64,000 nucleotides of DNA. Origin: Breoghania corrubedonensis. Its GTDB lineage: Bacteria; Pseudomonadota; Alphaproteobacteria; Rhizobiales; Stappiaceae. Both the position numbers and the translations under genes were made by a program. Positions 1 to 64,000 of the stretch are shown here, in pieces; position 1 is the stretch's first letter, and every line of letters starts with the position of its first letter. The stretch is from positions 1 to 64,000 of the forward strand of contig NZ_QAYG01000013.1 of assembly GCF_003053845.1 (NCBI RefSeq), written 5' to 3'. Below the pieces are notes generated by a model. It saw only the letters and a program-made list of their open reading frames with translations, was not told the DNA's origin and did not search any database.

Positions 1-60
1 TGACCACGCCAATGGTTCAAGCATGGAGGTCTCTCACCTATATTGTAGAACTCGTCCAGT

Positions 61-79
61 CCTCCACCGTAGGTGGAGG
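61..79. repeat. Short perfect hairpin
   Basis: Two 8-base arms (61-68 and 72-79) are perfect reverse complements around a 3-base loop, followed by TTTATC on the plus strand. It could end a plus-strand gene lying before the window, since the window opens with TGA. The U-run is weak, so the role is uncertain. Confidence 0.4.
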
Positions 80-93
80 TTTATCTAGGATGT

Positions 94-124
94 AAAAAAG
101 GAGAGACGGGCCGCCTCTCCTTTT
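94..124 (-). terminator. Rho-independent terminator of the O-methyltransferase gene
   Basis: Arms 96-105 and 115-124 are perfect 10-base reverse complements. Read on the minus strand, the hairpin is followed by a run of Ts (complement of the As at 94-99). It lies 27 bases past the stop of the minus-strand methyltransferase. The T tract at 121-124 would also let it work on the plus strand. Confidence 0.75.
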
Positions 125-150
125 GATCAGGTCACAGCCGATGCTTGAGA

Positions 151-1176
151 TCAAGTTCTCGGCTTCACGCCCCGCACCATCATCGTCATGCCCGGGATCA
201 TTTCCGAAACCTCGATATCGGCAAAGCCGGCGTCTTTCATCAAGGAACTGACAAAGCCACCGGTGATCGACTTGGCCTGCGGGTTGAAGGCGACATGCTG
301 GAGCTGCCACAGCGCGGCGAGCTTCGGCCCCGTGCGGTCATCCCCGACCATGAAGTCATGCACGATGAAATGCCCGCCAGGCGAAAGCACCTCCATCGCC
401 TTGCGAACGAGACCGGGAATCGTCTCACCGGGAACCCCCGAGAAGAGATAGGACATCAGCACCACGTCGACCGGCGCCGGCCATTCGTTCTCCAGCGCAT
501 TGCCACCCTGGAAGGAGATGCGTTCGGAGAGCCCCGCCGCTTTCACGAAATCCTCGCCGACCTTCACCACGTTCGGAAAATCGAGCACCGTGGAGGTCAG
601 TTCCGGATAAGCCTTGCACAGCGAAATCGAAAAGGCGCCGGTGCCGCCGCCCACATCCAGCATCTTGCGCGCGGCCGAGAGATCGACCGTACGGGCCAAC
701 GACCGGCCGGGACCGAGCGAGCCGGCGTGCTGGGATTCCGAATAGAGCCGCGCTTCCTTGGGATCGGAGAACCAGTCCGCATAGGAGGAAACCTGCTCCG
801 GGTCGAGTTCGCCCGTCAGAGCGCCTTCAAGTTGCGTCAGGAACGGGTACATCTGCTTGTCGATCTGCAGACGGAGATAATCGCCGAAATCATATTTGCG
901 GCCATTGACCAGGAAGGATTCGGCGGCGGGCGAATTGCGGTAAGTCCCGCCCGCGCACTCGACAAGCCCGAGGCTTGCCAACGCGGTCAGCAACGTCGTC
1001 GCGCGGTCGGGATCAAGCCCCGTCCTGTCCGCAACGATATCCAGCTCCGCTCCTTCATCCGCCAATGCCGTGAACAGTCCTACATGCAGCGCGGTAAACA
1101 ACGCTTTCGATCCCATGAAGGCGAAGGCAATATCCGAAATCTGCTCAGCCGATTCGAGCGGCTCTGGACTGATCAT
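151..1176 (-). CDS. SAM-dependent O-methyltransferase (acetylserotonin/hydroxyindole OMT family)
   Basis: A 341-residue methyltransferase with the two-part layout of small-molecule O-methyltransferases. The N-terminal dimerisation/winged-helix half covers roughly residues 10-100. The Rossmann catalytic half carries the SAM motif LDVGGGTG near 172-180 and an acidic LDFP strand near 199. It probably methylates a hydroxyl on an aromatic or polyketide-like acceptor; the substrate cannot be read from sequence. The ATG at 1176 is chosen because GAGGAG lies about 10 bases upstream; an in-frame GTG at 1206 would add 10 residues. It is divergent from two MaoC hydratase genes, with about 250 bases between. 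A terminator hairpin follows at 94-124. Confidence 0.85.
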   Translation of the reverse strand: MISPEPLESAEQISDIAFAFMGSKALFTALHVGLFTALADEGAELDIVADRTGLDPDRATTLLTALASLGLVECAGGTYRNSPAAESFLVNGRKYDFGDYLRLQIDKQMYPFLTQLEGALTGELDPEQVSSYADWFSDPKEARLYSESQHAGSLGPGRSLARTVDLSAARKMLDVGGGTGAFSISLCKAYPELTSTVLDFPNVVKVGEDFVKAAGLSERISFQGGNALENEWPAPVDVVLMSYLFSGVPGETIPGLVRKAMEVLSPGGHFIVHDFMVGDDRTGPKLAALWQLQHVAFNPQAKSITGGFVSSLMKDAGFADIEVSEMIPGMTMMVRGVKPRT

Positions 1177-1423
1177 CGGGACGTATCTCCTCAAGTCTAA
1201 TTGCACAAAAAGCCGTCAAACAACCGATGAAAACGGAGGCATAACGTTGCATGGATTGTGTCGCGTGTCGGTATCATATGTGCCTTTGCGCTGGATGCCA
1301 ACTTCCGTAACGGAATTTGCTTGTGTAAGCTTCGACAAGTGTTTCGCGCATTTGCACTTGCTCCCGACTTTTGCCGATTTGCAGTCTCGACAGCCCTGCT
1401 TGAAACCGCTTAGAAACAGCGCC

Positions 1424-1882
1424 ATGAGCACAGAGCGATACTTCGAAGATTTTTCTTCAGGAGAAATCATCACCCTCGGCCCGCGCATCGTGGAAGCCGG
1501 GGAAATTGTCGAATTCGCATCCGAGTTCGACCCTCAGCCCTTTCACCTCGATGAGGAGGCGGGCCGCAAGTCGCTGTTGGGGGGCCTTGCCGCTTCCGGC
1601 TGGCACACGGCCGCGCTGACCATGCGGATGATCTACGACGCGTTTCTTGCGCAAACGGCATCGATGGGGTCGCCCGGAATTACCAGCGTCAGTTGGCGCC
1701 GGCCGGTGCTTGCGGGCGACACGCTTTCCGGTGTCGCCGAGGTACTGGAGACCCGCCGCTCCTCCTCGCGTCCGCAGATGGGCGTCGTGACCTTCCGCAT
1801 CACCCTCGCCAACCAGAAGGGCGAGACCGTCATGATTCAGGAAAACCCGATCTTCATCGGAAGCAGGGAGGTGCCCGCGTGA
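1424..1882 (+). CDS. MaoC-family (R)-specific enoyl-CoA hydratase-like protein
   Basis: A single-hotdog MaoC protein of 152 residues. The hydratase signature FDPQPFHLDEEA lies near residues 35-46, with Asp36 and His41 as the expected catalytic pair, followed by the conserved ASGWHTAAL stretch at 57-65. The family hydrates trans-2-enoyl-CoA thioesters; the substrate is unknown. The frame is open further upstream, but the ATG at 1424 begins the conserved part and gives the usual length. The stop overlaps the GTG of the next gene, a second MaoC protein of very similar sequence, so the two are translationally coupled and may form a heteromer. Confidence 0.88.
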   Translation: MSTERYFEDFSSGEIITLGPRIVEAGEIVEFASEFDPQPFHLDEEAGRKSLLGGLAASGWHTAALTMRMIYDAFLAQTASMGSPGITSVSWRRPVLAGDTLSGVAEVLETRRSSSRPQMGVVTFRITLANQKGETVMIQENPIFIGSREVPA

Positions 1883-2364
1883 AGTTCTTCGAGGATATCG
1901 AAATCGGTGTGGAGGAGCACCTGGGCGCCTATACGTTCACGGCGGAAGAGATCAAGGCCTTCGCGGCGAAGTTCGATCCGCAACCCTTCCACATGGACGA
2001 GGAGGCCGCGAGGCAGAGCTCGTTCGGTGGACTCTGCGCGTCCGGCTGGCACACCGCGGCGATCTGGATGAAGGTGATGATCGCCTATCGCAAGCGCCAG
2101 ATGGAGGAGACGACTGAGAACGGCGACAACGGCCACCGAGGTCCCTCCCCCGGCTTTGAGGACATGAAGTGGCTGAAGCCCGTCTATGCGGGAGATACGG
2201 TCAGCTACACGGCAAAGGTGGTCAGCAAGCGGCCCCTGGCCACGCGAGCCGGATGGGGACTGGTGTCTCATGACAGCGCCGGCGTGAACCAGCACGGAGA
2301 AACGGTCTTCTCGTTCCGATCCCACGTGCTGGTCGGGTGCAGGAGCGCGGTGGCAGCAGGGTAG
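1879..2364 (+). CDS. MaoC-family dehydratase, second of a tandem pair
   Basis: A MaoC hotdog protein of 161 residues. It carries FDPQPFHMDEEAA near residues 32-44 (catalytic Asp33 and His38 by family) and ASGWHTAAI at 54-62, nearly the same as in the gene before it. The start is the GTG at 1879, whose last two bases are part of the upstream TGA (GTGA overlap). There is an extra polar stretch around residues 75-92 that the upstream paralogue lacks. The pair looks like a tandem duplication and may act as the two halves of a double-hotdog hydratase. Convergent with apt. Confidence 0.87.
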   Translation: MKFFEDIEIGVEEHLGAYTFTAEEIKAFAAKFDPQPFHMDEEAARQSSFGGLCASGWHTAAIWMKVMIAYRKRQMEETTENGDNGHRGPSPGFEDMKWLKPVYAGDTVSYTAKVVSKRPLATRAGWGLVSHDSAGVNQHGETVFSFRSHVLVGCRSAVAAG

Positions 2365-2411
2365 TCCCGCAGCCCGTCCGCGTTCAAATGGCGACGCGGA
2401 CGCAGGCCGCC

Positions 2412-2960
2412 TCAGTGCCCCTCGAATTCCACCAGCGTGCGGACCGGCACGCCAAGCGCCTCGATCTTCTTGCGTCCGCCGAGATCCGGCAGATCGATGA
2501 TGAAGCAGGCGGCGACGATATCGGCCCCTACGCTGCGCAGCAGGTTGATCGCCGCCTCCGCCGTGCCGCCGGTGGCGATCAGATCATCGACCAGGATGAC
2601 TTTCTGTCCGGGCTGGATCGCATCCTTGTGGATCTCGATCTCGTCGAGACCATATTCCAGGGAATAGGAGGCCGATACCGTCTCGTAGGGCAACTTGCCC
2701 GCCTTGCGGATCGGCACAAATCCCGCAGAGAGCTGATGCGCGACGGCACCGCCCAGAATAAACCCACGAGCCTCGATGCCCACGATCTGATCGATTTTCG
2801 AACCCGCCCACGGCTGGACCAACGCATCGACAGCCTGCCGGAAGGCCTTGGCGTTGCCGAGCAGGGTCGTGATATCGCGGAACAGGATGCCCTTCCGGGG
2901 GTAGTCTGGTATTGTCCGGATCGCGGCGGTGAGTTCATCCGAGACGCTGGCACTGGTCAT
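2412..2960 (-). CDS. apt: Adenine phosphoribosyltransferase
   Basis: Cytosolic purine salvage enzyme that makes AMP from adenine and PRPP. The 182-residue length is normal. The N-terminal [18 protein letters not shown], the [10 protein letters not shown] region near 61-70 and the PRPP-binding loop [13 protein letters not shown] at 121-133 are all present. It starts at ATG 2960. It lies about 400 bases from mtnP, which also releases adenine (from methylthioadenosine), so the two fit one salvage route. The small membrane-protein gene on the opposite strand separates them. Confidence 0.96.
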
Positions 2961-3085
2961 GAACTAGACGCTCCTTGCCGTTTCATGCGAGATCGCCGGC
3001 CGTTTGACCGATCCCTGTCAACACATAGCCGATGGCACCGGCTACCCGCCATAAGCAATCCACCATTTCCGAAGAGGTTTTTTCC

Positions 3086-3295
3086 ATGAGCGACCCGACC
3101 GATCCCGGCAGACGCGTCACGTTGACCGACATAGACATCCCCTTCACGCGGCTCATCCTGATCTTCATCAAGTTCGGCCTCGCCGCCATTCCCGCTGCAA
3201 TCATCCTGTCAATTATCATGGGCGTTGTCATGGCCGTGCTCGGCGGAATTTTCGGCGGAATGTACGGTGCGGGAATGATGGGCGGGCGGTTCTAG
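3086..3295 (+). CDS. Small membrane protein of unknown function
   Basis: A 69-residue protein with a short polar N-terminus followed by a long hydrophobic region at about residues 20-62, enough for one or two membrane helices. The C-terminal half is rich in Gly and Met (GGIFGGMYGAGMMGG). The ATG at 3086 is preferred over an upstream in-frame start at 3032 because it removes a basic, unlikely leader and has GAAGAGG about 15 bases upstream. It sits alone between the minus-strand apt and mtnP. No family was recognised; the function is unknown. Confidence 0.65.
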   Translation: MSDPTDPGRRVTLTDIDIPFTRLILIFIKFGLAAIPAAIILSIIMGVVMAVLGGIFGGMYGAGMMGGRF

Positions 3296-3355
3296 AACGC
3301 GACCTTGCCGGGCAAGCCGCTCCACCAAGCCGCATGTCCCATTCTTCCACGTCAT

Positions 3356-4240
3356 TCATCCGTCGTTGCGGTTCAAAACCCGGCCCGCGACGGCGCCAAG
3401 CTTTTCCGCAAGCGCCGGATCTCGCATGTCGGGCGCCGTCATCAGCGCATATTCGAGCGCGGTGTCGGAACCAACCGGACAGGCCGGATGTTCACGCGGG
3501 AAATCCTTGGCGATCCGGCCCACCAGCCGCTGTGCGTTCTCCGCATTGTCCTTGAGCACGCGGATGATCATGGTGATGTCCACCTCGCCGTGCTCGGGAT
3601 GCCAGCTGTCGTAGTCCGTGACCATGGCCACCGTGGCGTAGCATATCTCCGCCTCCCGGGCGAGTTTGGCTTCCGGCATGTTCGTCATACCGATCACGTC
3701 GCACCCCCAGGAACGATAGAGATGGCTTTCGGCGAGCGATGAGAACTGCGGCCCCTCCATGGCAAGATAGGTGCCGCCGCGGCGGTGGCGAATGCTCTCG
3801 GCCCGCGCCGCAGCCTCGATCGCGTCAACAAGCTTGGGGCTCACCGGATAGGCCATGGAGACATGAGCCACGCAGCCCGCACCGAAGAAGCTCTTCTCGC
3901 GGGCGAAGGTGCGGTCGATGAACTGCTCGACCAGAACGAAGGTGCCCGGTGCCAGCTCTTCCTTGAGCGAGCCGCAGGCGGAAACGGAGATCAGGTCGGT
4001 GACGCCGGCCCGCTTCAGAACATCGATATTCGCACGGTAGTTTATGTCGCTGGGCGAAAGGCGGTGCCCGCGGCCGTGGCGGGGGAGAAAGACGACCGTC
4101 ATGCCGCCGACCTCGCCAATCCTGAGTTCATCTGACGGCTCACCCCAGGGGCTCTCCACCTTGACCCATTCGGCCTTCTCAAGCCCCGGCAGTTCGTAGA
4201 TACCCGAACCGCCGATAATCCCCAGCACCGATTTCGTCAT
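3356..4240 (-). CDS. mtnP: S-methyl-5'-thioadenosine phosphorylase
   Basis: Cleaves methylthioadenosine, the by-product of polyamine and homoserine-lactone synthesis, with phosphate to adenine and methylthioribose 1-phosphate. The 294-residue protein shows the N-terminal GIIGGSGIY, the phosphate-binding LPRHGRGH near 52-60, VSACGSL near 86-92, and the substrate motif MTNMPEAKLARE near 185-196. The ATG at 4240 has GGGG six bases upstream; a GTG directly before it would add one residue. The product is the substrate of MtnA, encoded about 23 kb away at 26697, while apt next door can recycle the adenine. Confidence 0.95.
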   Translation of the reverse strand: MTKSVLGIIGGSGIYELPGLEKAEWVKVESPWGEPSDELRIGEVGGMTVVFLPRHGRGHRLSPSDINYRANIDVLKRAGVTDLISVSACGSLKEELAPGTFVLVEQFIDRTFAREKSFFGAGCVAHVSMAYPVSPKLVDAIEAAARAESIRHRRGGTYLAMEGPQFSSLAESHLYRSWGCDVIGMTNMPEAKLAREAEICYATVAMVTDYDSWHPEHGEVDITMIIRVLKDNAENAQRLVGRIAKDFPREHPACPVGSDTALEYALMTAPDMRDPALAEKLGAVAGRVLNRNDG

Positions 4241-4323
4241 CACGATCCCCGTTTGTCATCTCAAACATCAGCATGTCCGGCGGCCGCCGTTTGTCAACGC
4301 GGCCATTGCGGCGACCGGACACG

Positions 4324-4351
4324 AAAACGCCGCGCGATTGCTCGCGCGGCG
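4324..4351 (-). terminator. Terminator of the bc1 operon
   Basis: Perfect 10-base GC-rich arms (4328-4337 and 4342-4351) around a 4-base loop. On the minus strand they are followed by TTTTCGT. It lies 26 bases after the cytochrome c1 stop codon, in the right place to end petABC transcription. Confidence 0.85.
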
Positions 4352-4376
4352 TGAAATCACGGCATCTGATCAGCAC

Positions 4377-5222
4377 TCAGTGCGCGACGTTGCGCCAGAT
4401 CTTCTTCTTCGTGAAGTAGAGAAGGCTGGCAAAGACAACGAGGAAGATCATCACCCTGAAGCCGATCTTCTTGCGCTCCTCCAGCTTGGGCTCGGCTGCC
4501 CACATCAGGAAAGCGGAGACGTCGGTCGCATACTGATCCACCGTCGTCGGCGAACCGTCGGGGTAGTCGACCAGATCGTCCGACAACGGAGGAGGCATGC
4601 CGATGGCGGGACCCGCGATGAAATGGGGATTGTAGTACTTGCCATCGGGGATTTCGACATCCTCGGGAACGTCCTCCTCGTACCCCGTCAGAAGACCATG
4701 GATATAGTCCGGCCCCTGCTCCTGGTACTGGGTGAAGGCATCGAAAACGAACCAAGGAAAGCCGCGTTCAACGGCCCGCGCCTTGGCGATCAGCGACAGG
4801 TCCGGCGGATAGGCGCCGCCATTGGAGGCTTCCGCCGCCTTCCTGTTGGGGAACGGCGCGGGAAAGCGATCGGACGGCTTGGCCGCGCGCTCGAACATGT
4901 CGCCTTCGTCGTTCGGCCCATCCTGGACGGTGTACTCCGCCGCCAGCGTCTTGATCTGGTCGTCGTCGTAGCCAAGTCCGCCGGCCTCGCCAAGATTGCG
5001 GAAGGCGATCTGGTCGAGGCTGTGACAGCTGGAACAGACTTCCTTGTAGATCTTGAAGCCGCGCTGCAGCTGGGCCTTGTCGTAATGACCGAACGGTCCG
5101 GAGAAGGTCCATTGCTGCCGTTCGATATGAGGACCTTCGCCCGCGGCGAATGCCGGTGCGGCCATCCCGACGAAGGCGGCGGCCACGGCCACACGGACGG
5201 AGGTGGAGATGAGGGTCTTCAT
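4377..5222 (-). CDS. petC: Cytochrome c1, haem subunit of the bc1 complex
   Basis: Periplasm-facing haem subunit that passes electrons from the Rieske protein to soluble cytochrome c. The 281-residue precursor has a Sec signal peptide (about 1-27, cleavage near AFAA), the haem-attachment motif CSSCH at 63-67, a GMPPPLSDD stretch holding the likely axial Met near 210, and a C-terminal membrane anchor from about residue 250 followed by a basic tail. In Bradyrhizobium and some relatives cytochromes b and c1 are fused before processing (FbcH). Here c1 has its own ATG, ribosome site and signal peptide. Last gene of the operon, 26 bases behind petB. Confidence 0.96.
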   Translation of the reverse strand: MKTLISTSVRVAVAAAFVGMAAPAFAAGEGPHIERQQWTFSGPFGHYDKAQLQRGFKIYKEVCSSCHSLDQIAFRNLGEAGGLGYDDDQIKTLAAEYTVQDGPNDEGDMFERAAKPSDRFPAPFPNRKAAEASNGGAYPPDLSLIAKARAVERGFPWFVFDAFTQYQEQGPDYIHGLLTGYEEDVPEDVEIPDGKYYNPHFIAGPAIGMPPPLSDDLVDYPDGSPTTVDQYATDVSAFLMWAAEPKLEERKKIGFRVMIFLVVFASLLYFTKKKIWRNVAH

Positions 5223-5248
5223 GGTTTGATCTTCCTCTCTTCCGTCCA

Positions 5249-6520
5249 TCAGCTCTTGGTCTCTGGTGCGGCGACCGCACCGGAGGGCTGACCACTGCCG
5301 TTCTTTTCCAGAACCGCCTCGTTGATGGAGGCGGGCAACGGCTTCGGCTTCTCGAAAAAGCCCAGCAACGGCAAAATGACCAGGAAATGGATGAAGTAAT
5401 AGGCTGTGCAGATGCGCGAGGCCAGGACGTACCCACCTTCCGGCGGCTTTGACCCGAGCCAGCCCAGGACAACGCAGACCACCGCGAAGATCCAGAAGAA
5501 CTGCTTGTAGATCGGGCGGTAGGTCGCAGAGCGGACACGCGAGGTGTCGAGCCAGGGCAGGATGAACAGCACCGCGATGGCGCCGAACATCGCGACCACG
5601 CCGCCGAGCTTGTCGGGAATGGCACGCAGGATCGCGTAGAACGGCAGGAAGTACCATTCCGGCACGATGTGCGCGGGCGTCACCAGCGGGTTGGCCTCGG
5701 TGTAGTTGTCCGGGTGCCCCATGTAGTTGGGTGCGTAGAAGGCGAACCAGGCGAACAGCAGCATGAACACCACGATCGCGTAGAGGTCCTTCATCGTGTA
5801 GTACGGATGGAAAGGGAGCGTGTCCTTGTCCGACTTCGGATCGACGCCGGTCGGGTTGTTGTTGCCCGACGTATGGAACGCCCACACGTGCAGCAGCACA
5901 ACGCCGACGATCATGAACGGCAGCAGGTAGTGCAGCGAGAAGAAGCGGTTGAGCGTCGGATTTCCGACCGCGAAGCCGCCCCACAGCCAATGGGTGATCG
6001 TCTCGCCGACAAGCGGGATCGCCGAGAACAGGTTGGTGATCACCGTGGCGCCCCAGAAGGACATCTGGCCCCAGGGCAGCACGTAGCCCATGAAGGCGGT
6101 CGCCATCATCAGTAGGAAGATGATCACGCCAAGGATCCACGAGATCTCGCGCGGATCCTTGTAGGAACCGTAGTAGAGGCCGCGGAAGATGTGGATGTAG
6201 ACGGCGATGAAGAACATCGACGCGCCGTTGGCGTGCAGGTAGCGCATCAGCCAGCCGTAGTTCACGTCGCGCATGATGTGCTCGACGGAATTGAATGCCA
6301 TGTCCACATGGCCCGTGTAGTGCATCGCCAGCACGATGCCGGTGACGATCTGCGCGACTAGGACGAAAAAGGCGATACCGCCGAATGTCCACCAGTAGTT
6401 CAGGTTCTTGGGCGTCGGGAAATCAACGAAGCTGCCGCGCACCAGGCTGATGACCGGCAGGCGTTTTTCCAGCCACCGGGCAGCCTTGTTCTGCGGCACG
6501 TAGGTCGAATGTCCGGCCAT
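5249..6520 (-). CDS. petB: Cytochrome b of the bc1 complex
   Basis: Membrane core of ubiquinol:cytochrome c oxidoreductase, holding both b haems and the two quinone sites. The 423-residue protein has about eight hydrophobic helices and the Qo-site motif PEWY ([13 protein letters not shown]). Paired histidines lie in two helices (HYTGH and RYLHANG; HYLLPF and LLHVWAFH). The ATG at 6520 follows a strong GAGGAGGAAG ribosome site; an in-frame codon at 6538 would add six residues. Second gene of the operon, 25 bases after the Rieske gene. Confidence 0.97.
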
Positions 6521-6545
6521 GGTGCTTCCTCCTCGCAACAGCGCG

Positions 6546-7130
6546 TCAGCCGATCGTCACGACCGTCTCTGAAGTGAACTTGTAGGGCGGGATCAGAAGG
6601 TTCTCGGGAGCGGGACCCTTCCGGATACGGCCGGCGGTGTCGTAATGCGAGCCGTGGCACGGGCAGAACCAGCCATCGAAATCGCCGGACTCGCCAAGCG
6701 GGATGCAGCCCAGATGGGTGCACACGCCGACCATGATGAGAAGCTTTTCGCCGAGATCCGCGCCACCGCCTTCCGCGCCGCCGGCGGCGCGGTTCTCGTC
6801 GGTCGCCTGCGCGTCGGCGGGCAGGTTCAGATTGCGCGCGAGCGGATCGCGCAGCTCGGAGATGTCGACGGCCTTGGCCTCTTCGACTTCCTTGTCTGTC
6901 CGGTTACGGATGAAGAGGGGCTTTCCGCGCCACATCACCTTGATCTGCTGGCCCTCGGCGACGTTCGAAACGTCGACCTCGATGGAAGCCAGCGCCAGCG
7001 CGGATGCGTCCGGGTTCATCTGATTGATGAACGGCCATGCCAACGCCCCCACACCGACAGCACCCACGGCACCGGTCGCGATATAGAGGAAATCGCGACG
7101 GGTCGCCTCTCCCATTTCCGTCGTAGCCAA
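6546..7130 (-). CDS. petA: Ubiquinol-cytochrome c reductase Rieske iron-sulfur subunit
   Basis: Carries the 2Fe-2S cluster that takes the first electron from ubiquinol at the Qo site. The protein is 194 residues from a TTG start at 7130, chosen because AGGA sits 7 bases upstream; an ATG at 7115 would remove five residues. A twin-arginine motif (TRRDFLY, about 10-16) and an uncleaved helix (about 16-37) give Tat export. The cluster motifs CTHLGC (137-142) and CPCHGSH (156-162) are intact. A Gly/Ala-rich insert (about 115-125) precedes the cluster domain. First gene of petABC. Confidence 0.95.
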
Positions 7131-7447
7131 GGTCTGATCCTCTCCAATCGTGTCGCCACGCCAGCAATCTACCATGCATCGCGTGCGGTTCCGTAGATGG
7201 AACGCACGTGATCTATGCGGCTTCTTCTGGCGCAATCTGCGGCTAGACCGCACATTCCCAAGCGGTTGGTCTTTTTGCACCCTTCCCAGCAGTTGTCCAG
7301 ATGGGCCTTAAGTTTAAGGCCCATTTGTTGCCCGCAGGGCACGCGCGGTCACCGGTCTGTGTGAGCCCGGCTGCGAGACTTTATAACAATTCAAGAATGC
7401 ACGCGCCGTCGAGCGGGAAAAGCGCAACGGACACTGTGTCGCAGGGA
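7131..7447. other. Intergenic region upstream of petA
   Basis: 317 bases between the petA start and the stop of the ABC exporter, both on the minus strand. It should hold the bc1 promoter. The one clear element is the palindrome at 7301-7324. No convincing small gene is seen. Confidence 0.6.
7301..7324. repeat. 24-base near-perfect palindrome
   Basis: Arms 7301-7311 and 7314-7324 are perfect 11-base reverse complements with only two bases between. It lies 123 bases after the ABC exporter stop and about 170 bases before the petA start. It may be a terminator for the exporter, though no T run follows on the minus strand, or a protein-binding site for bc1 control. Confidence 0.6.
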
Positions 7448-9286
7448 TCAAGCGGCGGCGGTCTGCGCCAGAAAGCCACCGGACTGGCGTTCCCAAAGGC
7501 TGGCATAAAGACCTCCCGCCTCAAGCAGCTCCCGGTGCGTCCCCTGTTCGATGATATCACCAGCATCCATCACGACGAGCCGGTCCATCGCCGCGATGGT
7601 CGACAGTCGGTGCGCGATCGCGAGCACGGTCTTGCCCTCCATGAGGACGTTCAACTGCTCCTGAATCGCCGCCTCCACTTCCGAATCAAGTGCGGATGTC
7701 GCTTCGTCGAGCACCAGTATCGGCGCATTCTTCAACAAGACGCGCGCGATGGCGATGCGCTGGCGTTGTCCGCCGGAAAGCTTCACGCCGCGTTCGCCGA
7801 CGAGTGCGGCAAACCCGCTGCGTCCGGCCCGATCGCGCAGTTCGGGAATGAACCCGTCGGCCTGGGCGCGCTGGACGGCCTCCAGAACGTCCTCGCTGTC
7901 CGCGTCGGGCTGGCCGTAGACGATATTGTCGTGGACAGAACGATGCAGGAGCGCGGTGTCCTGTGTGACCATGCCGATATGGCGACGCAGAGAGTCCTGG
8001 GTGACGTCCGAGATATTCTGCCCGTCGATGAGAATGCGCCCCGACTCCAGATCGTAGAAGCGGAGCAGCAGGTTGACGAGCGTCGACTTGCCGGCACCAG
8101 AGCGCCCGACCACACCGACCTTCTCGCCTGCCTTGATCGTCAGCGAAAGATCGTCGATGACGCCGCCTTCCTTGCCGTAGTGAAATCCGATCCGCTCAAA
8201 CCGGATCTCCCCGCATGGAACGCTCAGCTCCCGCGCGCCAGGCTTGTCGACGACACTCGTGGGCCGCGACAGGGTCTCGATGCCGTTCTGAACCGTCCCG
8301 ACATTCTCGAAAAGCGCGGTCACAGTGCGCAGGATCCAGCCCGACATCTGGTTGAGACGGATGGAAAGCCCGTTGGCCAGCGCCACGGCGCCGACGGTAA
8401 TGGCACCGGTGTGCCACAGCCAAAGAGACAACGCGCCAACGCCCACGATCAAAAGGCTGTTGAGCACCGTGAGCACGACCGTCATCGACACGATGGCACG
8501 CAAAAGCCGCCGCATCGCGCCAAGCTGGCGCTCCAGCCCTTCAAGCACGAAGCCCTCGGCCCGTTCGGGATCGGAGAAGAGCTTCAAGGACTGGATATTG
8601 GTGAAGCTGTCGACAATACGCCCGGAAAGCGCGGAATTGGCCTCGGCGACGGCGGCTGAGCGCGCGCGCACGGGCGGGACCAGATACAGGATCGTCGCCC
8701 CGTACCCGATGGTCCAAAGCACCAGCGGCAGGGCCATGCGCCAGTCGAGTCCGACGAAAAGCGCCAGCGTTCCCGCCAGATAGATGAACAGAAACCAGAC
8801 GCCGTCCACGACATTGACCACGCTTTCGCGCAGCGCCATGCCGGTCTGCATCACCTTTTGCGCCACACGTCCGGCGAAGTCGTCCTGAAAGAAGGAAAGG
8901 CTCTGGCGCTGCACATAGCGATAGCTGCGCCAGCGCACGATGGCCGTCAGCCCGGGAACCAGCGCGAGATTGATGAGCCCGCGCGCCAGCAGCGTCAGTA
9001 CCGGCCGCATTACCAGAACCACGAAGGCCATGCCGGCCAGAACGGGCCCCTGCGTTTCGAAGAAGGCGTCGGGACCGTTGGCGTTCATCAGGTCGACCAG
9101 ATCGCCGACGAAAACGAATAGCGCCATTTCCGCCAGCGCGGCCAGAAGTGATATGAAAAGCGTCACCGCCAGAAGCCGCCACCATGGCTTCAGGTGGTAG
9201 AGGTAGAATCCCCGCGCGGTATCGGGCGGACATTCGACGGGACTATCCTCAAACGGCTTCAGCAGGTTTTCGAACCAGGCGAACAT
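7448..9286 (-). CDS. ABC transporter, fused membrane and ATPase half-exporter
   Basis: A 612-residue type IV ABC exporter half-transporter. The N-terminal region to about 330 holds about six hydrophobic helices. The C-terminal ATPase has Walker A (GRSGAGKST), a Q-loop (MVTQDTALLHRSV), signature LSGGQRQR, Walker B (ILVLDEATSALD) and a switch His (AIAHRLST), so it should be active. It probably works as a homodimer exporting a lipid, drug or peptide; the substrate is unknown. The ATG at 9286 begins the conserved MFAWFENLLKPF segment; in-frame codons up to 9514 would overlap the divergent trmL and are not favoured. Confidence 0.9.
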   Translation of the reverse strand: MFAWFENLLKPFEDSPVECPPDTARGFYLYHLKPWWRLLAVTLFISLLAALAEMALFVFVGDLVDLMNANGPDAFFETQGPVLAGMAFVVLVMRPVLTLLARGLINLALVPGLTAIVRWRSYRYVQRQSLSFFQDDFAGRVAQKVMQTGMALRESVVNVVDGVWFLFIYLAGTLALFVGLDWRMALPLVLWTIGYGATILYLVPPVRARSAAVAEANSALSGRIVDSFTNIQSLKLFSDPERAEGFVLEGLERQLGAMRRLLRAIVSMTVVLTVLNSLLIVGVGALSLWLWHTGAITVGAVALANGLSIRLNQMSGWILRTVTALFENVGTVQNGIETLSRPTSVVDKPGARELSVPCGEIRFERIGFHYGKEGGVIDDLSLTIKAGEKVGVVGRSGAGKSTLVNLLLRFYDLESGRILIDGQNISDVTQDSLRRHIGMVTQDTALLHRSVHDNIVYGQPDADSEDVLEAVQRAQADGFIPELRDRAGRSGFAALVGERGVKLSGGQRQRIAIARVLLKNAPILVLDEATSALDSEVEAAIQEQLNVLMEGKTVLAIAHRLSTIAAMDRLVVMDAGDIIEQGTHRELLEAGGLYASLWERQSGGFLAQTAAA

Positions 9287-9424
9287 CGCTATCCCGTGAC
9301 TTGCGGCCCTTCGACCGAATCGGCCCCGGCCTGGCAGCTCTGAAGATAGGACTGCCGCGCCGTGGATCAACTTCACAACAGCCTCCTTGCCGGAAGGCGG
9401 GATCTCCAGCCCGATGACACCCAG

Positions 9425-9883
9425 ATGCCCGATATAGCCCTCTTCCAGCCCGACATTCCGCAGAACACCGGTACCATCCTGCGCATGGCAGCCTGCCTCG
9501 GGCTGACGGTACATCTGATCGAGCCGGCGGGCTTCGCGCTGTCAGATCGAAATTTCCGCCGTGCCGGCCTCGACTATCTCGACCAGGCCGCCATGCGCCG
9601 CCACGTTGACTGGTCCGCCTTCCGCGACTGGCAGACGAAAACCGGCCGACGGCTGTTGCTGCTCACCACGAAGGCGGACATCGTCTATACCGACTTCTCG
9701 TTCAGGGAAGATGATATCCTGCTTCTTGGACGCGAAAGCGCCGGCGCGCCGCCAGAGGTCCACGCCGGCGCCGATGCACGGCTGAAGATCGCGATGCGGC
9801 CGCAGACGCGCTCGCTCAACATCGCCCTTGCCGCCGCAATGATCACGGGAGAAGCCTTGCGACAGACGGATCAATTCCCCTAA
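9425..9883 (+). CDS. trmL: tRNA (cytidine/uridine-34-2'-O)-methyltransferase
   Basis: SPOUT-class enzyme that methylates the ribose of the wobble base in tRNA-Leu. The 152-residue protein starts with the family's IALFQPDIPQNTG segment. It ends with the trefoil-knot SAM region: LLLGRESAGAPPEV near 100-113, then IAMRPQTRSLNIALAAAM near 119-136. The ATG at 9425 is chosen because it directly precedes the conserved N-terminus; the frame is open from 9362 but that leader is not family-like. Divergent from the ABC exporter and followed 29 bases later by hemF. Confidence 0.93.
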   Translation: MPDIALFQPDIPQNTGTILRMAACLGLTVHLIEPAGFALSDRNFRRAGLDYLDQAAMRRHVDWSAFRDWQTKTGRRLLLLTTKADIVYTDFSFREDDILLLGRESAGAPPEVHAGADARLKIAMRPQTRSLNIALAAAMITGEALRQTDQFP

Positions 9884-9912
9884 ATCTTCATTAGGGAGAA
9901 ACAGGAGGACTC

Positions 9913-10827
9913 ATGAGCGATCGGGGCGGGCCGATTCCGGAGGGGATCGAGGAAAAGAAGGTGGAGGCGGCGGACTGGTTCCGTTCACTGCGTGACAAGA
10001 TCTGCGCTCTTTTCGAGGAGCTTGAGGACGAGATCGGGCCGCGCGGCGGACCGCGTGGGGAAAAACCGGCCGCCCGCTTCAAGCGCGAGCCGTGGGAACG
10101 TACCGATCACTCGGGCGAAAAGGGCGGCGGCGGCGAAATGTCGATGATGACGGGCGGGCGTCTCTTCGAGAAGGCCGGCATCCACATCTCGACCGTTCAC
10201 GGCGAATTCTCACCGGAATTCCGCGACCAGATACCGGGCGCTTCCGAGGATCCGCGTTTCTGGGCGTCCGGCATCTCGCTGATTGCCCATCCGCATAATC
10301 CGAATGTGCCCGCCGTCCACATGAACACCCGCATGGTGGTCACCACCCGGCAATGGTTCGGTGGCGGCGCCGACCTGACACCGATGCTGGAAGACCGGCG
10401 CACCCAGGATGATCCCGATACAAAAGCCTTCCATGCAGCCATGGAAGCCGCTTGCGAGGACCATGCGAGTATCGACTACCAGCGTTACAAGACGTGGTGC
10501 GACGAGTATTTTTTCCTTGCCCACCGCAACGAGCCGCGCGGCGTCGGCGGAATTTTCTACGACTATCTGAATTCCGGAGACTGGGTGGCCGATTTCGCAT
10601 TCACCAAGGACGTTGGCCTCGCGTTTCTTGGCATCTATGCCGAGATCGTTCGCAACAATTACCTGAGGCCCTGGACCGAGGAACAGCGCGAGGAACAGCT
10701 CGTGCGTCGCGGCCGCTACGTGGAATACAACCTGCTTTACGACCGCGGCACGATCTTCGGCCTGAAGACCGGCGGCAACGTCGCCTCGATCCTGTCGTCC
10801 ATGCCCCCCGTGGTGAAGTGGCCTTGA
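9913..10827 (+). CDS. hemF: Oxygen-dependent coproporphyrinogen III oxidase
   Basis: Cytosolic haem-synthesis enzyme that oxidatively decarboxylates coproporphyrinogen III to protoporphyrinogen IX using O2. At 304 residues it is full length. Conserved parts include [20 protein letters not shown], the [12 protein letters not shown] region, and the C-terminal [16 protein letters not shown] and [11 protein letters not shown] segments. It starts at an ATG with AGGAGG about 6 bases upstream. Its presence shows aerobic haem synthesis, in line with the nearby bc1 operon. Convergent with cca. Confidence 0.97.
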
Positions 10828-10916
10828 GTGCCGCGACCATCTGAATTGCACGGAGGGGGGGCGCATACGGGTCACCCCCGACCGGCGCGAGCGGGCATGT
10901 GCCGGCAATCGCGAGA

Positions 10917-12176
10917 TCAGACAGACGCCAGCAACGCGTCCCTGCCGAGCGTAAAGCCCGATGCGATCCAGTCAGCCTCGATGGCCCTGAGCGCTTCGCC
11001 GAGCCCCGGCCCCGGCTTCATCCCAAGCGCAAGGAGATCACGGCCCGCAACGGGAAAGACCGGCACGGTCTGCGCGCGCAGTGAAACGATCAAACGCCGC
11101 CAGGACTGATCCTGTGCCCCCGCCGCAACGCGGCACCAGGCGAGCAGCGCCGCATCGATCGCCGTTTCATGGCCCAGCCGGTAGAGCCGTTCGCGGCACG
11201 CGATGTCGTCAAGCGCCGGCGAAAACGACGATGCGGCGACCAGGACGAGTGCCATGCGCCCCGCTTCCGCATTGGAAAGACGAAGTCGTTCGAAGAGCCG
11301 GTCCACGTCTTCCTGAACGAAGCACGACAATGCGGCAAGGCGCAGGATGGCATCGCCCGCTTCCGCGGCAAAATCCTTCAGGCGGTGAAGATGCGCAAAG
11401 TCCTCCAGCCGCACCACCCCGCCGAACGCGATCTCGATGATGCCCGTCTCCGCCATCACGCCCACCGTTTCCACCGCATACGGAGCCGGCAGGATGCGAC
11501 GGATCTCGTGGCCGACACGTTCGCCCGAAAGCTGACGAATTCCCTCGCGTGCGGCGATGACGGCGGAAAGCCCGGCCGCATCGATGGCGCCGGATCCATA
11601 GTGCGCATGGAAACGGAAGAAGCGCAGGATGCGCAGGTAGTCCTCGCGGATGCGTGCATGAGGATCGCCGATGAACCGCACGCGACGGGCAAGGCAATCG
11701 GCATGCCCTTCTCCCGTTGGATCGTGGATGGCCCCGTCGGGATCGGCATAGAGCGCGTTCATGGTGAAATCGCGCCGCGCCGCATCCGCCTGCCAGTCCC
11801 GCGAGAACCGCACCACCGCGTGCCGGCCGAACGTTTCCACGTCCTCGCGCAGCGTCGTCACCTCGTAGGGCGTACCGCCGCTGACCACGGTGATCGTTCC
11901 GTGTTCGATACCGGTCGGAATGGGCTTGAGCCCTGCGGCTTTCGCGCGTTCCATGACCGTTTGAGGCAATGCGGTGGTCGCGATGTCGACATCGCCGACG
12001 GGTTCGCCCAGCAGCGTATTGCGCACGGCCCCGCCAACCACGCGCGCCGTATCGCCATCGATCGCGATCGCGTCGAACACGCGACGGATGCTCGCGCTCG
12101 TGAGCCATGGCGCGTCGGTTAGTCGTGCGGGCAAGGGCCTATTCCAGCTTGCCGGGGACGAGTTTGCCGTTTTCAT
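10917..12176 (-). CDS. CCA tRNA nucleotidyltransferase / poly(A) polymerase family
   Basis: Class II nucleotidyltransferase that adds or repairs the tRNA 3' CCA end; some relatives are poly(A) polymerases. The catalytic motif is clear (GGAVRNTLLGEPVGDVDIATT, Asp-x-Asp), followed by RRDFTMNALY and the RFIGDPHARIREDYLRILRFFRF helix. The chosen ATG at 12176 gives 419 residues and overlaps the DUF6111 gene by 38 bases. A TTG at 12134, just past the DUF6111 stop, would begin closer to the family N-terminus and is a real alternative. Last gene of the DUF1285-NUDIX-DUF6111-cca operon. Confidence 0.92.
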   Translation of the reverse strand: MKTANSSPASWNRPLPARLTDAPWLTSASIRRVFDAIAIDGDTARVVGGAVRNTLLGEPVGDVDIATTALPQTVMERAKAAGLKPIPTGIEHGTITVVSGGTPYEVTTLREDVETFGRHAVVRFSRDWQADAARRDFTMNALYADPDGAIHDPTGEGHADCLARRVRFIGDPHARIREDYLRILRFFRFHAHYGSGAIDAAGLSAVIAAREGIRQLSGERVGHEIRRILPAPYAVETVGVMAETGIIEIAFGGVVRLEDFAHLHRLKDFAAEAGDAILRLAALSCFVQEDVDRLFERLRLSNAEAGRMALVLVAASSFSPALDDIACRERLYRLGHETAIDAALLAWCRVAAGAQDQSWRRLIVSLRAQTVPVFPVAGRDLLALGMKPGPGLGEALRAIEADWIASGFTLGRDALLASV

Positions 12177-12399
12177 ACTGCATCGGCGTATAGGTCGCGT
12201 CCGCGTTGTCGTCCTCGAAGGAGGCCAGCATGACGAGGCTGACAATCACGATGACACCACCGATGAGCGACAGCCACAGCATCGGCGCGTCGCGCCAGTT
12301 TTCCGCGGATGCCGAGCGTCGGACAATCATCAGCCACACGCCATAGGCGATGAATGGCAGGAGAAAGAGCAAAAAGTGTACGACGATGACCCGCAACAT
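12139..12399 (-). CDS. DUF6111 family small membrane protein
   Basis: An 86-residue protein with two membrane helices (about 3-24 and 42-62) separated by a short charged loop containing ASAENWRDAP. The C-terminal tail has the conserved-looking YTPMQYENGKLVPGKLE. This matches the DUF6111 family of alphaproteobacteria, whose function is unknown. It starts 5 bases after the NUDIX stop codon and overlaps the start of cca, so it is translated as part of this operon. Confidence 0.85.
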   Translation of the reverse strand: MLRVIVVHFLLFLLPFIAYGVWLMIVRRSASAENWRDAPMLWLSLIGGVIVIVSLVMLASFEDDNADATYTPMQYENGKLVPGKLE

Positions 12400-12403
12400 G
12401 TTC

Positions 12404-13072
12404 TCAGCCGTATACCGTATCGTAGAGGCTACGCAAGATCCCTGCGGTCACACCCCAGATATATCTGCTCTCATAGGGCATGGCGTAGAAATAGCGCCGG
12501 GCGCCCTGCCATTCCCGTGACAGCTTCTGATGGTTGCCGGGCGACATCAGAAACGCCAGCGGCACCTCGAATATATCCGCGACTTCGCCGGGTTCGGGAC
12601 GCAGGTTGAAGCCCTCGCGTACAAAGCCCACCACCGGCACGATCCGGAAGCCTGAGCCGGTGAGATAGGGGCCGAGCCGTCCGATCGGCTCCACGAAATC
12701 GGGGGCGAGGCCGATTTCCTCGTGCGCCTCGCGCAGCGCCGCATCCGTGGCGTCACGGTCTCCCGCGTCGATCTTTCCCCCAGGAAAAGCGACTTGCCCC
12801 GCGTGGCTCGACAGGTGATCTGTTCGCAGCGTCAGCAGCACGCTTGCTTCCCGTCCGCGGTCGACGACGGGAATGAGAACCGCCGCATCGCGCAAAGAGC
12901 GCTTGGACGATTCGGGAAACAGCGTTGGATTGAGAACGTGGTCGCCCGTTTCCCGGCCCACCTGGTCAAGGCGCATGCGAGCGCGTTCTCGAAACGCGTA
13001 AGCGGAGAAATCACCCATATCAGGCGACGTCGCATTATCGCCGGAAACTATTCCGAGCGTTTCACTCGTCAT
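12404..13072 (-). CDS. NUDIX hydrolase, CoA pyrophosphatase-like
   Basis: A NUDIX protein of 222 residues. The NUDIX box reads GGKIDAGDRDATDAALREAHEEIGL. The preceding LLTLRTDHLSSHAGQVAFPGG is the UPF0035-type motif of CoA pyrophosphatases (NudL/PCD1), so hydrolysis of CoA or acyl-CoA is likely. The ATG at 13072 is used; AGGAGAGG lies about 12 bases upstream. An ATG at 13102 would add ten residues and overlap the DUF1285 stop, but its ribosome site abuts the codon. It is coupled to the DUF1285 gene upstream and DUF6111 downstream. Confidence 0.9.
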   Translation of the reverse strand: MTSETLGIVSGDNATSPDMGDFSAYAFRERARMRLDQVGRETGDHVLNPTLFPESSKRSLRDAAVLIPVVDRGREASVLLTLRTDHLSSHAGQVAFPGGKIDAGDRDATDAALREAHEEIGLAPDFVEPIGRLGPYLTGSGFRIVPVVGFVREGFNLRPEPGEVADIFEVPLAFLMSPGNHQKLSREWQGARRYFYAMPYESRYIWGVTAGILRSLYDTVYG

Positions 13073-13091
13073 TCCTGCCAAGCGCCTCTCC

Positions 13092-13724
13092 TCACCTTTC
13101 ATCCTCCCCGGACCGGGCAGAATGCTGCGGATGCATCTCGAAGAAGCACCCGCCACTCCATACGCCAAACCGTGCCGCGCCGTCCCCGGCCGTCTCCGTC
13201 GCGAGATCGGCCAGCTCATAGAGAAGCGGCCGCGCGAGCTTCGCTTCCAGCCGTCCCCGAACCAGTATATAGGGTATGAGGCCGCCCGTTTCCTCCTCCT
13301 CGACAAACCGCAAGGCGTGATCCGCGCCGGCCTCGACCACATCGCCGACATTGGTCCGGAAGGTCAGCACCTGATCCTTACCCTCCCCGCGCGCATGCAT
13401 CTCCACTGCGAGGAAAGGCGCGTCCTCGACCGTGATGCCGATCTTTTCCACCGGAGTTACGAGGTAGTATTCTCCATCGCCATCGCGGCGCAGAACCGTC
13501 GAAAACAGACGCACGAGTGCTTCACGATTGATCGGCGTGCCCATGTAGTACCAAGACCCGTCGGCCGCGATGCGCATGTCGATCGCGCCGCAATAGTCAG
13601 GCTCCCAGCGCTCCACCGGCGGAAGCCCCTTGCCGGAAGGCGCGGCGCGGCGGATCAGCTCCTGCAACGCGTTCGGGGTCACGTCAATGTGATGTGGCAT
13701 GTCTCCGTCTTTTTTCGCGCTCAT
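13092..13724 (-). CDS. DUF1285 family protein
   Basis: A 210-residue soluble protein that matches DUF1285 by its core: GLPPVERWEPDYCGAIDMRI, then DGSWYYMGTPINREALVRLFSTVLRRD, then YYLVTPVEKIGITVEDAPFLAVEM. There is no signal peptide or membrane helix. Function is unknown; in alphaproteobacteria this gene often heads an operon with a NUDIX hydrolase and cca, as here. The start is ATG 13724; MPHHID eight residues in is a possible later start. Confidence 0.88.
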   Translation of the reverse strand: MSAKKDGDMPHHIDVTPNALQELIRRAAPSGKGLPPVERWEPDYCGAIDMRIAADGSWYYMGTPINREALVRLFSTVLRRDGDGEYYLVTPVEKIGITVEDAPFLAVEMHARGEGKDQVLTFRTNVGDVVEAGADHALRFVEEEETGGLIPYILVRGRLEAKLARPLLYELADLATETAGDGAARFGVWSGGCFFEMHPQHSARSGEDER

Positions 13725-14057
13725 ATTTCACCAATTCCTACGCACTATAGCTGACATTCTTGCCTTCTTTCTGTCAGTATTGCTCCCTCAAATCCAATGG
13801 TCGGCCATGAATGGCATCGTGGCCGCCGGTCAAGTGGATTGTGTTCCCCTTCACATCGCGGAAGGACCGCCGCACAACACAGTAGGATTACCGCGCTTGA
13901 CGCGCGGCGCCAGCGCCGCATTGTGGAGACGACTTGAGTCCGCGCCCTGATGCCCTTCCGCGCAGGACCGACGTTGGGCAAAGACTGATTACCTGAAGGA
14001 CTTTCATGCAGGACCGGCGACATCGAGCCGGCCTTCGGCTCAGGGACGGGGAGACGA
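13725..14057. other. Intergenic region between divergent DUF1285 and moxR operons
   Basis: 333 bases that must hold two divergent promoters. No coding sequence with family-like features, no strong hairpin and no tRNA is seen. The open frames here are Cys/Arg-rich and look like chance. Confidence 0.6.
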
Positions 14058-15056
14058 ATGAGCGCCTATCAAGCTACTGAATCCGACGCCGTCGTTGCCG
14101 AGACGGAGGCCGCCGTAAACCGTCTCGCCGCCGCGCGCGAGGAGATCGGCCGCGTGATCTTCGGCCAGCAGTCGGTCGTGGATAATTCGCTGATCACGAT
14201 CCTCGCCGGCGGCCACGGCCTTCTCGTCGGTGTGCCAGGTCTTGCCAAGACCAAGCTCGTGGAAACGCTCGGCACCGTGATCGGACTTGCGGCAAACCGC
14301 ATCCAGTTCACCCCCGACCTCATGCCGTCCGATATTCTGGGCGCGGAAGTGCTGGAACAGGCGTCGGACGGCACCCGTTCCTTCCGTTTCATTCCCGGCC
14401 CGGTCTTCGCCCAGTTGCTGATGGCCGACGAAATCAACCGCGCCAGCCCGCGCACGCAATCAGCACTGCTGCAGGCGATGCAGGAGTATCACGTCACCGT
14501 CGCCGGTCAGACCCACGACGTGCCGCGCCCATTTCACGTGCTGGCCACGCAAAATCCGCTGGAACAGGAGGGAACCTATCCCCTCCCCGAAGCACAGCTC
14601 GACCGCTTCCTGATGCAGATCGACGTCTACTATCCCGACATCGAGGCGGAACGGAAGATCCTGCTGGAGACAACCGGCTCGCGTGGTTCAACGGCCACTG
14701 CCGTGCTCAATGGCGTCGAGCTGAGCTCGTACCAGAACCTCGTGCGCCGGATACCGGTGGGAGACTCAGTGGTGGAAGCGATCCTTAAGCTGGTGCGCTC
14801 CGCCCGCCCCGGCGAAGGAGCGGACCCCATCACCGAACGCATCGCCTGGGGGCCGGGCCCGCGCGCCTCGCAAGCCCTGATGCTGACCGTAAGGGCCCGC
14901 GCGCTGCTGCAAGGCCGGTTGTCACCGTCCCTCGATGACGTCATGGCCATGGCCGAGCCGGTTCTGCAGCACCGCATGGCGCTCACGTTCGGCGCACGTG
15001 CGGATGGTCACACCGTGCGTGGCGTTATCGCCGAACTCAAGACGAAGCTGGCCTGA
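14058..15056 (+). CDS. MoxR-family AAA+ ATPase
   Basis: A 332-residue AAA+ chaperone-like ATPase of the MoxR group. Walker A is the MoxR-type GVPGLAKT (about 59-66), Walker B is LMADEINRA, and ATQNPLEQEGTYPLPEAQLDRF is the sensor-1 and pore region typical of the family. MoxR proteins usually remodel or activate VWA-domain partners. It heads an operon with DUF58, DUF4159 and a large membrane protein. The ATG at 14058 has GGGGAGACGA just upstream. Confidence 0.95.
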   Translation: MSAYQATESDAVVAETEAAVNRLAAAREEIGRVIFGQQSVVDNSLITILAGGHGLLVGVPGLAKTKLVETLGTVIGLAANRIQFTPDLMPSDILGAEVLEQASDGTRSFRFIPGPVFAQLLMADEINRASPRTQSALLQAMQEYHVTVAGQTHDVPRPFHVLATQNPLEQEGTYPLPEAQLDRFLMQIDVYYPDIEAERKILLETTGSRGSTATAVLNGVELSSYQNLVRRIPVGDSVVEAILKLVRSARPGEGADPITERIAWGPGPRASQALMLTVRARALLQGRLSPSLDDVMAMAEPVLQHRMALTFGARADGHTVRGVIAELKTKLA

Positions 15057-15116
15057 ATTTCAGCGCTTCTGCGCGGCACCCGGCCAACCAACCGCCGGGC
15101 CTGATACGGACGCAAG

Positions 15117-16055
15117 ATGCAGCCGACACCCGAGCCCGACATGCCCTCACAAGAGGCCTTGCTGAACGTCATCGGCGAAGCGCGTTCCCTGTCGGAGGCG
15201 TTGCCGGACCTGCTCGTGGAGGCCAAGCACATCGCCAACACTGTCGCGGCCGGCTGGCATGGCCGACGCAGGGCGGGACCGGGCGAAACCTTCTGGCAGT
15301 TCCGCCCCTTCAACATGGGCGAGCCGGTCAAGCGCATCGACTGGCGTCGGTCGGCGCGCGATGATCATCTTTTCGTGCGCGAACGCGAATGGGAAGCTGC
15401 CCACACCATCTGGCTGTGGCCGGATCTCTCTCCTTCCATGTCCTTTCGCTCCCGCCTAGCGGCAGCTTCCAAGCGTGATCGCGCGCTCGTGATCCTGCTG
15501 GGCCTTGCCGATCTGCTGGCCCGTGGCGGCGAACGCATTGGGCTGACGGGCCTGACCCGTCCCCTCTCGCATCGCAACGCCGCGGAAAAACTCGCGGCCG
15601 CCCTCAGCCATTCTTCCCCGCGTATTTCGCTGCCCGACACCCACTCCATCGGCCGGTTTTCCGAGGTGGTTCTGATCGGCGACCTGCTTGATCCGGTGGG
15701 CGAGACCGCGACCTGGGTCCAGCGCGTGGTCGCATCGGGCGCGCGCGGCCATCTGGTGCAGGTGATGGACCCGGTGGAGGAAACCTTTCCCTTCGCGGGA
15801 CGCACGGAATTCCGTGACCCGGAAACCGGCGCGCGGTTGACGGCGGGACGCGCGGAATCCTGGCGCGACGCCTATCAGCAGCGCCTCATCCGCCATCGCA
15901 CCGAACTCTCCGAACTGGCCCGCAAGGCGGGCTGGACGTTTCTCGTTCATCACACCGACCGCCCGGCGAACGAGCCGCTGCTCGCGCTGCATGCCCGCCT
16001 TGCCGACAATGCCGATGCGGCGCCGCGCAAGCCGGCCATGGCAAGGGGTGCATGA
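15117..16055 (+). CDS. DUF58 domain protein (MoxR partner)
   Basis: A 312-residue DUF58 protein. The signature region GPGETFWQFRPFNMGEPVKRIDWRRSARDDHLFVRE runs from about 51 to 85, followed by a VWA-like fold region starting at IWLWPDLSPSMSF. DUF58 proteins are usual partners of MoxR ATPases and are thought to act at the membrane in envelope or redox-enzyme maturation. No membrane helix is evident here. The gene lies 60 bases after moxR, and its TGA overlaps the ATG of the DUF4159 gene (ATGA), so the two are translationally coupled. Confidence 0.92.
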   Translation: MQPTPEPDMPSQEALLNVIGEARSLSEALPDLLVEAKHIANTVAAGWHGRRRAGPGETFWQFRPFNMGEPVKRIDWRRSARDDHLFVREREWEAAHTIWLWPDLSPSMSFRSRLAAASKRDRALVILLGLADLLARGGERIGLTGLTRPLSHRNAAEKLAAALSHSSPRISLPDTHSIGRFSEVVLIGDLLDPVGETATWVQRVVASGARGHLVQVMDPVEETFPFAGRTEFRDPETGARLTAGRAESWRDAYQQRLIRHRTELSELARKAGWTFLVHHTDRPANEPLLALHARLADNADAAPRKPAMARGA

Positions 16056-18895
16056 TGTTCGGCCTGCCGCTCGCCTTCACAAGCCCCTTCGTCCTGGCAG
16101 CCCTGTTGAGCCTGCCGGTCATCTGGTGGCTCCTGCGGTTCACCCCGCCACGCCCGAAGGAAATCTCCTTTCCCCCGACGAGGCTGCTGCTCGATGTCGA
16201 AAAGAACGAGGAAACGCCAGCGCGCAGTCCGTGGTGGCTGACCCTGCTGCGGCTGCTCTTAGCAGCTATCCTCATTCTGGCGCTGGCGGGGCCCGTGTGG
16301 CGTCCGCTTGCCGATACCGGCGGTGGCAGCAGCGGCCCGCTCTGGCTCATCCTCGACAATGGCTGGACGTCGGCGCCCGGGTGGGATGCGCGGCTCATCA
16401 CTGCCGAACGTCTGATCGACGGGGCGGAGAGCGAAGGTCGCCCGGTTCTGGTCGCGGCGAGCGCCGATGGACCGGGACAGTCCTTGAACCCGATCGGCGC
16501 AGGCGAGGCGCGTGAGCGGCTGCGCGCGCTGGAACCGCGTTCCTGGGTTTCCAGGCCCGATGATCTCCTTCCCGCGCTGCGCGCCGCAGCGGCCGAGACC
16601 GCCCCCGGCGCCATTGCCTGGCTGCAGGACGGGCTCGGCGGAGATCCCATCACCCATTTTGCCGAAACGCTGCGGGATATGGCCGGCGATGTCCGGATCG
16701 GCATTTACATGCCCGAGCGCCTGCCCGCCGGCCTGAAAGGCGTACGCAACGATGCCAACGCGCTGACCGCAACCGTTATCCGCGACAAGGGACAGAGCGC
16801 GCGCGACATGTCCGTCCAGGCAATCGACATGAAGGGCCTCGTCATTGCGGAAGCTCCGGCCCGATTTGATACTGGCGCAAGCGAAGCCGAAGTCCGCTTC
16901 GAACTGCCGGTGGAACTGCGCAACGAGATCGCCCGGCTTCAGGTGGAAGGCGAGCGCGCCGCCGGCGCCGTCCAGCTTGTCGACGAACGCTGGCGGCGGC
17001 GTACCGTCGGGCTCCTTTCCGGCGATTCGACACAGCGTGCGCAGCCTCTTCTGGCGCCTCTCTACTATCTCCGCCGGGCATTGACGCCCTTTGCCGATCT
17101 GCGTGAACCGCGATCACTGGACTTGGCGCAGGCGCTGCCGGAACTGATCGAGCAGAATGTGTCGGTGCTGCTGATGGCCGACATCGGCAACGTGCCACCG
17201 GACTCAATCGACGCTCTGCGTCGCTGGGTTGCAGCCGGCGGTGTGCTGGTGCGCTTTGCGGGACCGCACATGGCGGCGCGTACGGATGATCTCGTTCCCG
17301 TCGACCTGCGCTCGGGCGGCCGCGCACTGGGCGGCAGCCTTTCCTGGGAACAGCCACAACCGCTGACCGGTTTCTCAGAAAATGGCCCCTTCGCAGGCCT
17401 TGCGGTGCCCGATGACGTCACCGTCCGCCGGCAAGTTCTGGCCGAACCCGACGCGACGCTTCCCGACAAGACCTGGGCGAGCCTTGCTGACGGCACACCG
17501 CTCGTCACCGCGATGGCGATCGACCGGGGCTGGGTGGTGCTCTTCCATGTCACCGCGGACACGACCTGGTCCAACCTGCCGCTGTCTGGAACCTTCGTCG
17601 ACATGCTGAGGCGGATCCTCGCTTTTTCCGCAGCCCGCGTATCCAGGTCCGGCGAAGGTGAGGGCTCCGCCAAGGTGGCGCTCGCCCCGATGCGGCTGCT
17701 GGATGGCTTCGGCCACTTTGTCTCGCCGGGAGCCACCGCAAGACCGGTGTCGGTCTCGGACATCGACGGCATAGAGCCGGGCCGGGAACACCCGCCCGGT
17801 CTTTATGGTGTGGACGATGCCTTCCGCGCGCTTAATCTGCTGAAGCCCGATTCCGAACTCGTCCGTTTCGATGCCAGTGCTTTGGGATCCGGGATCTCGA
17901 TCGAAAGCTATCGGACTGCCGGTCCTCTCGACATGCGCGCCGGCCTGTTTGTCGTCGCCCTGCTTCTGCTGATCGCCGACGCGCTCGCCGTCCTTGTGCT
18001 CGGCGGCGGGTGGCGTCTGTTGCAGCGTCCTGCCGGGGCCGCCGCAGCCCTTCTGGCCATGGGGCTTCTCGCCGGAATGCCGACGGATGGCCATGCGCAA
18101 GGCACAACGGCCACCGGATCCGGGCGCACGGTCGCCAACGAAGCCTGGGCACTCGATGCAGTACTGACCACCCGTCTGGCCTATGTGGTCACCGGCAATG
18201 CGCAGATCGACGAGACCAGCCGCGCGGGCCTTTACGGCCTGTCACGCTATCTGGAAAGTCGAACCGCGCTGGAGCCCGGTGATCCGATCGGTGTGCGGAT
18301 CGATCAGGACGAACTGTCCTTCTTCCCGCTGCTCTACTGGCCCATCGACGAAAACGCCGCCAAGCCGGACGCACAGACGACCGCGCGCATCGACGCCTAC
18401 ATGCGCGGCGGAGGCACGATCCTGTTCGATACCCGCGACGAGATCGGCGGCACGGCGGCGACAGGCGGTTTCGGCACGTCTCCCGCAACCCGCAAGCTGC
18501 GCGAGATCCTCTCCGGTCTCGACATACCGGCGCTGGAGCCGGTGCCGCCGGATCATGTGCTGACGAAGGCCTTCTATCTGCTCGATGAGTTTCCCGGCCG
18601 CTGGAGCGGCGGTCAGCTCTGGGTGGAGGCGACGCCGGAGACCGACGACGTCAGCGGCAGGCCAGTACGCGCGGGCGACGGGGTTTCGCCGATCCTGATC
18701 AGCGCGAACGATTTCGCATCCGCCTGGGCAACCGACGAGATCGGCAATCCGCTTTATCCGACCGTGCCCGCCGACCCGATGCAGCGCGAACTTGCCTACC
18801 GCTCCGGCGTCAACATCGTCATGTACACGCTCACCGGCAACTACAAGGCGGACCAGGTGCATGTGCCCGCACTGCTCGAACGGCTCGGACAATAG
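16052..18895 (+). CDS. BatA-like double-transmembrane, DUF4159 domain protein
   Basis: A 947-residue membrane protein. The N-terminus has the BatA-type double-helix module (helices about 6-27 and 58-78, with the conserved FPPTRLL between). A long periplasmic-type region follows, then a central helix pair near 630-680, then a C-terminal DUF4159 domain (about 690-947) containing FFPLLYWPIDENA and MRGGGTILFDTRDE. DUF4159 is thought to be a glutamine-amidotransferase-like fold without proven activity. It is coupled to DUF58 upstream and followed 12 bases later by a second large membrane protein. Confidence 0.9.
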   Translation: MMFGLPLAFTSPFVLAALLSLPVIWWLLRFTPPRPKEISFPPTRLLLDVEKNEETPARSPWWLTLLRLLLAAILILALAGPVWRPLADTGGGSSGPLWLILDNGWTSAPGWDARLITAERLIDGAESEGRPVLVAASADGPGQSLNPIGAGEARERLRALEPRSWVSRPDDLLPALRAAAAETAPGAIAWLQDGLGGDPITHFAETLRDMAGDVRIGIYMPERLPAGLKGVRNDANALTATVIRDKGQSARDMSVQAIDMKGLVIAEAPARFDTGASEAEVRFELPVELRNEIARLQVEGERAAGAVQLVDERWRRRTVGLLSGDSTQRAQPLLAPLYYLRRALTPFADLREPRSLDLAQALPELIEQNVSVLLMADIGNVPPDSIDALRRWVAAGGVLVRFAGPHMAARTDDLVPVDLRSGGRALGGSLSWEQPQPLTGFSENGPFAGLAVPDDVTVRRQVLAEPDATLPDKTWASLADGTPLVTAMAIDRGWVVLFHVTADTTWSNLPLSGTFVDMLRRILAFSAARVSRSGEGEGSAKVALAPMRLLDGFGHFVSPGATARPVSVSDIDGIEPGREHPPGLYGVDDAFRALNLLKPDSELVRFDASALGSGISIESYRTAGPLDMRAGLFVVALLLLIADALAVLVLGGGWRLLQRPAGAAAALLAMGLLAGMPTDGHAQGTTATGSGRTVANEAWALDAVLTTRLAYVVTGNAQIDETSRAGLYGLSRYLESRTALEPGDPIGVRIDQDELSFFPLLYWPIDENAAKPDAQTTARIDAYMRGGGTILFDTRDEIGGTAATGGFGTSPATRKLREILSGLDIPALEPVPPDHVLTKAFYLLDEFPGRWSGGQLWVEATPETDDVSGRPVRAGDGVSPILISANDFASAWATDEIGNPLYPTVPADPMQRELAYRSGVNIVMYTLTGNYKADQVHVPALLERLGQ

Positions 18896-18907
18896 AAAGG
18901 CGGCGCG

Positions 18908-20995
18908 ATGAACACGACCTGGAGCATCGACTTCGCACCGCTGGTGCCCGTTTGGCTCATCATCGCGCTCGCCTGCGCGGCATTCGTCCTCATGGCGCTT
19001 GCCTTGTGGCGGCGCCAGCGCGGCACCCTCGTGCGCTCCTGCGCCTTTGCCGCACTCCTGCTCGCGCTGCTCAATCCGGCCGTCGAGCGTGAAAAGCGGG
19101 AACCGCTTTCAAGCGTCGTCGCCCTCGTCGCCGACCGAAGCCAGAGCCAGGATCTCGACGGTCGCAGGCAGACAACCGACAAGACGGTCGACGCTCTCAA
19201 GGCACGCCTGGAGGCCCTTCCGAACGTTGAGGTGCGGGTCATCGATGCCGGGCGCGGGCGCAGCGATTTGCAGAATGACGGCACCGCGCTGTTCGCTCCC
19301 CTGAACCAGGAGATGTCCGACGTCCCGCCCGACCGCATCGCCGGCGCCATCATGGTCACCGACGGTCAGGTCCACGATATTCCCGAAAATGCCGGCGCCC
19401 TTGGCTTCAACGCCCCCATCCACGCGCTGATCACCGGCCATGAGAAGGAGCGTGACAGGCGCATCGTCATCGAGCGCGCGCCCCGCTTCGGCCTCGTCGG
19501 CAAGGAGCAGCAGGTGCGTTTGCGCGTCGCCCAGGCCGGCGAAGGGCTCGATCAGGCCCCCGCCCGCATGACGGTGCGGCGCGACGGTGAGGAAATCGAC
19601 AGCCGGATGGTTTCGCCGGGCGAGGCGGTCGAGATCCCGGTCGAGATTGCCCATGGCGGCCAGAACATATTCGAATTCGAAGTGGAGGCACTCGACGGCG
19701 AGCTCACCACTCTCAACAACCGTGCGGTCATCACGGTCGACGGCGTGCGCGAGAACCTGCGCGTGCTGCTGGTCTCGGGCGAGCCTCATGCGGGCGAGCG
19801 GACCTGGCGCAACCTGTTGAAGTCGGACGCGGCCGTCGATCTCGTTCACTTCACCATCCTGCGCCCGCCCGAAAAACAGGATGGCACGCCCATCAGCCAG
19901 TTGTCGCTGATCGCCTTTCCCACGCGCGAACTGTTCTCCGTCAAGATCGACGAGTTCGACCTGATCATCTTCGACCGCTACAAGCGCCGTCGCGTGCTGC
20001 CGATTCTCTACTTCGACAACATCGCCCGCTATGTGCGCGACGGCGGCGCGCTGCTGATGGCGACGGGCCCGGAATATGCGGAAGCCGGCAGTCTCTACCG
20101 CACACCGCTTGCCACGGTCTTGCCGGCGGAGCCTTCCGGCCGGATACTGGAGGAACCGTTTCTGCCGCGCATCTCGGGACTTGGCCAACGCCATCCCGTC
20201 ACCCGCGGTCTGCCCGGCAGCCGCGGCGAAACGCCGGACTGGAGCCACTGGTTTCGTCTCATCGACACCGTCAACCACCAGGGCGAAGTCGTCATGAACG
20301 GGCCCGAGAACAAGCCGTTGCTGGTCCTCGACCGCCAGGGCAAGGGCCGGGTCGCCCTTCTGCTGTCCGATCATGTCTGGCTCTGGGCGCGCGGTTACGA
20401 GGGCGGTGGACCGCACGTGCAGCTGCTGCGCAGGCTCGCCCACTGGCTGATGAAGGAACCCGATCTTGAGGAAGAGGCGCTGAGGGCAACGAGCCGAGGG
20501 CACGAACTGACCGTCGAGCGCCAGACGCTGGGTGAGAGCGTCGGCCCCGTCGAGATCACCGGACCGACCGGCGACACGCGGACCGTCACACTGAAGCAGG
20601 CGGAACCGGGTTTGTGGCGCGCGACGGTGGAAACGGACGATATCGGTCTTTATTCGGTACGCGACGGTGAGCGCACGGCACTTGCCAATATCGGTCCGGC
20701 GAACCCGCGCGAGTTCGCCGACGTGCTTTCCTCATCCCAACCGCTTACGCCGCTTGCAGAGGCGACACGCGGCAGCGTCCGACGGCTTGAGGGCAGCGGC
20801 GATGAACCGAACGTGCCGCGTGTCGTCGCGCTTAACCGGGCCACGTCCTATTCGGGAGCAGGCTGGATCGGCCTGAAGATGAGCGATGCGAGCGTGTTGA
20901 AGGGAATAGACCGTCTTCCCCTCTTCATCGGGTTCCTGGGCCTTGCCATCCTGCTGGGCCTCGTCTCGGCCACCTGGTATCGCGAAGGACGGTGA
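18908..20995 (+). CDS. Large membrane protein with glutamine-amidotransferase-like domain
   Basis: A 695-residue protein with two N-terminal helices (about 13-35 and 42-58), a VWA-like start (VVALVADRSQSQD near 72-84), Ig-like segments, a class I amidotransferase-like fold around 270-520 (VLLVSGEPHAGERTWRNLL; DLIIFDRYKRR; GGALLMATGPEY), and one C-terminal helix (about 670-690). No clear Cys-His-Glu triad was seen, so it is probably not an active amidotransferase. It is the last gene of the MoxR operon and most likely assembles with the DUF4159 protein in the membrane. Convergent with a GNAT gene 6 bases away. Confidence 0.82.
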   Translation: MNTTWSIDFAPLVPVWLIIALACAAFVLMALALWRRQRGTLVRSCAFAALLLALLNPAVEREKREPLSSVVALVADRSQSQDLDGRRQTTDKTVDALKARLEALPNVEVRVIDAGRGRSDLQNDGTALFAPLNQEMSDVPPDRIAGAIMVTDGQVHDIPENAGALGFNAPIHALITGHEKERDRRIVIERAPRFGLVGKEQQVRLRVAQAGEGLDQAPARMTVRRDGEEIDSRMVSPGEAVEIPVEIAHGGQNIFEFEVEALDGELTTLNNRAVITVDGVRENLRVLLVSGEPHAGERTWRNLLKSDAAVDLVHFTILRPPEKQDGTPISQLSLIAFPTRELFSVKIDEFDLIIFDRYKRRRVLPILYFDNIARYVRDGGALLMATGPEYAEAGSLYRTPLATVLPAEPSGRILEEPFLPRISGLGQRHPVTRGLPGSRGETPDWSHWFRLIDTVNHQGEVVMNGPENKPLLVLDRQGKGRVALLLSDHVWLWARGYEGGGPHVQLLRRLAHWLMKEPDLEEEALRATSRGHELTVERQTLGESVGPVEITGPTGDTRTVTLKQAEPGLWRATVETDDIGLYSVRDGERTALANIGPANPREFADVLSSSQPLTPLAEATRGSVRRLEGSGDEPNVPRVVALNRATSYSGAGWIGLKMSDASVLKGIDRLPLFIGFLGLAILLGLVSATWYREGR

Positions 20996-21001
20996 CGCGC
21001 C

Positions 21002-21295
21002 CTATCGGGCGCGCACGTCATCCCAGTCCGGATGCTGCAGGAACTGCGTTGCCGCGTAGGGACAGACCGGATTGATCTTCTTGCCGCTTGTGCGCGCATG
21101 CGCGACGATGTGCTTGAGAAGCTTCAACGCGATGCCCTGACCGCGATAGTTTTCCGGCACTTCCGTATGATCGAGGACAAGCACATCCTCCCCTTCCTTG
21201 GCGAAGGTGAGTTCCGCCTCCCCCATGCCGGGCTGCTGATAAACGACGCGCCCCCTGGTTTCGGTTTCTTCCAGCGCAATATCAGCTTCGTTCAT
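21002..21295 (-). CDS. Small GNAT-family N-acetyltransferase
   Basis: A 97-residue protein of the short GNAT type (YjdJ / human GTLF3B-like). It shows DHTEVPENYRGQGIALKLLKHIVAHARTSGKKINPVCPYAATQFLQHPDW, where RGQGIA is the acetyl-CoA pyrophosphate loop and the C-terminal CPYA is family-typical. The acceptor is unknown. The ATG at 21295 gives the usual length. It is convergent with the MoxR operon. Confidence 0.9.
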   Translation of the reverse strand: MNEADIALEETETRGRVVYQQPGMGEAELTFAKEGEDVLVLDHTEVPENYRGQGIALKLLKHIVAHARTSGKKINPVCPYAATQFLQHPDWDDVRAR

Positions 21296-21452
21296 AACTC
21301 ATACTTCCTTGCGACAGGCCGCGGCCGCCCGGATGACGGGCATGTGCGGCGGCGATGGAAACTTCAGGACAACGGCGATAGCCGCGGATGTGCGCGCCGG
21401 GAGGGGTACGCCGTCAGGACATAGTGCCAGCATCCACATCGACAAGCGGGCC

Positions 21453-21956
21453 CTACGAACGGCCTCCATGAACGCTACCCTGTGCTGCCTCCAGCGCGCC
21501 CTCGACAAGCTCCGCGGCGAGAAGCCGAGTGGGATCGACGGGACCGGGCAGCTGGATCCGGCCCTGCGGCACACGGCGAAACCCGAAAGGCCCGTAATAG
21601 GGCAAGTCACCGACGAGCAGAACGAGTCCCTCACCAAGCCGGGCGCTTTCTTCCAGTGCCTTGCGCATCAGCGCTCGTCCTATGCCCAACCCCTTGCAAG
21701 AAGAGATGACCGCCAACGGACCGAGAAGCTGGGCGGGAGCCTCGCCGATGCGGATCGGCGTGAGGCGGACAGCCCCCAGAAGCGCGCCTTCCGCCAACGC
21801 GACGAAGCTCAAACGCGGGTCATGCGGCACGCCCTCGCGGATCCGGAAAGCGGTTCGAGCAAACCGGCCCGGCCCGAAGGCATCGGAGTGGAGGGCTTCG
21901 ATAGCGGCATCGTCGTACGGCGTCTCGAGCCGTATGTCATAGGAAAGGGGCGGCAT
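21453..21956 (-). CDS. GNAT-family N-acetyltransferase
   Basis: A 167-residue acetyltransferase of the YhbS-like group. The acetyl-CoA site lies near LGPLAVISSCKGLGIGRALMRKALE (motif Q/R-x-x-G-x-G/A varied to CKGLGIGRA), with GDLPYYGPFGFRR further on, a common element of this subgroup. The ATG at 21956 starts the natural domain; the frame is open to 22073 but the leader has no family features. The substrate is unknown. Confidence 0.88.
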   Translation of the reverse strand: MPPLSYDIRLETPYDDAAIEALHSDAFGPGRFARTAFRIREGVPHDPRLSFVALAEGALLGAVRLTPIRIGEAPAQLLGPLAVISSCKGLGIGRALMRKALEESARLGEGLVLLVGDLPYYGPFGFRRVPQGRIQLPGPVDPTRLLAAELVEGALEAAQGSVHGGRS

Positions 21957-22454
21957 CGTGTGATCCTGCTTGGGGATGTCGGTCAAGCAGTCCGGCCTGC
22001 CTTGCGCGCGACTGGCACGCAGTGGGACGGGGCTTTGAAATCGTCGGGAGACGACAGGCGGCGGACAGGGCAATATCGGTCGAGGCGCATAAAGCGCGTT
22101 CAGCCCATTCGTCGTCGCCGCTGGATCACCATGTCTACCCGTTCTGGAGGCACCCGATCATGGGCGCCAGTCTGGAAAAACCGTTCCCGCAAAATCCGCG
22201 AGGCAGGTCCGATATCATGCCACATTTCCCGCGTCCAGCCGGATTACATCAAACCCGTGCGGAAACTGCCCCTGGCTGATCCGCACGATGGTGAACGCTG
22301 CGTCCACATGCCGACGAACCATGACGCCACCTGTTAGGTTCTTCCCAACATTCGGGCCGCGCCTTGCGGAACTTCGGTCTCCGCTGCGCGGTTGATCTCG
22401 ACAAAAGTCAGTCGCCGCGATACGCGGCGTTACAGAGTGCGAAAGGATCGGGTC
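21957..22454. other. Intergenic region, no clear gene
   Basis: 498 bases between the minus-strand GNAT gene and the plus-strand glutathionyl-hydroquinone reductase. Open frames exist on the plus strand (for example one ending at 22337), but their Arg/Ser-rich products match no family I recognise and lack good ribosome sites. It should hold the promoters of both flanking genes. Confidence 0.5.
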
Positions 22455-23423
22455 ATGGGACTTCTGATCGACGGCAAATGGCAGGACCGCTGGTACGACA
22501 CCGCCAAGACCGGCGGCAAATTCAAGCGCGAATCATCGAAATTCCGCAACTGGATCACCGCAGACGGCAGCCCCGGACCGACCGGCGAAGGCGGCTTCGA
22601 GGCCGAGGCCGGCCGCTATCATCTCTATGTCGCCAACGCCTGCCCGTGGGCCCACCGCTCGCTCATTTTCCGAAAGCTGAAGAAGCTCGAGGACATGATT
22701 ACCGTCTCCGTGGTGGAGCCGCTCATGCTGGAAGAAGGCTGGACCTTCGCCGAGCCTGACCCCATCAACGCCGTGACGCGGCTCTATAAGGTCTATCTCG
22801 CTGCCGATCTCACCTACACCGGCCGCGTTACGGTACCGGTGCTATGGGACAAGAAGCGCAAGACCATCGTCTCCAACGAGAGCGCGGACATCATCCGCAT
22901 GTTCAACAGCGCATTCGACGGTATCGGCGCCGCAAATGGCGACTACTATCCTGAGGATCTGCGCGAAGAAATCGACGAGATCAACGCCAAGGTCTACGAC
23001 ACGGTCAACAATGGGGTCTACAAGGCGGGCTTCGCGACCAGTCAGGACGCCTACGAAGAGGCCTTCAACGCGCTTTTTTCGTCATTGGACGATCTGGAAA
23101 AACGCCTGTCGCGCCAGCGTTATCTGACCGGCGACCGGATTACCGAGGCCGACTGGCGGCTCTTCACGACGCTGGTTCGCTTCGATGCGGTCTATGTCGG
23201 CCACTTCAAGTGCAACTTGCGCCGCATCGCCGACTATCCGAACCTTTCAAACTACCTGTGCGAACTCTATCAGGTGCCCGGCGTTGCCGAGACGGTCAAC
23301 ATGGACCACATCAAGCAGCACTACTACGGGAGCCACAAGACCATCAATCCGACAGGCATTGTGCCGGCGGGGCCTGAACTCGACTTCCTTCGTCCGCACG
23401 ACCGGGCCCGGCTCGCCGCCTGA
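22455..23423 (+). CDS. Glutathionyl-hydroquinone reductase (xi-class GST)
   Basis: A 322-residue glutathione transferase of the Omega/Xi (YqjG, PcpF) type. It reduces glutathionyl-hydroquinones using a second glutathione. The active-site motif ACPWAHR, near residues 60-66, supplies the catalytic Cys. VPVLWD, SNESADIIRMFN and the C-terminal NGVYKAGFATSQDAYEEA region are family hallmarks. The start ATG at 22455 follows GAAAGGATCGGGTC. A paralogue with ICPWASR lies at 50217-51182 in a LysR-controlled cluster, so the organism has at least two. Confidence 0.93.
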   Translation: MGLLIDGKWQDRWYDTAKTGGKFKRESSKFRNWITADGSPGPTGEGGFEAEAGRYHLYVANACPWAHRSLIFRKLKKLEDMITVSVVEPLMLEEGWTFAEPDPINAVTRLYKVYLAADLTYTGRVTVPVLWDKKRKTIVSNESADIIRMFNSAFDGIGAANGDYYPEDLREEIDEINAKVYDTVNNGVYKAGFATSQDAYEEAFNALFSSLDDLEKRLSRQRYLTGDRITEADWRLFTTLVRFDAVYVGHFKCNLRRIADYPNLSNYLCELYQVPGVAETVNMDHIKQHYYGSHKTINPTGIVPAGPELDFLRPHDRARLAA

Positions 23424-23442
23424 GGCACCACGCCCTTCCCCT

Positions 23443-23925
23443 CTACCAGATCTCGTCCCGTTGCCTCTCCGCGCCGATTTCGTCAAGGCGGCGGAGGGTA
23501 GCGGGCGTGGTTTCTGCGGGAAGATCATCCAGACGAAAGAACCCGGCTTCCGCGATTTCGCGGTTTGGCAGGCGCGGTGGTTCCGGCTGGCGCCAGGCCC
23601 TGATCACATAGAGCGCAACATGATTGCGCCGCGACAGCCGCGCATTGAGGTAAAGCCCGAACAGCTCGGGACGTCCCTCCACCTCGATATTGCCTTCCTC
23701 GCGCAATTCCCGGATCACCGCGGCTTGCGATGTTTCACCCGGGTCAACGCCCCCGCCCGGCAGATACCAGCCCGGCAGATAAGTGTGGCGCACCAGAAAC
23801 ACCCGCCCCTCCCCGTCAAGAACCGCCCCCCGGACACCCACCGTCATGGGCCGCAGCAGCAATGTCCCCAACGCGATGGCGCGACGGATCAGCGGCTTGA
23901 ACAGACGAACAATTTTCCTGGTCAT
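23443..23925 (-). CDS. NUDIX hydrolase
   Basis: A 160-residue NUDIX protein with the box [26 protein letters not shown] (about 77-102), preceded by [16 protein letters not shown]. The N-terminus is hydrophobic and basic ([24 protein letters not shown]), which might hold it near the membrane. The nucleotide or dinucleotide substrate cannot be told. A perfect CtrA-like box lies about 60 bases upstream of its ATG. Confidence 0.88.
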
Positions 23926-24386
23926 TTTGTAATCGGGCCCCGAATGCAGGCATTATTGGCTGAGATCTGAAGAAACAAAGCTGATTAACGAAGAATTAAT
24001 CATGATCCTCATGCGTTGAATGCATGTCGGACACGCGATTTATGCACTTCCAACCAGGCGACAACGATGTCAATAAAACGCCGCAACGTCAGGAAAGATC
24101 GCACCCGACAAAGAAGTGCAATCTGACGCCCCCCAGAAAAGAAAATCGAGTTCGTCATGTTCTCCTCGCTGTTCTCCCGTTCGCGCCACCAACGCCGTTT
24201 TTGCTGGAAGCCCGCCCTGGCAGGCGATCATGCTCGCCACTCCCTGGCGCTGACGACGTTCCCCCTCAACTAAGGGCACCGCCGGCAATGTGGGACGGCG
24301 TGAACCGTCTCCCGTTTGGGACCGCCAGGCGATTATGGCAGCGTTGTCCTTGACCTGCGAACGCAGGCGGGGATGATGGCCGGACC
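23926..24386. other. Intergenic region with CtrA-like box
   Basis: 461 bases between a minus-strand NUDIX gene and a plus-strand phosphoesterase gene. It holds the TTAA-N7-TTAA element at 23985-23999. A 38-codon open frame at 24157-24273 and a 20-codon one before it are Arg-rich and unsupported. Confidence 0.55.
23985..23999. promoter_or_regulatory. Perfect CtrA-like box (TTAA-N7-TTAA)
   Basis: TTAA at 23985-23988 and 23996-23999 with exactly seven bases between, the consensus bound by the alphaproteobacterial cell-cycle regulator CtrA. It is 60 bases upstream of the NUDIX start. The presence of SciP in this window shows the CtrA pathway exists here; actual binding is inference. Confidence 0.5.
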
Positions 24387-25301
24387 ATGTTTATTCTCGC
24401 TCACTTATCCGATCCTCATCTCGGCCCGCTTCCGAGCCCATCCTTGCGCGAGCTCGCTTCCAAGCGGGCTATCGGCTATCTGAACTGGCAGCGCAACCGT
24501 GCTTCCAAGTTCACCACCGCGCATCTGGACGGGCTTGTCGCCGATCTGAAGGCGCAGGCTCCTGACCACATCGCGCTCACCGGCGATCTCGTCAATATCG
24601 CCATCGAGGCAGAATTGGCGCCTGCCCGGCGCTGGCTCGATGCGCTCGGTGCTCCCGAAGATGTGTCGGTCGTTCCTGGCAATCACGACGCCTATGTCCC
24701 CGGCGCCTTGCGCAAGGCGAGCGAGGCGTGGGCGCCATTCATGCGCGGTGACAACGAGCATCTGGCTGCCGCCTACCCCTATGTGCGCCGACGCGGCGAT
24801 ATTGCGCTCGTCGGTGTTTCCAGCGCGCGTGCCTCGGCCCCGTTCCTGGCCACGGGCCATGTCAGCACGGGCCAGGCCAAGCTGCTTTGCCAGCACCTCC
24901 AAACACTCGGACGCAAAGGGCTGTTCCGGGTCGTGATGATCCACCACCCTCCGGTTCGCGGCTCCACCGATTGGCACAAGCGGCTGGTTGCAGGTTCCCG
25001 GGTTCGAGCCGCCATTCAGGAAGGCGGCGCCGAGCTCGTGTTGCATGGCCACACCCACGTGGACAGCCTGCACTGGCTCAAGGGACCGAAAGGCCCCGTT
25101 CCCGTTGTCGGGGTTCCGGCGGCATCGAACGCACCGGGCGGCAAGAAGCCAGGTGCGCGATACAATCTCTTCGGGATCGAGAAGGCCGGCGACGATTGGC
25201 ACTGTCACTGGCGCGAGCGCGGATACGAAAAACCGGGCCAGGGTGTCGTGGATATTCGCGAGCGCAATCTTTCGGACGAGTTGCTCGCGGCGGCCGAATA
25301 A
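24387..25301 (+). CDS. Calcineurin-like metallophosphoesterase
   Basis: A 304-residue metallophosphoesterase with the metal-binding motifs in order: DPHLG near 10-14 (variant of DxH), LTGDLVN near 64-70 (GDxx), PGNHDAY near 96-102 (GNHD), MIHHPP near 188-193, and HGHTHVD near 223-229. The set is complete, so the enzyme should be active, probably on a cyclic nucleotide or another phosphodiester. Starts at ATG 24387. Convergent with the membrane-anchored protein at 25335. Confidence 0.92.
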   Translation: MFILAHLSDPHLGPLPSPSLRELASKRAIGYLNWQRNRASKFTTAHLDGLVADLKAQAPDHIALTGDLVNIAIEAELAPARRWLDALGAPEDVSVVPGNHDAYVPGALRKASEAWAPFMRGDNEHLAAAYPYVRRRGDIALVGVSSARASAPFLATGHVSTGQAKLLCQHLQTLGRKGLFRVVMIHHPPVRGSTDWHKRLVAGSRVRAAIQEGGAELVLHGHTHVDSLHWLKGPKGPVPVVGVPAASNAPGGKKPGARYNLFGIEKAGDDWHCHWRERGYEKPGQGVVDIRERNLSDELLAAAE

Positions 25302-25334
25302 CGGACTTATGCCGGCATCGACCGGATACCCGTA

Positions 25335-25940
25335 TCAGCCCAGCGGATTAAAGAACCAGGCGTAGCCAACGATCCCGGCGATGCCGATCACAAGACCAAT
25401 CAGAAAAACGAGGGCGGTCGCAGCGACGCCGAAGCCGCGGCGCGGCAGCCCCGCCTTGCGACGATCCTCCGCTTCGACCATCGCCTTGTCCGCATCCGCG
25501 CGCAGCCGCTTCAGCAGCCAGTCCGATTCGAGCGCGCGTTCACGGTCGATCATGCGTTCCGCAACATATTCGGTGATGCAATCGGCCATCGCGTGGGCCG
25601 AGTCCGTCTCCAGAAGAACGGTCCGTCCGAGACGCGTATCCTTGACGAACCGATAGGTCCGCCGGTCGCGTGCGATCACCACATGACTGGTAACATCGAT
25701 CCACATGCGCGGCGGATTGCCGGGCACGACCTGCAGCATGAACTGCTCGTCGCCATCCGGGATTTCCTTGGAAACGCCTTCCAGTTCCTCGCACAGGATT
25801 TCGAGCCGCGCCCTCTCCGTCTCCTGCAGCTCGATGATGACGTCGGTTCGCTCGGCCTCGGCCAGGCGGACCTTGCGCATCGCCTCGCGCAGGCTGCGCA
25901 CCTTGGCATGCGGCACAACGTTATCCGCCTGATCGCTCAT
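25335..25940 (-). CDS. Protein with C-terminal membrane anchor, unknown function
   Basis: A 201-residue protein. The N-terminal part (about 10-60) is a charged, heptad-like helix. The middle (about 65-125) is a compact domain with VVPGNPPRMWIDVTSHVVIARDRRTYRF and VLLETDSAHAMADCITEYVAERMI. A second charged helix follows, then one hydrophobic helix near the C-terminus (about 175-196), so most of the protein faces the cytoplasm. The ATG at 25940 has GGAGAAG upstream; the frame continues to 26006 but lacks support. Family not recognised. A perfect CtrA-like box lies about 85-100 bases upstream. Confidence 0.7.
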   Translation of the reverse strand: MSDQADNVVPHAKVRSLREAMRKVRLAEAERTDVIIELQETERARLEILCEELEGVSKEIPDGDEQFMLQVVPGNPPRMWIDVTSHVVIARDRRTYRFVKDTRLGRTVLLETDSAHAMADCITEYVAERMIDRERALESDWLLKRLRADADKAMVEAEDRRKAGLPRRGFGVAATALVFLIGLVIGIAGIVGYAWFFNPLG

Positions 25941-26024
25941 CGCCGTAACTTCTCCGGGCTTCGATCGCAGGAAGGAATGCGGCCATTGCGAAGCCGCGAC
26001 CTTCAACTCGCACGTGAATATATA

Positions 26025-26039
26025 TTAATACGTCATTAA
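26025..26039. promoter_or_regulatory. Perfect CtrA-like box (TTAA-N7-TTAA)
   Basis: TTAA at 26025-26028 and 26036-26039 separated by seven bases, in an AT-rich stretch unlike its surroundings. It is 85 bases upstream of the membrane-anchored gene start (25940, minus strand) and 100 bases upstream of the YbaK-type gene (26139, plus strand). The match is exact; regulation is inferred. Confidence 0.55.
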
Positions 26040-26138
26040 GTAACACGGTGAGAGTCCCGTTTCAGCTTCACGGCCACTTGATTGCGAGTCTTCCCCGGTT
26101 AATCTCCCCGTCATGGTAAACATTCACGAGGCGAGAAA

Positions 26139-26618
26139 ATGACAGTGATACCGGCAAGCGCCGAACTCGTTAGAAACGCTGCGGAAGCCGCTGGCTTGTC
26201 CATTCACGTCGTGGAGGTCCCGGGAACGGCGCGAACCGCGCAGGAGGCGGCCGACTCGGTCGGCAGCACAGTCGGCCAGATCGTCAAATCGCTGGTTTTC
26301 AGGGGGCGTGATTCGGCCAAGCCGTACCTTCTTCTGGTCAGCGGCGACAACCGCGTCAACGAAAAGGCCGTCGCCCGCGACATCGGAGAAGCGCTTGAGC
26401 GGCCGGACGCCGCATATGTCCGTGAAGTGACCGGTTTTGCGATTGGCGGCATTCCACCGCTCGGCCATGCCCAACCTATGGCGATCTACATGGACGAAGA
26501 TCTTCTCGCCAAGGACGAGATCTGGGCGGCTGCAGGAACGCCGCGCTGCGTCTTCGCGACCAATCCGCAGGCCCTGCGCGAGGCCACCGGCGCGACGGTG
26601 ATCTGCGTCAAGGGCTGA
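26139..26618 (+). CDS. YbaK/ProX-type aminoacyl-tRNA deacylase family protein
   Basis: A 159-residue YbaK-domain protein, related to the INS domain that clears mischarged Cys-tRNA-Pro or Ala-tRNA-Pro. Visible core: TAQEAADSVGSTVGQIVKSLVF near 31-52 (with the key Lys in IVKSL), LLLVSGDNRVNEK, and the C-terminal GGIPPLGH near 103-110. The tRNA specificity cannot be read. It starts at ATG 26139. Downstream mtnA follows after 78 bases in the same direction. Confidence 0.88.
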   Translation: MTVIPASAELVRNAAEAAGLSIHVVEVPGTARTAQEAADSVGSTVGQIVKSLVFRGRDSAKPYLLLVSGDNRVNEKAVARDIGEALERPDAAYVREVTGFAIGGIPPLGHAQPMAIYMDEDLLAKDEIWAAAGTPRCVFATNPQALREATGATVICVKG

Positions 26619-26696
26619 GAACAACTGGCGCCCCCATGTTGCGGACGACACAATGGCGGCGCGACGACGCGAAACGCACGAAACGGGAGACAGACG

Positions 26697-27836
26697 ATGC
26701 TGGTGGACGGAAAGCCGTATCGCACGATCTGGCTGAACGAGGATGGACGCTCGGTCAACATCATCGACCAGACGCGGTTTCCGCACGTCTTCTCGATAGT
26801 GACGTTGAGATCGATGAAAGCGGCTGCGGTCGCGATCCGCACGATGCAGGTGCGCGGCGCTCCGTTGATCGGAGCAACGGCCGCCTACGGCGTGGCACTC
26901 CAGATGGCGGAGGATCCCAGCGACGGGGGCCTCGATCACGCCTGCCGCACGTTGATGGCGACGCGACCGACGGCGGTCAATCTTCGCTGGGCGATCGATG
27001 AAATGCGCACGCTGCTGAAGGATCTGCCCCGGGACAAGCGGAGCGCACGCGCCTATGCCCGCGCCGCCGAAATCTGCGACGAGGATGTGGCGATCTGTGC
27101 CGCGATAGGCCGCAACGGACTTGAGATCGTACGTGGCATAGCGGCGAGAAAAGGCCCGGGCGCCACCGTCAATATCCTCACCCATTGCAACGCAGGCTGG
27201 CTCGCCACGGTCGACTGGGGTACGGCCACCGCGCCGATCTACATGGCGCACGATGCGGGCATTCCGGTTCATGTCTGGGTCGATGAAACCCGCCCGCGCA
27301 ACCAGGGTGCGGCCCTCACCGCATGGGAACTCGGTCGTCATGGCGTCCCCCACACGGTCATTCCCGACAATTCCGGGGGACATCTCATGCAGCACGGACA
27401 GGTGGACATGGTGATCGTCGGCACCGATCGCACCACCGCTTCCGGCGACGTCTGCAACAAGATCGGCACCTACCTGAAGGCGCTGGCGGCCCGAGATAAC
27501 GACGTTCCCTTCTACGTAGCCCTGCCCTCGCCCACCATCGACTTCACGATCGATGACGGCGTGCGCGAGATCCCGATCGAGGAACGCGCCGGTGAGGAGG
27601 TTTCGAAAATCTGCGGCCTTACCCGTGACGGCCGCATCGAGACGGTGTCCATCGTCGCGGACGGATCGCCAGTGGCGAACCATGCGTTCGATGTCACCCC
27701 GGCCCGGCTGATCACGGCCCTCATCACCGAGCGTGGCGTCGTTGCAGCCGACAAGGACGCGCTCTCGGAGATGTTTCCCGAGCGTGCAGTCGGCGCGGTG
27801 TTGCCGTCCCACGAAAAGGAAGCCGGTGCGGCATGA
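26697..27836 (+). CDS. mtnA: S-methyl-5-thioribose-1-phosphate isomerase
   Basis: Converts methylthioribose 1-phosphate to methylthioribulose 1-phosphate in methionine salvage or the related isoprenoid shunt. The 379-residue protein has [17 protein letters not shown] near 50-66, [19 protein letters not shown] (catalytic Cys, about 161-179), [20 protein letters not shown] (catalytic Asp) and [14 protein letters not shown]. It starts at ATG 26697 with GGGAGA upstream. The phosphorylase mtnP is in the same window but 23 kb away, and no mtnBCDEK partner is visible here. Confidence 0.94.
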
Positions 27837-27966
27837 CGACAGGGGGCAGCAGGCATCGCGTCGCTGCGTCATTCATGTTTTCTTAATCCGGGACGGAGAT
27901 ACTGGAAGTGTGTATCTTCCGGATACAATCGGAATAGAATGCACCGGCTTTTATCAGGGGCCCGTC

Positions 27967-28263
27967 GTGGTTGGCAGTGTCGGCTATCAGAAACGATATG
28001 CGCTGACGAGCGTGAAGAAATTCTCGTTCACGGACAATAACGCCACGTGGAAAGCCAAGCGCCAAGCCTCGAACGAGAAGTTCCTCGCACAGCAGACAAC
28101 CACGGCCAGCCTCTTCTCCACCAGCACCAATGCCGTCGCGGGCCAGGTGCAGCTCACCACCCAGCTCGTCCAGTCGCGGCTTCAGTCCGAGATGAACGCA
28201 AAGCTCGCAGAACGGCAATCCAAGCTCGATGAGCTCTATTCCGGTCTCGACATGACCGTCTGA
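27967..28263 (+). CDS. Small protein of unknown function
   Basis: A 98-residue protein in a GTG-initiated frame; GGGG lies about six bases upstream of the GTG at 27967. It begins VVGSVGYQKRYALTSVKKFSFTDN and continues as a Gln/Ala/Ser-rich helix (KFLAQQTTTASLFSTSTNA) with a charged amphipathic C-terminus (SEMNAKLAERQSKLDELYSG). It has no signal peptide or membrane helix. The frame stays open upstream to 27733 inside mtnA, but that part is basic and implausible. I do not recognise the family. It lies between mtnA and a DMT transporter. Confidence 0.55.
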   Translation: MVGSVGYQKRYALTSVKKFSFTDNNATWKAKRQASNEKFLAQQTTTASLFSTSTNAVAGQVQLTTQLVQSRLQSEMNAKLAERQSKLDELYSGLDMTV

Positions 28264-28466
28264 CGGTTTCGCTTAAGGCGCCATCCGCCCTCGGCACATC
28301 GAGTCACGTCAGCAACCTGCACATCAGTTATGCCTTCAACGCGCTTGTGAGAACGCACGAGCGGCGATATTGCCGCGGCTTCGGCCACGGGTCCGCGTAT
28401 TGAAGCGCCCGACGGACGGACGGCAAGGCCGGTTGGCCGCCTGGTCTCGAACACGACGAGCGTCTC

Positions 28467-29459
28467 ATGTCTTCCCAATCCAGCCTCGGAAAGGGCATTG
28501 CCCTTGCCTTCCTGAGCTTCGCGACATTCTCCTTCTCGGATGCCTGCGTGAAGCTGCTTGGAAACCAGCTCGATCCATTTCTGGTAACAAGTATCGGCTC
28601 GATCTTCAGCCTGATGGCGCTGCCCTTCGTGAAGGCGCCGGAGGACCGCTGGAGCGACGTCTTCCGCACCTCCAACCGAACCCTCTGGATGGTGCGAGCC
28701 GGCACCGCGACGCTCGGTTCCGCCGGCAGCGTGACTGCCTTCTCCACACTTCCCATGGCGGAAGCCTTCGCGCTGATCTTCCTGCTCCCCTCTTTCGTGA
28801 CGATCCTGTCGATCCTGTTCCTGAAGGAACAGGTCGGCTGGCGGCGCTGGGCGGCCGTGGCGATCGGCTTTGCAGGCGTGCTGATCGTGCTGCGGCCGGG
28901 TTTTCGCGAACTCTCGATCGGACATCTGGGCGCACTCTTCGGCGGCCTGGCCGGCGCTGTCTCCGTCATCCTGTTCAGGGCTATGGGCCCTTCGGAAAAG
29001 CGCATTTCCCTCTATGGAGCAGGCTTCTTCGGGCCGATTGTCCTGTGCGCCATCCTGATGATCCCGCACTTCACCTGGCCCAATAGCGAGCAATGGGTAT
29101 TCATCGCGGGCTACGGGCTGCTCGCGGGGCTCGCCAATGTCGTGCTGATGCGTGCCGCCCATCACGCTCCGGCAAATGCGCTCGCACCTTCGCAGTACAG
29201 CCAGATGCTGTGGGCGCTCCTCCTCGGCTGGCTGATCGCGCGCGAGACGGTGGATGCGATCATGCTGGCCGGAATTGCCCTGATCATCCTGTCCGGATTG
29301 CTCACCTTGATGCGCGAGCGCGTGCGCGGCACCCCGTTGCCCCCGCCGGTGGCATCAGCCGATGCCCAGCCGGCCCTTTCAATCGACGCGGCATCGGACG
29401 AAACCGACGGCGGGCAGACCACCGGAAACTGCGTCTGCGAACACCGCCCGGCGCGCTGA
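28467..29459 (+). CDS. DMT-superfamily (EamA) transporter
   Basis: A 330-residue inner-membrane protein with two EamA repeats and about ten hydrophobic helices (first near 7-27, last near 275-292). Repeat one contains AEAFALIFLLPSFVTILSILFLKEQVGWRRW and repeat two PSQYSQMLWALLLGWLIARETVD, both family-typical. It probably exports a metabolite or amino acid; the substrate is not predictable. The C-terminal 40 residues are polar. Convergent with flhA, 100 bases away. Confidence 0.9.
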   Translation: MSSQSSLGKGIALAFLSFATFSFSDACVKLLGNQLDPFLVTSIGSIFSLMALPFVKAPEDRWSDVFRTSNRTLWMVRAGTATLGSAGSVTAFSTLPMAEAFALIFLLPSFVTILSILFLKEQVGWRRWAAVAIGFAGVLIVLRPGFRELSIGHLGALFGGLAGAVSVILFRAMGPSEKRISLYGAGFFGPIVLCAILMIPHFTWPNSEQWVFIAGYGLLAGLANVVLMRAAHHAPANALAPSQYSQMLWALLLGWLIARETVDAIMLAGIALIILSGLLTLMRERVRGTPLPPPVASADAQPALSIDAASDETDGGQTTGNCVCEHRPAR

Positions 29460-29559
29460 ACGCGGCCTTTGGAGATCCCCCGAGCGGGCAAAAGCCGCCG
29501 CCCGGTCCCGACGAGGGTTTCGGGCGGAGCTTCTCGTTCCGGGCGCGGTGTCCTTCGGC

Positions 29560-31713
29560 TCAGACAGATCCGATCGTCTTCAACCTTGCCCGGGTGTGGA
29601 TTTCGCTCTGGCTCATGACCGTTGTGTGTGCCCGGAAGCGTTCCACGATGGAGCGCACAAAGGGACGCGAGGCTGCCGAGGTCAGGAGCACCGGTGCCTC
29701 GCCAACCATCGCCGCCTTTTCGAAGGCCTCGCGCACCTGGGCAACAAATTCCTGCAGCTTGCTGGGCGCCATCGCGAGATGGCGATCGTCGCCCTCGCCC
29801 ACGATGGCTTCCGCGAAGGCCTGCTCCCATTTCGGCGTCAGGCTGATGAGCGGCAGATAGCCGGCCGGCGACTGATTGGCGGAGCAGATCTGCCGGGCCA
29901 GACGCGCCCGCACGTGCTCGGTGATGACCTGCGGATTGCGGGTGAAGCCGACAGCTTCCGCGATACCCTCCAGGATGGTCGAAAGATCGCGCACCGAAAC
30001 GCGTTCGGCCAGCAGCATCTGCAGCACGCGCTGGATGCCGGAAATGGTGATCTGGCCCGGAACGATATCGTCGACCAGCTTCGACTGCCCTTCGGGAAGC
30101 TCCTGCAACAGTTTCTGCACATCGGCGTAGGAAAGCAGTTCGGACACGTTGGCGCGCAGGATTTCCGTGAGATGCGTCGACATGACGGTCGCCGGATCCA
30201 CCACCGTATAGCCCTTGAGCGTCGCATCCTCGCGCAGGGACGGATCGACCCACGTCGCCGGCAGGCCGAAGGTCGGCTCCGTCGTGTGCGTGCCCGGCAG
30301 CTTCACCTGCTTGCCCTGCGGGTCCATGACCATGAACTGATTGGCGTGGATCTCGCCCTTCCCCGCTTCCACTTCCTTGACCTTGATGACGTATTCGTTC
30401 GCACCAAGCTGGACGTTGTCGAGGATACGCACCGGTGGCATCAACACGCCGAGATCGAAGGCAAGCTGACGACGCAACGCCTTGATCTGTTCGGTCAGCT
30501 GATCACCCGTGACGCTTTCGGAATTGATCAGCGGCAAGAGCGCATAGCCAAGCTCGATGCGCAGATCATCCATCTTGAGCGCATCGGTGATCGGCGGCTC
30601 CGGCACGGGCGCGGGCTGGGCCGCTTCCACTTCCGCCGCGACCTTCTCCATTTCCTGGCGCTTTTGCACATTGTTGCCCTTGGTGGCGAGCCAGCCGGCA
30701 AGCCCACCCAATGCCAGGAACGGAATCATCGGCATTCCGGGAAGGAGCGACATGATCACCATGACGCCCGACGACATTCCAAGCGCCTTGGGATAGCCGG
30801 AGAGCTGGGAGACCAGCGCCTTGTCGGCGGCGCCCTTGACGCCGGCCTTGGAGACGAGAAGACCGGCGGCGGTGGAGACGATCAGGGCCGGGATCTGCGA
30901 AACCAGTCCGTCGCCAACCGTCAGCAGCGTGTAGGACCGCCCCGCCTCGGCAAATGTCAGATCGTTCTGCACGACACCGATGACGATGCCGCCGATAACG
31001 TTGATGAACGTGATCAGAAGGCCGGCGATCGCGTCGCCACGAACGAATTTCGAGGCACCGTCCATGGCGCCGAAGAAGGAGGATTCGTCTTCCAATTCCG
31101 TGCGGCGGCGGCGCGCCTCACTTTCGTCAATGAGGCCGGCGGACAAGTCCGCATCGATCGCCATCTGCTTGCCGGGCATCGCATCTAGGGTAAACCGCGC
31201 CGCGACTTCCGCGATACGTCCGGAGCCCTTGGTGATGACGACGAAGTTCACGATCACCAGAATGCCGAAAACGATCATTCCGATGACGAAATTACCTCCC
31301 ATCACGAAGCTGCCGAACGCCTCGATAACGTGCCCGGCGGCATCCGGGCCTTCGTGCCCGTTGGCCAGAATCAACCGGGTAGAGGCCAGGTTGAGCGCAA
31401 GTCGCAACATCGTCGCGATCAGCAGCACCGTGGGAAAGGACGAGAATTCCAGAGGTGTCTGAATGAACAGCGACGTCATCAGGATCAGCACCGAAAGGGT
31501 GATCGACATCGCCAGAAACAGGTCGAGCAAAAACGACGGCATGGGCAGGATGAGCACCACGAGGATGGTCATCACCGCGATGGCGAGGCCCAGATCGCCG
31601 CGTTTCAGGACACCGAGTATTTCGGTGACACTGAATCCCCCGCCTCCGCCACCGGAAGGCAAGTTGCCACCTGTCTTCGCGGGGGGCGCTGCAACACTCG
31701 GAACGTCGCTCAT
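29560..31713 (-). CDS. flhA: Flagellar export gate protein FlhA
   Basis: Core of the flagellar type III export gate in the inner membrane. The 717-residue protein has about eight N-terminal helices (about 45-345), with the conserved cytoplasmic loop RIAEVAARFTLDAMPGKQMAIDADLSAGLIDE between them, and a large cytoplasmic C-domain (from about 360) that binds chaperone-substrate complexes. The ATG at 31713 has AGAGG 8 bases upstream; a TTG directly before would add one residue. It lies 57 bases downstream of flbD and probably ends the fliF operon. Confidence 0.96.
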   Translation of the reverse strand: MSDVPSVAAPPAKTGGNLPSGGGGGGFSVTEILGVLKRGDLGLAIAVMTILVVLILPMPSFLLDLFLAMSITLSVLILMTSLFIQTPLEFSSFPTVLLIATMLRLALNLASTRLILANGHEGPDAAGHVIEAFGSFVMGGNFVIGMIVFGILVIVNFVVITKGSGRIAEVAARFTLDAMPGKQMAIDADLSAGLIDESEARRRRTELEDESSFFGAMDGASKFVRGDAIAGLLITFINVIGGIVIGVVQNDLTFAEAGRSYTLLTVGDGLVSQIPALIVSTAAGLLVSKAGVKGAADKALVSQLSGYPKALGMSSGVMVIMSLLPGMPMIPFLALGGLAGWLATKGNNVQKRQEMEKVAAEVEAAQPAPVPEPPITDALKMDDLRIELGYALLPLINSESVTGDQLTEQIKALRRQLAFDLGVLMPPVRILDNVQLGANEYVIKVKEVEAGKGEIHANQFMVMDPQGKQVKLPGTHTTEPTFGLPATWVDPSLREDATLKGYTVVDPATVMSTHLTEILRANVSELLSYADVQKLLQELPEGQSKLVDDIVPGQITISGIQRVLQMLLAERVSVRDLSTILEGIAEAVGFTRNPQVITEHVRARLARQICSANQSPAGYLPLISLTPKWEQAFAEAIVGEGDDRHLAMAPSKLQEFVAQVREAFEKAAMVGEAPVLLTSAASRPFVRSIVERFRAHTTVMSQSEIHTRARLKTIGSV

Positions 31714-31770
31714 CAACAGGCCTCTAAAGGGTGCGCGCTAGCGCGGGGCAGTCAGGCAGGCTTCGGGTAT

Positions 31771-33132
31771 CTAGTAGGCAGCATAGCGGGGTTCGCCGGG
31801 CGACGGGATTTGCGTCCCCTCTCCGGCGTAGAGATTGAGCTTGTTGCGCAATGTGCGAATGGAGATTCCGAGAATCTTCGCCGCATGGGTGCGATTGCCC
31901 AGGCAATGATCCAGCGTTTCCAGAATGAGCTGCTTTTCGACTTCCGCAACGGTGCGCCCGACCATGGTGCGGCTGACCGCTTCCGCCGTCATGGCAGCCT
32001 GCTCGGCCGTCCCCCCGCCGCTGCGGATGGGGCTGCCATCGGGCATCAGGATGGCCGCCGCCGAGATTTCCTCGTCCTGCGCCAACAATACGGCGCGGTG
32101 CATCGTGTTTTCAAGCTCGCGCACGTTGCCGGGCCACGGATTGGACGCAAGCGCGCGGCGCGCATCCGCACCGATCGGAAGCTCAGGCACCCCGTTGATC
32201 TCGGCATACTTGCGCACGAAATGCTGGGCGAGTTCCAGAACGTCGGCGGGGCGCGAACGCAACGGCGGGATCTTCAGGTTGACCACGTTGAGCCGGTAGA
32301 GAAGATCCTCGCGGAACCGCCCGGCGCGCACCTCTTCCGCCAGATCCCGGTTCGACGTGGCGATGATGCGGATGTCGACGGGCACCGGACGCGTGCCCCC
32401 GACCCGGTCGATCACGCGCTCCTGCAAGGCCCTGAGAAGCTTTGCCTGCAGACGGATATCCATTTCGGAAATCTCGTCGAGCAGCAGCGTGCCGCCATCG
32501 GCCTCCTCGAACTTGCCGACACGGCGTGCAACGGCGCCCGTGAACGCGCCCTTCTCGTGCCCGAAGAGTTCCGATTCCAGCAGATTGTCGGGAATGGCGG
32601 CGCAGTTGATCGAGACGAAGGTCTTCTTCACGCGCTGCGACCTTCGGTGAACGTGGCGCGCCAGCACTTCCTTGCCCGTACCGGATTCACCCGTGATCAG
32701 CACCGAGGCGTCCGAGGGAGCGATCTGCTCGGCGAGTTTCACCACCGCGGCCATCGCCTCGTCGCGGTAGATGAGATCGGACTGGTCCTCCGCCACCGCG
32801 CTGAGGACAGCGGCGATCAGGTCCGGGTCCGGCGGCAGCGGGATGTACTCCTTGGCGCCGGCGCGGATGGCATCGACCGCAGCGCGGGCATCCGATTGTG
32901 TGCCGCAGGCGACGACCGGAACGTGGATGCGTTCGTGCTGCAGTCGTTCGATCAGTGAGGCGATGTCGAGACCGACATCGATCATGATCAGATCCGCGCC
33001 CTTGCCGGCGCGAAGTGTCTTGAGACCGTTCTCGACGGTCTCGGCGAAAGTGACGCTGGCGCCGCTTTCCATGGCGATCTTGGAAGCCACGGTAAGCTGT
33101 CCGCCGAGCGTGCCAATGATCAGAAGGCGCAT
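31771..33132 (-). CDS. flbD: Sigma-54-dependent flagellar regulator FlbD
   Basis: Activator of late flagellar genes at sigma-54 promoters. The 453-residue protein has a receiver-like N-domain (1-115), an AAA+ domain (about 128-365) with Walker A GESGTGKE, the sigma-54 contact loop GAFTGA, and Walker B LLLDEIS, then a Fis-type helix-turn-helix (NRTHAAKILGISIRTLRNKL, about 415-434). The receiver lacks the usual N-terminal acidic pair (IIGTLGG) and the Lys (YIPLP for YxPKP), although MIDVG retains an Asp. This matches FlbD of Caulobacter, which works without classical phosphorylation. A sigma-54 promoter is seen upstream of fliK. Confidence 0.94.
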   Translation of the reverse strand: MRLLIIGTLGGQLTVASKIAMESGASVTFAETVENGLKTLRAGKGADLIMIDVGLDIASLIERLQHERIHVPVVACGTQSDARAAVDAIRAGAKEYIPLPPDPDLIAAVLSAVAEDQSDLIYRDEAMAAVVKLAEQIAPSDASVLITGESGTGKEVLARHVHRRSQRVKKTFVSINCAAIPDNLLESELFGHEKGAFTGAVARRVGKFEEADGGTLLLDEISEMDIRLQAKLLRALQERVIDRVGGTRPVPVDIRIIATSNRDLAEEVRAGRFREDLLYRLNVVNLKIPPLRSRPADVLELAQHFVRKYAEINGVPELPIGADARRALASNPWPGNVRELENTMHRAVLLAQDEEISAAAILMPDGSPIRSGGGTAEQAAMTAEAVSRTMVGRTVAEVEKQLILETLDHCLGNRTHAAKILGISIRTLRNKLNLYAGEGTQIPSPGEPRYAAY

Positions 33133-33157
33133 GTCATTTCTCTCGTCCTGAAGACCG

Positions 33158-33517
33158 CTATCGATCGGTCTTGATGATTTCCGTCATCGTCACGCCCAGC
33201 TTGTCCTCCACGAGGACCACTTCCCCGCGTGCAACCAGCCGGTCATTGACATAGATGTCGATCGCTTCGCCGACCTTCCGGTCGAGTTCGACCACCGTTC
33301 CCGACGACAGGTTCAGCAAATCGGATACCTGCATGCGGGAATGGCCGAGAACGGCCGCCACCCGCACCGGCACGTCGAAGACGGCTTCCAGGTCCGCGGC
33401 CGACCGTGCATGGAGAGGCTCGCCTTCCTTGTCGCGCCTCGCCTCGCCCGGCGTCAGTTCCTCGAACTGCATGCCGCCGGCACCGGGCCCGTTTTCGCTC
33501 TCGTCGTTATCGCTCAT
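33158..33517 (-). CDS. fliN: Flagellar motor switch protein FliN
   Basis: C-ring subunit of the flagellar rotor switch. The 119-residue protein has a polar N-terminus (about 1-40) and a C-terminal SpoA domain: VFDVPVRVAAVLGHSRMQVSDLLNLSSGTVVELDRKVGEAIDIYVNDRLVARGEVV is a near-ideal FliN core. It lies 3 bases downstream of fliH and 25 bases upstream of flbD, so it is one transcript with the fliF operon. Confidence 0.96.
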   Translation of the reverse strand: MSDNDESENGPGAGGMQFEELTPGEARRDKEGEPLHARSAADLEAVFDVPVRVAAVLGHSRMQVSDLLNLSSGTVVELDRKVGEAIDIYVNDRLVARGEVVLVEDKLGVTMTEIIKTDR

Positions 33518-33520
33518 GCG

Positions 33521-34186
33521 TCACGCTCCCGTGGTATCAGCCGCCGGCCGGCGCGCGGCGAAATAGCGTCGAATAGCGGCCTCGATGTGCTTCTCCAGCG
33601 TCTTGCGATCACGCACGAGCCCGCCATCGGCCCACTCCAGGCGGCAATCCCCTCGCTCGATCTCCGGCTCGCCCAGAATGACGATCCGCCCTTCAAAGCC
33701 GCGTTCGAAAGCGATCTTGTCGACATGGGCGCGCAACGTCTCGCTATCGCGCTCACAGACCCGGATCACCACATGCGGAGCGCGGCGCAACGGCCCCAGA
33801 CACTCCGAAATAAGCGCGACCACTTCCCCCAGCGGTTCGCGGGCAATCAGGTGCCCCGCGAAGCGACGGGCGATCAGGAAGGCGAAGCCGACAGAATCCT
33901 TCTCGATCCTGTCCAGTTCCCCATCGAGCCTGAGAAGCAGTTCCGCCGCACTGTTGGCGAGCTTTGCCGCCTCCTTCGCCAGCACGTGCATCCCCTCTTC
34001 GCCGACCTTCGTGCGTTCCTCGGCCTGACCACGTTCAAAACCGCGTTTTTCCGCCTCCCGGACAAGCCGGTCATGCTCCGACTTCAAAATCGTCGGCTCG
34101 ACATACACCACCTCCTCCTTCGCGGGCTCCGCCGTGGCGGTAGCCGCAAGATCGCGATCGAAAAGGAACCGAGCCGGATTGGCCAT
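33521..34186 (-). CDS. fliH: Flagellar assembly protein FliH (FlbE-type)
   Basis: Likely FliH, the regulator of the FliI export ATPase; in Caulobacter the gene in this place is flbE/fliH. The 221-residue protein has a charged helical N-half with FERGQAEERTKVGEEG and repeated Ala/Glu heptads (about 35-95), and a C-terminal domain with ALISECLGPLRRAPHVVIRV and GDCRLEWADGGLVRD. FliH is poorly conserved, so much of this call rests on position between fliG and fliN. The ATG at 34186 best fits the GGAG five bases upstream; ATG 34189 and GTG 34192 are alternatives. Confidence 0.85.
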   Translation of the reverse strand: MANPARFLFDRDLAATATAEPAKEEVVYVEPTILKSEHDRLVREAEKRGFERGQAEERTKVGEEGMHVLAKEAAKLANSAAELLLRLDGELDRIEKDSVGFAFLIARRFAGHLIAREPLGEVVALISECLGPLRRAPHVVIRVCERDSETLRAHVDKIAFERGFEGRIVILGEPEIERGDCRLEWADGGLVRDRKTLEKHIEAAIRRYFAARRPAADTTGA

Positions 34187-34196
34187 CATCACTCCA

Positions 34197-35237
34197 TTAG
34201 TAGACGAGTTCGTCGTCGCCCTTGTTCTTGGTAATCATGATCTCGCCGCGCGCAGCCAGATCCTTGGCGACGTTGACCATTCCGGACTGCACTTCGTCGA
34301 CGTCGCGCAACCGCACGGGACCGAGCGCCTCCATGTCGTCGCGCAGCATCTTCGCGGCGCGCGCCGTCATGTTGCCGAAGAAGAACTCGCGAACGGCCTC
34401 GTTCGAACCCTTGAGCGCGACTGCCAGCTTGTCCTTCTCCACATTGCGCAGCAACGTCTGGGCGCTGGCGGCGTCGAGTTTGGCCAGATCGTCGAAGGTG
34501 AACATGAGCGTCTTGATGCGCTCCGCCGATTCGCGGTTGTCTTCTTCAAGCGCGGAGAGGAAGCGGGCTTCGGTCTGCCGGTCGAAATTGTTGAAGATGT
34601 CGGCCATCAGTTCGTGCGAGTCGCGTCGGCTGGTGTGCGAGAGGTTCGACATGAACTCCGTACGTAGCGTCTGCTCGACCTTTTCCAGCACGTCCTTCTG
34701 CACCGCCTCCATCCGCAGCATGCGGTTGACCACCTCGAGCGCGAATTCCTCCGGCAGAATCGAGAGCACGCGTGCCGCATGGTCGGAGCGGATCTTCGAC
34801 ATCACCACCGCGACTGTCTGCGGGTATTCGTTCTTCAGGTAGTTGGCGAGAACATTCTCCTGCACGTTGGAGAGCTTCTCCCACATGTTCCGCCCGGCCG
34901 GCCCACGGATCTCCTCCATGATCGCGGCAACCCGGTCTTCCGACATGAAGGTCGAAAGCAGTCGCTCGGTCGCATCCACGTTACCGGTCAGGGCGCCGGT
35001 GGACGTGAGTTTGTGCACGAATTCGCCGAGGAGCTGTTCCAGCATCAACGGCGTAATCGGCCCCAGCCTCGCCATCGCGGCGGAAATTTGCCGAACCTCG
35101 ATTTCGTCCAGCCGTTCCCAGATGTGCCGGCCATGTTCTTCTCCCAGCGCGAGCAACAGCACCGCAGCGCGTTCGGAGCCTCCCAGCGTCCGCTCGTTCT
35201 GGTCGTCAATGACCTTGAGTTCGGCTCCGACAACCAT
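34197..35237 (-). CDS. fliG: Flagellar motor switch protein FliG
   Basis: Rotor protein that couples stator ion flow to torque and links the MS ring to the C ring. The 346-residue protein shows the N-domain ([25 protein letters not shown]), the middle domain with [13 protein letters not shown] (EHPQT-type) and the C-domain with [33 protein letters not shown], where the charged torque helix sits. The ATG at 35237 shares a base with the fliF TGA, so it is translationally coupled; a TTG one codon earlier is less likely. Confidence 0.96.
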
Positions 35238-36868
35238 CAAGCGGCCTCGTTCAGCCAGCCGCGCACGATGGACACGGCTTCATTGGGATATTCGCCGACG
35301 ATCTCGCCGATCTTCTCGACCGACTTGGTATGGTCCTGCCCGGCCTTCTGCGCATCGAGAAGCCACTGGATCCCGTGCTCTTCGTCGCCCTCTCGAACCT
35401 CGTTGGTCGCGACCGGAACGAGCGATCCGTCGGCGGCAATCATCATCTGCGGCTCACCACCCTCGATCTGCTCCTGTTCCTTTTCCTCCTCGGCGACAAC
35501 CTTGCGCACCAAGGGACGGACCACAAAGAACAGCAACAGGATGGAGATCAGCACGATCACCCCGAGCTCGGCTATGTAGAGGATGTCTTCCTTGGTGAAG
35601 TCGAACAGACCGACCTCGCTTGCGGGCAGATCTACGATCGGACCCTGGGCAAAGCGAAGATTGACGACCTCGACCTTGTCGCCGCGCTTTTCGTCAAAGC
35701 CAACGGCGGAACGTACGAGCGTGGAGATCCTGTCGAGCTCTTCCTGCGAGCGCTCCGCATAGACCAGCTCACCGGCATCGTTCGTCTGATAGACGCCATC
35801 GACCAGGACCGCGACAGACAGCCGCTTGATCGCCCCGGCTTCCTCCACAGTGGTGCGCGTGGAACGCGAAATCTCGTAGTTGACGGTCTCTTCGGTGGTA
35901 TTGGACGCGTCGCGATTGCCCGCATTGTCCTGGTTGACGTTGGCGTTGGGCAACTGATTGCCCGCTGTGACGCCCCCCTCATTCGATGTGCTGGTCGAGT
36001 TTTCCTCGCGCGACTGCGTGGACCGCACGACCTGGCCGTCCGGGTCGTAGGTCTCCGACGTCTCCGTCGTGTGGTTGAAGTCGATATCGGCCGCCACGCG
36101 AACACGGGCCCGCCCCTGACCGACGACCGACGACACGATTTCCTCGACCTGCTGACGCAGCTTGCGCTCCACCTCGTTGGCCCGCTGCTGCAGCGACGAC
36201 GAAACCATCCCTTCCGCGTCCTGTTCGACACCGCTCGCCAGCAAGGTGCCGCGCTCGTCGACAATCGAGACGCGGTCTGGCGCCAGCCCTTCCACCGCAG
36301 ACGCGACCAGATGCTGGATCGCGCGGATCTGACCGCTGTCGAGCGTGCCGCGGACTTTCAGCGCGATCGAAGCCGTCGGATCTTCCCGGTCGCGCTGGAA
36401 CAATTCGCGCTTGGGCAGGACCAGATGCACCCGGGCACTGACGATTCGCGATATCGACTGAATCGTGCGCGCCAACTCCCCCTCGAGGGCCCTGAGCTGA
36501 TTGATGTTCTGAACGAAACTCGTGGTGCCCAGCGTATCTGTGCGGTCGAAGATCTCGTAACCGACGGACCCACCGGTGGGCAGCCCCTGTCCGGCGAGCG
36601 TCATCCGGGTGCGCAGAACCTTGTCCTGCGGAATGAGGATAGCCGCCCCCTCGTTGCGCGTCTCGTACTCGATACCCATGCTCTCGAGCTGCGTGAGGAT
36701 AGCGGAGGAATCATCGAAGCTCAGATCGGTGTAGAGCGGCGCCATCGTCGGGGTCGTCACGCGCAAGATGATGACCGTGAACATGCCGATAAGAATGGCC
36801 GCAACGGCGCCCATCGCGGCCAGCCGGCCGGCGCCAAGGGTACGCATAAATTCGAGCATGCCGTTCAC
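35237..36868 (-). CDS. fliF: Flagellar MS-ring protein FliF
   Basis: Forms the MS ring, the membrane base of the flagellum. The 543-residue protein has an N-terminal helix (about 17-37), the periplasmic ring-building domains ([51 protein letters not shown]), a low-complexity Asn/Thr/Glu linker near 285-330, and a second helix (about 440-462) before a cytoplasmic tail that binds FliG. I prefer the GTG at 36868 (reads [13 protein letters not shown]). A TTG at 36898 or an ATG at 36859 are alternatives. First gene of fliF-G-H-N-flbD-flhA. Confidence 0.95.
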
Positions 36869-36907
36869 GAGATGCAACCCATCGGACTGTTTGCGCAAAA
36901 TTCGCGA

Positions 36908-36957
36908 GCCGTCTGGAAGAATGAGGATTCTGGGTGTGCGGATTCCTTCCAGACGGC
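36908..36957. repeat. 12-base inverted repeat upstream of fliF
   Basis: Arms 36908-36919 and 36946-36957 are perfect 12-base reverse complements with 26 bases between. The repeat starts 40 bases upstream of the chosen fliF start. It could be an operator, or form a hairpin in the fliF leader RNA. No T run follows, so a terminator is less likely. Confidence 0.6.
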
Positions 36958-36986
36958 CCGCTAGGCAAAAATTGCCTCGGTCATGG

Positions 36987-37001
36987 TAAACAACCGGTTA
37001 A
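36987..37001 (-). promoter_or_regulatory. Near-consensus CtrA box upstream of fliF
   Basis: On the minus strand this reads TTAA-N7-TTTA, seven of eight matches to the CtrA consensus. It is about 120-130 bases upstream of the fliF start. In Caulobacter the fliF operon is a CtrA-activated class II operon, so this is a sensible candidate. Confidence 0.45.
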
Positions 37002-37181
37002 CAAAATATTGCCAGCCCTTTAACAGCCGTGGAAAACAGCGGCGCCTCGCCCTTTCGTTTCCCGCGCAACACGGCAAATTTCGCCGTTCCGGTTAACGGA
37101 GTCCGTGCGATACCGCACGCGATCGCGCGGACTGCCAGCATGCCGGAAATGCTATTGGCAATTTTCAAAAGGTATAAAATG

Positions 37182-37208
37182 AAAAGCGGGCCGGCATGAC
37201 CGGCCCGC
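37182..37208 (-). terminator. Terminator downstream of sciP
   Basis: Perfect 9-base GC arms (37186-37194 and 37200-37208) with a five-base loop. On the minus strand the hairpin is followed by TTTTC and an AT-rich stretch. It is about 86 bases past the sciP stop, so it separates sciP from the fliF operon. Confidence 0.8.
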
Positions 37209-37293
37209 ATCGATTGATTAAAACGATCTGCAAGCGATCGCTTCCGCCTGTGCGGAAACCGCGACAGGCCGCGCTATGGAACGCAAAGTCCCA

Positions 37294-37569
37294 CTACGGA
37301 CGATACTGCTGAACCCGCGTCGCCCGAAGACCCGCAAGCCCGTGCTTATCGATGGAACTCTGCCAGGACAGGAATTCCTCGACGGTCAAGGTATAGCGCT
37401 GACAGGCCTCGTCCAGCGACAATAGTCCACCGCGCACCGCAGCCACGACTTCCGCCTTGCGGCGAATGACCCAGCGCTTGGTATTGGTCGGCGGCAGATC
37501 GGCAACCGTCAATGGGCTGCCGTCAGGCCCTATGACGTATTTGACCCGAGAACGCACTTGTTCGGTCAT
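37294..37569 (-). CDS. sciP: CtrA inhibitor SciP (DUF1153)
   Basis: A 91-codon gene (90 residues) for the small DNA-binding protein that, in Caulobacter, binds CtrA and blocks its activation of flagellar and other genes. It has the family core: VIGPDGSPLTVADLPPTNTKRWVIRRKAEVVAAVRGGLLSLDEACQRY, then the helix-turn-helix end YTLTVEEFLSWQ. It has its own terminator and lies next to the fliF operon, one of the expected CtrA targets. Possible CtrA-like TTAA-N7-CTAA lies about 170-180 bases upstream (37738-37752). Confidence 0.94.
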   Translation of the reverse strand: MTEQVRSRVKYVIGPDGSPLTVADLPPTNTKRWVIRRKAEVVAAVRGGLLSLDEACQRYTLTVEEFLSWQSSIDKHGLAGLRATRVQQYRP

Positions 37570-38087
37570 CGTACTCTCACACTAAACGTGACCTGCGAAG
37601 CCTCGTCCATCCGGACGCATCCGACCGGGTTGCTGGACTATGCTTCAACAAATATTTCCAGACGGCTTCCGATGGCTTGAAGACATCAAGTTCAACGGAA
37701 AACGCCTCAGACACCGAGAGACAATACCGGGCTGGTTTTAAAATTTACCTAAGCCATTAGCAACAATTCGGTAAGAGTTAGCACTACCGCTTCCGCCCTT
37801 CCCACGCGCGCTATCGGGAGAGCGGAAAAACGAAAAAATGGCGGAATACGGTCGTTTTCCGTATTCCGCCATCCGGCTCGCACTTCTAAAATCGGGAAAT
37901 GACAACCTCGTGCCAGCCATCACGCGTCGGAAAAACAGACCGACGTCGTCACGATAACTGCGGGGCCATCCTCATAGAGAGAGGCATCTGACGCGCCTGT
38001 GTTCATGGAAGCGGTCTGAGAGAATCGCCAGCATCGCGGCAAAGGAATCCGAACCCCGGCGATCGATTCGAAACGGGACAGCGCGAG
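37570..38087. other. Intergenic region between flgD and sciP
   Basis: 518 bases between two minus-strand genes. It contains the strong flgD terminator (37833-37872) and a TTAA-N7-CTAA near-match to the CtrA box at 37738-37752, upstream of sciP. A 61-codon minus-strand frame inside the hairpin region is not supported. Confidence 0.7.
37833..37872 (-). terminator. Strong terminator of the fliK-flgD operon
   Basis: Perfect 14-base arms (37838-37851 and 37859-37872) around a 7-base loop. On the minus strand the hairpin is followed by six Ts (complement of As 37833-37838). It lies about 215 bases beyond the flgD stop. This is the clearest intrinsic terminator in the window. Confidence 0.88.
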
Positions 38088-38750
38088 CTACAGGTTCGCC
38101 GACACCGAGGTGACCGACGAGAGGGGGATCGCCACATCACCCATCTTCAAGACCGGCTCGCTGCCACTGAAGTCAATACCATCGACGATGCCGGTCGCCT
38201 CCGTTTCGATATCGATCTTCTTGCCGTTGGCATCCTTGGCGGAGAACTCGATCGAATAGGCACCGTCGGGTGCTGTCGTGCCGGAATTCGTGCGTCCGTC
38301 CCAGACATAGGCACCCTTCCCCTTCGAGATATCCGCCGTGTGCGAATAGACGATCGCACCCATCGAATTTCGAATGGTGATCTCCGCGTCCTCGGCGGAT
38401 TTGGAAGCGTCGAATTCCCAAGTGGCGTACCCGTCGATCAGCACGCTCTGGTCGCCAGTCGCGGTGACGCGCTGGCCGATATAGCCGACAAGGTTCGTCG
38501 CATTGCTGGACGAGACCTTGTCGATGAGGGTGTCCATACTCGAGTTCAGCTTAATCTGCTGCTCGACCGAGGAATATTGCACCAGCTGATTGGTAAAATC
38601 TTCCGCCTTCAACGGATCGAGCGGATCCTGAACCTTCAGCTGGGCCGTCAACAAGGACAGAAACATCTCGTAGTTGGACGACAGGGCATTTGTGCTGTTG
38701 GACGCTGCCGAACTGCCTGCGGATGACGAACCCGTAATACTGTCAACCAT
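38088..38750 (-). CDS. flgD: Flagellar hook assembly scaffold FlgD
   Basis: Hook-cap protein that guides FlgE polymerisation and is then discarded outside the cell. The 220-residue protein has the FlgD N-terminal signature (MFLSLLTAQLKVQDPLDPLKAEDFTNQLVQYSSVEQQIKLN, about 29-69) and a C-domain with Tudor/Ig-like folds, where GAYVWDGRTNSGTTAPDGAYSIEFSA is the FlgD Ig motif. The ATG at 38750 gives MVDSITG; a GTG at 38771 would add seven residues. It sits 50 bases after fliK in one operon and is followed by a strong terminator. Confidence 0.94.
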   Translation of the reverse strand: MVDSITGSSSAGSSAASNSTNALSSNYEMFLSLLTAQLKVQDPLDPLKAEDFTNQLVQYSSVEQQIKLNSSMDTLIDKVSSSNATNLVGYIGQRVTATGDQSVLIDGYATWEFDASKSAEDAEITIRNSMGAIVYSHTADISKGKGAYVWDGRTNSGTTAPDGAYSIEFSAKDANGKKIDIETEATGIVDGIDFSGSEPVLKMGDVAIPLSSVTSVSANL

Positions 38751-38800
38751 CACTCTGTTTCCTCTACGCACATACCCAGTTTCATCCGCCGGGCTTCCGG

Positions 38801-40894
38801 CTAGATTCTGATATCGACGCCGCCGGCTCCGTGCCGGCTGTAAGCCGCTATGCGATCCAGCATCTGCTGCTGATCGGCGGCTTCGCTGGCCGCAGGCCCG
38901 CCGGCAAGCGGACCCGTTGGCGTTCCATTGCCATTCTGATTGCCGTCACCACCTGCAAAGCCCTGGCCCTGGCCCTGGTCTTTCAGCGAAAACTGCAATC
39001 CGCCGTCCGAATTGGCCTTCAAGCCCGCATTCTCCAGGGCGCGCTCCATGCCACGCTGGTCGCGCATGAACATGTCCAGCGTGTCGCGGCGCTCCACGAC
39101 GAGATGCGCCTGCACCTTGCCGTCGTCGTTGATCTTCAAATGCACGTCTACCCGACCGAGTTCGGGCGGGTCGAGACGGATTTCAAACCGTGTCACGCCG
39201 CGTTGGGCATTGCGCGCAATCTCGGTTGCGACCATCGCGGTGGGCAACGCCGTCGCCGTACCCTGGCCGCTCTGTGCCGCGCGCACCGCTTGTCCGTCAG
39301 CGCCCCGCACATTCGCGGCGCTGCCGTCTACACTCGTTCCGAGTACCAGCGGATCGAGCGTGTCACTCTTGGCGCCGTCGACGGCCTTGTCGGCTGATGT
39401 CGCAGCAGCCCCAGCCAAAACCGCACTCGCGCCCGTCACGCCACGCGTGCGCTCGTGGGCTGTCGACTTGTTCGCTCCCTGCGGTTCCACCTTTTGGATT
39501 TCCGCATCGCCGTCATCGCCAACGTCGGAAACGGACGAGAGATTGTTGAGCCGCGGATCGCCGTCATCGACAGGCTGCCCCGCTCCCGCGGCGGCCTTGA
39601 GGCCTGCCGACTGGGCTGACACCTGATCGGGGGTACGCTGCGGTGTCGCCTGCGGCTTGGCGGGATCGGCTCCCTTATCAGCGTCCGTCGGATCTGCCGA
39701 ATTCGCGCCGTCCATGTTCAAGGCAGAAGCCTTGGAATTCGTCTTTGCAACAACGACCGGTACATTCTCGTCACCGTCCGCGACCGGAGCGGTTGAGACA
39801 GTGGCCGTCGGACCGTTTCGCATTGCCTTGACCGAAAGAACGGCAGAGTCCGTCGCCGCGTTATCGCTCTTGCCGGCAGCAGCGGTTTCGCCCCCCGCCG
39901 GAGATCCCGACGGCAGCGTGACAGCCGGCGAACGGGCGAGTGCCTTGTCGGACGCCGTCTGCGCCGGCGCCCCAGCCGCGGAAGACTTGTCCACATTGGC
40001 CTTGTCGGCTGGCGATCCTGCCGACTTCGCGTCCTTTCCGGCTCCATCGGCGGCGACCGCCGTCTCGCTATCTTTGAGCGTATTCGCCACCGCGTCGGCA
40101 GTTGATCCCGCCTTCGCCTCAATACCGCCCGCCATGGCCGCCGCGCCCGAGGCATTCGCCGCTGCCGGCACCTGGGCAGGCGCGCCGCCCTGAGCAGGCG
40201 ACGTCCCCGACGACTGCGCATTCATTGCAGCATCACCGGCCGCTTGGTCACCAGATGCCGAAGCCCCGGCAACCTGGGGGAAGAAGGTCGGCAAATCCAA
40301 CCCGGCATCACCCGAGGAAGCTTGCCCCGCCGCCGGCGCACCCGATGTCGGTGCGTCCTGAACCGGCATTGTCCCATCGCTCGCCGTATTCGTCTGTGCG
40401 CCCGCATTGACCGTGGCAGCATCCGCCCCGGTTACGGCGTCGACCTGCGGAACGAATGCCAGACCGGCTTTCAAAGCCGCCGTACCTTCGTCCACCGCTC
40501 CATCGCCAGTATCTGTGCCATCCCCATCTGCGACGGCTTCACCATCGTCCGGCGTTGCCGCTAGCGCCTGCACAACGGCCTGGGCGAGTTCGCCGGTCGG
40601 ACTTGCCGCTACGGCCACCGTTGTATCGGCCCCAAGGTCAATGTCGGCCTGGATGACGCCGAGGACATCAAAGGATCCCCCGCTCATGCCGGACGTCCCG
40701 GCAGAGGCGGGTTGACCGGCACTCCCGGCGTCGCTCGCGGAGGTCGCGCCACCCGACATGACGCCCGAAAGCTGTGCCGCGAACTGGCCCGATGCGCCAC
40801 CGCCCTGGTTGCCGCTGGCCGTACCCGCGCCTGCACCGACGGAAAAACCGCCCATGGTCGGATCCAGCGAACTCATCGACTCGAATGTCAGCAC
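38801..40894 (-). CDS. fliK: Flagellar hook-length control protein FliK
   Basis: Measures hook length and switches export specificity. The 697-residue protein is long for FliK because of an Ala/Asp/Gly/Ser-rich, disordered N-terminal ruler (about 1-560) of low complexity. The conserved Flg_hook C-domain (about 565-660) carries RFEIRLDPPELGRVDVHLKIND and VVERRDTLDMFMRDQRGMERALENAG, followed by a Gly/Gln-rich tail. The GTG at 40894 has GAGG about 6 bases upstream; an ATG at 40876 would remove six residues. A sigma-54 promoter lies 55-80 bases upstream. First gene of fliK-flgD. Confidence 0.92.
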   Translation of the reverse strand: MLTFESMSSLDPTMGGFSVGAGAGTASGNQGGGASGQFAAQLSGVMSGGATSASDAGSAGQPASAGTSGMSGGSFDVLGVIQADIDLGADTTVAVAASPTGELAQAVVQALAATPDDGEAVADGDGTDTGDGAVDEGTAALKAGLAFVPQVDAVTGADAATVNAGAQTNTASDGTMPVQDAPTSGAPAAGQASSGDAGLDLPTFFPQVAGASASGDQAAGDAAMNAQSSGTSPAQGGAPAQVPAAANASGAAAMAGGIEAKAGSTADAVANTLKDSETAVAADGAGKDAKSAGSPADKANVDKSSAAGAPAQTASDKALARSPAVTLPSGSPAGGETAAAGKSDNAATDSAVLSVKAMRNGPTATVSTAPVADGDENVPVVVAKTNSKASALNMDGANSADPTDADKGADPAKPQATPQRTPDQVSAQSAGLKAAAGAGQPVDDGDPRLNNLSSVSDVGDDGDAEIQKVEPQGANKSTAHERTRGVTGASAVLAGAAATSADKAVDGAKSDTLDPLVLGTSVDGSAANVRGADGQAVRAAQSGQGTATALPTAMVATEIARNAQRGVTRFEIRLDPPELGRVDVHLKINDDGKVQAHLVVERRDTLDMFMRDQRGMERALENAGLKANSDGGLQFSLKDQGQGQGFAGGDGNQNGNGTPTGPLAGGPAASEAADQQQMLDRIAAYSRHGAGGVDIRI

Positions 40895-40957
40895 GGCTAC
40901 CTCGCACGCTCCAACGCCAACCGCTCGGATTGGCGGATGGAATTACCCGCCTCCTTC

Positions 40958-40976
40958 TAGCAAGGGCAGGGCCAAT
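40958..40976 (-). promoter_or_regulatory. Sigma-54 (RpoN) promoter of fliK
   Basis: On the minus strand the sequence reads TTGGCCCTGCCCTTGCTA. It has TGGC at -24 and TTGCT at -12 with exactly ten bases between the invariant GG and GC, the hallmark of RpoN promoters. Transcription would start near 40948, giving a leader of about 54 bases before the fliK GTG. FlbD, a sigma-54 activator, is encoded in the same flagellar cluster. Confidence 0.78.
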
Positions 40977-41027
40977 CTCGACGATGGCGGAGTTCTGCGG
41001 AAAACGCACTTCGCCTGACGCCGAAAC

Positions 41028-41074
41028 GCCCTGGCAGGCAGCGGAAATCTTTGCCAGGGCGGCAAAGCTTGCCG
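41028..41074. promoter_or_regulatory. Two GGCA/TGCC inverted repeats, candidate FlbD enhancer
   Basis: The first dyad has perfect 9-base arms (41028-41036 and 41052-41060). The second is CGGCAA-AGC-TTGCCG (41060-41074). Together they lie about 80-125 bases upstream of the predicted fliK transcription start, where sigma-54 enhancers usually sit. Their GGCA/TGCC character recalls the ftr elements bound by Caulobacter FlbD. Binding is inferred. Confidence 0.55.
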
Positions 41075-41295
41075 GGTATGTGAGGACAGAATTGGCGAGC
41101 GGGGCCTCATTCGATATAGTGCGCCCAAATAAACCGCCCCATTGAGAAAGCGTTTTCCTTTCCCAAATAGGCGGCAGGCGCGTAAAGGAACGCGCAACAC
41201 GATCAAGCGACCGCCAGCGAGGGATTGCCAGCCTGTCGCGCCGCCGCAACGGCCGCTCTCGCTCAACCGGCCGATAACTCACGGAGTGGCCACCG

Positions 41296-42489
41296 ATGCT
41301 CAACAGCCTGGACCTTCCCGGCCGACCGGAGGATACGCGCGTCGTCGTCGCGATGTCCGGCGGTGTCGATTCCTCAGTCGTCGCTGGCCTTCTCAAGCGC
41401 CAGGGATACGATGTCGTCGGCGTGACGCTGCAGCTTTACGACCACGGCGAAGCGATCCACCGCAAGGGCGCCTGTTGCGCCGGACAGGACATCCACGATG
41501 CCCGGCGCGTCGCGGAGACCATCGGCATTCCCCATTACGTGCTTGATTACGAACAGCGCTTCCGCGAGGCGGTGATCGATCCCTTTGCCGCCAGCTATAT
41601 CGCGGGTGAAACGCCAATTCCGTGCGTCGCGTGCAACCAGACGGTCAAGTTCCACGACCTGCTCGACACCGCGCGCGAGCTGGGCGCCGACGTTCTGGCG
41701 ACCGGCCACTATGTTCGCACCCGTCCGCTCAACGGTCGGCGCGCGCTTTTCCGTCCCGTCGATCTGGAGCGCGACCAGAGCTATTTCCTGTTCGCGACCA
41801 CGCCTGAGCAGCTCGAGTTCCTGCGCTTCCCTCTGGGCGGGCTGACGAAGCCCGAAACCCGCGAACTGGCCCGTGAACTGGGCCTGGAGATCGCCGACAA
41901 GCAGGACAGCCAGGATATCTGTTTCGTACCGACCGGGCGCTATTCCGACCTCATCAACAAGCTGAAGCCGGGAGCGGCGGAAAAGGGCGAGATCGTCCAT
42001 GTGGATGGACGCGTCCTCGGCCATCACGAAGGCATCATCAACTACACGATCGGTCAGCGCCGGGGCATCGGCATTGCGGCCGGCGAGCCGCTTTATGTCG
42101 TCCATCTCGATGCGGACAACAGCCGCGTCATCGTTGGCCCGCGCGAGGCGCTGATGACCCACCGCATGCGGCTGCGCGAGGTCAACTGGCTGGGCGACGA
42201 CGCGCTAGAGGCCTTGCCGGAAGGCGGACTGGAGATTTACGCCAAGGTGCGCTCCACGCGCCCGCCGCGCCCTGCCCGTTTGCTGCGCGAAGGCGATGAC
42301 ATCATCGTGGAGCTTGACGGCGGCGAACACGGCATCGCGCCTGGTCAGGCCTGCGTTTTCTATGACAGCGACGGTGATGCGGCCCGCGTTTTCGGCGGCG
42401 GCTGGATCGATCGTACAGAACGCGCCCGCGACGCGGAGAGCGCGTTTGCCGCACCAAACGACGTTCAGGCAGCGGCCGCCAACGGATGA
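41296..42489 (+). CDS. mnmA: tRNA-uridine 2-sulfurtransferase MnmA
   Basis: Adds sulfur to C2 of wobble U34 in tRNA-Glu, -Gln and -Lys. The 397-residue protein has the PP-loop ATP motif ([12 protein letters not shown], about 19-30), first catalytic Cys region [12 protein letters not shown] (about 110-121), ATGHYVR, and second Cys in [20 protein letters not shown] and LYVVHLD follow, as in all MnmA. It starts at ATG 41296 with GGAG about 11 bases upstream. Its TGA overlaps the following methyltransferase ATG. Confidence 0.96.
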
Positions 42490-43190
42490 TGAGAAGCGAA
42501 ACACTCCCCGACCGACTGCGCAAACTGCGCAAACGCATCCAGCGTCCCTTCAACGCGAAGGACGGCGGACTGGACGACGTTGCCGTACGCGCCGCTTACG
42601 CCCGCTGGGCTCCCATATATGACATGGTCTTCCGCGCTCCGCTCTACTGGGGGCGGCGCGTGGGCGTGAAACGCGTCAACGAGTTCTCCGGCACTGTTCT
42701 GGAAGCAGGCGTTGGTACGGGCATGGCGCTGCCCCACTATAGCAAGCACCTCAAGGTGACAGGCATCGACCTCTCCCAGGAAATGCTCGCCAAGGCCGAA
42801 CGCCGGGTGCGCGGAGGCAAACTCGACAATGTCGATGGATTGCTCGCCATGGATGCGGGCAATCTCGCGTTCCCCGACAATCATTTCGACGTGACAATCG
42901 CCATGTACGTGATCACGGTCGTCCCGGATCCGGTGAAGGTGATGCTGGAACTCGAACGTGTGACCAGGCCGGGCGGCCATGTGATACTGGTCAATCACTT
43001 CTCCGCCGAAAAGGGCCTTCGCGCCATCGTCGAGCAATGGCTTGAGCGCTACGCCAGCCGGGTTGGCTGGAACCCGGTGTTTCCCAAGGCCAGAATCCTG
43101 GGCCGCACGCACCTGTTGCTGGAAGAGGACCAGTCGGTTCATCCCTTCGGCCTCTTCACCATGCTGACCTTTCGCAAGCCCCGGGCATGA
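42486..43190 (+). CDS. Class I SAM-dependent methyltransferase, PmtA/UbiE-like
   Basis: A 234-residue methyltransferase coupled to mnmA by an ATGATGA overlap. The SAM site is [15 protein letters not shown] (about 71-85), followed by [17 protein letters not shown] and [39 protein letters not shown]. The order and sequence resemble the Rhodobacter-type phosphatidylethanolamine N-methyltransferase (PmtA) and UbiE enzymes, so methylation of a membrane lipid or quinone is likely; which one is not certain. [15 protein letters not shown] near 35-49 is typical of PmtA. Confidence 0.82.
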
Positions 43191-43548
43191 GGCGATCCGA
43201 GGGGCCTCTCGTCGTCCTCGCAGCATGACGACGGCCGGTCCTCTCTTGCCGGCCGGTTCAGCATGCACGTGGCAGACCGACAACGCTGTAGCGGCACGAA
43301 AGAAAACGGTTCACCGCCACTCGAACCAGCCTTGCCACCAGCCTTCCCAAATGGGCTTGCATCGGATTGGAGCGGCAAATTGGCATGGCTGGCTGGCGAG
43401 CGGAAATGGTTCTCGTGAACAAGTGCAGTTCCCACCGACGTGATGCTTGACAGGCAAACCGCGCCTCCCCTATATGCACCCACGCTGCCGGTTCACCCGG
43501 CGGACATGATGCGCTTGGAGCAGCAAGAACTGCACTGACGCACCGGAT
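43191..43548. other. Intergenic region before tRNA-Met
   Basis: 358 bases. A GC-rich hairpin with 7-base arms (43232-43238 and 43249-43255) may end the mnmA-methyltransferase transcript; no T run follows. No supported gene is seen. The tRNA promoter should lie at its right end. Confidence 0.5.
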
Positions 43549-43625
43549 GGCGGAGTAGCTCAGCTGGTTAGAGCAGCGGAATCATAATCCGCGTGTCGGG
43601 GGTTCAAGTCCCTCCTCCGCTACCA
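43549..43625 (+). tRNA. tRNA-Met (anticodon CAT)
   Basis: A 77-base cloverleaf. The acceptor stem GGCGGAG pairs with CTCCGCT (first pair G-U), the D-arm AGCTCAGCTGGTTAGAGC and T-arm GGGGGTTCAAGTCCC are standard, and the anticodon loop ATCATAA puts CAT at 43583-43585. The CCA end is encoded. It resembles the elongator tRNA-Met of rhizobia; a CAT tRNA read by TilS as tRNA-Ile2 cannot be fully excluded. Degenerate restriction and transposase remains begin less than 200 bases downstream. Confidence 0.95.
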
Positions 43626-43789
43626 ATTTCTTTCCATCAAAATTGACTGCGCACTTTCCCGACACATGATCCTTTAAAATGGGAAGAGCGTGACAACCAC
43701 GCGTGTTCGATCAGACAACCGCACCTCGATTGATCCCGTCGAAAGCAGCTGTCAGCTTGTTGGTGCGTTTGAGATCAAAAACCTGCTCG

Positions 43790-44710
43790 TGCCCGCTCGG
43801 CGCGACATCGGTGGACGTTGCGGCCAACGGCTTGCCGCGCCTGAGCTTCTGAAGTCCGATATTGTCCTCGTGCTCCAGCAGAAAATGCCGCGCCTTGCGC
43901 TTGAACTTGACAAAATCGACCTCGCCGGCCGCGCCGAGTTTATCCTCGAAATTAGAGTAGACGGTCGCCTTGCGCTTCCTGTCGATGTGCGGGACAAGAT
44001 CGCCTGTCATCGTTGAAGCGGTTCCAGATTTCGCGCTTCTGGTATTTTTCGACGGCGCGGCGCTTGGCGCGGACGATGAAGTTGTCGAGGTTCATGCGCG
44101 CGACGTAATCGATCAGGAATTCGAGCGCGTCGTCGCGGATCGTCGTCTCGTCGAGGGAACACGCTCTTGCGCCCCGCCGAGGCACTCATAAGGCTCGGCC
44201 CCTCGCTCATCTCGAGGCAGGCCTCCGTCGCCTGCTTCTCCTCGATCGCACGCACAAGGTCGAAGCGGGCCTGGAACAGGCGCTCGCTCAGCGACTTCGC
44301 CAACGCCCCTTCGGTGACGGCCGGGTTCTGGCCGAAGAATTCCTGATTCTGGCAGAAGTCGAAGACGTAGAAACAATCCGTTTCCTGCCCTGGTCCGAAA
44401 AGATCGGGACACTGACGCGTGACACGGCCGAGGATCTGCCAGAACTTCGTCTGGGAGCGGATCAGCTTGAAGAGGACGAGGTTCACCACCTCCGGCACGT
44501 CGATGCCGGTGTCCAGCATGTCGACCGAAATGGCAATATGCGGCGCTTTTCCGGAGGTCGAGAAATCGTCGATCGCGCTCTGGGCATACTCGGTCTTGAA
44601 GGTGATGACGCGGGCGAAGTGGCCGGCCAGCTTTGGATAGGCCGCGTTGAACCATTCCTTGATGAACTCCGCATGCGCCTGGTGCTTTGCGAAGGTGATC
44701 GTCTTGCCGC
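43790..44710 (-). pseudogene. Remnant of a type I restriction HsdR subunit
   Basis: The minus strand carries the C-terminal helicase part of an EcoEI-type HsdR in three frames. Frame one, from about 44705, reads KTITFAKHQAHAEFIKEWF, VDMLDTGIDVPEVVN and DLFGPGQETDCFYVFDF. Frame two, near 44160-44010, reads LDNFIVRAKRRAVEKY. Frame three, near 43960-43810, reads VYSNFEDKLGAAGEVDF and LLEHEDNIGLQKLRRGKPL. The nuclease, first helicase lobe and start are gone, and a stretch between the last two blocks appears deleted. It cannot encode a working enzyme, and no hsdM or hsdS is nearby. Confidence 0.85.
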
Positions 44711-44765
44711 ACCCATCGCCCGTCCGACCTCGTGGCCAGCGCGCCGCAAGCGTCGCGCCATCTGG

Positions 44766-44945
44766 CGATTGCCGTCATCGGCGCCGGCGTTTCGTCGGTC
44801 TCCGGCGCCGGCACATGGTATTGGGGCGAGCGGCTGATCCACAGCAGGCGACATTGCGCCGAAATCGGCACGCGGCGATGATCAGGTTCGGCCATCATCG
44901 TGTGGTGGAGGCCGATCTTGCCGGTCAACTCCGCAAGCGAACGGA
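44766..44945 (-). pseudogene. IS3-family transposase (OrfB-like) fragment
   Basis: About 55-60 codons on the minus strand resemble the OrfA/OrfB junction of IS3-group elements: LAELTGKIGL, then MAEPDHRRVPISAQCRLLWISRSPQYHVPAPETDE, matching the usual EPDHP-SIxRQCxLLxISRSxYYxxP pattern. The catalytic DDE domain is absent, and the frame runs straight into HsdR debris. No terminal inverted repeats were found. It suggests the restriction locus was broken by, or decayed with, an insertion element. Confidence 0.6.
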
Positions 44946-44984
44946 CGCTTCGGGGAGTACGTCAGACGGGCAACGACAGTTCGC

Positions 44985-45022
44985 TGACAGTTCTTGACGA
45001 GGCCGGAGTTTGACAAACTCCG
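44985..45022 (+). promoter_or_regulatory. TGAC direct repeats and hairpin upstream of the response regulator
   Basis: TGAC occurs at 44985 and 44995, ten bases apart, the spacing typical of OmpR-family sites. An 8-base perfect hairpin (arms 45004-45011 and 45015-45022) follows, then TTACACTTTTTT. The region is 50-90 bases before the response-regulator ATG. A similar TGTCACA/TGACACA repeat lies upstream of the YHS-like gene at 47187. The hairpin may equally be a terminator shielding the gene from the decayed island. Confidence 0.45.
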
Positions 45023-45071
45023 TTACACTTTTTTCGAAGTCCGGAGCGGCCCGGCTTTGTATAGTCCCCCC

Positions 45072-45806
45072 ATGGAAGCCACCGCACACATCCTCATCGT
45101 CGATGACCACCGGGATATTCGCGAGCTTGTCGGCAAGTTCCTGGTCAAGCATGGGCTGCGCGTCACCCAGGCCGCGAACGGTACAGAAATGTGGAAAGCG
45201 CTGGAAGACCACCGGATCGACCTCGTCGTGCTCGACCTGATGCTGCCCGGCGAAGATGGTCTCAGCCTTTGCAGACGGCTGCGCGGCGAACGGAACTACA
45301 CGCCGGTAATCATGCTGACCGCCATGGGCGAAGAAACCGACCGGATCGTCGGGCTGGAAATGGGAGCCGACGATTATGTCCCGAAGCCATTCTCGTCGCG
45401 CGAGCTGCTGGCACGCATCAAGGCGGTCCTGCGCCGGATGCAGGCGGTTGCGGAAAATTCTACGGGGAGCGCGGGCGAAGAAGAGCGTTCGGTGGCGCTC
45501 TTCGCCGGCTGGACGCTCGATCTTTCAAGGCATGACCTGCACCGGCCTGATGGCGTCATTCTGCCGCTCAGCAAGGGCGAATACAGCCTGCTCGTCGCCT
45601 TCGTGGAACGGTCGAAGCGGGTCCTGACACGCGATCAGCTTCTCGATCTTGCCCGTGGCCGCTCGGCAGTTCCCTTCGACCGCAGCATCGACACGCAGGT
45701 CAGCCGGCTGCGCCGCAAGATGGAAGAAGACCCGGCAAACCCCATCCTGATCAAGACGGTTTGGGGCGACGGCTATATGTTCACCGCCGACGTCAGTTTT
45801 CAATGA
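45072..45806 (+). CDS. OmpR-family response regulator
   Basis: A 244-residue regulator. The receiver domain (about 5-120) has the acidic pair DDH, the phospho-Asp in VVLDLMLPGEDG, and the Lys in YVPKPF. The OmpR/PhoB winged helix (about 145-240) contains LPLSKGEYSLLVAFVERSKRVLTRDQLLDLARG and DTQVSRLRRKMEEDPANP. The start is ATG 45072. Its stop overlaps the ATG of the histidine kinase (ATGA). The small genes downstream suggest a metal or envelope-stress stimulus. Confidence 0.93.
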   Translation: MEATAHILIVDDHRDIRELVGKFLVKHGLRVTQAANGTEMWKALEDHRIDLVVLDLMLPGEDGLSLCRRLRGERNYTPVIMLTAMGEETDRIVGLEMGADDYVPKPFSSRELLARIKAVLRRMQAVAENSTGSAGEEERSVALFAGWTLDLSRHDLHRPDGVILPLSKGEYSLLVAFVERSKRVLTRDQLLDLARGRSAVPFDRSIDTQVSRLRRKMEEDPANPILIKTVWGDGYMFTADVSFQ

Positions 45807-47173
45807 GCGGCCGCAACTCCCGCTATCGGCTGCACTGGCCGCGCAGTATGGCCGGACAGACCATGCTGCTTCTGGTCGTGGGACTGATGCTGACACATGC
45901 CGTCAGCATGCTGTTCTACTCGTACGACCGCGACGTTTTGCTGGCAGCTGCCGGCGGACGCGAATTCGCCCACCGTGCCGCAGTCGTTGTCGAACTGATG
46001 ACTGCGGTTCCTGCGCCGCAAAGAGTGCAACTGGCAAACGCCGCTGGGGCGACGGATCTCGATGTTTCGATCATACCGAAAGTCTCGTCCTCACGCGGGC
46101 ATGAAGCGAACTGGCGCAGCAGCCTCATCCGCCAGCTGCTGGAGCACGAACTGCCGGGCCAGACCGGCCGCATCACGGTCCGGATACTCCCCGCCCGCAC
46201 GGATGCCGCATCCGCGCCCTCCGTTGCCGGGGAAGCGGTTCGCAACCGGGTGCAGGCAATCATAGGTCTCGATGACGGCTCCTTTATCTCCATAACAGGC
46301 ACCTTGCCCGAACACGGAACAGGCCTTTCCGGGGGCACCGTTGCTTCTGCTCTCTTCATGGGCGCAGCCGTGCTCGTGCTTTCGTTTTTCGCCGTGCGGC
46401 GAATGACCGAGCCGCTGCGCCGGCTCGCCCGCGCGGCGGACCGGCTGGGGCGGGACGTCGCCGCCCCGCCTCTCGACGAACGCGGCCCGGATGAAGTGCG
46501 GCGCGCCGCCCGCGCCTTCAACGAGATGCAATCGAGGTTGCGCCGGTATGTCGAGGATCGCACGCAGATGCTGGCAGCGATTTCCCACGACCTGCGTACC
46601 CCGATCACGCTCCTGCGCCTGCGGGCAGAATTGATCGAGGACGACGAGGAACGCGAAAAGACCCTCGTGACACTCGACGAGATGGAGGAGATGGTCCGCT
46701 CGACACTTGCCTTCGCACGCGAGGACGCCAAGGCCGAGCCGATGCAGCAGGTCGACCTGGGCGCACTGGTCCAGAGCCTTTGTGACGATCTGGCCGAGAC
46801 GGGACAACCGGTCGAATGCACCGAGCCGCCTGCGGTTGTCGTCGCCTGTCGGGCACAGGCATTACGTCGTGCGGTGACGAACCTCATCGAGAATGCGGTG
46901 CGTTACGGTCACCGGGCGCACGTCACCGTCAAGACATCGGCCGATGCCGCGATTGTCCGCGTGGACGACGAGGGCCCGGGCATCCCGGGAGACCAGATCA
47001 GCGAGGTCTTCCGCCCCTTCTACCGGATCGAGGGATCGCGCGGACGGGCAACCGGCGGCGTGGGGCTGGGCCTCAGCATAGTCGCGAGCGTCGCATACGC
47101 GCATGGCGGGGACGTCCGCCTGGAGAACCGGCGGGAAGGCGGCTTGAGCGTCACGTTGCTCCTGCCCCGGTGA
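45803..47173 (+). CDS. Sensor histidine kinase, partner of the OmpR regulator
   Basis: A 456-residue inner-membrane kinase: helix about 18-38, periplasmic domain about 40-175, second helix about 187-205, HAMP (RRMTEPLRRLARAADRLGRDV), H-box AISHDLRTPITLLRLRAE (phospho-His near 271), N-box NLIENAVRYG, G1 VDDEGPGIP and a GVGLGLSI G2. All catalytic motifs are intact. The periplasmic domain is short and has few cysteines or histidines, so the signal is not obvious. Translationally coupled to the regulator. Confidence 0.92.
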   Translation: MSGRNSRYRLHWPRSMAGQTMLLLVVGLMLTHAVSMLFYSYDRDVLLAAAGGREFAHRAAVVVELMTAVPAPQRVQLANAAGATDLDVSIIPKVSSSRGHEANWRSSLIRQLLEHELPGQTGRITVRILPARTDAASAPSVAGEAVRNRVQAIIGLDDGSFISITGTLPEHGTGLSGGTVASALFMGAAVLVLSFFAVRRMTEPLRRLARAADRLGRDVAAPPLDERGPDEVRRAARAFNEMQSRLRRYVEDRTQMLAAISHDLRTPITLLRLRAELIEDDEEREKTLVTLDEMEEMVRSTLAFAREDAKAEPMQQVDLGALVQSLCDDLAETGQPVECTEPPAVVVACRAQALRRAVTNLIENAVRYGHRAHVTVKTSADAAIVRVDDEGPGIPGDQISEVFRPFYRIEGSRGRATGGVGLGLSIVASVAYAHGGDVRLENRREGGLSVTLLLPR

Positions 47174-47186
47174 GACACGCCCCCTC

Positions 47187-47208
47187 TGTCACACACTGAC
47201 ACACTTTT
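47187..47208 (+). promoter_or_regulatory. Candidate response-regulator box (TGTCACA / TGACACA)
   Basis: Two similar heptamers spaced ten bases apart (TGTCACAcac, TGACACActtt) lie just after the kinase stop and about 110-130 bases before the YHS-like gene. The ten-base spacing fits OmpR-family tandem binding. TGAC repeats also precede the regulator gene. This is a motif observation only. Confidence 0.45.
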
Positions 47209-47317
47209 CCTCTGCTCTGACAAAACCGCGTTTCACGATCCCTGTTTCATCATCCCATCGCTGAAGACCGCGGGAACGAATGCTCCTCGGTCGGCAAACG
47301 AACTGGGATCGAAGAAG

Positions 47318-47683
47318 ATGGACTGGCTTTCGGGAAACTGGCTCTGGATCGCCCTTCTCGTTGCGGGATACGTCCTAGCAACGCGCCGCGGCGCAGGATG
47401 TTGCAAGACTGACCGGACATTCGCACAGCGCGGCCGGCATGCTGGGGATGCTGACCGGCGCCTTCGCGATGCGGACACGGACGTCGCGAACACGATCGAT
47501 CCGGTCAGCAAACGGCCGCTGTCCGATATGGTCAGCGCCTCCTCCGTCTATGCCGGGCGCACATTCCATTTCGAGACCCCCGAAAACCGCGCGGCCTTCG
47601 AACACAATCCGAAGCGTTACGTGCGGTCTCCGCGTTGCGCGCTCCTGCCGCGGCCCCTGCAGCCAAGCCACCAAGCTTACTGA
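47318..47683 (+). CDS. Small membrane protein with C-terminal YHS-like domain
   Basis: A 121-residue protein with one N-terminal helix (MDWLSGNWLWIALLVAGYVLA, broken by charged RR) followed by GCC, then a polar linker, then a YHS-like domain: IDPVSKRPLSDM, SSVYAGRTFHFETPENRAAFEHNPKRYV. YHS domains usually read DPVCGM; here the Cys is Ser, so metal binding by that residue is lost. Other frames nearby read more naturally in two stretches (HSHSAAGMLGML; APAAAPAAKPP), so the gene may carry compensating frameshifts. It begins the three-gene set after the two-component system. Confidence 0.6.
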   Translation: MDWLSGNWLWIALLVAGYVLATRRGAGCCKTDRTFAQRGRHAGDADRRLRDADTDVANTIDPVSKRPLSDMVSASSVYAGRTFHFETPENRAAFEHNPKRYVRSPRCALLPRPLQPSHQAY

Positions 47684-47778
47684 GAGGCTCGCCAACACGC
47701 CGGATGCCCCAATCAAGTTTCGCCCACGTCGTTTGCGGCGAGGAGCCGGCGGTTTTCCTCTGAAACGGAAACTTCGAA

Positions 47779-48234
47779 ATGAAACAAACCTCTTGCAAGA
47801 ACCCGAGCCACACACGTAACTGGCTGCTCGGCGGCCTCGGCGCGCTCGCAATCGCGGGCGTGGCGGCCGGAGTGATCTATCCCTCCATCGCGGCCAATGC
47901 CGCCGCCAACCCCCCGATCCCTGAAAGCGCGGCTCTATCAAATTGGAAGGAGAACGGCGCTGATGGACGCTATGTACTGCAGATGCTCGAAGGCAGCGCG
48001 CCAACCGGTGTCGTCACCGGAAAGGTCCTGAGCGACACGCAGTGCACACCGGACGAGCAGGGTATCAACCATTGCCACAACGAAATCAGCCTTCCCGACG
48101 GCACCACGATCACCGTGATCGACAATCACAGCATGATGGTCAATCGATGCCTGAACCCCGGCGACAGGCTCACCCTCGAGCAACTTGAGACCGGATGGAT
48201 CGTCGGAACGCTTGCCAACCCGTCCCAGGGATAA
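47779..48234 (+). CDS. Exported or membrane-anchored small protein, unknown function
   Basis: A 151-residue protein with a Cys-containing N-terminus (MKQTSCKNPSHTRN) and a helix at about 15-40 (LLGGLGALAIAGVAAGVIYPSI) that serves as signal anchor. The outer domain has CTPDEQGINHCHNEI and MMVNRC, giving three Cys and a HCH group, plausible metal or disulfide ligands. DGTTITVIDNHSMMVNR and GDRLTLEQLETGW suggest a beta-rich fold. No family was recognised. It lies between the YHS-like and EF-hand genes, on the same strand. Confidence 0.68.
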   Translation: MKQTSCKNPSHTRNWLLGGLGALAIAGVAAGVIYPSIAANAAANPPIPESAALSNWKENGADGRYVLQMLEGSAPTGVVTGKVLSDTQCTPDEQGINHCHNEISLPDGTTITVIDNHSMMVNRCLNPGDRLTLEQLETGWIVGTLANPSQG

Positions 48235-48342
48235 GGCTTGCGCCGTATCTCGGGCGCACAACGGTCGCCGGGACCGGGACATACCCCGCCTTCTCCGCCC
48301 AGCGCTCCCGACTTCCCAATCTTCAAAAACAGGACCTAACCG

Positions 48343-48705
48343 ATGAAAAAGATAATCGCTTTTCCCGTTGTTGTGCTCGTGTCCGGCCTCGGCCTGTTCG
48401 CGGCCCAGGCCCAGCAGGGCGGCATGGGGACAGGTCACGAGGATTCCCATCATCAAGGCAGCGGCATGATGAACGGCGGGATGACGAGCGGTGGCATGAT
48501 GGGCAATGGCATGATGGGCGACGGCATGGGCCGGATGATGCTGGCCATGATGGATGCCGATGACGACGGCGCGTTGTCCATCGATGAGTTCCAGGCCGTC
48601 CATGCACGCATGTTCAAGATGGCGGATGCCGATGGAGACGGGAGAATATCCGCAGACGAACTCGGGGCGCTCTGCGGTGGCGCGGGCGGGTCCAGATCCG
48701 AGTGA
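48343..48705 (+). CDS. Exported Met/His-rich EF-hand protein
   Basis: A 120-residue protein with a Sec signal peptide (1-24, cleavage near AQAQ). A Gly/Met/His tract at about 25-68 (HEDSHHQGSGMMNGG, then repeated GGMMG/NGMMG) looks like a Cu(I)/Ag(I)-binding segment. Two EF-hand loops follow: DADDDGALSIDEF and DADGDGRISADEL, both with the full Asp/Asp/Asp-Gly-Glu ligand set. A periplasmic metal-buffering or Ca-sensing role is likely but inferred. Last gene of the set; a strong hairpin follows at 48721-48756. Confidence 0.82.
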   Translation: MKKIIAFPVVVLVSGLGLFAAQAQQGGMGTGHEDSHHQGSGMMNGGMTSGGMMGNGMMGDGMGRMMLAMMDADDDGALSIDEFQAVHARMFKMADADGDGRISADELGALCGGAGGSRSE

Positions 48706-48720
48706 TCCGACCGTTTTGAA

Positions 48721-48756
48721 GAGCCGCAACCTGGTCATTGCGACCGGTTGCGGCTC
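48721..48756. terminator. Bidirectional hairpin between EF-hand gene and purT
   Basis: Perfect 11-base arms (48721-48731 and 48746-48756), with a further GGTC/GACC pairing inside. It sits between two convergent genes, 16 bases after the EF-hand stop. There is no long T run, so it may act as a GC-rich terminator or RNA-stabilising hairpin. Confidence 0.6.
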
Positions 48757-48834
48757 AGCCGGTTTGAACAGCCCATGCGGGCGATGCGTCCGAGCGTGGC
48801 CCGGCTCGACAAGTCCGGGCCGAATTTCGCTGGA

Positions 48835-49995
48835 TCAGTGGACCTTCACCTTCGCGGCGATCTCGGCAGCCCGGGCCCGCAACTGGCCGATGCTTTCTTC
48901 GCCAAGTCGGTCGTAGGCAAGCACCACCCCCATGCGGCGGTAAGGGCGAGTGGTTGGCTTGCCAAAAATGCGAAGATCCGACTGGCGGTAGGCGCAGGCC
49001 TCCTCGATACCGGAATAGTTCGGCTCGTCATCCTTTTCGGCCAGGATCACGGCGCTGGCGGCAGGATACCGTTGTTCGATCTCCGCAATCGGCAGCCCCA
49101 GAAGAGCGCGGGCATGCAATTCGAACTCGTTGAAGTTCTGCGTTCCGGCAAGCGTCACCATGCCCGTATCGTGCGGGCGCGGGCTGAGCTCGGAGAAATA
49201 CACGGTGTCGTCGGACAGAAAGAACTCGATCCCCCAGATCCCCGCCCCGCCGAGGGCGGACGTGACCTTGACAGCCATATCGCGACATTCCTCGAGTTGC
49301 GCCGGATCCACGTGGCAGGGTTGCCAGCTCTCCTGATAGTCACCGCGCTCCTGCCGGTGACCGATCGGCGCGCAGAAGAGGGTCTCGCCCGCCTTCTGGG
49401 TGACGGTCAGGAGCGTGATCTCGGTGTGGAAGTCGATGAACCCCTCCACGATCATCTCGCGGATGTCGCCGCGTGCCCCTTCAAGCGCGTAGTCGAACGC
49501 GGATCGCATTTCGTCTTCGCTCCGAACCACGGACTGCCCCTTGCCGGAACTGGACATCAATGGTTTGACGACACAGGGCAGACCGACCGTCTCGATCACT
49601 GAGAGAAACTCCTCGTAGGTCGTCGCGTAGCCATAAGGCGCGGTTATCAGGTCCAGATCCTTCGCCGCCAGATCTCGAATGAGCTTGCGGTTCATGGTGA
49701 AATTCGCAGCCTTGGCGCTGGGGGTCACCTGAATGCCCTGCGCTTCGTAGGCATAGAAGCGGTCGGTGCGGATACTCTCGACCTCGGGCACGATGATGTC
49801 GGGAGCATGCCTGGCCACGGCGGCGTCGAGGCCGTCCGCATCGAGCATCGAGAAGACCTCGAACCCGTCCGCAACCTGCATTGCCGGCGCCCCGGCATAG
49901 GAGTCGCATGCGATCACGGTGTGACCGAGACGCTTCAGTGCGATGACGACCTCCCGTCCGAGTTCTCCCGAACCGAGCAACATGACCTTCTTCAT
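48835..49995 (-). CDS. purT: Formate-dependent phosphoribosylglycinamide formyltransferase
   Basis: ATP-grasp enzyme of purine synthesis that makes formyl-GAR from GAR, formate and ATP. The 386-residue protein has the N-terminal [27 protein letters not shown], the ATP-grasp core ([36 protein letters not shown]), metal-binding [31 protein letters not shown], and the C-terminal [14 protein letters not shown]. It starts at ATG 49995; the frame runs on to 50142 but without family sequence. No other pur genes are near. Confidence 0.96.
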
Positions 49996-50216
49996 CAAGT
50001 CTTTTCCCGCTTTTGGTTTTCGGCGACAGTTTGGTCGATCATGCCCCAAAGAGGCGCTAATCGGCGTGTCCGAGCGATGGAGGGCGCTTTCTCCGCACGC
50101 CAAGACTGGGCGATTCCCGTGAGGTTGGACAGGATCGGGCACGTTCTATCGACTTTCTCCTCCGCGAAACAGCCTCCATCATCGGGCGGAACGAGATCGT
50201 GTCTTCGAGACGTTGA

Positions 50217-51182
50217 TCAGGCAACCTTCGCCATCAGCTGCTCAATGTGGGCCGGGGCGGCCGGCGTGATCCTTGCGGGGTTGAGCCGCTCGATCGCATA
50301 ATAACCGCGGATGATGTGGTCCATGTTCACCGTCTCGGCGACGCCCGGAACGCGCAGGAAGCGTTCCATGTAGGCGGACAGGCGCGGATACTCGGCGATC
50401 TGCCGGCGGTTGACCTTGAAGAGACCATAGTAGGCCGCGTCGAAACGGATCAGCGACACGAAAGTCCGTATGTCGGTCTCGGTCAGCCGGTCACCGAAGA
50501 GAAAATCGTCGGTCAGCTGTTCCTCGAGTTCATCGAGCATGTCGAAGACCCCGGCGACGGCCTCTTCATAGGCTTCCTGCGACGAAGCGAAGCCCGCCTT
50601 GTACACGCCGTTGTTGAGCTTGTCGTAGATGCGCGGGTTGAGAGCATCGATTTCGCTGGCGAGCTCTTCAGGATAGAGCCGGAGATCGGACGGCACGAGG
50701 TGTTCGAAAGCGCTGTCGAACATGCGGACGATATCGGCACTTTCGTTGTTGACGATCACGCCGCGTTTTGTGTCCCAAAGGACGGGAACCGTGGCCCGAC
50801 CGGTAAAGGCCGGGTCCGCGCGGGTATAGATTTCGTGCAGGTGGCGTGCGCCGAAGAGCGGATCTTCGTCCGCTCCCGCATAACCGCCAAACTGCCAGCC
50901 CTGCGTCGCCAGGGCAGGGTTCACTGCGGTCACCGGGATCAGGTCTTCAATCCCCTTCAGCTTGCGCGCGATGAGCGTGCGGGAAGCCCATGGGCAGATC
51001 AGCGCGACATAGAGCCGATAGCGGCCTGTCTCAGCCATGAAGCCGGCCCCGCCGGCAGGTCCCGCACTGCCGTCCGGCGTGATCCAGTCCCGGAAGCTCG
51101 AGACCTGGCGAACGAACCGCCCGTCCTCGTCCGCTTTTTGAACCGGCTGCCAGTCCTCCGTCCATCTGCCGTTCACAAGCAT
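50217..51182 (-). CDS. Glutathionyl-hydroquinone reductase, second paralogue
   Basis: A 321-residue xi-class GST closely related to the one at 22455-23423. The active-site motif is ICPWASR (about 63-69) in place of ACPWAHR; the catalytic Cys is kept. VPVLWDTKRGVIVNNESADIVRMFDSAF and LNNGVYKAGFASSQEAYEEA follow. It starts at ATG 51182 with GGAGGATC upstream. It is the last of three redox genes on the minus strand after a divergent LysR gene, which points to control by quinone-type or electrophile stress. Confidence 0.92.
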   Translation of the reverse strand: MLVNGRWTEDWQPVQKADEDGRFVRQVSSFRDWITPDGSAGPAGGAGFMAETGRYRLYVALICPWASRTLIARKLKGIEDLIPVTAVNPALATQGWQFGGYAGADEDPLFGARHLHEIYTRADPAFTGRATVPVLWDTKRGVIVNNESADIVRMFDSAFEHLVPSDLRLYPEELASEIDALNPRIYDKLNNGVYKAGFASSQEAYEEAVAGVFDMLDELEEQLTDDFLFGDRLTETDIRTFVSLIRFDAAYYGLFKVNRRQIAEYPRLSAYMERFLRVPGVAETVNMDHIIRGYYAIERLNPARITPAAPAHIEQLMAKVA

Positions 51183-51194
51183 GGGGATCCTCCT

Positions 51195-52019
51195 TCAGGC
51201 TGCATGGAATACGAACGACCGCATGGAGACCGATCCCAGGTCGATGGCATCAGTCATGAACGTCAGTTCGTCGCGTTCGTCGGATGCGCCAGCAATGGTA
51301 AGGGCCGGCAGGTAATGGTCGACCGAGGGATGCGCCATGCGCAGCAGGTTTCCGAGCTTGGCTTCGTTCGAGAGCGTCGCGAAGTCGCGATCGGCAAGAC
51401 GGTCGGCAAACAAGGTGTCGAACTCGAGCGCGAAGTCGTGCGGACGCCCGCCGGGGCGCATGGCACGCAGGTTGTGCACCACGTTGCCTGACCCGAGGGT
51501 CAACACGCCGCGGTCGCGCAGCCCTGACAGGGCTTTGCCAACCTCAAGCTGGTAGTCGAGCCCCTCGCTCATGTTGATCGAAACCTGGAAGACGGGCACG
51601 TCGGCGCCGGGATAGAGGAACTTCAGCACCGTCCAGGCACCGTGGTCCAGCCCCCAGGATTCGTCTCCCTGCGCATGATGGCTCGCCAGCAGCGACACCA
51701 CTTCGCGCGCCAGTTCGGGTTCACCGGAAGCGGGATAGCTCTGCGCATGCAGTTCCGCCGGGAACCCATAGAAGTCGTGGATCGTGCGCGGCATGGCGGA
51801 AACGTCCACCAGCGTGGTGTCGCGGGTCATCCAGTGGGCGGAAACCACCAGGATCGCCCTGGGGCGCGGCAGTTGCCGACCCAGGTCCGACCACACGCGG
51901 CTGAAGGCAGTATCCTCGATAGCGTTCATCGGGCTGCCGTGGCCAAGGAACACAAGCGGCATCCGCTCGGACGGCGACAGGCGATCGCGCAGGTTGTTCA
52001 GGTCTTGTGCAGTACTCAT
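51195..52019 (-). CDS. LigB/DODA-type extradiol ring-cleavage dioxygenase
   Basis: A 274-residue class III extradiol dioxygenase of the 4,5-DOPA dioxygenase (YgiD) type. The iron-ligand regions are visible: FLGHGSPM, VVSAHWMTRDT and GSGNVVHNLRAM, each supplying a His. FPAELHAQSYPASG and SWGLDHGAWTVL are also family-typical. It should open catechol-like rings. The ATG at 52019 is used (GGGG about 9 bases before); an ATG at 52025 is an alternative. It lies 12 bases upstream of the hydroquinone reductase gene, so the two are one transcript. Confidence 0.92.
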   Translation of the reverse strand: MSTAQDLNNLRDRLSPSERMPLVFLGHGSPMNAIEDTAFSRVWSDLGRQLPRPRAILVVSAHWMTRDTTLVDVSAMPRTIHDFYGFPAELHAQSYPASGEPELAREVVSLLASHHAQGDESWGLDHGAWTVLKFLYPGADVPVFQVSINMSEGLDYQLEVGKALSGLRDRGVLTLGSGNVVHNLRAMRPGGRPHDFALEFDTLFADRLADRDFATLSNEAKLGNLLRMAHPSVDHYLPALTIAGASDERDELTFMTDAIDLGSVSMRSFVFHAA

Positions 52020-52074
52020 GGCCATTTTCCCCAAAAGATCGGCGGGGCCGCCCGTTCCGACGGTCCCGGCAGGC

Positions 52075-52650
52075 TCATGCGTGGCGCCAGACAGGGGCGA
52101 TTTCCGTGCCCTTGCCAAGGACATAACCGAACTGGATGTTCAGGAAGCCAAGCGGCTCGAGATAGCGGGCGTTCTTGAGCGGACCGGCATCGACTGCCTC
52201 GAGCCCCATATCGGTGGCAAGGCTCATCACCATTTTCTTAGCCGCGTCGTCGTCGGCCGCGACGAACGTCTGGATGGGAGCACCGCCGACCTTCATTCCG
52301 CCGGCGTAGTGCTGGGCGAAGATCGTGTTGAACCCCTTCACCACCGAAGCGCCGGGGAGCAGCTTTGCGATCTCTTCGGCGGCGGAACTGTCATGACCGA
52401 CCTGCAGACCCGAGAAATCCTCGGTGATCGGGTTGGAGAGGTCGACGACCACCTTGCCCTTGAAGTCCGCCTTTCCGGCCAGCCCCGCGGCCGCCCCGTA
52501 GGGAGTGGCAAGGATCACCAGATCCGCACCGCGCACCGCGGCCGCGAGATCTGCGTCCCGAGCGTAGGCGGTGACATCGTGGGAGGTCTTGGCGATGGCC
52601 CCTGCGAGGCCGGAGCCGATGTTGCCGTTTCCGATGATTGCGATATTCAT
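52075..52650 (-). CDS. NADPH-dependent F420 reductase-like oxidoreductase
   Basis: A 191-residue Rossmann protein of the F420-dependent NADP reductase/NADP-oxidoreductase family. The dinucleotide loop GNGNIGSGLAGA lies at 8-19, followed by DLVILATPYGA, VVVDLSNPITEDF and VVKGFNTIFAQHYAGG. In non-F420 bacteria such proteins act on NADP and unknown acceptors. It is the first gene after the LysR divergent promoter, ahead of the dioxygenase and hydroquinone reductase. Confidence 0.87.
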   Translation of the reverse strand: MNIAIIGNGNIGSGLAGAIAKTSHDVTAYARDADLAAAVRGADLVILATPYGAAAGLAGKADFKGKVVVDLSNPITEDFSGLQVGHDSSAAEEIAKLLPGASVVKGFNTIFAQHYAGGMKVGGAPIQTFVAADDDAAKKMVMSLATDMGLEAVDAGPLKNARYLEPLGFLNIQFGYVLGKGTEIAPVWRHA

Positions 52651-52734
52651 TGCTCTTGTCCTTTTCTCGCCGCCACCGGGCGGCCCGTGTTGTGTGAAGC
52701 GAAGTTAGGACTTGAGTGCCTTCTACAAAATGGC

Positions 52735-52757
52735 GAAGTTATAGAATTACTATCTTC
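52735..52757. promoter_or_regulatory. Imperfect dyad in the LysR divergent promoter
   Basis: A 23-base AT-rich segment opens with GAAG and closes with CTTC and is partly symmetric, with a T-N11-A type layout. It lies 24-46 bases upstream of the LysR ATG. LysR regulators usually bind such sites in the shared region; binding is inferred. Confidence 0.4.
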
Positions 52758-52780
52758 TTTTTGTTCCTAATAGGCACACC

Positions 52781-53677
52781 ATGGATATCGTTGATGAGCT
52801 CAGGGCCTTCGTCGCGACCGCCCAGGCGGGATCGTTCACGGCCGCGGCGGACCAGCTCGGGGTGTCGAACCGGCTGACATCGAAATACGTCGCCGAACTG
52901 GAGGCGCGCCTTGGTACGCGGCTGTTTCAGCGCACGACCCGCCGCGTCGGTCTGACGCCAGCCGGCGAGGATCTGCTCGCGCGCGCGCCCGCCCTGATCG
53001 ACGATCTTGATGAGCTTCTTTCCGAGGTGGCGGAAAGTTCGCATGGGCTTTCCGGCGTGATCCGGATCTCCGCTCCCGTCACTTTCGGGGAGGTCTATGT
53101 CGGGGCGATGCTGGGCCGGTTCGCCCGTCTCAATCCCGGACTGACACTCGACCTGCGGCTGAACGACCGCTACGTCGATCTGGCGACGGAGGGCATCGAC
53201 GTGGCCTTCCGGATGGGGGAGAGCGACATGCTTTCTCTCAAGGTGCGAAAGTTCGGCAGCTTTCGCACCGCGGTCGTGGCAAGCCCGGATTATCTCCAAC
53301 GGAACGGCACACCGACCTCGCCGGACGAACTTGCAGAGCACAGTTGTATCGTGGATACGAACAGGCGCTCGCCCCGGCGTTGGGTGTTCAACCGCGACGG
53401 GGACGATGTCGTCGTCAATATCGAGGGAAAGATCCTCGTCAATTCGGCCCGCGCTGCCGCCGGATTGTCCACGGACGGCCTGGGCATCGCATATGCACCG
53501 CGCTTTGCCGTCCGCGACGGTCTGGCATCGGGCGCTCTCGTCCGGTTGATGGAGGGATACGAGAGCGAGAGCAATCCGCTCAGCGCCGTCTACCTTGAAG
53601 GTCGCGCCCTGCCGCGCAAAGTGCGGGCGTTAATCGACTTCGCGGCCGAAGATATCCGCTCCGCCGACATCCTGTGA
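52781..53677 (+). CDS. LysR-family transcriptional regulator
   Basis: A 298-residue LysR protein. The N-terminal helix-turn-helix is AFVATAQAGSFTAAADQLGVSNRLTSKYVAELEARLGTRLFQRTTRRVGLTPAGE (about 9-63); the C-terminal substrate domain starts near 90 (GVIRISAPVTFGEVYVGAMLGRFARLNPG). The second helix NRLTSKYV departs from the usual SAVSRQI. It is divergent from the F420-reductase-like, dioxygenase and hydroquinone reductase genes, whose likely inducer is an aromatic or quinone. Confidence 0.93.
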   Translation: MDIVDELRAFVATAQAGSFTAAADQLGVSNRLTSKYVAELEARLGTRLFQRTTRRVGLTPAGEDLLARAPALIDDLDELLSEVAESSHGLSGVIRISAPVTFGEVYVGAMLGRFARLNPGLTLDLRLNDRYVDLATEGIDVAFRMGESDMLSLKVRKFGSFRTAVVASPDYLQRNGTPTSPDELAEHSCIVDTNRRSPRRWVFNRDGDDVVVNIEGKILVNSARAAAGLSTDGLGIAYAPRFAVRDGLASGALVRLMEGYESESNPLSAVYLEGRALPRKVRALIDFAAEDIRSADIL

Positions 53678-53712
53678 TGCGGAACGGGGCGCGCGCACGG
53701 GTGCACCCCGTG

Positions 53713-53878
53713 CAGAAGCTCTGGATCGTCCCTATCCCCGGCACCACCAAACGGCATCGGCTCTCCCGACATCGCCCTCACATCCGATGATCTCGCGACG
53801 ATCAAGGCCTCCGTTGCGGAAATCCACGTCAAGGGCGAACGATACACCGAAGCGGGCCTTCGGACTGTCGGGCTCTGA
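53713..53878 (+). pseudogene. C-terminal remnant of an aldo/keto reductase
   Basis: Two short blocks on the plus strand match the end of aldo/keto reductases. One frame reads LWIVPIPGTTKRHRL (53720s-53763). A shifted frame, from 53756, reads IGSPDIALTSDDLATIKASVAEIHVKGERY to a TGA at 53876-53878. The LEEN-type segment between them is lost, and nothing upstream resembles the barrel domain. It probably belonged to the neighbouring LysR redox cluster before deletion. Confidence 0.7.
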
Positions 53879-53996
53879 TCAGTCGCAGTATCACCGCCTT
53901 GAACGGTGAAAAGCGGATCGCTTTTTTTCAAGAAGTATCAAATGCACAGCTTCTCGACAAAACTTCGGCGTCGATCTGTTTGCTCGTCCTATAGAA

Positions 53997-54033
53997 CACC
54001 TCCTGTTTCGTAAGGAGGTGCTCTCCATTTTTT
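53997..54033 (+). terminator. Possible plus-strand terminator
   Basis: 8-base perfect arms (53997-54004 and 54013-54020) with an 8-base loop, then six Ts after a seven-base gap. It would stop read-through from the LysR side into the antisense of tctE. The spacing makes it a weak candidate. Confidence 0.4.
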
Positions 54034-54185
54034 CCAGGGAAGTCCCGAAGCCCTCATTGGCGAAGCACCGGAAGATGTCCGCAACGCACTTTTGTCTCTC
54101 GAAAAGCGGACCAGAGCTCAGGGGCAGAGCAGTGCGGTTCGAAGCGAACCGGGAAGTGACTTCAGCCAGCTCCAACCCGATGGCT

Positions 54186-55556
54186 TCAGGAACTGCCAAC
54201 GAGGACGACCCGGACATGACAGCCGGCGTCGGTGGCAATAACCCGCGCATCGCCGTGATGCAGCCCGGAAATATCACGCACGATCGACAGTCCGAGCCCG
54301 CAGCCAATCGCACCTTCCGGAGCCACCCGATAGAAGCGGTCGAAAACCCGTTCCGCGGAGGCGGAGGGAATGCCCGGACCGTTGTCACGCACGTCCAGCT
54401 CGACATGCTCCGCCGCGAAAGTCAGGATCACCTCGATAACGGGCTGGACCGCGACACCATACCGCTCGGCATTCTCGAGCAGGTTGAGAAGCATCTCCCC
54501 CACGAGAACCGGATCTCCTGAAAAGCTCCGCGGCTCTCCGCGAAGCTGATAGGTGATCTCGATGCCTTTCGGCAGAACGCGCTCGGCGAAATGGCGGGTG
54601 ATGTCCTGGACCGTGGCCTCCAGATCGAAGCGAACCGCCAGCCCCTTCAAGTCGCGCCCGCGCACCCGTTCCATCGAGAGTAGCTGATTGGTCAACCGCC
54701 CGGCGCGTCTGGCTGCGACCGCGACCTCCTCCACCCGCACTCTCAACGCCGTCTCATCCTTCGCCGTCAGCGCCGCCTCTGCCTGCGCCTGAATGCCGGC
54801 AATCGGCGTACGAACCTGGTGCGCGGCATCGGAAATGAAGGCATCGCGGATTTCGAACGCTCTCCTGAGCCGCTCGAACAGGGAATTCATCGCGGCAACG
54901 AGCGCTCCGATTTCCCGCGGCACCACCTGCTCGATCGGGCGCAGGTCGTTCGCGGTGCGCGACACGAGCGCCGCCTCCAGATCCTTGAGCGGTTTCAGGC
55001 CGCTTCGAATGCCGAACCAGACAAGCAGCCCGGCGACGGCGAGCAACCCGCCAAAATATACGGCGGTTTGTCCGAGCAGGCTCAGACTGAGATCCTGGCG
55101 CTGCCGGACGGTCTGCCACACCTCGACAGTCACCGTGCCACTCATCGGACGGTCGGTGACAACCTCCGTCATGAACAGTCCGCGAACGGTCTGACCGTGA
55201 TAGACGGCATCGAAGTAGACGGGTTCACCCGGCGGCTTCGCACCGGCATTCGGCACATTCGGCGCATCCGACATGCCCGTCACATAGGCCCCTCCGGGAC
55301 CGGTAATGCGGTAGAAGATCTGATCGCCCAACGTTTCCACAAGGGCGTTGAGCACGGCCCTCGTCAGCAGGTCCCCCTCGTTCGTGGTCACGTCACGCGA
55401 AATGGTGAGCGCGATCGTGTAGAGGGTATTGTCGTAGAGATCGCGAGAGAGTTTCGTGAACTGGCTGTAGCGGGCGACCGATGCCACGCAAGCAGCGACG
55501 AAGAGCGGAACGACGATGAAAACGAACAACCGGTTCTTGAGCGACCCCGTGTTCAA
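54186..55556 (-). CDS. tctE: TctE-type sensor histidine kinase
   Basis: A 456-residue kinase. The N-terminal helix (about 8-28) and extracytoplasmic 2CSK_N-type domain (YTIALTISRDVTTNEGDLLTRAVLNALVETLGDQIFYRI) are typical of TctE sensors for tricarboxylates. A second helix lies at about 163-183, then the H-box DAAHQVRTPIAGIQAQAEAAL, N-box NLLENAERYG, G1 DNGPGIP and GCGLGLSI. The TTG at 55556 is chosen because it overlaps the regulator TGA (TTGA) and has GGGGAAAG upstream. Next to the Tct transporter genes, so citrate-like ligands are likely. Confidence 0.9.
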   Translation of the reverse strand: MNTGSLKNRLFVFIVVPLFVAACVASVARYSQFTKLSRDLYDNTLYTIALTISRDVTTNEGDLLTRAVLNALVETLGDQIFYRITGPGGAYVTGMSDAPNVPNAGAKPPGEPVYFDAVYHGQTVRGLFMTEVVTDRPMSGTVTVEVWQTVRQRQDLSLSLLGQTAVYFGGLLAVAGLLVWFGIRSGLKPLKDLEAALVSRTANDLRPIEQVVPREIGALVAAMNSLFERLRRAFEIRDAFISDAAHQVRTPIAGIQAQAEAALTAKDETALRVRVEEVAVAARRAGRLTNQLLSMERVRGRDLKGLAVRFDLEATVQDITRHFAERVLPKGIEITYQLRGEPRSFSGDPVLVGEMLLNLLENAERYGVAVQPVIEVILTFAAEHVELDVRDNGPGIPSASAERVFDRFYRVAPEGAIGCGLGLSIVRDISGLHHGDARVIATDAGCHVRVVLVGSS

Positions 55557-56224
55557 GCGCTTTCCCCATCCAGCATATAGCCGAGCCCGCGCGCCGTCCT
55601 GATCGCGACACCCGTGCCGTCGATCTTGCGGCGCAGCCGGGAGACGAGAAGGTCGATCGCGTTGTCCTCGATCTCCGCGCCCGTTCCGTAAAGGGTGTCC
55701 GATATGAGCGCGCGCGAGACGATGCGTCCGCGATGCTCGAGAAGGCATTCGAAAAGAGCGAGTTCACGCCTGGGAAGCTCGATCACCGTACCGCGGTGGA
55801 ACAGCTCCCGGCGCCCCCGGTTGAATTTCAGCCCGCCCAGTTCTTCCCATTCGCTGCGCAGCACCGGCCTGCGGCGGGCGAGCGCACGCAGGCGCGCCAC
55901 AAGTTCCGCCATTTCGAACGGCTTCACCAGATAGTCGTCGGCGCCGAGCTCCAGCCCCTGAACACGCTCGGAGGTCTTGCCGCGTGCCGTGAGGATGAGT
56001 ATGGGCGTCGAGCAGCCTGCCCTGCGCAACGCACGGATCACCTCGAAACCGTTCTGACCGGGAAGGTTGATGTCTATGATGGCTACGTCCGCATCGGCGT
56101 CCTTGAGGAAAACCTCGCCTGCAAGACCGTCTTCGATCCAGTCGACACCGAAGCCGAGATCTTCGAGCGCGCCCCGAATGGCTCTGGCCAGGATCTCATT
56201 GTCCTCAAGTATCGCGATACGCAT
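55553..56224 (-). CDS. tctD: TctD-type response regulator
   Basis: A 223-residue OmpR-family regulator. The receiver (1-115) has the acidic pair LEDNE, phospho-Asp in AIIDINLPGQNG and Lys in YLVKPF. The winged helix (about 130-220) has IELPRRELALFECLLEHRGRIVSRALISDTLYG and LVSRLRRKIDGTGV. It matches TctD/QseB-like regulators. Translationally coupled to the kinase and divergent from a solute-binding-protein gene that it probably controls. Confidence 0.92.
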   Translation of the reverse strand: MRIAILEDNEILARAIRGALEDLGFGVDWIEDGLAGEVFLKDADADVAIIDINLPGQNGFEVIRALRRAGCSTPILILTARGKTSERVQGLELGADDYLVKPFEMAELVARLRALARRRPVLRSEWEELGGLKFNRGRRELFHRGTVIELPRRELALFECLLEHRGRIVSRALISDTLYGTGAEIEDNAIDLLVSRLRRKIDGTGVAIRTARGLGYMLDGESA

Positions 56225-56360
56225 CAACTCGTCCCGTAACTCACCAGAAAGCAGGCCGGACAGAGGCGCCGAACCGCCACAGGCGGGTATCGGCAATTCA
56301 TGTTCCGGTGTTATCCATACATATGCGACACTGATAAGCCAGTCTGGGGAGGCCAACACT

Positions 56361-57458
56361 GTGAATGCCACAAATGGTATGCGGCTTGCGACACTTGCAC
56401 TCGCAGCCATTGTGACATTGTCCTGCACAGGAGACGGTGCGCGGGCCGGAACCAGCTTTGCGGGAAAGACGATCATATGGACCGTCCCCAACTCCCCTGG
56501 CGGCGGCTCTGGCCGGATCGCCCAGTTCCTTGCACCCTTTCTGACAAAGTACCTGCCGGGACACCCCACCATCTCGATTTCGTACCAGCCCGGAGGTGGT
56601 TCGATCCGTGGCGCCAACCAGTTCGCATCGCACGCCAAGTCCGACGGACTGCACCTGCTGATCACCACCGGCTCCACCCAGCTGCCATTCCTGCTCGGCG
56701 ACCCGCGTGTGAAATACGACTACAAGGACTGGCGCATCATCATGGTGATGCCGACTGGCGGTGTCGTCTACACCACGCCAAGGCTCGGAATCCATGGTCC
56801 CTCCGACATTGCCAGGCTCGCGAACAAGCGGCTGATCTATGCCAATCAGGGCGCGACATCGCTTGATCTGATCCCCTTGCTGGCGTTCAGGCTGCTGGGG
56901 CTGAAAGTGGAGCATGTCTTCGGCTATCGCGCCCGCGCTGATGGCCGCCTCGCCTTCGAGCGCGGCGACGTGAACATCGACTACCAGACGACCCCCGCCT
57001 TTCTCAAAAGCGTCCGGCCGATGGTTGAAAGCGGAACGGCGATTCCCCTTTTCTCGTGGGGTGTCCTGGGCAAGGACGGCAAGCTTGAACGCGACCCCAC
57101 CTTTCCCGACCTCCCGAATTTCGATGAGGTCTATGAGACGCTGAGAGGCAAAGCCCCCTCCGGGCCCGAATACGAAACCTACATGTCCATCTTCACCACC
57201 GAGTTCCTGGCGCAGAAGATGGTATTCGTCCCCAAGGACACGCCCGATGCGATCGTCGAGACCTACGAGGCCGCGCTCAAGGCGATAACGGAGGACCCCG
57301 ATTACAAGGCTGAGGTCGCGAACGTTCTCGGCGACTACAGGCTGACCATCGGCAAGGAGGCGCAAGCGCTGTTTCACAGGGGCACGACGATCCGCCATGC
57401 GGACCGGAAAAGCATTACCCGCATTCTCTCAGACTACGGCGTGAACCTGAGCAAGTGA
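56361..57458 (+). CDS. Tripartite tricarboxylate transporter solute-binding protein (TctC-like)
   Basis: A 365-residue periplasmic binding protein. The signal peptide (about 1-30) is MRLATLALAAIVTLSCTGDGARAG, containing a Cys that might be a lipobox but lacks the usual Leu-x-Gly/Ala pattern. The mature part has IWTVPNSPGGGSGRIAQFLAPFLTKYLPG and SYQPGGGSIRGANQFASHAKSDGLHLLI, both Bug/TctC features. It is longer than the usual ~325 residues and differs from the second TctC at 59663. The GTG at 56361 has GGAGG 8 bases upstream. Divergent from tctD. Confidence 0.85.
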   Translation: MNATNGMRLATLALAAIVTLSCTGDGARAGTSFAGKTIIWTVPNSPGGGSGRIAQFLAPFLTKYLPGHPTISISYQPGGGSIRGANQFASHAKSDGLHLLITTGSTQLPFLLGDPRVKYDYKDWRIIMVMPTGGVVYTTPRLGIHGPSDIARLANKRLIYANQGATSLDLIPLLAFRLLGLKVEHVFGYRARADGRLAFERGDVNIDYQTTPAFLKSVRPMVESGTAIPLFSWGVLGKDGKLERDPTFPDLPNFDEVYETLRGKAPSGPEYETYMSIFTTEFLAQKMVFVPKDTPDAIVETYEAALKAITEDPDYKAEVANVLGDYRLTIGKEAQALFHRGTTIRHADRKSITRILSDYGVNLSK

Positions 57459-57493
57459 CGCTGCGCGCCTGACAAAGGCGACAGGGCGACGGA

Positions 57494-57518
57494 CCGGCAG
57501 ACACTTGAGGCCTGCCGG
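57494..57518. terminator. Hairpin between convergent tct genes
   Basis: 7-base perfect arms (57494-57500 and 57512-57518) with an 11-base loop, in the 70-base gap between the convergent solute-binding gene and tctB. It may terminate transcription in both directions; no clear T run. Confidence 0.45.
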
Positions 57519-57528
57519 CTCTGGGCTG

Positions 57529-58020
57529 TCAGCTTTGAAGCCGGAAGATGAAACTGGTGAGCCAGTCATCCAGAACCCCGGCGGGGACCGGAACATAGAA
57601 GACCGTCATGAACAGCACCGCGAAGACCACCGAGAAGGCCGCGGCACAGGCAAGAGCCAGCAGGATCCGTTTTTGGCCCAGCATGTAAAGCGACACGGCA
57701 ATCGCCAGCGTCGTCGTGACGATGAACCCCAGCAAGCCCAGTAGCCACGGATAGGCAACCCAAAGGATCACGAACGCGAAAAGTCGCAGCCGCTCGGGGC
57801 CCGTGGCCGCAACCAGATGGGACACGTCGCCCGTCAGGACGGTCGGCTCGCGGCGTTGCGCGACGGCTGTGGCGATCATGTACAGCGTTCCCGCCAGCAC
57901 CACCGTCACCAGCGTCAGCGGGTAGGTGCTGGCCATGCCGGAGATGCCCATGGCCTGCTCGCCGAGCACGAGCGCGAAGGCGGCAATCAACAGGAATGAA
58001 ACCAGTCTGAAGACAAACAT
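57529..58020 (-). CDS. tctB: Tripartite tricarboxylate transporter small membrane subunit
   Basis: A 163-residue membrane protein with four hydrophobic helices (about 5-24, 32-52, 80-112 as a long pair, 120-148), the pattern of TctB. GISGMASTYPLTLV near 27-40 and ILWVAYPWLLGLLGFIVTTTLAIAVSLYMLGQKR are typical. It starts at ATG 58020 with GAGGAGG upstream, 11 bases after tctA. The order here is tctC-tctA-tctB rather than the common C-B-A. Confidence 0.87.
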   Translation of the reverse strand: MFVFRLVSFLLIAAFALVLGEQAMGISGMASTYPLTLVTVVLAGTLYMIATAVAQRREPTVLTGDVSHLVAATGPERLRLFAFVILWVAYPWLLGLLGFIVTTTLAIAVSLYMLGQKRILLALACAAAFSVVFAVLFMTVFYVPVPAGVLDDWLTSFIFRLQS

Positions 58021-58031
58021 GCCGGACCTCC

Positions 58032-59525
58032 TCAAACTTCGGTCTGTTCGGGCATGCCGCGCCGCGAGGTTCCGCGAACGAGACGGAAGCCCAGCATGAG
58101 CACGGACACGGCCAGAAACACCACGGCGACAGGGCGCTGGAGCACCTCCCCCACGGAACTGTAGGAAGTGTTGAGAACAGCGATCTGCTGCTCGAACAAC
58201 GGCCCGAGAATGACAGCCATCACCACCGGCAACAGCGAGATCCGCAGGGCCTGGAACCAGAGCGCGAAGGCGGTCGCGCCGAGCATGACGAACACATCGA
58301 ACATGTTGTTCTGGATGGCGAAGGTCCCGAGGATCGAGAACACCGCGACGAAGGTCGCCAGAACGAATTTCGGGATCTTGAGAACGAAGGCGCAGTAGCG
58401 CGCCGCGAAGACGCCGAAGAAAAGCATGAAGATGTTGAGGATCAGGAAGCCCCAGAAGAAGCTGTAGATGAGGGTCGGCTGATTGGCGAAGAGCATCGGG
58501 CCCGGCTGCAGGCCATGCAGCGTCAGCGCGCCGATGAACACGGCCGCCGCGCCGGAGCCGGGAATACCCAGCGAAATGAGCGGGATCAGCGATCCGCCGA
58601 CATTGGCGCTGATGGAGGTTTCCGATGCGATCAGCCCCGAGATCGATCCTTTGCCAAACTTCTCGTTGCGCTTGTTGAAGCGCTTTTCGAGCGCATAGGA
58701 AATGAACGGCGTCTCCACCGGTCCAAGTGCCGGCAGGATCCCCAGAAAGACCCCCGTCACGGCAGAACGCAGATAGGTGAAGATCCGGGTTGGCACCACG
58801 CGCAGCAATTCGCCATACGGCCTCTTGCCGTCGAAGATGATCTCGCCGCCCTTGTCGGGCTTCAACGAATTGAGTGCCAGGACCACGGCCTGGCTCATGC
58901 AGAAGAACCCGATCAGCACGGCGACGAGATTGAAGCCGGAATACAGTTCAACAACGCCAAATGTGAAACGCGGCGTGCCGATGACCGGGTCGATCCCGAT
59001 CGTCACGATCAACAGGCCGACGAAACAGCCGAAAAGATTGGACGCGAGCGGCGTTTCCAGCATCACGATCACGATGGTGAAGCTGAAGATCAGCAACGCG
59101 CAATATTCCGGCGAGCCGAAGCTCAGCGCGAAAGAGGAGAGAATTGGTGTCAGGAACAGCACCGCGATGGCTGCCAGAATGCCGCCAATTCCCGAGCTTA
59201 CGGCCGCCAGAGCGAGGGCGAAGGGCGCCTTGCCGGCCCGCGCCATGGCATGGCCCTCCCAACTCGTCACGATCGAGGCGGGTGTTCCGGGAATGTTGAT
59301 GAGAATGGCAGAGATGCTGCCGCCGAATATGCCGCCGGAATAGATGCCACCGAGCATTATCATGCCGTGCTCGGGGCTCATGAGGAACGTCACCGGAACG
59401 AACAACGCGATGCCAAGCGTCGCCGTCAAGCCGGGGATGGCACCGAAGATGATGCCAATGATGACGCCGCCGATTTCTGCCGCCACGCTCTGGTAGGTGA
59501 TGGCGTTCAGGAAACCTTCGAGCAT
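58032..59525 (-). CDS. tctA: Tripartite tricarboxylate transporter large membrane subunit
   Basis: A 497-residue inner-membrane permease with about 12 helices. TctA motifs include GIIFGAIPGLTATLGIALFVPVTF near 23-46 and the second half repeat ISANVGGSLIPLISLGIPGSGAAAVFIGALTLHGLQPGPMLF, each with the Gly-Pro elbow that forms the substrate site. It imports tricarboxylates or related acids with protons or sodium. It lies 137 bases downstream of tctC and 11 bases before tctB. Confidence 0.95.
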   Translation of the reverse strand: MLEGFLNAITYQSVAAEIGGVIIGIIFGAIPGLTATLGIALFVPVTFLMSPEHGMIMLGGIYSGGIFGGSISAILINIPGTPASIVTSWEGHAMARAGKAPFALALAAVSSGIGGILAAIAVLFLTPILSSFALSFGSPEYCALLIFSFTIVIVMLETPLASNLFGCFVGLLIVTIGIDPVIGTPRFTFGVVELYSGFNLVAVLIGFFCMSQAVVLALNSLKPDKGGEIIFDGKRPYGELLRVVPTRIFTYLRSAVTGVFLGILPALGPVETPFISYALEKRFNKRNEKFGKGSISGLIASETSISANVGGSLIPLISLGIPGSGAAAVFIGALTLHGLQPGPMLFANQPTLIYSFFWGFLILNIFMLFFGVFAARYCAFVLKIPKFVLATFVAVFSILGTFAIQNNMFDVFVMLGATAFALWFQALRISLLPVVMAVILGPLFEQQIAVLNTSYSSVGEVLQRPVAVVFLAVSVLMLGFRLVRGTSRRGMPEQTEV

Positions 59526-59662
59526 TTTCCCTATCCTTTGATGCCAGGTCCTGTGGTCACTGAGGCCGGATTTCGCAAAGCCGGGCGCACGCGCTCACCG
59601 ACAGACACCGCGCCGGCCATTGGCCGACACGGTGCCCCTCGTTCGCTTTCGTGAGATCGACG

Positions 59663-60649
59663 TCAGTGGGCGGCGTTCTGGAAATACTCGCTGACAGCCT
59701 CGAACGAGGCGTTGTAGCGCGCCTGTTCTTCTTCAGCGGTCAGGGGGATTAGCTCGATGCCGACTTTCTCGAAGGCCTCGCGCGTTTCCTCTTCCTTCAG
59801 CGTGTCATTGATGATCGAGGCAAGGTAGGCTTTGATCTCCGCGGGCACCTTCGGGCTGACGGCGACGAGACGGTCGGCGCCCCAGGTTCCCGACGGAATC
59901 TTCACGCCCAGATCCTTCATCGTCGGTGCGTCGGGCACCTGCGAGAGCGGCGTGTTGTCGGCAACCGCCAGCAACTTCATCTGCCCCGCGTCGATGAACT
60001 GAGCGACTTCGTCATAGTAGTTGGCAGCAATATCGACATTGCCGCCGAGAAGCGCCACGGCAGCAGGTTTGCCGCCCTGGAACGGCACGATGGTGAACTT
60101 CACACCAAGCTGCTTTTCGAGGATACGGGTGGCGATATCGAAGGCACCATTGGGAATGACGCCGACCTTCAGTTCGCCCGGATGCTCCTTGGCGTAGGCG
60201 ATCACTTCCTTGAAGCTCTTGCCGGCGATCTTCGACTTGGTTCCGGATAGCCAGATGGCGGGAGCGAAGGTGATGCCTGCAAGAGGCTCCAGATCGCCCT
60301 TCACGAAGGGGGCCCGGCCCTGAACAACGCTGATCGCCATTGTCGGATTGGCGAGCACGCCGACCGTGTAGCCGTCAGCCTTCGCCTGCTTGGCGACATA
60401 GGAATTGCCGATGGTGCTGCCGCCGCCCGCGCGGTTTTCCACGCGGAACTGCAGCCCGGTCGTGCGCTCAAGTTGGGCAGCCAGTGTGCGCGCCGTCAGG
60501 TCGACGCCACCGCCGGCCGGATAGGGAACGACAAGATTGATGGGGCGAGTCGGATAGTTGGCCGGCTTGTCCGCCGCCGACGCGCCCACGGCGCTGGCGA
60601 TGGTGAAAAGCACGGCTGCGCCGGTCACGGCGACTGATTTGAACGTCAT
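59663..60649 (-). CDS. tctC: Tripartite tricarboxylate transporter solute-binding protein TctC
   Basis: A 328-residue periplasmic binding protein with a Sec signal peptide (about 1-25, ASA cleavage). The Bug/TctC features are PTRPINLVVPYPAGGGVDLTARTLAAQLER, RAGGGSTIGNSYVAKQAKADGYTVGV and GGKPAAVALLGGNVDIAANYYDE. It should hand a carboxylate to TctAB. The ATG at 60649 is used; a GTG directly before would add one residue. First gene of the tctC-A-B operon. Confidence 0.94.
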   Translation of the reverse strand: MTFKSVAVTGAAVLFTIASAVGASAADKPANYPTRPINLVVPYPAGGGVDLTARTLAAQLERTTGLQFRVENRAGGGSTIGNSYVAKQAKADGYTVGVLANPTMAISVVQGRAPFVKGDLEPLAGITFAPAIWLSGTKSKIAGKSFKEVIAYAKEHPGELKVGVIPNGAFDIATRILEKQLGVKFTIVPFQGGKPAAVALLGGNVDIAANYYDEVAQFIDAGQMKLLAVADNTPLSQVPDAPTMKDLGVKIPSGTWGADRLVAVSPKVPAEIKAYLASIINDTLKEEETREAFEKVGIELIPLTAEEEQARYNASFEAVSEYFQNAAH

Positions 60650-61014
60650 CACAGATCAACCTCCCAATTATTGCTTGATTCCAACAGGCAGCGCTGGCTC
60701 CTCCAGTCGGCTTCACTCAATCGGCCACAAGGCTGAAAGCGCGGTGCCTGCTCGGGCCCACACAATAAGGTTGATCACCTGTCCAAAACCTGTCCGCCCT
60801 CCCGCCATTGACGAAGGGGCGCCGTGCCGCACCCGGCAACCCCAATCGTCAAGCTCGGCCGGGACCTGTCCCGGCATTCCGGACTACCTCACATGTTTAC
60901 GCCGAGGCGACAAAGGGACACGAACGGGATCAGAGAGGGCGAAACCGCTCGGCGAGCATCGCCGGACCAAAAGTCGCCGGTATGGATCGTCACCTGCCGA
61001 CAGCGGTTCGCCGT
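60650..61014. other. Intergenic region between tctC and the GbpR-like gene
   Basis: 365 bases between two minus-strand genes. It holds the tctC promoter, which I cannot pinpoint. No supported gene, strong hairpin or tRNA is seen; plus-strand frames running through it are antisense to the LysR gene. Confidence 0.55.
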
Positions 61015-61998
61015 TTAAACGCCGGGTTGAGGCGGAATCTTCTGTCGTATCAACTGTCGAACCCGGCGAACCGCCGGCGAAGGTTCGATTCCACGCAAAT
61101 AAATCAACGAATACGGAACCACAGCCATGTCCTCCCCGGCTTCGAGGCAGCGAATGCGACCTCCGAAAGCGTTTTGGGATGCATAGAAATTGGCCGCGGA
61201 TCGAGCGATCGGGGCGATCGCGTTGGTCTCGCAGATGATCGCCAGCGTCAGCAGCATCGAGGATGTACTCAGGATGCGCTCCGGCGGCCGGTAGCCGTTG
61301 CGCAGCAGATAGGCTTCCACGGTGCGGCGCAGCAACCCGTCCTCCGGCTGCATCACCCAGTCATAGGCCAGGCAATCGGCCATGGACGGATCGGGGCGGC
61401 GCGACAGCGGATGCTCCAGCCGGGCGATGAGCGAGACCGGCTCCGGCCCGATCTCGTCGAGCGCGACGGTGCGCGCCTCCATGCCGTCGGGAACCCGGCC
61501 GATATAGAAATCGAGATCGCCGGCGAGAAGCGCGTCGCCGAGCTTGTTGCTGGTGTCGACCAGCACCGAAAGCTCGATTTCGGGATAGGTCACGCGCAAT
61601 TCGCGGATCACCGGCAGCACCAGCTGCACCGCCGGCCCGGTCACGCTGCCGATGCGCACCGTGCCGCGCTCGCCGCTCTCGATGGCCGCGATCTCGTGCT
61701 GCACCGCATCGAGGCCGCGCAGGGTCTGGCGCGCCCGTTCCGCCAGCGCCGTGCCGGCCGGCGTCAGGGTCACGCCGCGGGCATGGCGGCTGTAGAGACG
61801 GGCGCCGACCGCCCTTTCCAGATCCGACAGCAGACGCGAGGCGGCCGGCTGGGTCATCGCCACCTGCACGGCGGCGGCCGAGACCTGGCGGGTTTCCGAC
61901 AGGGCCAGCAGCAGCCGCAGCTGCGACAGCCGCAACCCGCGCCGGATCAACTCGTCGCGAACGACGAAACCGCCTTTCGCCGAAGAGGTCGTATCCAT
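61015..61998 (-). CDS. LysR-family regulator, GbpR-like
   Basis: A 327-residue LysR protein with helix-turn-helix LSQLRLLLALSETRQVSAAAVQVAMTQPAASRLLSDLERAVGARLYSRHARGVTLTPAG near 24-82 and an effector domain from about 112 (GTVRIGSVTGPAVQLVLPVIRELR). Its place, divergent from chvE and gguA, is that of GbpR in Agrobacterium, which controls the galactose-binding protein gene in response to sugars, so the name is by sequence type plus context. Confidence 0.88.
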   Translation of the reverse strand: MDTTSSAKGGFVVRDELIRRGLRLSQLRLLLALSETRQVSAAAVQVAMTQPAASRLLSDLERAVGARLYSRHARGVTLTPAGTALAERARQTLRGLDAVQHEIAAIESGERGTVRIGSVTGPAVQLVLPVIRELRVTYPEIELSVLVDTSNKLGDALLAGDLDFYIGRVPDGMEARTVALDEIGPEPVSLIARLEHPLSRRPDPSMADCLAYDWVMQPEDGLLRRTVEAYLLRNGYRPPERILSTSSMLLTLAIICETNAIAPIARSAANFYASQNAFGGRIRCLEAGEDMAVVPYSLIYLRGIEPSPAVRRVRQLIRQKIPPQPGV

Positions 61999-62005
61999 CT
62001 ACGAT

Positions 62006-62054
62006 ATTCCAAAAAGAGTATAACTAAATCCGGAATGCGTATTTGATTGTTATA
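62006..62054. promoter_or_regulatory. Candidate operator between GbpR-like gene and chvE
   Basis: In the 161-base divergent region, ATTCC (62006) and GGAAT (62032) mirror each other, as do TATAAC (62019) and GTTATA (62049). The segment is AT-rich against GC-rich neighbours. It probably holds the LysR site and chvE promoter, but the exact site is not fixed. Confidence 0.4.
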
Positions 62055-62159
62055 GCGGCGAGGCGCAACGTGCAACGGTCACGGGTTCCGGAGGGGAATC
62101 CATGAAAAGAATCCGGCGCACCGCAGCCAATGCGGAACAGTCGGGACCGGGAGGGAAAA

Positions 62160-63230
62160 ATGCATTTGACCAGACGCGCCTTCGGTGCGGCCGCTATTTC
62201 GATTTCCATTGCGCTTGCCGCCCCTGCCATTGCGCAGGACAAGGGATATGTCGGCATCGCCATGCCCACCAAGTCGTCCGCCCGCTGGATCGACGACGGC
62301 AACAACATGGTGAAGCAGTTTCAGGCGGCCGGTTACACCACCGACCTGCAATATGCCGAGGACGACATCCCCAACCAGCTCGCCCAGATCGAGAACATGA
62401 TCACCAAGGGCGTGGACGTTCTCGTCATCGCCGCGATCGACGGCACCACGCTGACGAGCGCGCTGGCGAACGCCGCCGCCGCCGATATCAAGATCGTCGC
62501 CTATGACCGGCTGATCCGCGACAGCAGCGATGTCGACTACTACGCCACCTTCGACAATTTCAAGGTCGGCGTGCAGCAGGCCGAAACGCTTGTGGCGGGG
62601 CTGAAGGAACGGTTTCCCGACACCAAGCCGTGGAACGTCGAGCTGTTCGGCGGCAGCCCCGACGACAACAACGCCTACTTCTTCTACAACGGCGCCATGT
62701 CGGTGCTGCAGCCGATGATCGACGAGGGCCGGATCGCCATTCCCTCGGGACAGCGCGGCATGGATAAGGTCGGCACGCTGCGCTGGGACGGCTCGGTCGC
62801 CCAGGCGCGGATGGACAATCTGCTGTCGGCCTACTACACCGACCGGAAGGTCAACGGGGTGCTTTCGCCCTATGACGGCCTTTCCATCGGCATCATCTCC
62901 TCGCTGCAGGGCGTCGGCTACGGCTCGGGCGACATGAAGATGCCGATCATCACCGGCCAGGATGCGGAAATACCCTCCGTCAAGGCGATCCTGCGCGGCG
63001 CGCAATACTCCACCATCTTCAAGGATACTCGCGAACTCGCCCGCGTGACCGTGGGCATGGTGAACGCGCTGCTCAGCGGCGGCCAGCCGGAGATCAACGA
63101 CACCAAGACCTACGACAACGGCGTGAAGGTCGTGCCCTCCTACCTGCTGGAACCGGTCCCGGTGACGGCGAAGAACTGGGAGAGCGTGCTGATCGAGAGC
63201 GGCTACTACAAACGAGACCAGATCAAGTAG
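62160..63230 (+). CDS. chvE: ChvE-type periplasmic sugar-binding protein
   Basis: A 356-residue binding protein for ABC import of aldoses; in Agrobacterium ChvE also presents sugars to VirA. The signal peptide (1-25) is twin-arginine-like (TRRAF) with cleavage near AIAQ. Core segments: [63 protein letters not shown], and [21 protein letters not shown], all close to ChvE. The ATG at 62160 has GGGAGGG just upstream. First gene of the sugar operon. Confidence 0.93.
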
Positions 63231-63415
63231 CACCGCCGCCGTCCATCCGCGAAAGGCGCCGGCAAAGTCGCCTGCGCGGGCCGGAGCGGTTCGCAGGTCG
63301 TCGTCTCGGTTTTTTCCGAAGTCGACAGCCGCCGGGGCTGGCCATGTGCCGGCCCCCCTGCCTCGCCCTGCCCGGCCGCCTGCGGCGGATCTCTTCGAAA
63401 AGACGCGAGGATACG

Positions 63416-64000
63416 ATGTCGCCGATACTCGAAATGCGTGAAATCACCAAGGAATTCCCGGGCGTCAAGGCGCTCGACCGGGTGACCCTTTCGGTTGCCG
63501 AAGGCGAGATCCATGCCGTCGTCGGCGAGAACGGGGCGGGCAAGTCCACGCTCATGAAGGTGCTGTCCGGCGTTTATCCGCACGGCAGCTACGAGGGCGA
63601 GATCGTCTTCGACGGCGCCCCGCGCACCTTCCGCTCCATCCGTGACAGCGAGGATCTCGGGATCATCATCATTCACCAGGAGCTGGCGCTGATCCCGCTT
63701 CTGTCGGTGGCGGAGAACATCTTTCTGGGAAACGAGCGCGCCCGCGGCGGCATCATCGACTGGCGCGAGACGCACGAGCGCGCCGGCGAGCTTCTGGCCC
63801 GCGTCGGCCTGAAGGAGAACCCGGAGACGATCGTCGAGCAGCTCGGCCTCGGCAAGCAGCAGCTCGTCGAGATCGCCAAGGCGCTGTCGAAGAACGTCCG
63901 CCTGCTGATCCTCGACGAGCCGACCTCGTCGCTGAACGAGAGCGACAGCGAGAAGCTTCTGGATCTGCTCGTGGACTTTCGCGAGAAAAGCATCACCTCG
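63416..64000 (+). CDS. gguA: Sugar ABC transporter ATP-binding protein GguA (cut by window end)
   Basis: The first 195 codons of a sugar-importer ATPase. Walker A is GENGAGKST (about 37-45), Q-loop [23 protein letters not shown], signature [15 protein letters not shown] (a common variant in this subfamily, about 143-157) and Walker [12 protein letters not shown]. The second ATPase half, expected for this family (~510 residues), lies beyond the window. ChvE is 185 bases upstream, and a GguB permease is expected next. Start ATG 63416. Confidence 0.92.

Follow-up and report, generated by a model that had tools for sequence, protein, structure and literature searches.

Which signal turns on the hook genes fliK and flgD of Breoghania corrubedonensis, and is it the one known from Caulobacter? 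The window, by which we mean the whole 64,000-nt stretch of DNA that was analyzed, carries a flagellar cluster in the order mnmA (divergent), fliK, flgD, sciP, fliF, fliG, fliH, fliN, flbD and flhA, with a gap of 400 bp between mnmA and fliK. The genes around this gap, and a hairpin further downstream, are as follows:

41296-42489, plus strand: mnmA, the divergent, conserved neighbor used as the anchor for comparisons (PF03054)
38801-40894, minus strand: fliK, hook-length control protein, GTG start (PF02120, 58 bits)
38088-38771, minus strand: flgD, hook cap protein (PF03963, PF13860, PF13861)
37836-37874, minus strand: terminator-like hairpin 3' of flgD, 16 pairs and then a T-rich tail
37294-37569, minus strand: sciP, CtrA inhibitor family, adjoining flgD (NF051866, PF06627)

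The presence of a hairpin with a T-rich tail after flgD suggests that the transcription unit is probably fliK-flgD, with its probable end at 37836-37874. The region has six terminator-like sites where shuffles gave 4.0, and this hairpin has the longest stem. Among named FlgD proteins, the closest comes from a Breoghania MAG (67%). The sciP gene lies between flgD and fliF here, and many of the relatives retrieved for comparison likewise have it directly after flgD. Elsewhere in the window, a model for an anti-phage phosphoesterase matched an ORF at 24387-25301 weakly, at 31 bits where the cut-off is 420.

The consensus of sigma-54 promoters is TGGC-N7-TTGC, with GG and GC ten bases apart, and the transcript begins about 12 bases downstream. 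The original prediction had assigned a -24/-12 element, with GG and GC exactly ten bases apart, to the DNA 55-80 bases before fliK, and two GGCA/TGCC repeats to the DNA further upstream. The sites that we recognize in the gap are these:

40959-40974, minus strand: sigma-54 -24/-12 core TGGCCCTGCCCTTGCT, TGGC-N7-TTGCT, kept in 44 of 46 mnmA-fliK gaps
41060-41074, minus strand: FlbD/ftr-like dyad 1, CGGCAAGCTTTGCCG, perfect, centered 93 bp upstream of the core
41042-41056, minus strand: FlbD/ftr-like dyad 2, TGGCAAAGATTTCCG, with 2 mismatches, centered 75 bp upstream of the core

The element, TTGGCCCTGCCCTTGCTA, extends over 40958-40975 on the minus strand. Its core agrees with TGGC-N7-TTGC and the ten-base spacing from GG to GC was borne out, as was its placement before fliK, but the distance had to be corrected to 64-81 bases 5' of the GTG at 40894. 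The fliK transcript is predicted to start near 40948. As for the two repeats, the first stood as dyad 1, whereas the second was re-placed, in another register, to 41042-41056; the centers of the two dyads are 18 bp apart. The wider repeat originally taken as the second, CCTGGCA-N15-TGCCAGG, is present at 41030-41058, and was rejected as the second dyad because, at up to 3 mismatches in 14, it was not found in the same gap of the two same-genus genomes. The dyads are equated with ftr sites by analogy of context, rather than by comparison with the Caulobacter ftr consensus.

We then asked how far these elements exceed chance. The exact pattern TGGC-N7-TTGCW has a single match in the whole window, namely the fliK core; with one mismatch allowed, there were 22 matches against 26.7 expected, so that variants nearby carry no signal. 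Genome-wide, the exact core had 63 matches and the reversed control pattern 87. This is no enrichment beyond chance, and the core was rejected as stand-alone evidence. The promoter call was decided by conservation. The perfect dyad is likewise the sole perfect match in the window and one of 3 such places in a genome of 5.33 Mb. When as many as two mismatches are allowed, 9 dyads are counted in the window where 6.2 would be expected, a difference that is not significant.

For the comparison, FlgD was searched for in 61 genomes, 53 of which, the own genome included, had a match. We fetched 47 of the 52 matching relatives, and 2 of these lacked the mnmA anchor, leaving 45 plus the own genome, 46 in all. 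In a MAFFT alignment of the promoter region within the genus, the 5' half of the gap aligned and the stretch with dyads and core did not, so conservation was scored by motif instead, over 600 bp from the mnmA start and with a dyad of at most two mismatches centered 60-140 bp upstream of the core. The core was found in 44/46 gaps and the core together with a dyad in 42/46, counts that are not independent since the genomes share ancestry. Dinucleotide shuffles gave the core in 77/2300 and core plus dyad in 0/2300, and the reverse strand of the gaps 1/46 and 0/46, respectively. An independent scan of named genomes yielded 80 loci; removal of 3 without mnmA and of 12 duplicates left 65, among which close relatives may remain, and here the core was present in 57/65 and core plus dyad in 51/65. 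Thus, conservation of the -24/-12 element and dyads in relatives, which the original prediction had named as a check, gave a positive outcome in both sets. The full pattern is missing from 4/46 and 14/65 gaps. In the first set the exceptions are L083 (a variant core and no dyad), L114 (which lacks a core but has a perfect dyad), and L079 and L082 (a core, and no dyad at two mismatches); in the second, 7 of the 8 loci without the core retain GG-N10-GC and depart from the pattern at a single one of the four key bases. At the seventh position of the core the window has T, a base found in 6 of the 93 positive loci.

These counts bear on the idea that the -24/-12 element is a chance match and that a sigma-70, CtrA or read-through promoter drives fliK instead. 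The idea is in line with a core that, genome-wide, is no commoner than its reversed control, but it has to contend with a core that sits at the same place in 44/46 genomes and 57/65 loci, and with a crude sigma-70 scan that returned zero minus-strand sites in 37200-41400. We consider it extremely improbable.

The pairing of the dyads also recurs. A second dyad, at up to three mismatches, lies 15-25 bp from the best one in 53 of the 93 positive loci, with spacings of 18 to 21 bp the commonest; control windows 26-36 bp from the best dyad contained one in 4 cases upstream and 0 downstream. The dyads could also have a role at mnmA, with FlbD there repressing or activating the divergent mnmA promoter. 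A promoter-like TTGGCG-17-TATAGT is found on the plus strand at 41092-41120, 18 bp from dyad 1, and the CACTATA of this site is identical in three same-genus sequences. However, the scan gave 2 promoter-like sites where 1.0 was expected, and the dyads hold their distance to the sigma-54 core. A function at mnmA appears unlikely.

A sigma-54 promoter with upstream dyads calls for an activator, and the original prediction named FlbD, with GAFTGA intact and encoded 8 kb away in the same cluster. The gene is indeed there, at about 7.8 kb:

31771-33132, minus strand: flbD, sigma-54 activator with GAFTGA (NF050807, 810 bits, cut-off 750)

The protein has a sigma-54 interaction domain and a Fis-type HTH (Pfam), and GAFTGA is intact in the translation. 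The genome also encodes RpoN (C1:790708) and FliX (C2:506848). Among the 61 genomes, FlbD scored above the cut-off in 48 and was partial in one, a same-genus MAG in which the match (G002:C47:158043-158783) spans only model positions 1-247, which points either to a disrupted gene or to an error of assembly. The remaining 12 lack FlbD, and it is in these 12, too, that the FlgD of the window finds no strong match. The dyad-core pattern occurred in 44 of the 49 genomes with FlbD as opposed to 5 of the 12 without, and the reversed control pattern matched in 8/61; given these last two figures, single pattern matches are weak. In a class-wide sample of 385 genomes, the pattern matched in 165 and the control in 32 (hand count). 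The co-occurrence of pattern and FlbD points to FlbD, but it largely restates the presence of one common flagellar system.

Similar dyads were found at other flagellar genes. In the same genome, on G000:C2 (L130, L131), the full core with dyads precedes flgE-flgK, and a one-mismatch core with dyads precedes flgF and flgI, in the stretch that also encodes FliX. A looser dyad-plus-core scan, which covered the window and 13 genome stretches chosen in part from earlier matches and so does not amount to a genome-wide regulon, returned seven sites. Four of these precede the flagellar genes fliK, flgF, flgI and flgE; the other three have no recognized flagellar gene after them, and one is followed by a gene encoding a 3'-5' exonuclease domain. 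There are two more flgD-like genes in the genome (G000:C7:45167-45799 and G000:C5:193712-193984), and the same scan found no dyad plus core in the 20 kb around each. Upstream of fliF, two dyads were noted:

36963-36977, minus strand: FlbD-like dyad upstream of fliF, AGGCAATTTTTGCCT, adjoining a CtrA-like box
37072-37086, minus strand: second FlbD-like dyad, further upstream of fliF, 1 mismatch

The CtrA-like box, TTAACCGGTTGTTTA, at about 36987-37001, was picked by eye. Of 21 loci (20 relatives and the window), all but L172 have a dyad within the 250 bp that precede fliF (20/21), as against 64/2100 shuffles. The exact CtrA box TTAA-N7-TTAA was found upstream of fliF in 5/21 loci, and was not found there in the window.

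The recurrence of the dyads is relevant to which activator uses them. Sigma-54 could act at fliK with an NtrC, NtrX or DctD-like protein at the dyads. The FlbD model hits 11 places in the genome at E <= 0.001, one alone being above the cut-off, and mutant NtrC is reported to alter FlbD-dependent transcripts in some cases in Caulobacter (PMC12421884). Yet FlbD is the sole activator encoded in the flagellar cluster, similar dyads recur at other flagellar genes, and the 12 FlbD-less relatives are those that lack a strong FlgD match. Another activator at the dyads is accordingly a very unlikely alternative to FlbD.

We conclude, with a probability of roughly 0.93, that the DNA upstream of fliK-flgD is a Caulobacter-type class III sigma-54 promoter switched by FlbD, which would make expression await the early flagellar base, with FliX as the putative relay. 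Control of fliK-flgD by sigma-54 and FlbD, as originally predicted, is thus supported at the level of sequence by the conservation of core and dyads. The prediction had also termed fliK-flgD a late operon; in Caulobacter terms it is class III, that is, hook-stage, and not late. We propose that FlbD would bind the two dyads, 18 bp apart at 41042-41074, and loop to a sigma-54 holoenzyme parked at 40959-40974. Once the early base is built, a state that FliX may pass on to FlbD, the AAA+ domain of FlbD would open the holoenzyme and permit transcription of fliK-flgD. On the fliF dyad, beside the CtrA-like box, FlbD would instead shut the early operon.

This scheme is modeled on Caulobacter crescentus. 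There, FlbD binds ftr sites, represses fliF via ftr4 and activates the middle genes (PMC3930126), and fliK belongs to class III, its reporter requiring FliX, the partner of FlbD; without fliX, fliF-lacZ goes up and fliK-lacZ goes down (PMC3096577). The Breoghania promoter resembles the Caulobacter FlbD/ftr class III promoters (fliK and the hook operon) in its fliK target, sigma-54 core, FlbD and FliX, and promoter-near dyads (PMC3930126, PMC3096577). It differs in that its dyads are placed on the upstream side, at 75 and 93 bp, and in that no IHF-like site is recognized. The FlbD-type dyad beside a CtrA-like box at fliF likewise resembles ftr4, for which repression is described in Caulobacter (PMC3930126), and would make fliF a predicted target of repression here; unlike ftr4, the window has a second dyad further upstream and lacks the exact TTAA-N7-TTAA box. 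A wider likeness is to the FlgR, FlrC and FleR sigma-54 promoters of other polar flagellates, at which an enhancer-binding protein switches on the genes for rod and hook once the export apparatus has formed; those proteins have cognate kinases, whereas FlbD has none and is controlled by FliX (PMC7064773). Among the open-access papers listed, no title or abstract opening mentions FlbD promoters in Breoghania, which is no proof of absence. Judged by its elements, the locus is very probably a new, mostly expected instance, in Breoghania (Rhizobiales), of the known Caulobacter FlbD/ftr class III promoter.

In Caulobacter, class III FlbD promoters carry an IHF site between the dyads and the core, which we read as accessory and not defining. 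No IHF-like site was found in the 75-bp spacer of the window, even with 3 mismatches allowed, and we rejected bending by IHF there for this genome. Among the 93 loci, an IHF-like site (at most one mismatch to the consensus) was found in the 75-bp spacer of 37, versus 6.6 in shuffles; 32 of the 37 sites fall into two preferred positions, 20-24 and 33-37 bp before the core. In 74 of the loci, an upstream control stretch had such a site in 2 and the spacer in 29.

The dyad-to-core distances cluster near 82-85, 92-94, 101-104 and 115 bp. Over all 93 loci, the phasing was R = 0.56 at 10.7 bp, and over 71 clusters R = 0.53 at 10.9 bp; in each case 0/4000 jittered sets were as high. By genus, 14 of 16 Methylobacterium/Methylorubrum loci gave R = 0.87 at 10.6 (jittered 0/2000; distances of 71, 80-81, 91-92 and 101-104), and 8 of 10 Devosia loci R = 0.89 at 11.4 (jittered 8/2000) and R = 0.76 at 10.5 (distances of 82, 94, 104, 115 and 129). 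In the 12 Roseibium/Labrenzia loci the best period, 9.5, was at the edge of the range tried, and the fit at 10.5 was poor (R = 0.46); the 4 Stappia loci, of which L094 has the least certain genus label, were too few and not significant (216/2000). This disagreement among genera, together with shared ancestry and the pairing of dyads 18-22 bp apart, weakens the case for phasing. A tentative reading, to which we would give somewhat less than an even chance, is that FlbD acts from one helix face, that shifts in spacing across the Rhizobiales have mostly been by whole turns (to values near 71, 81, 92, 102 and 115 bp), and that some lineages make use of an IHF bend while others, Breoghania among them, do without it. 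The whole-turn clustering of distances, and an IHF-like site that is common in relatives and absent here, are possibly new.

Our findings would extend the FlbD/sigma-54 logic of Caulobacter, from readable DNA, to a marine lineage of the Rhizobiales, in which one dyad motif is found both at the hook operon, where it may serve activation, and at the fliF operon, which in Caulobacter is repressed by FlbD. If the phasing reading is true, the fliK promoter would represent a natural series of sigma-54 loops in which length has varied and phase has been held, and these natural spacings may offer a ready test bed for the constraints on enhancer looping at sigma-54 promoters.
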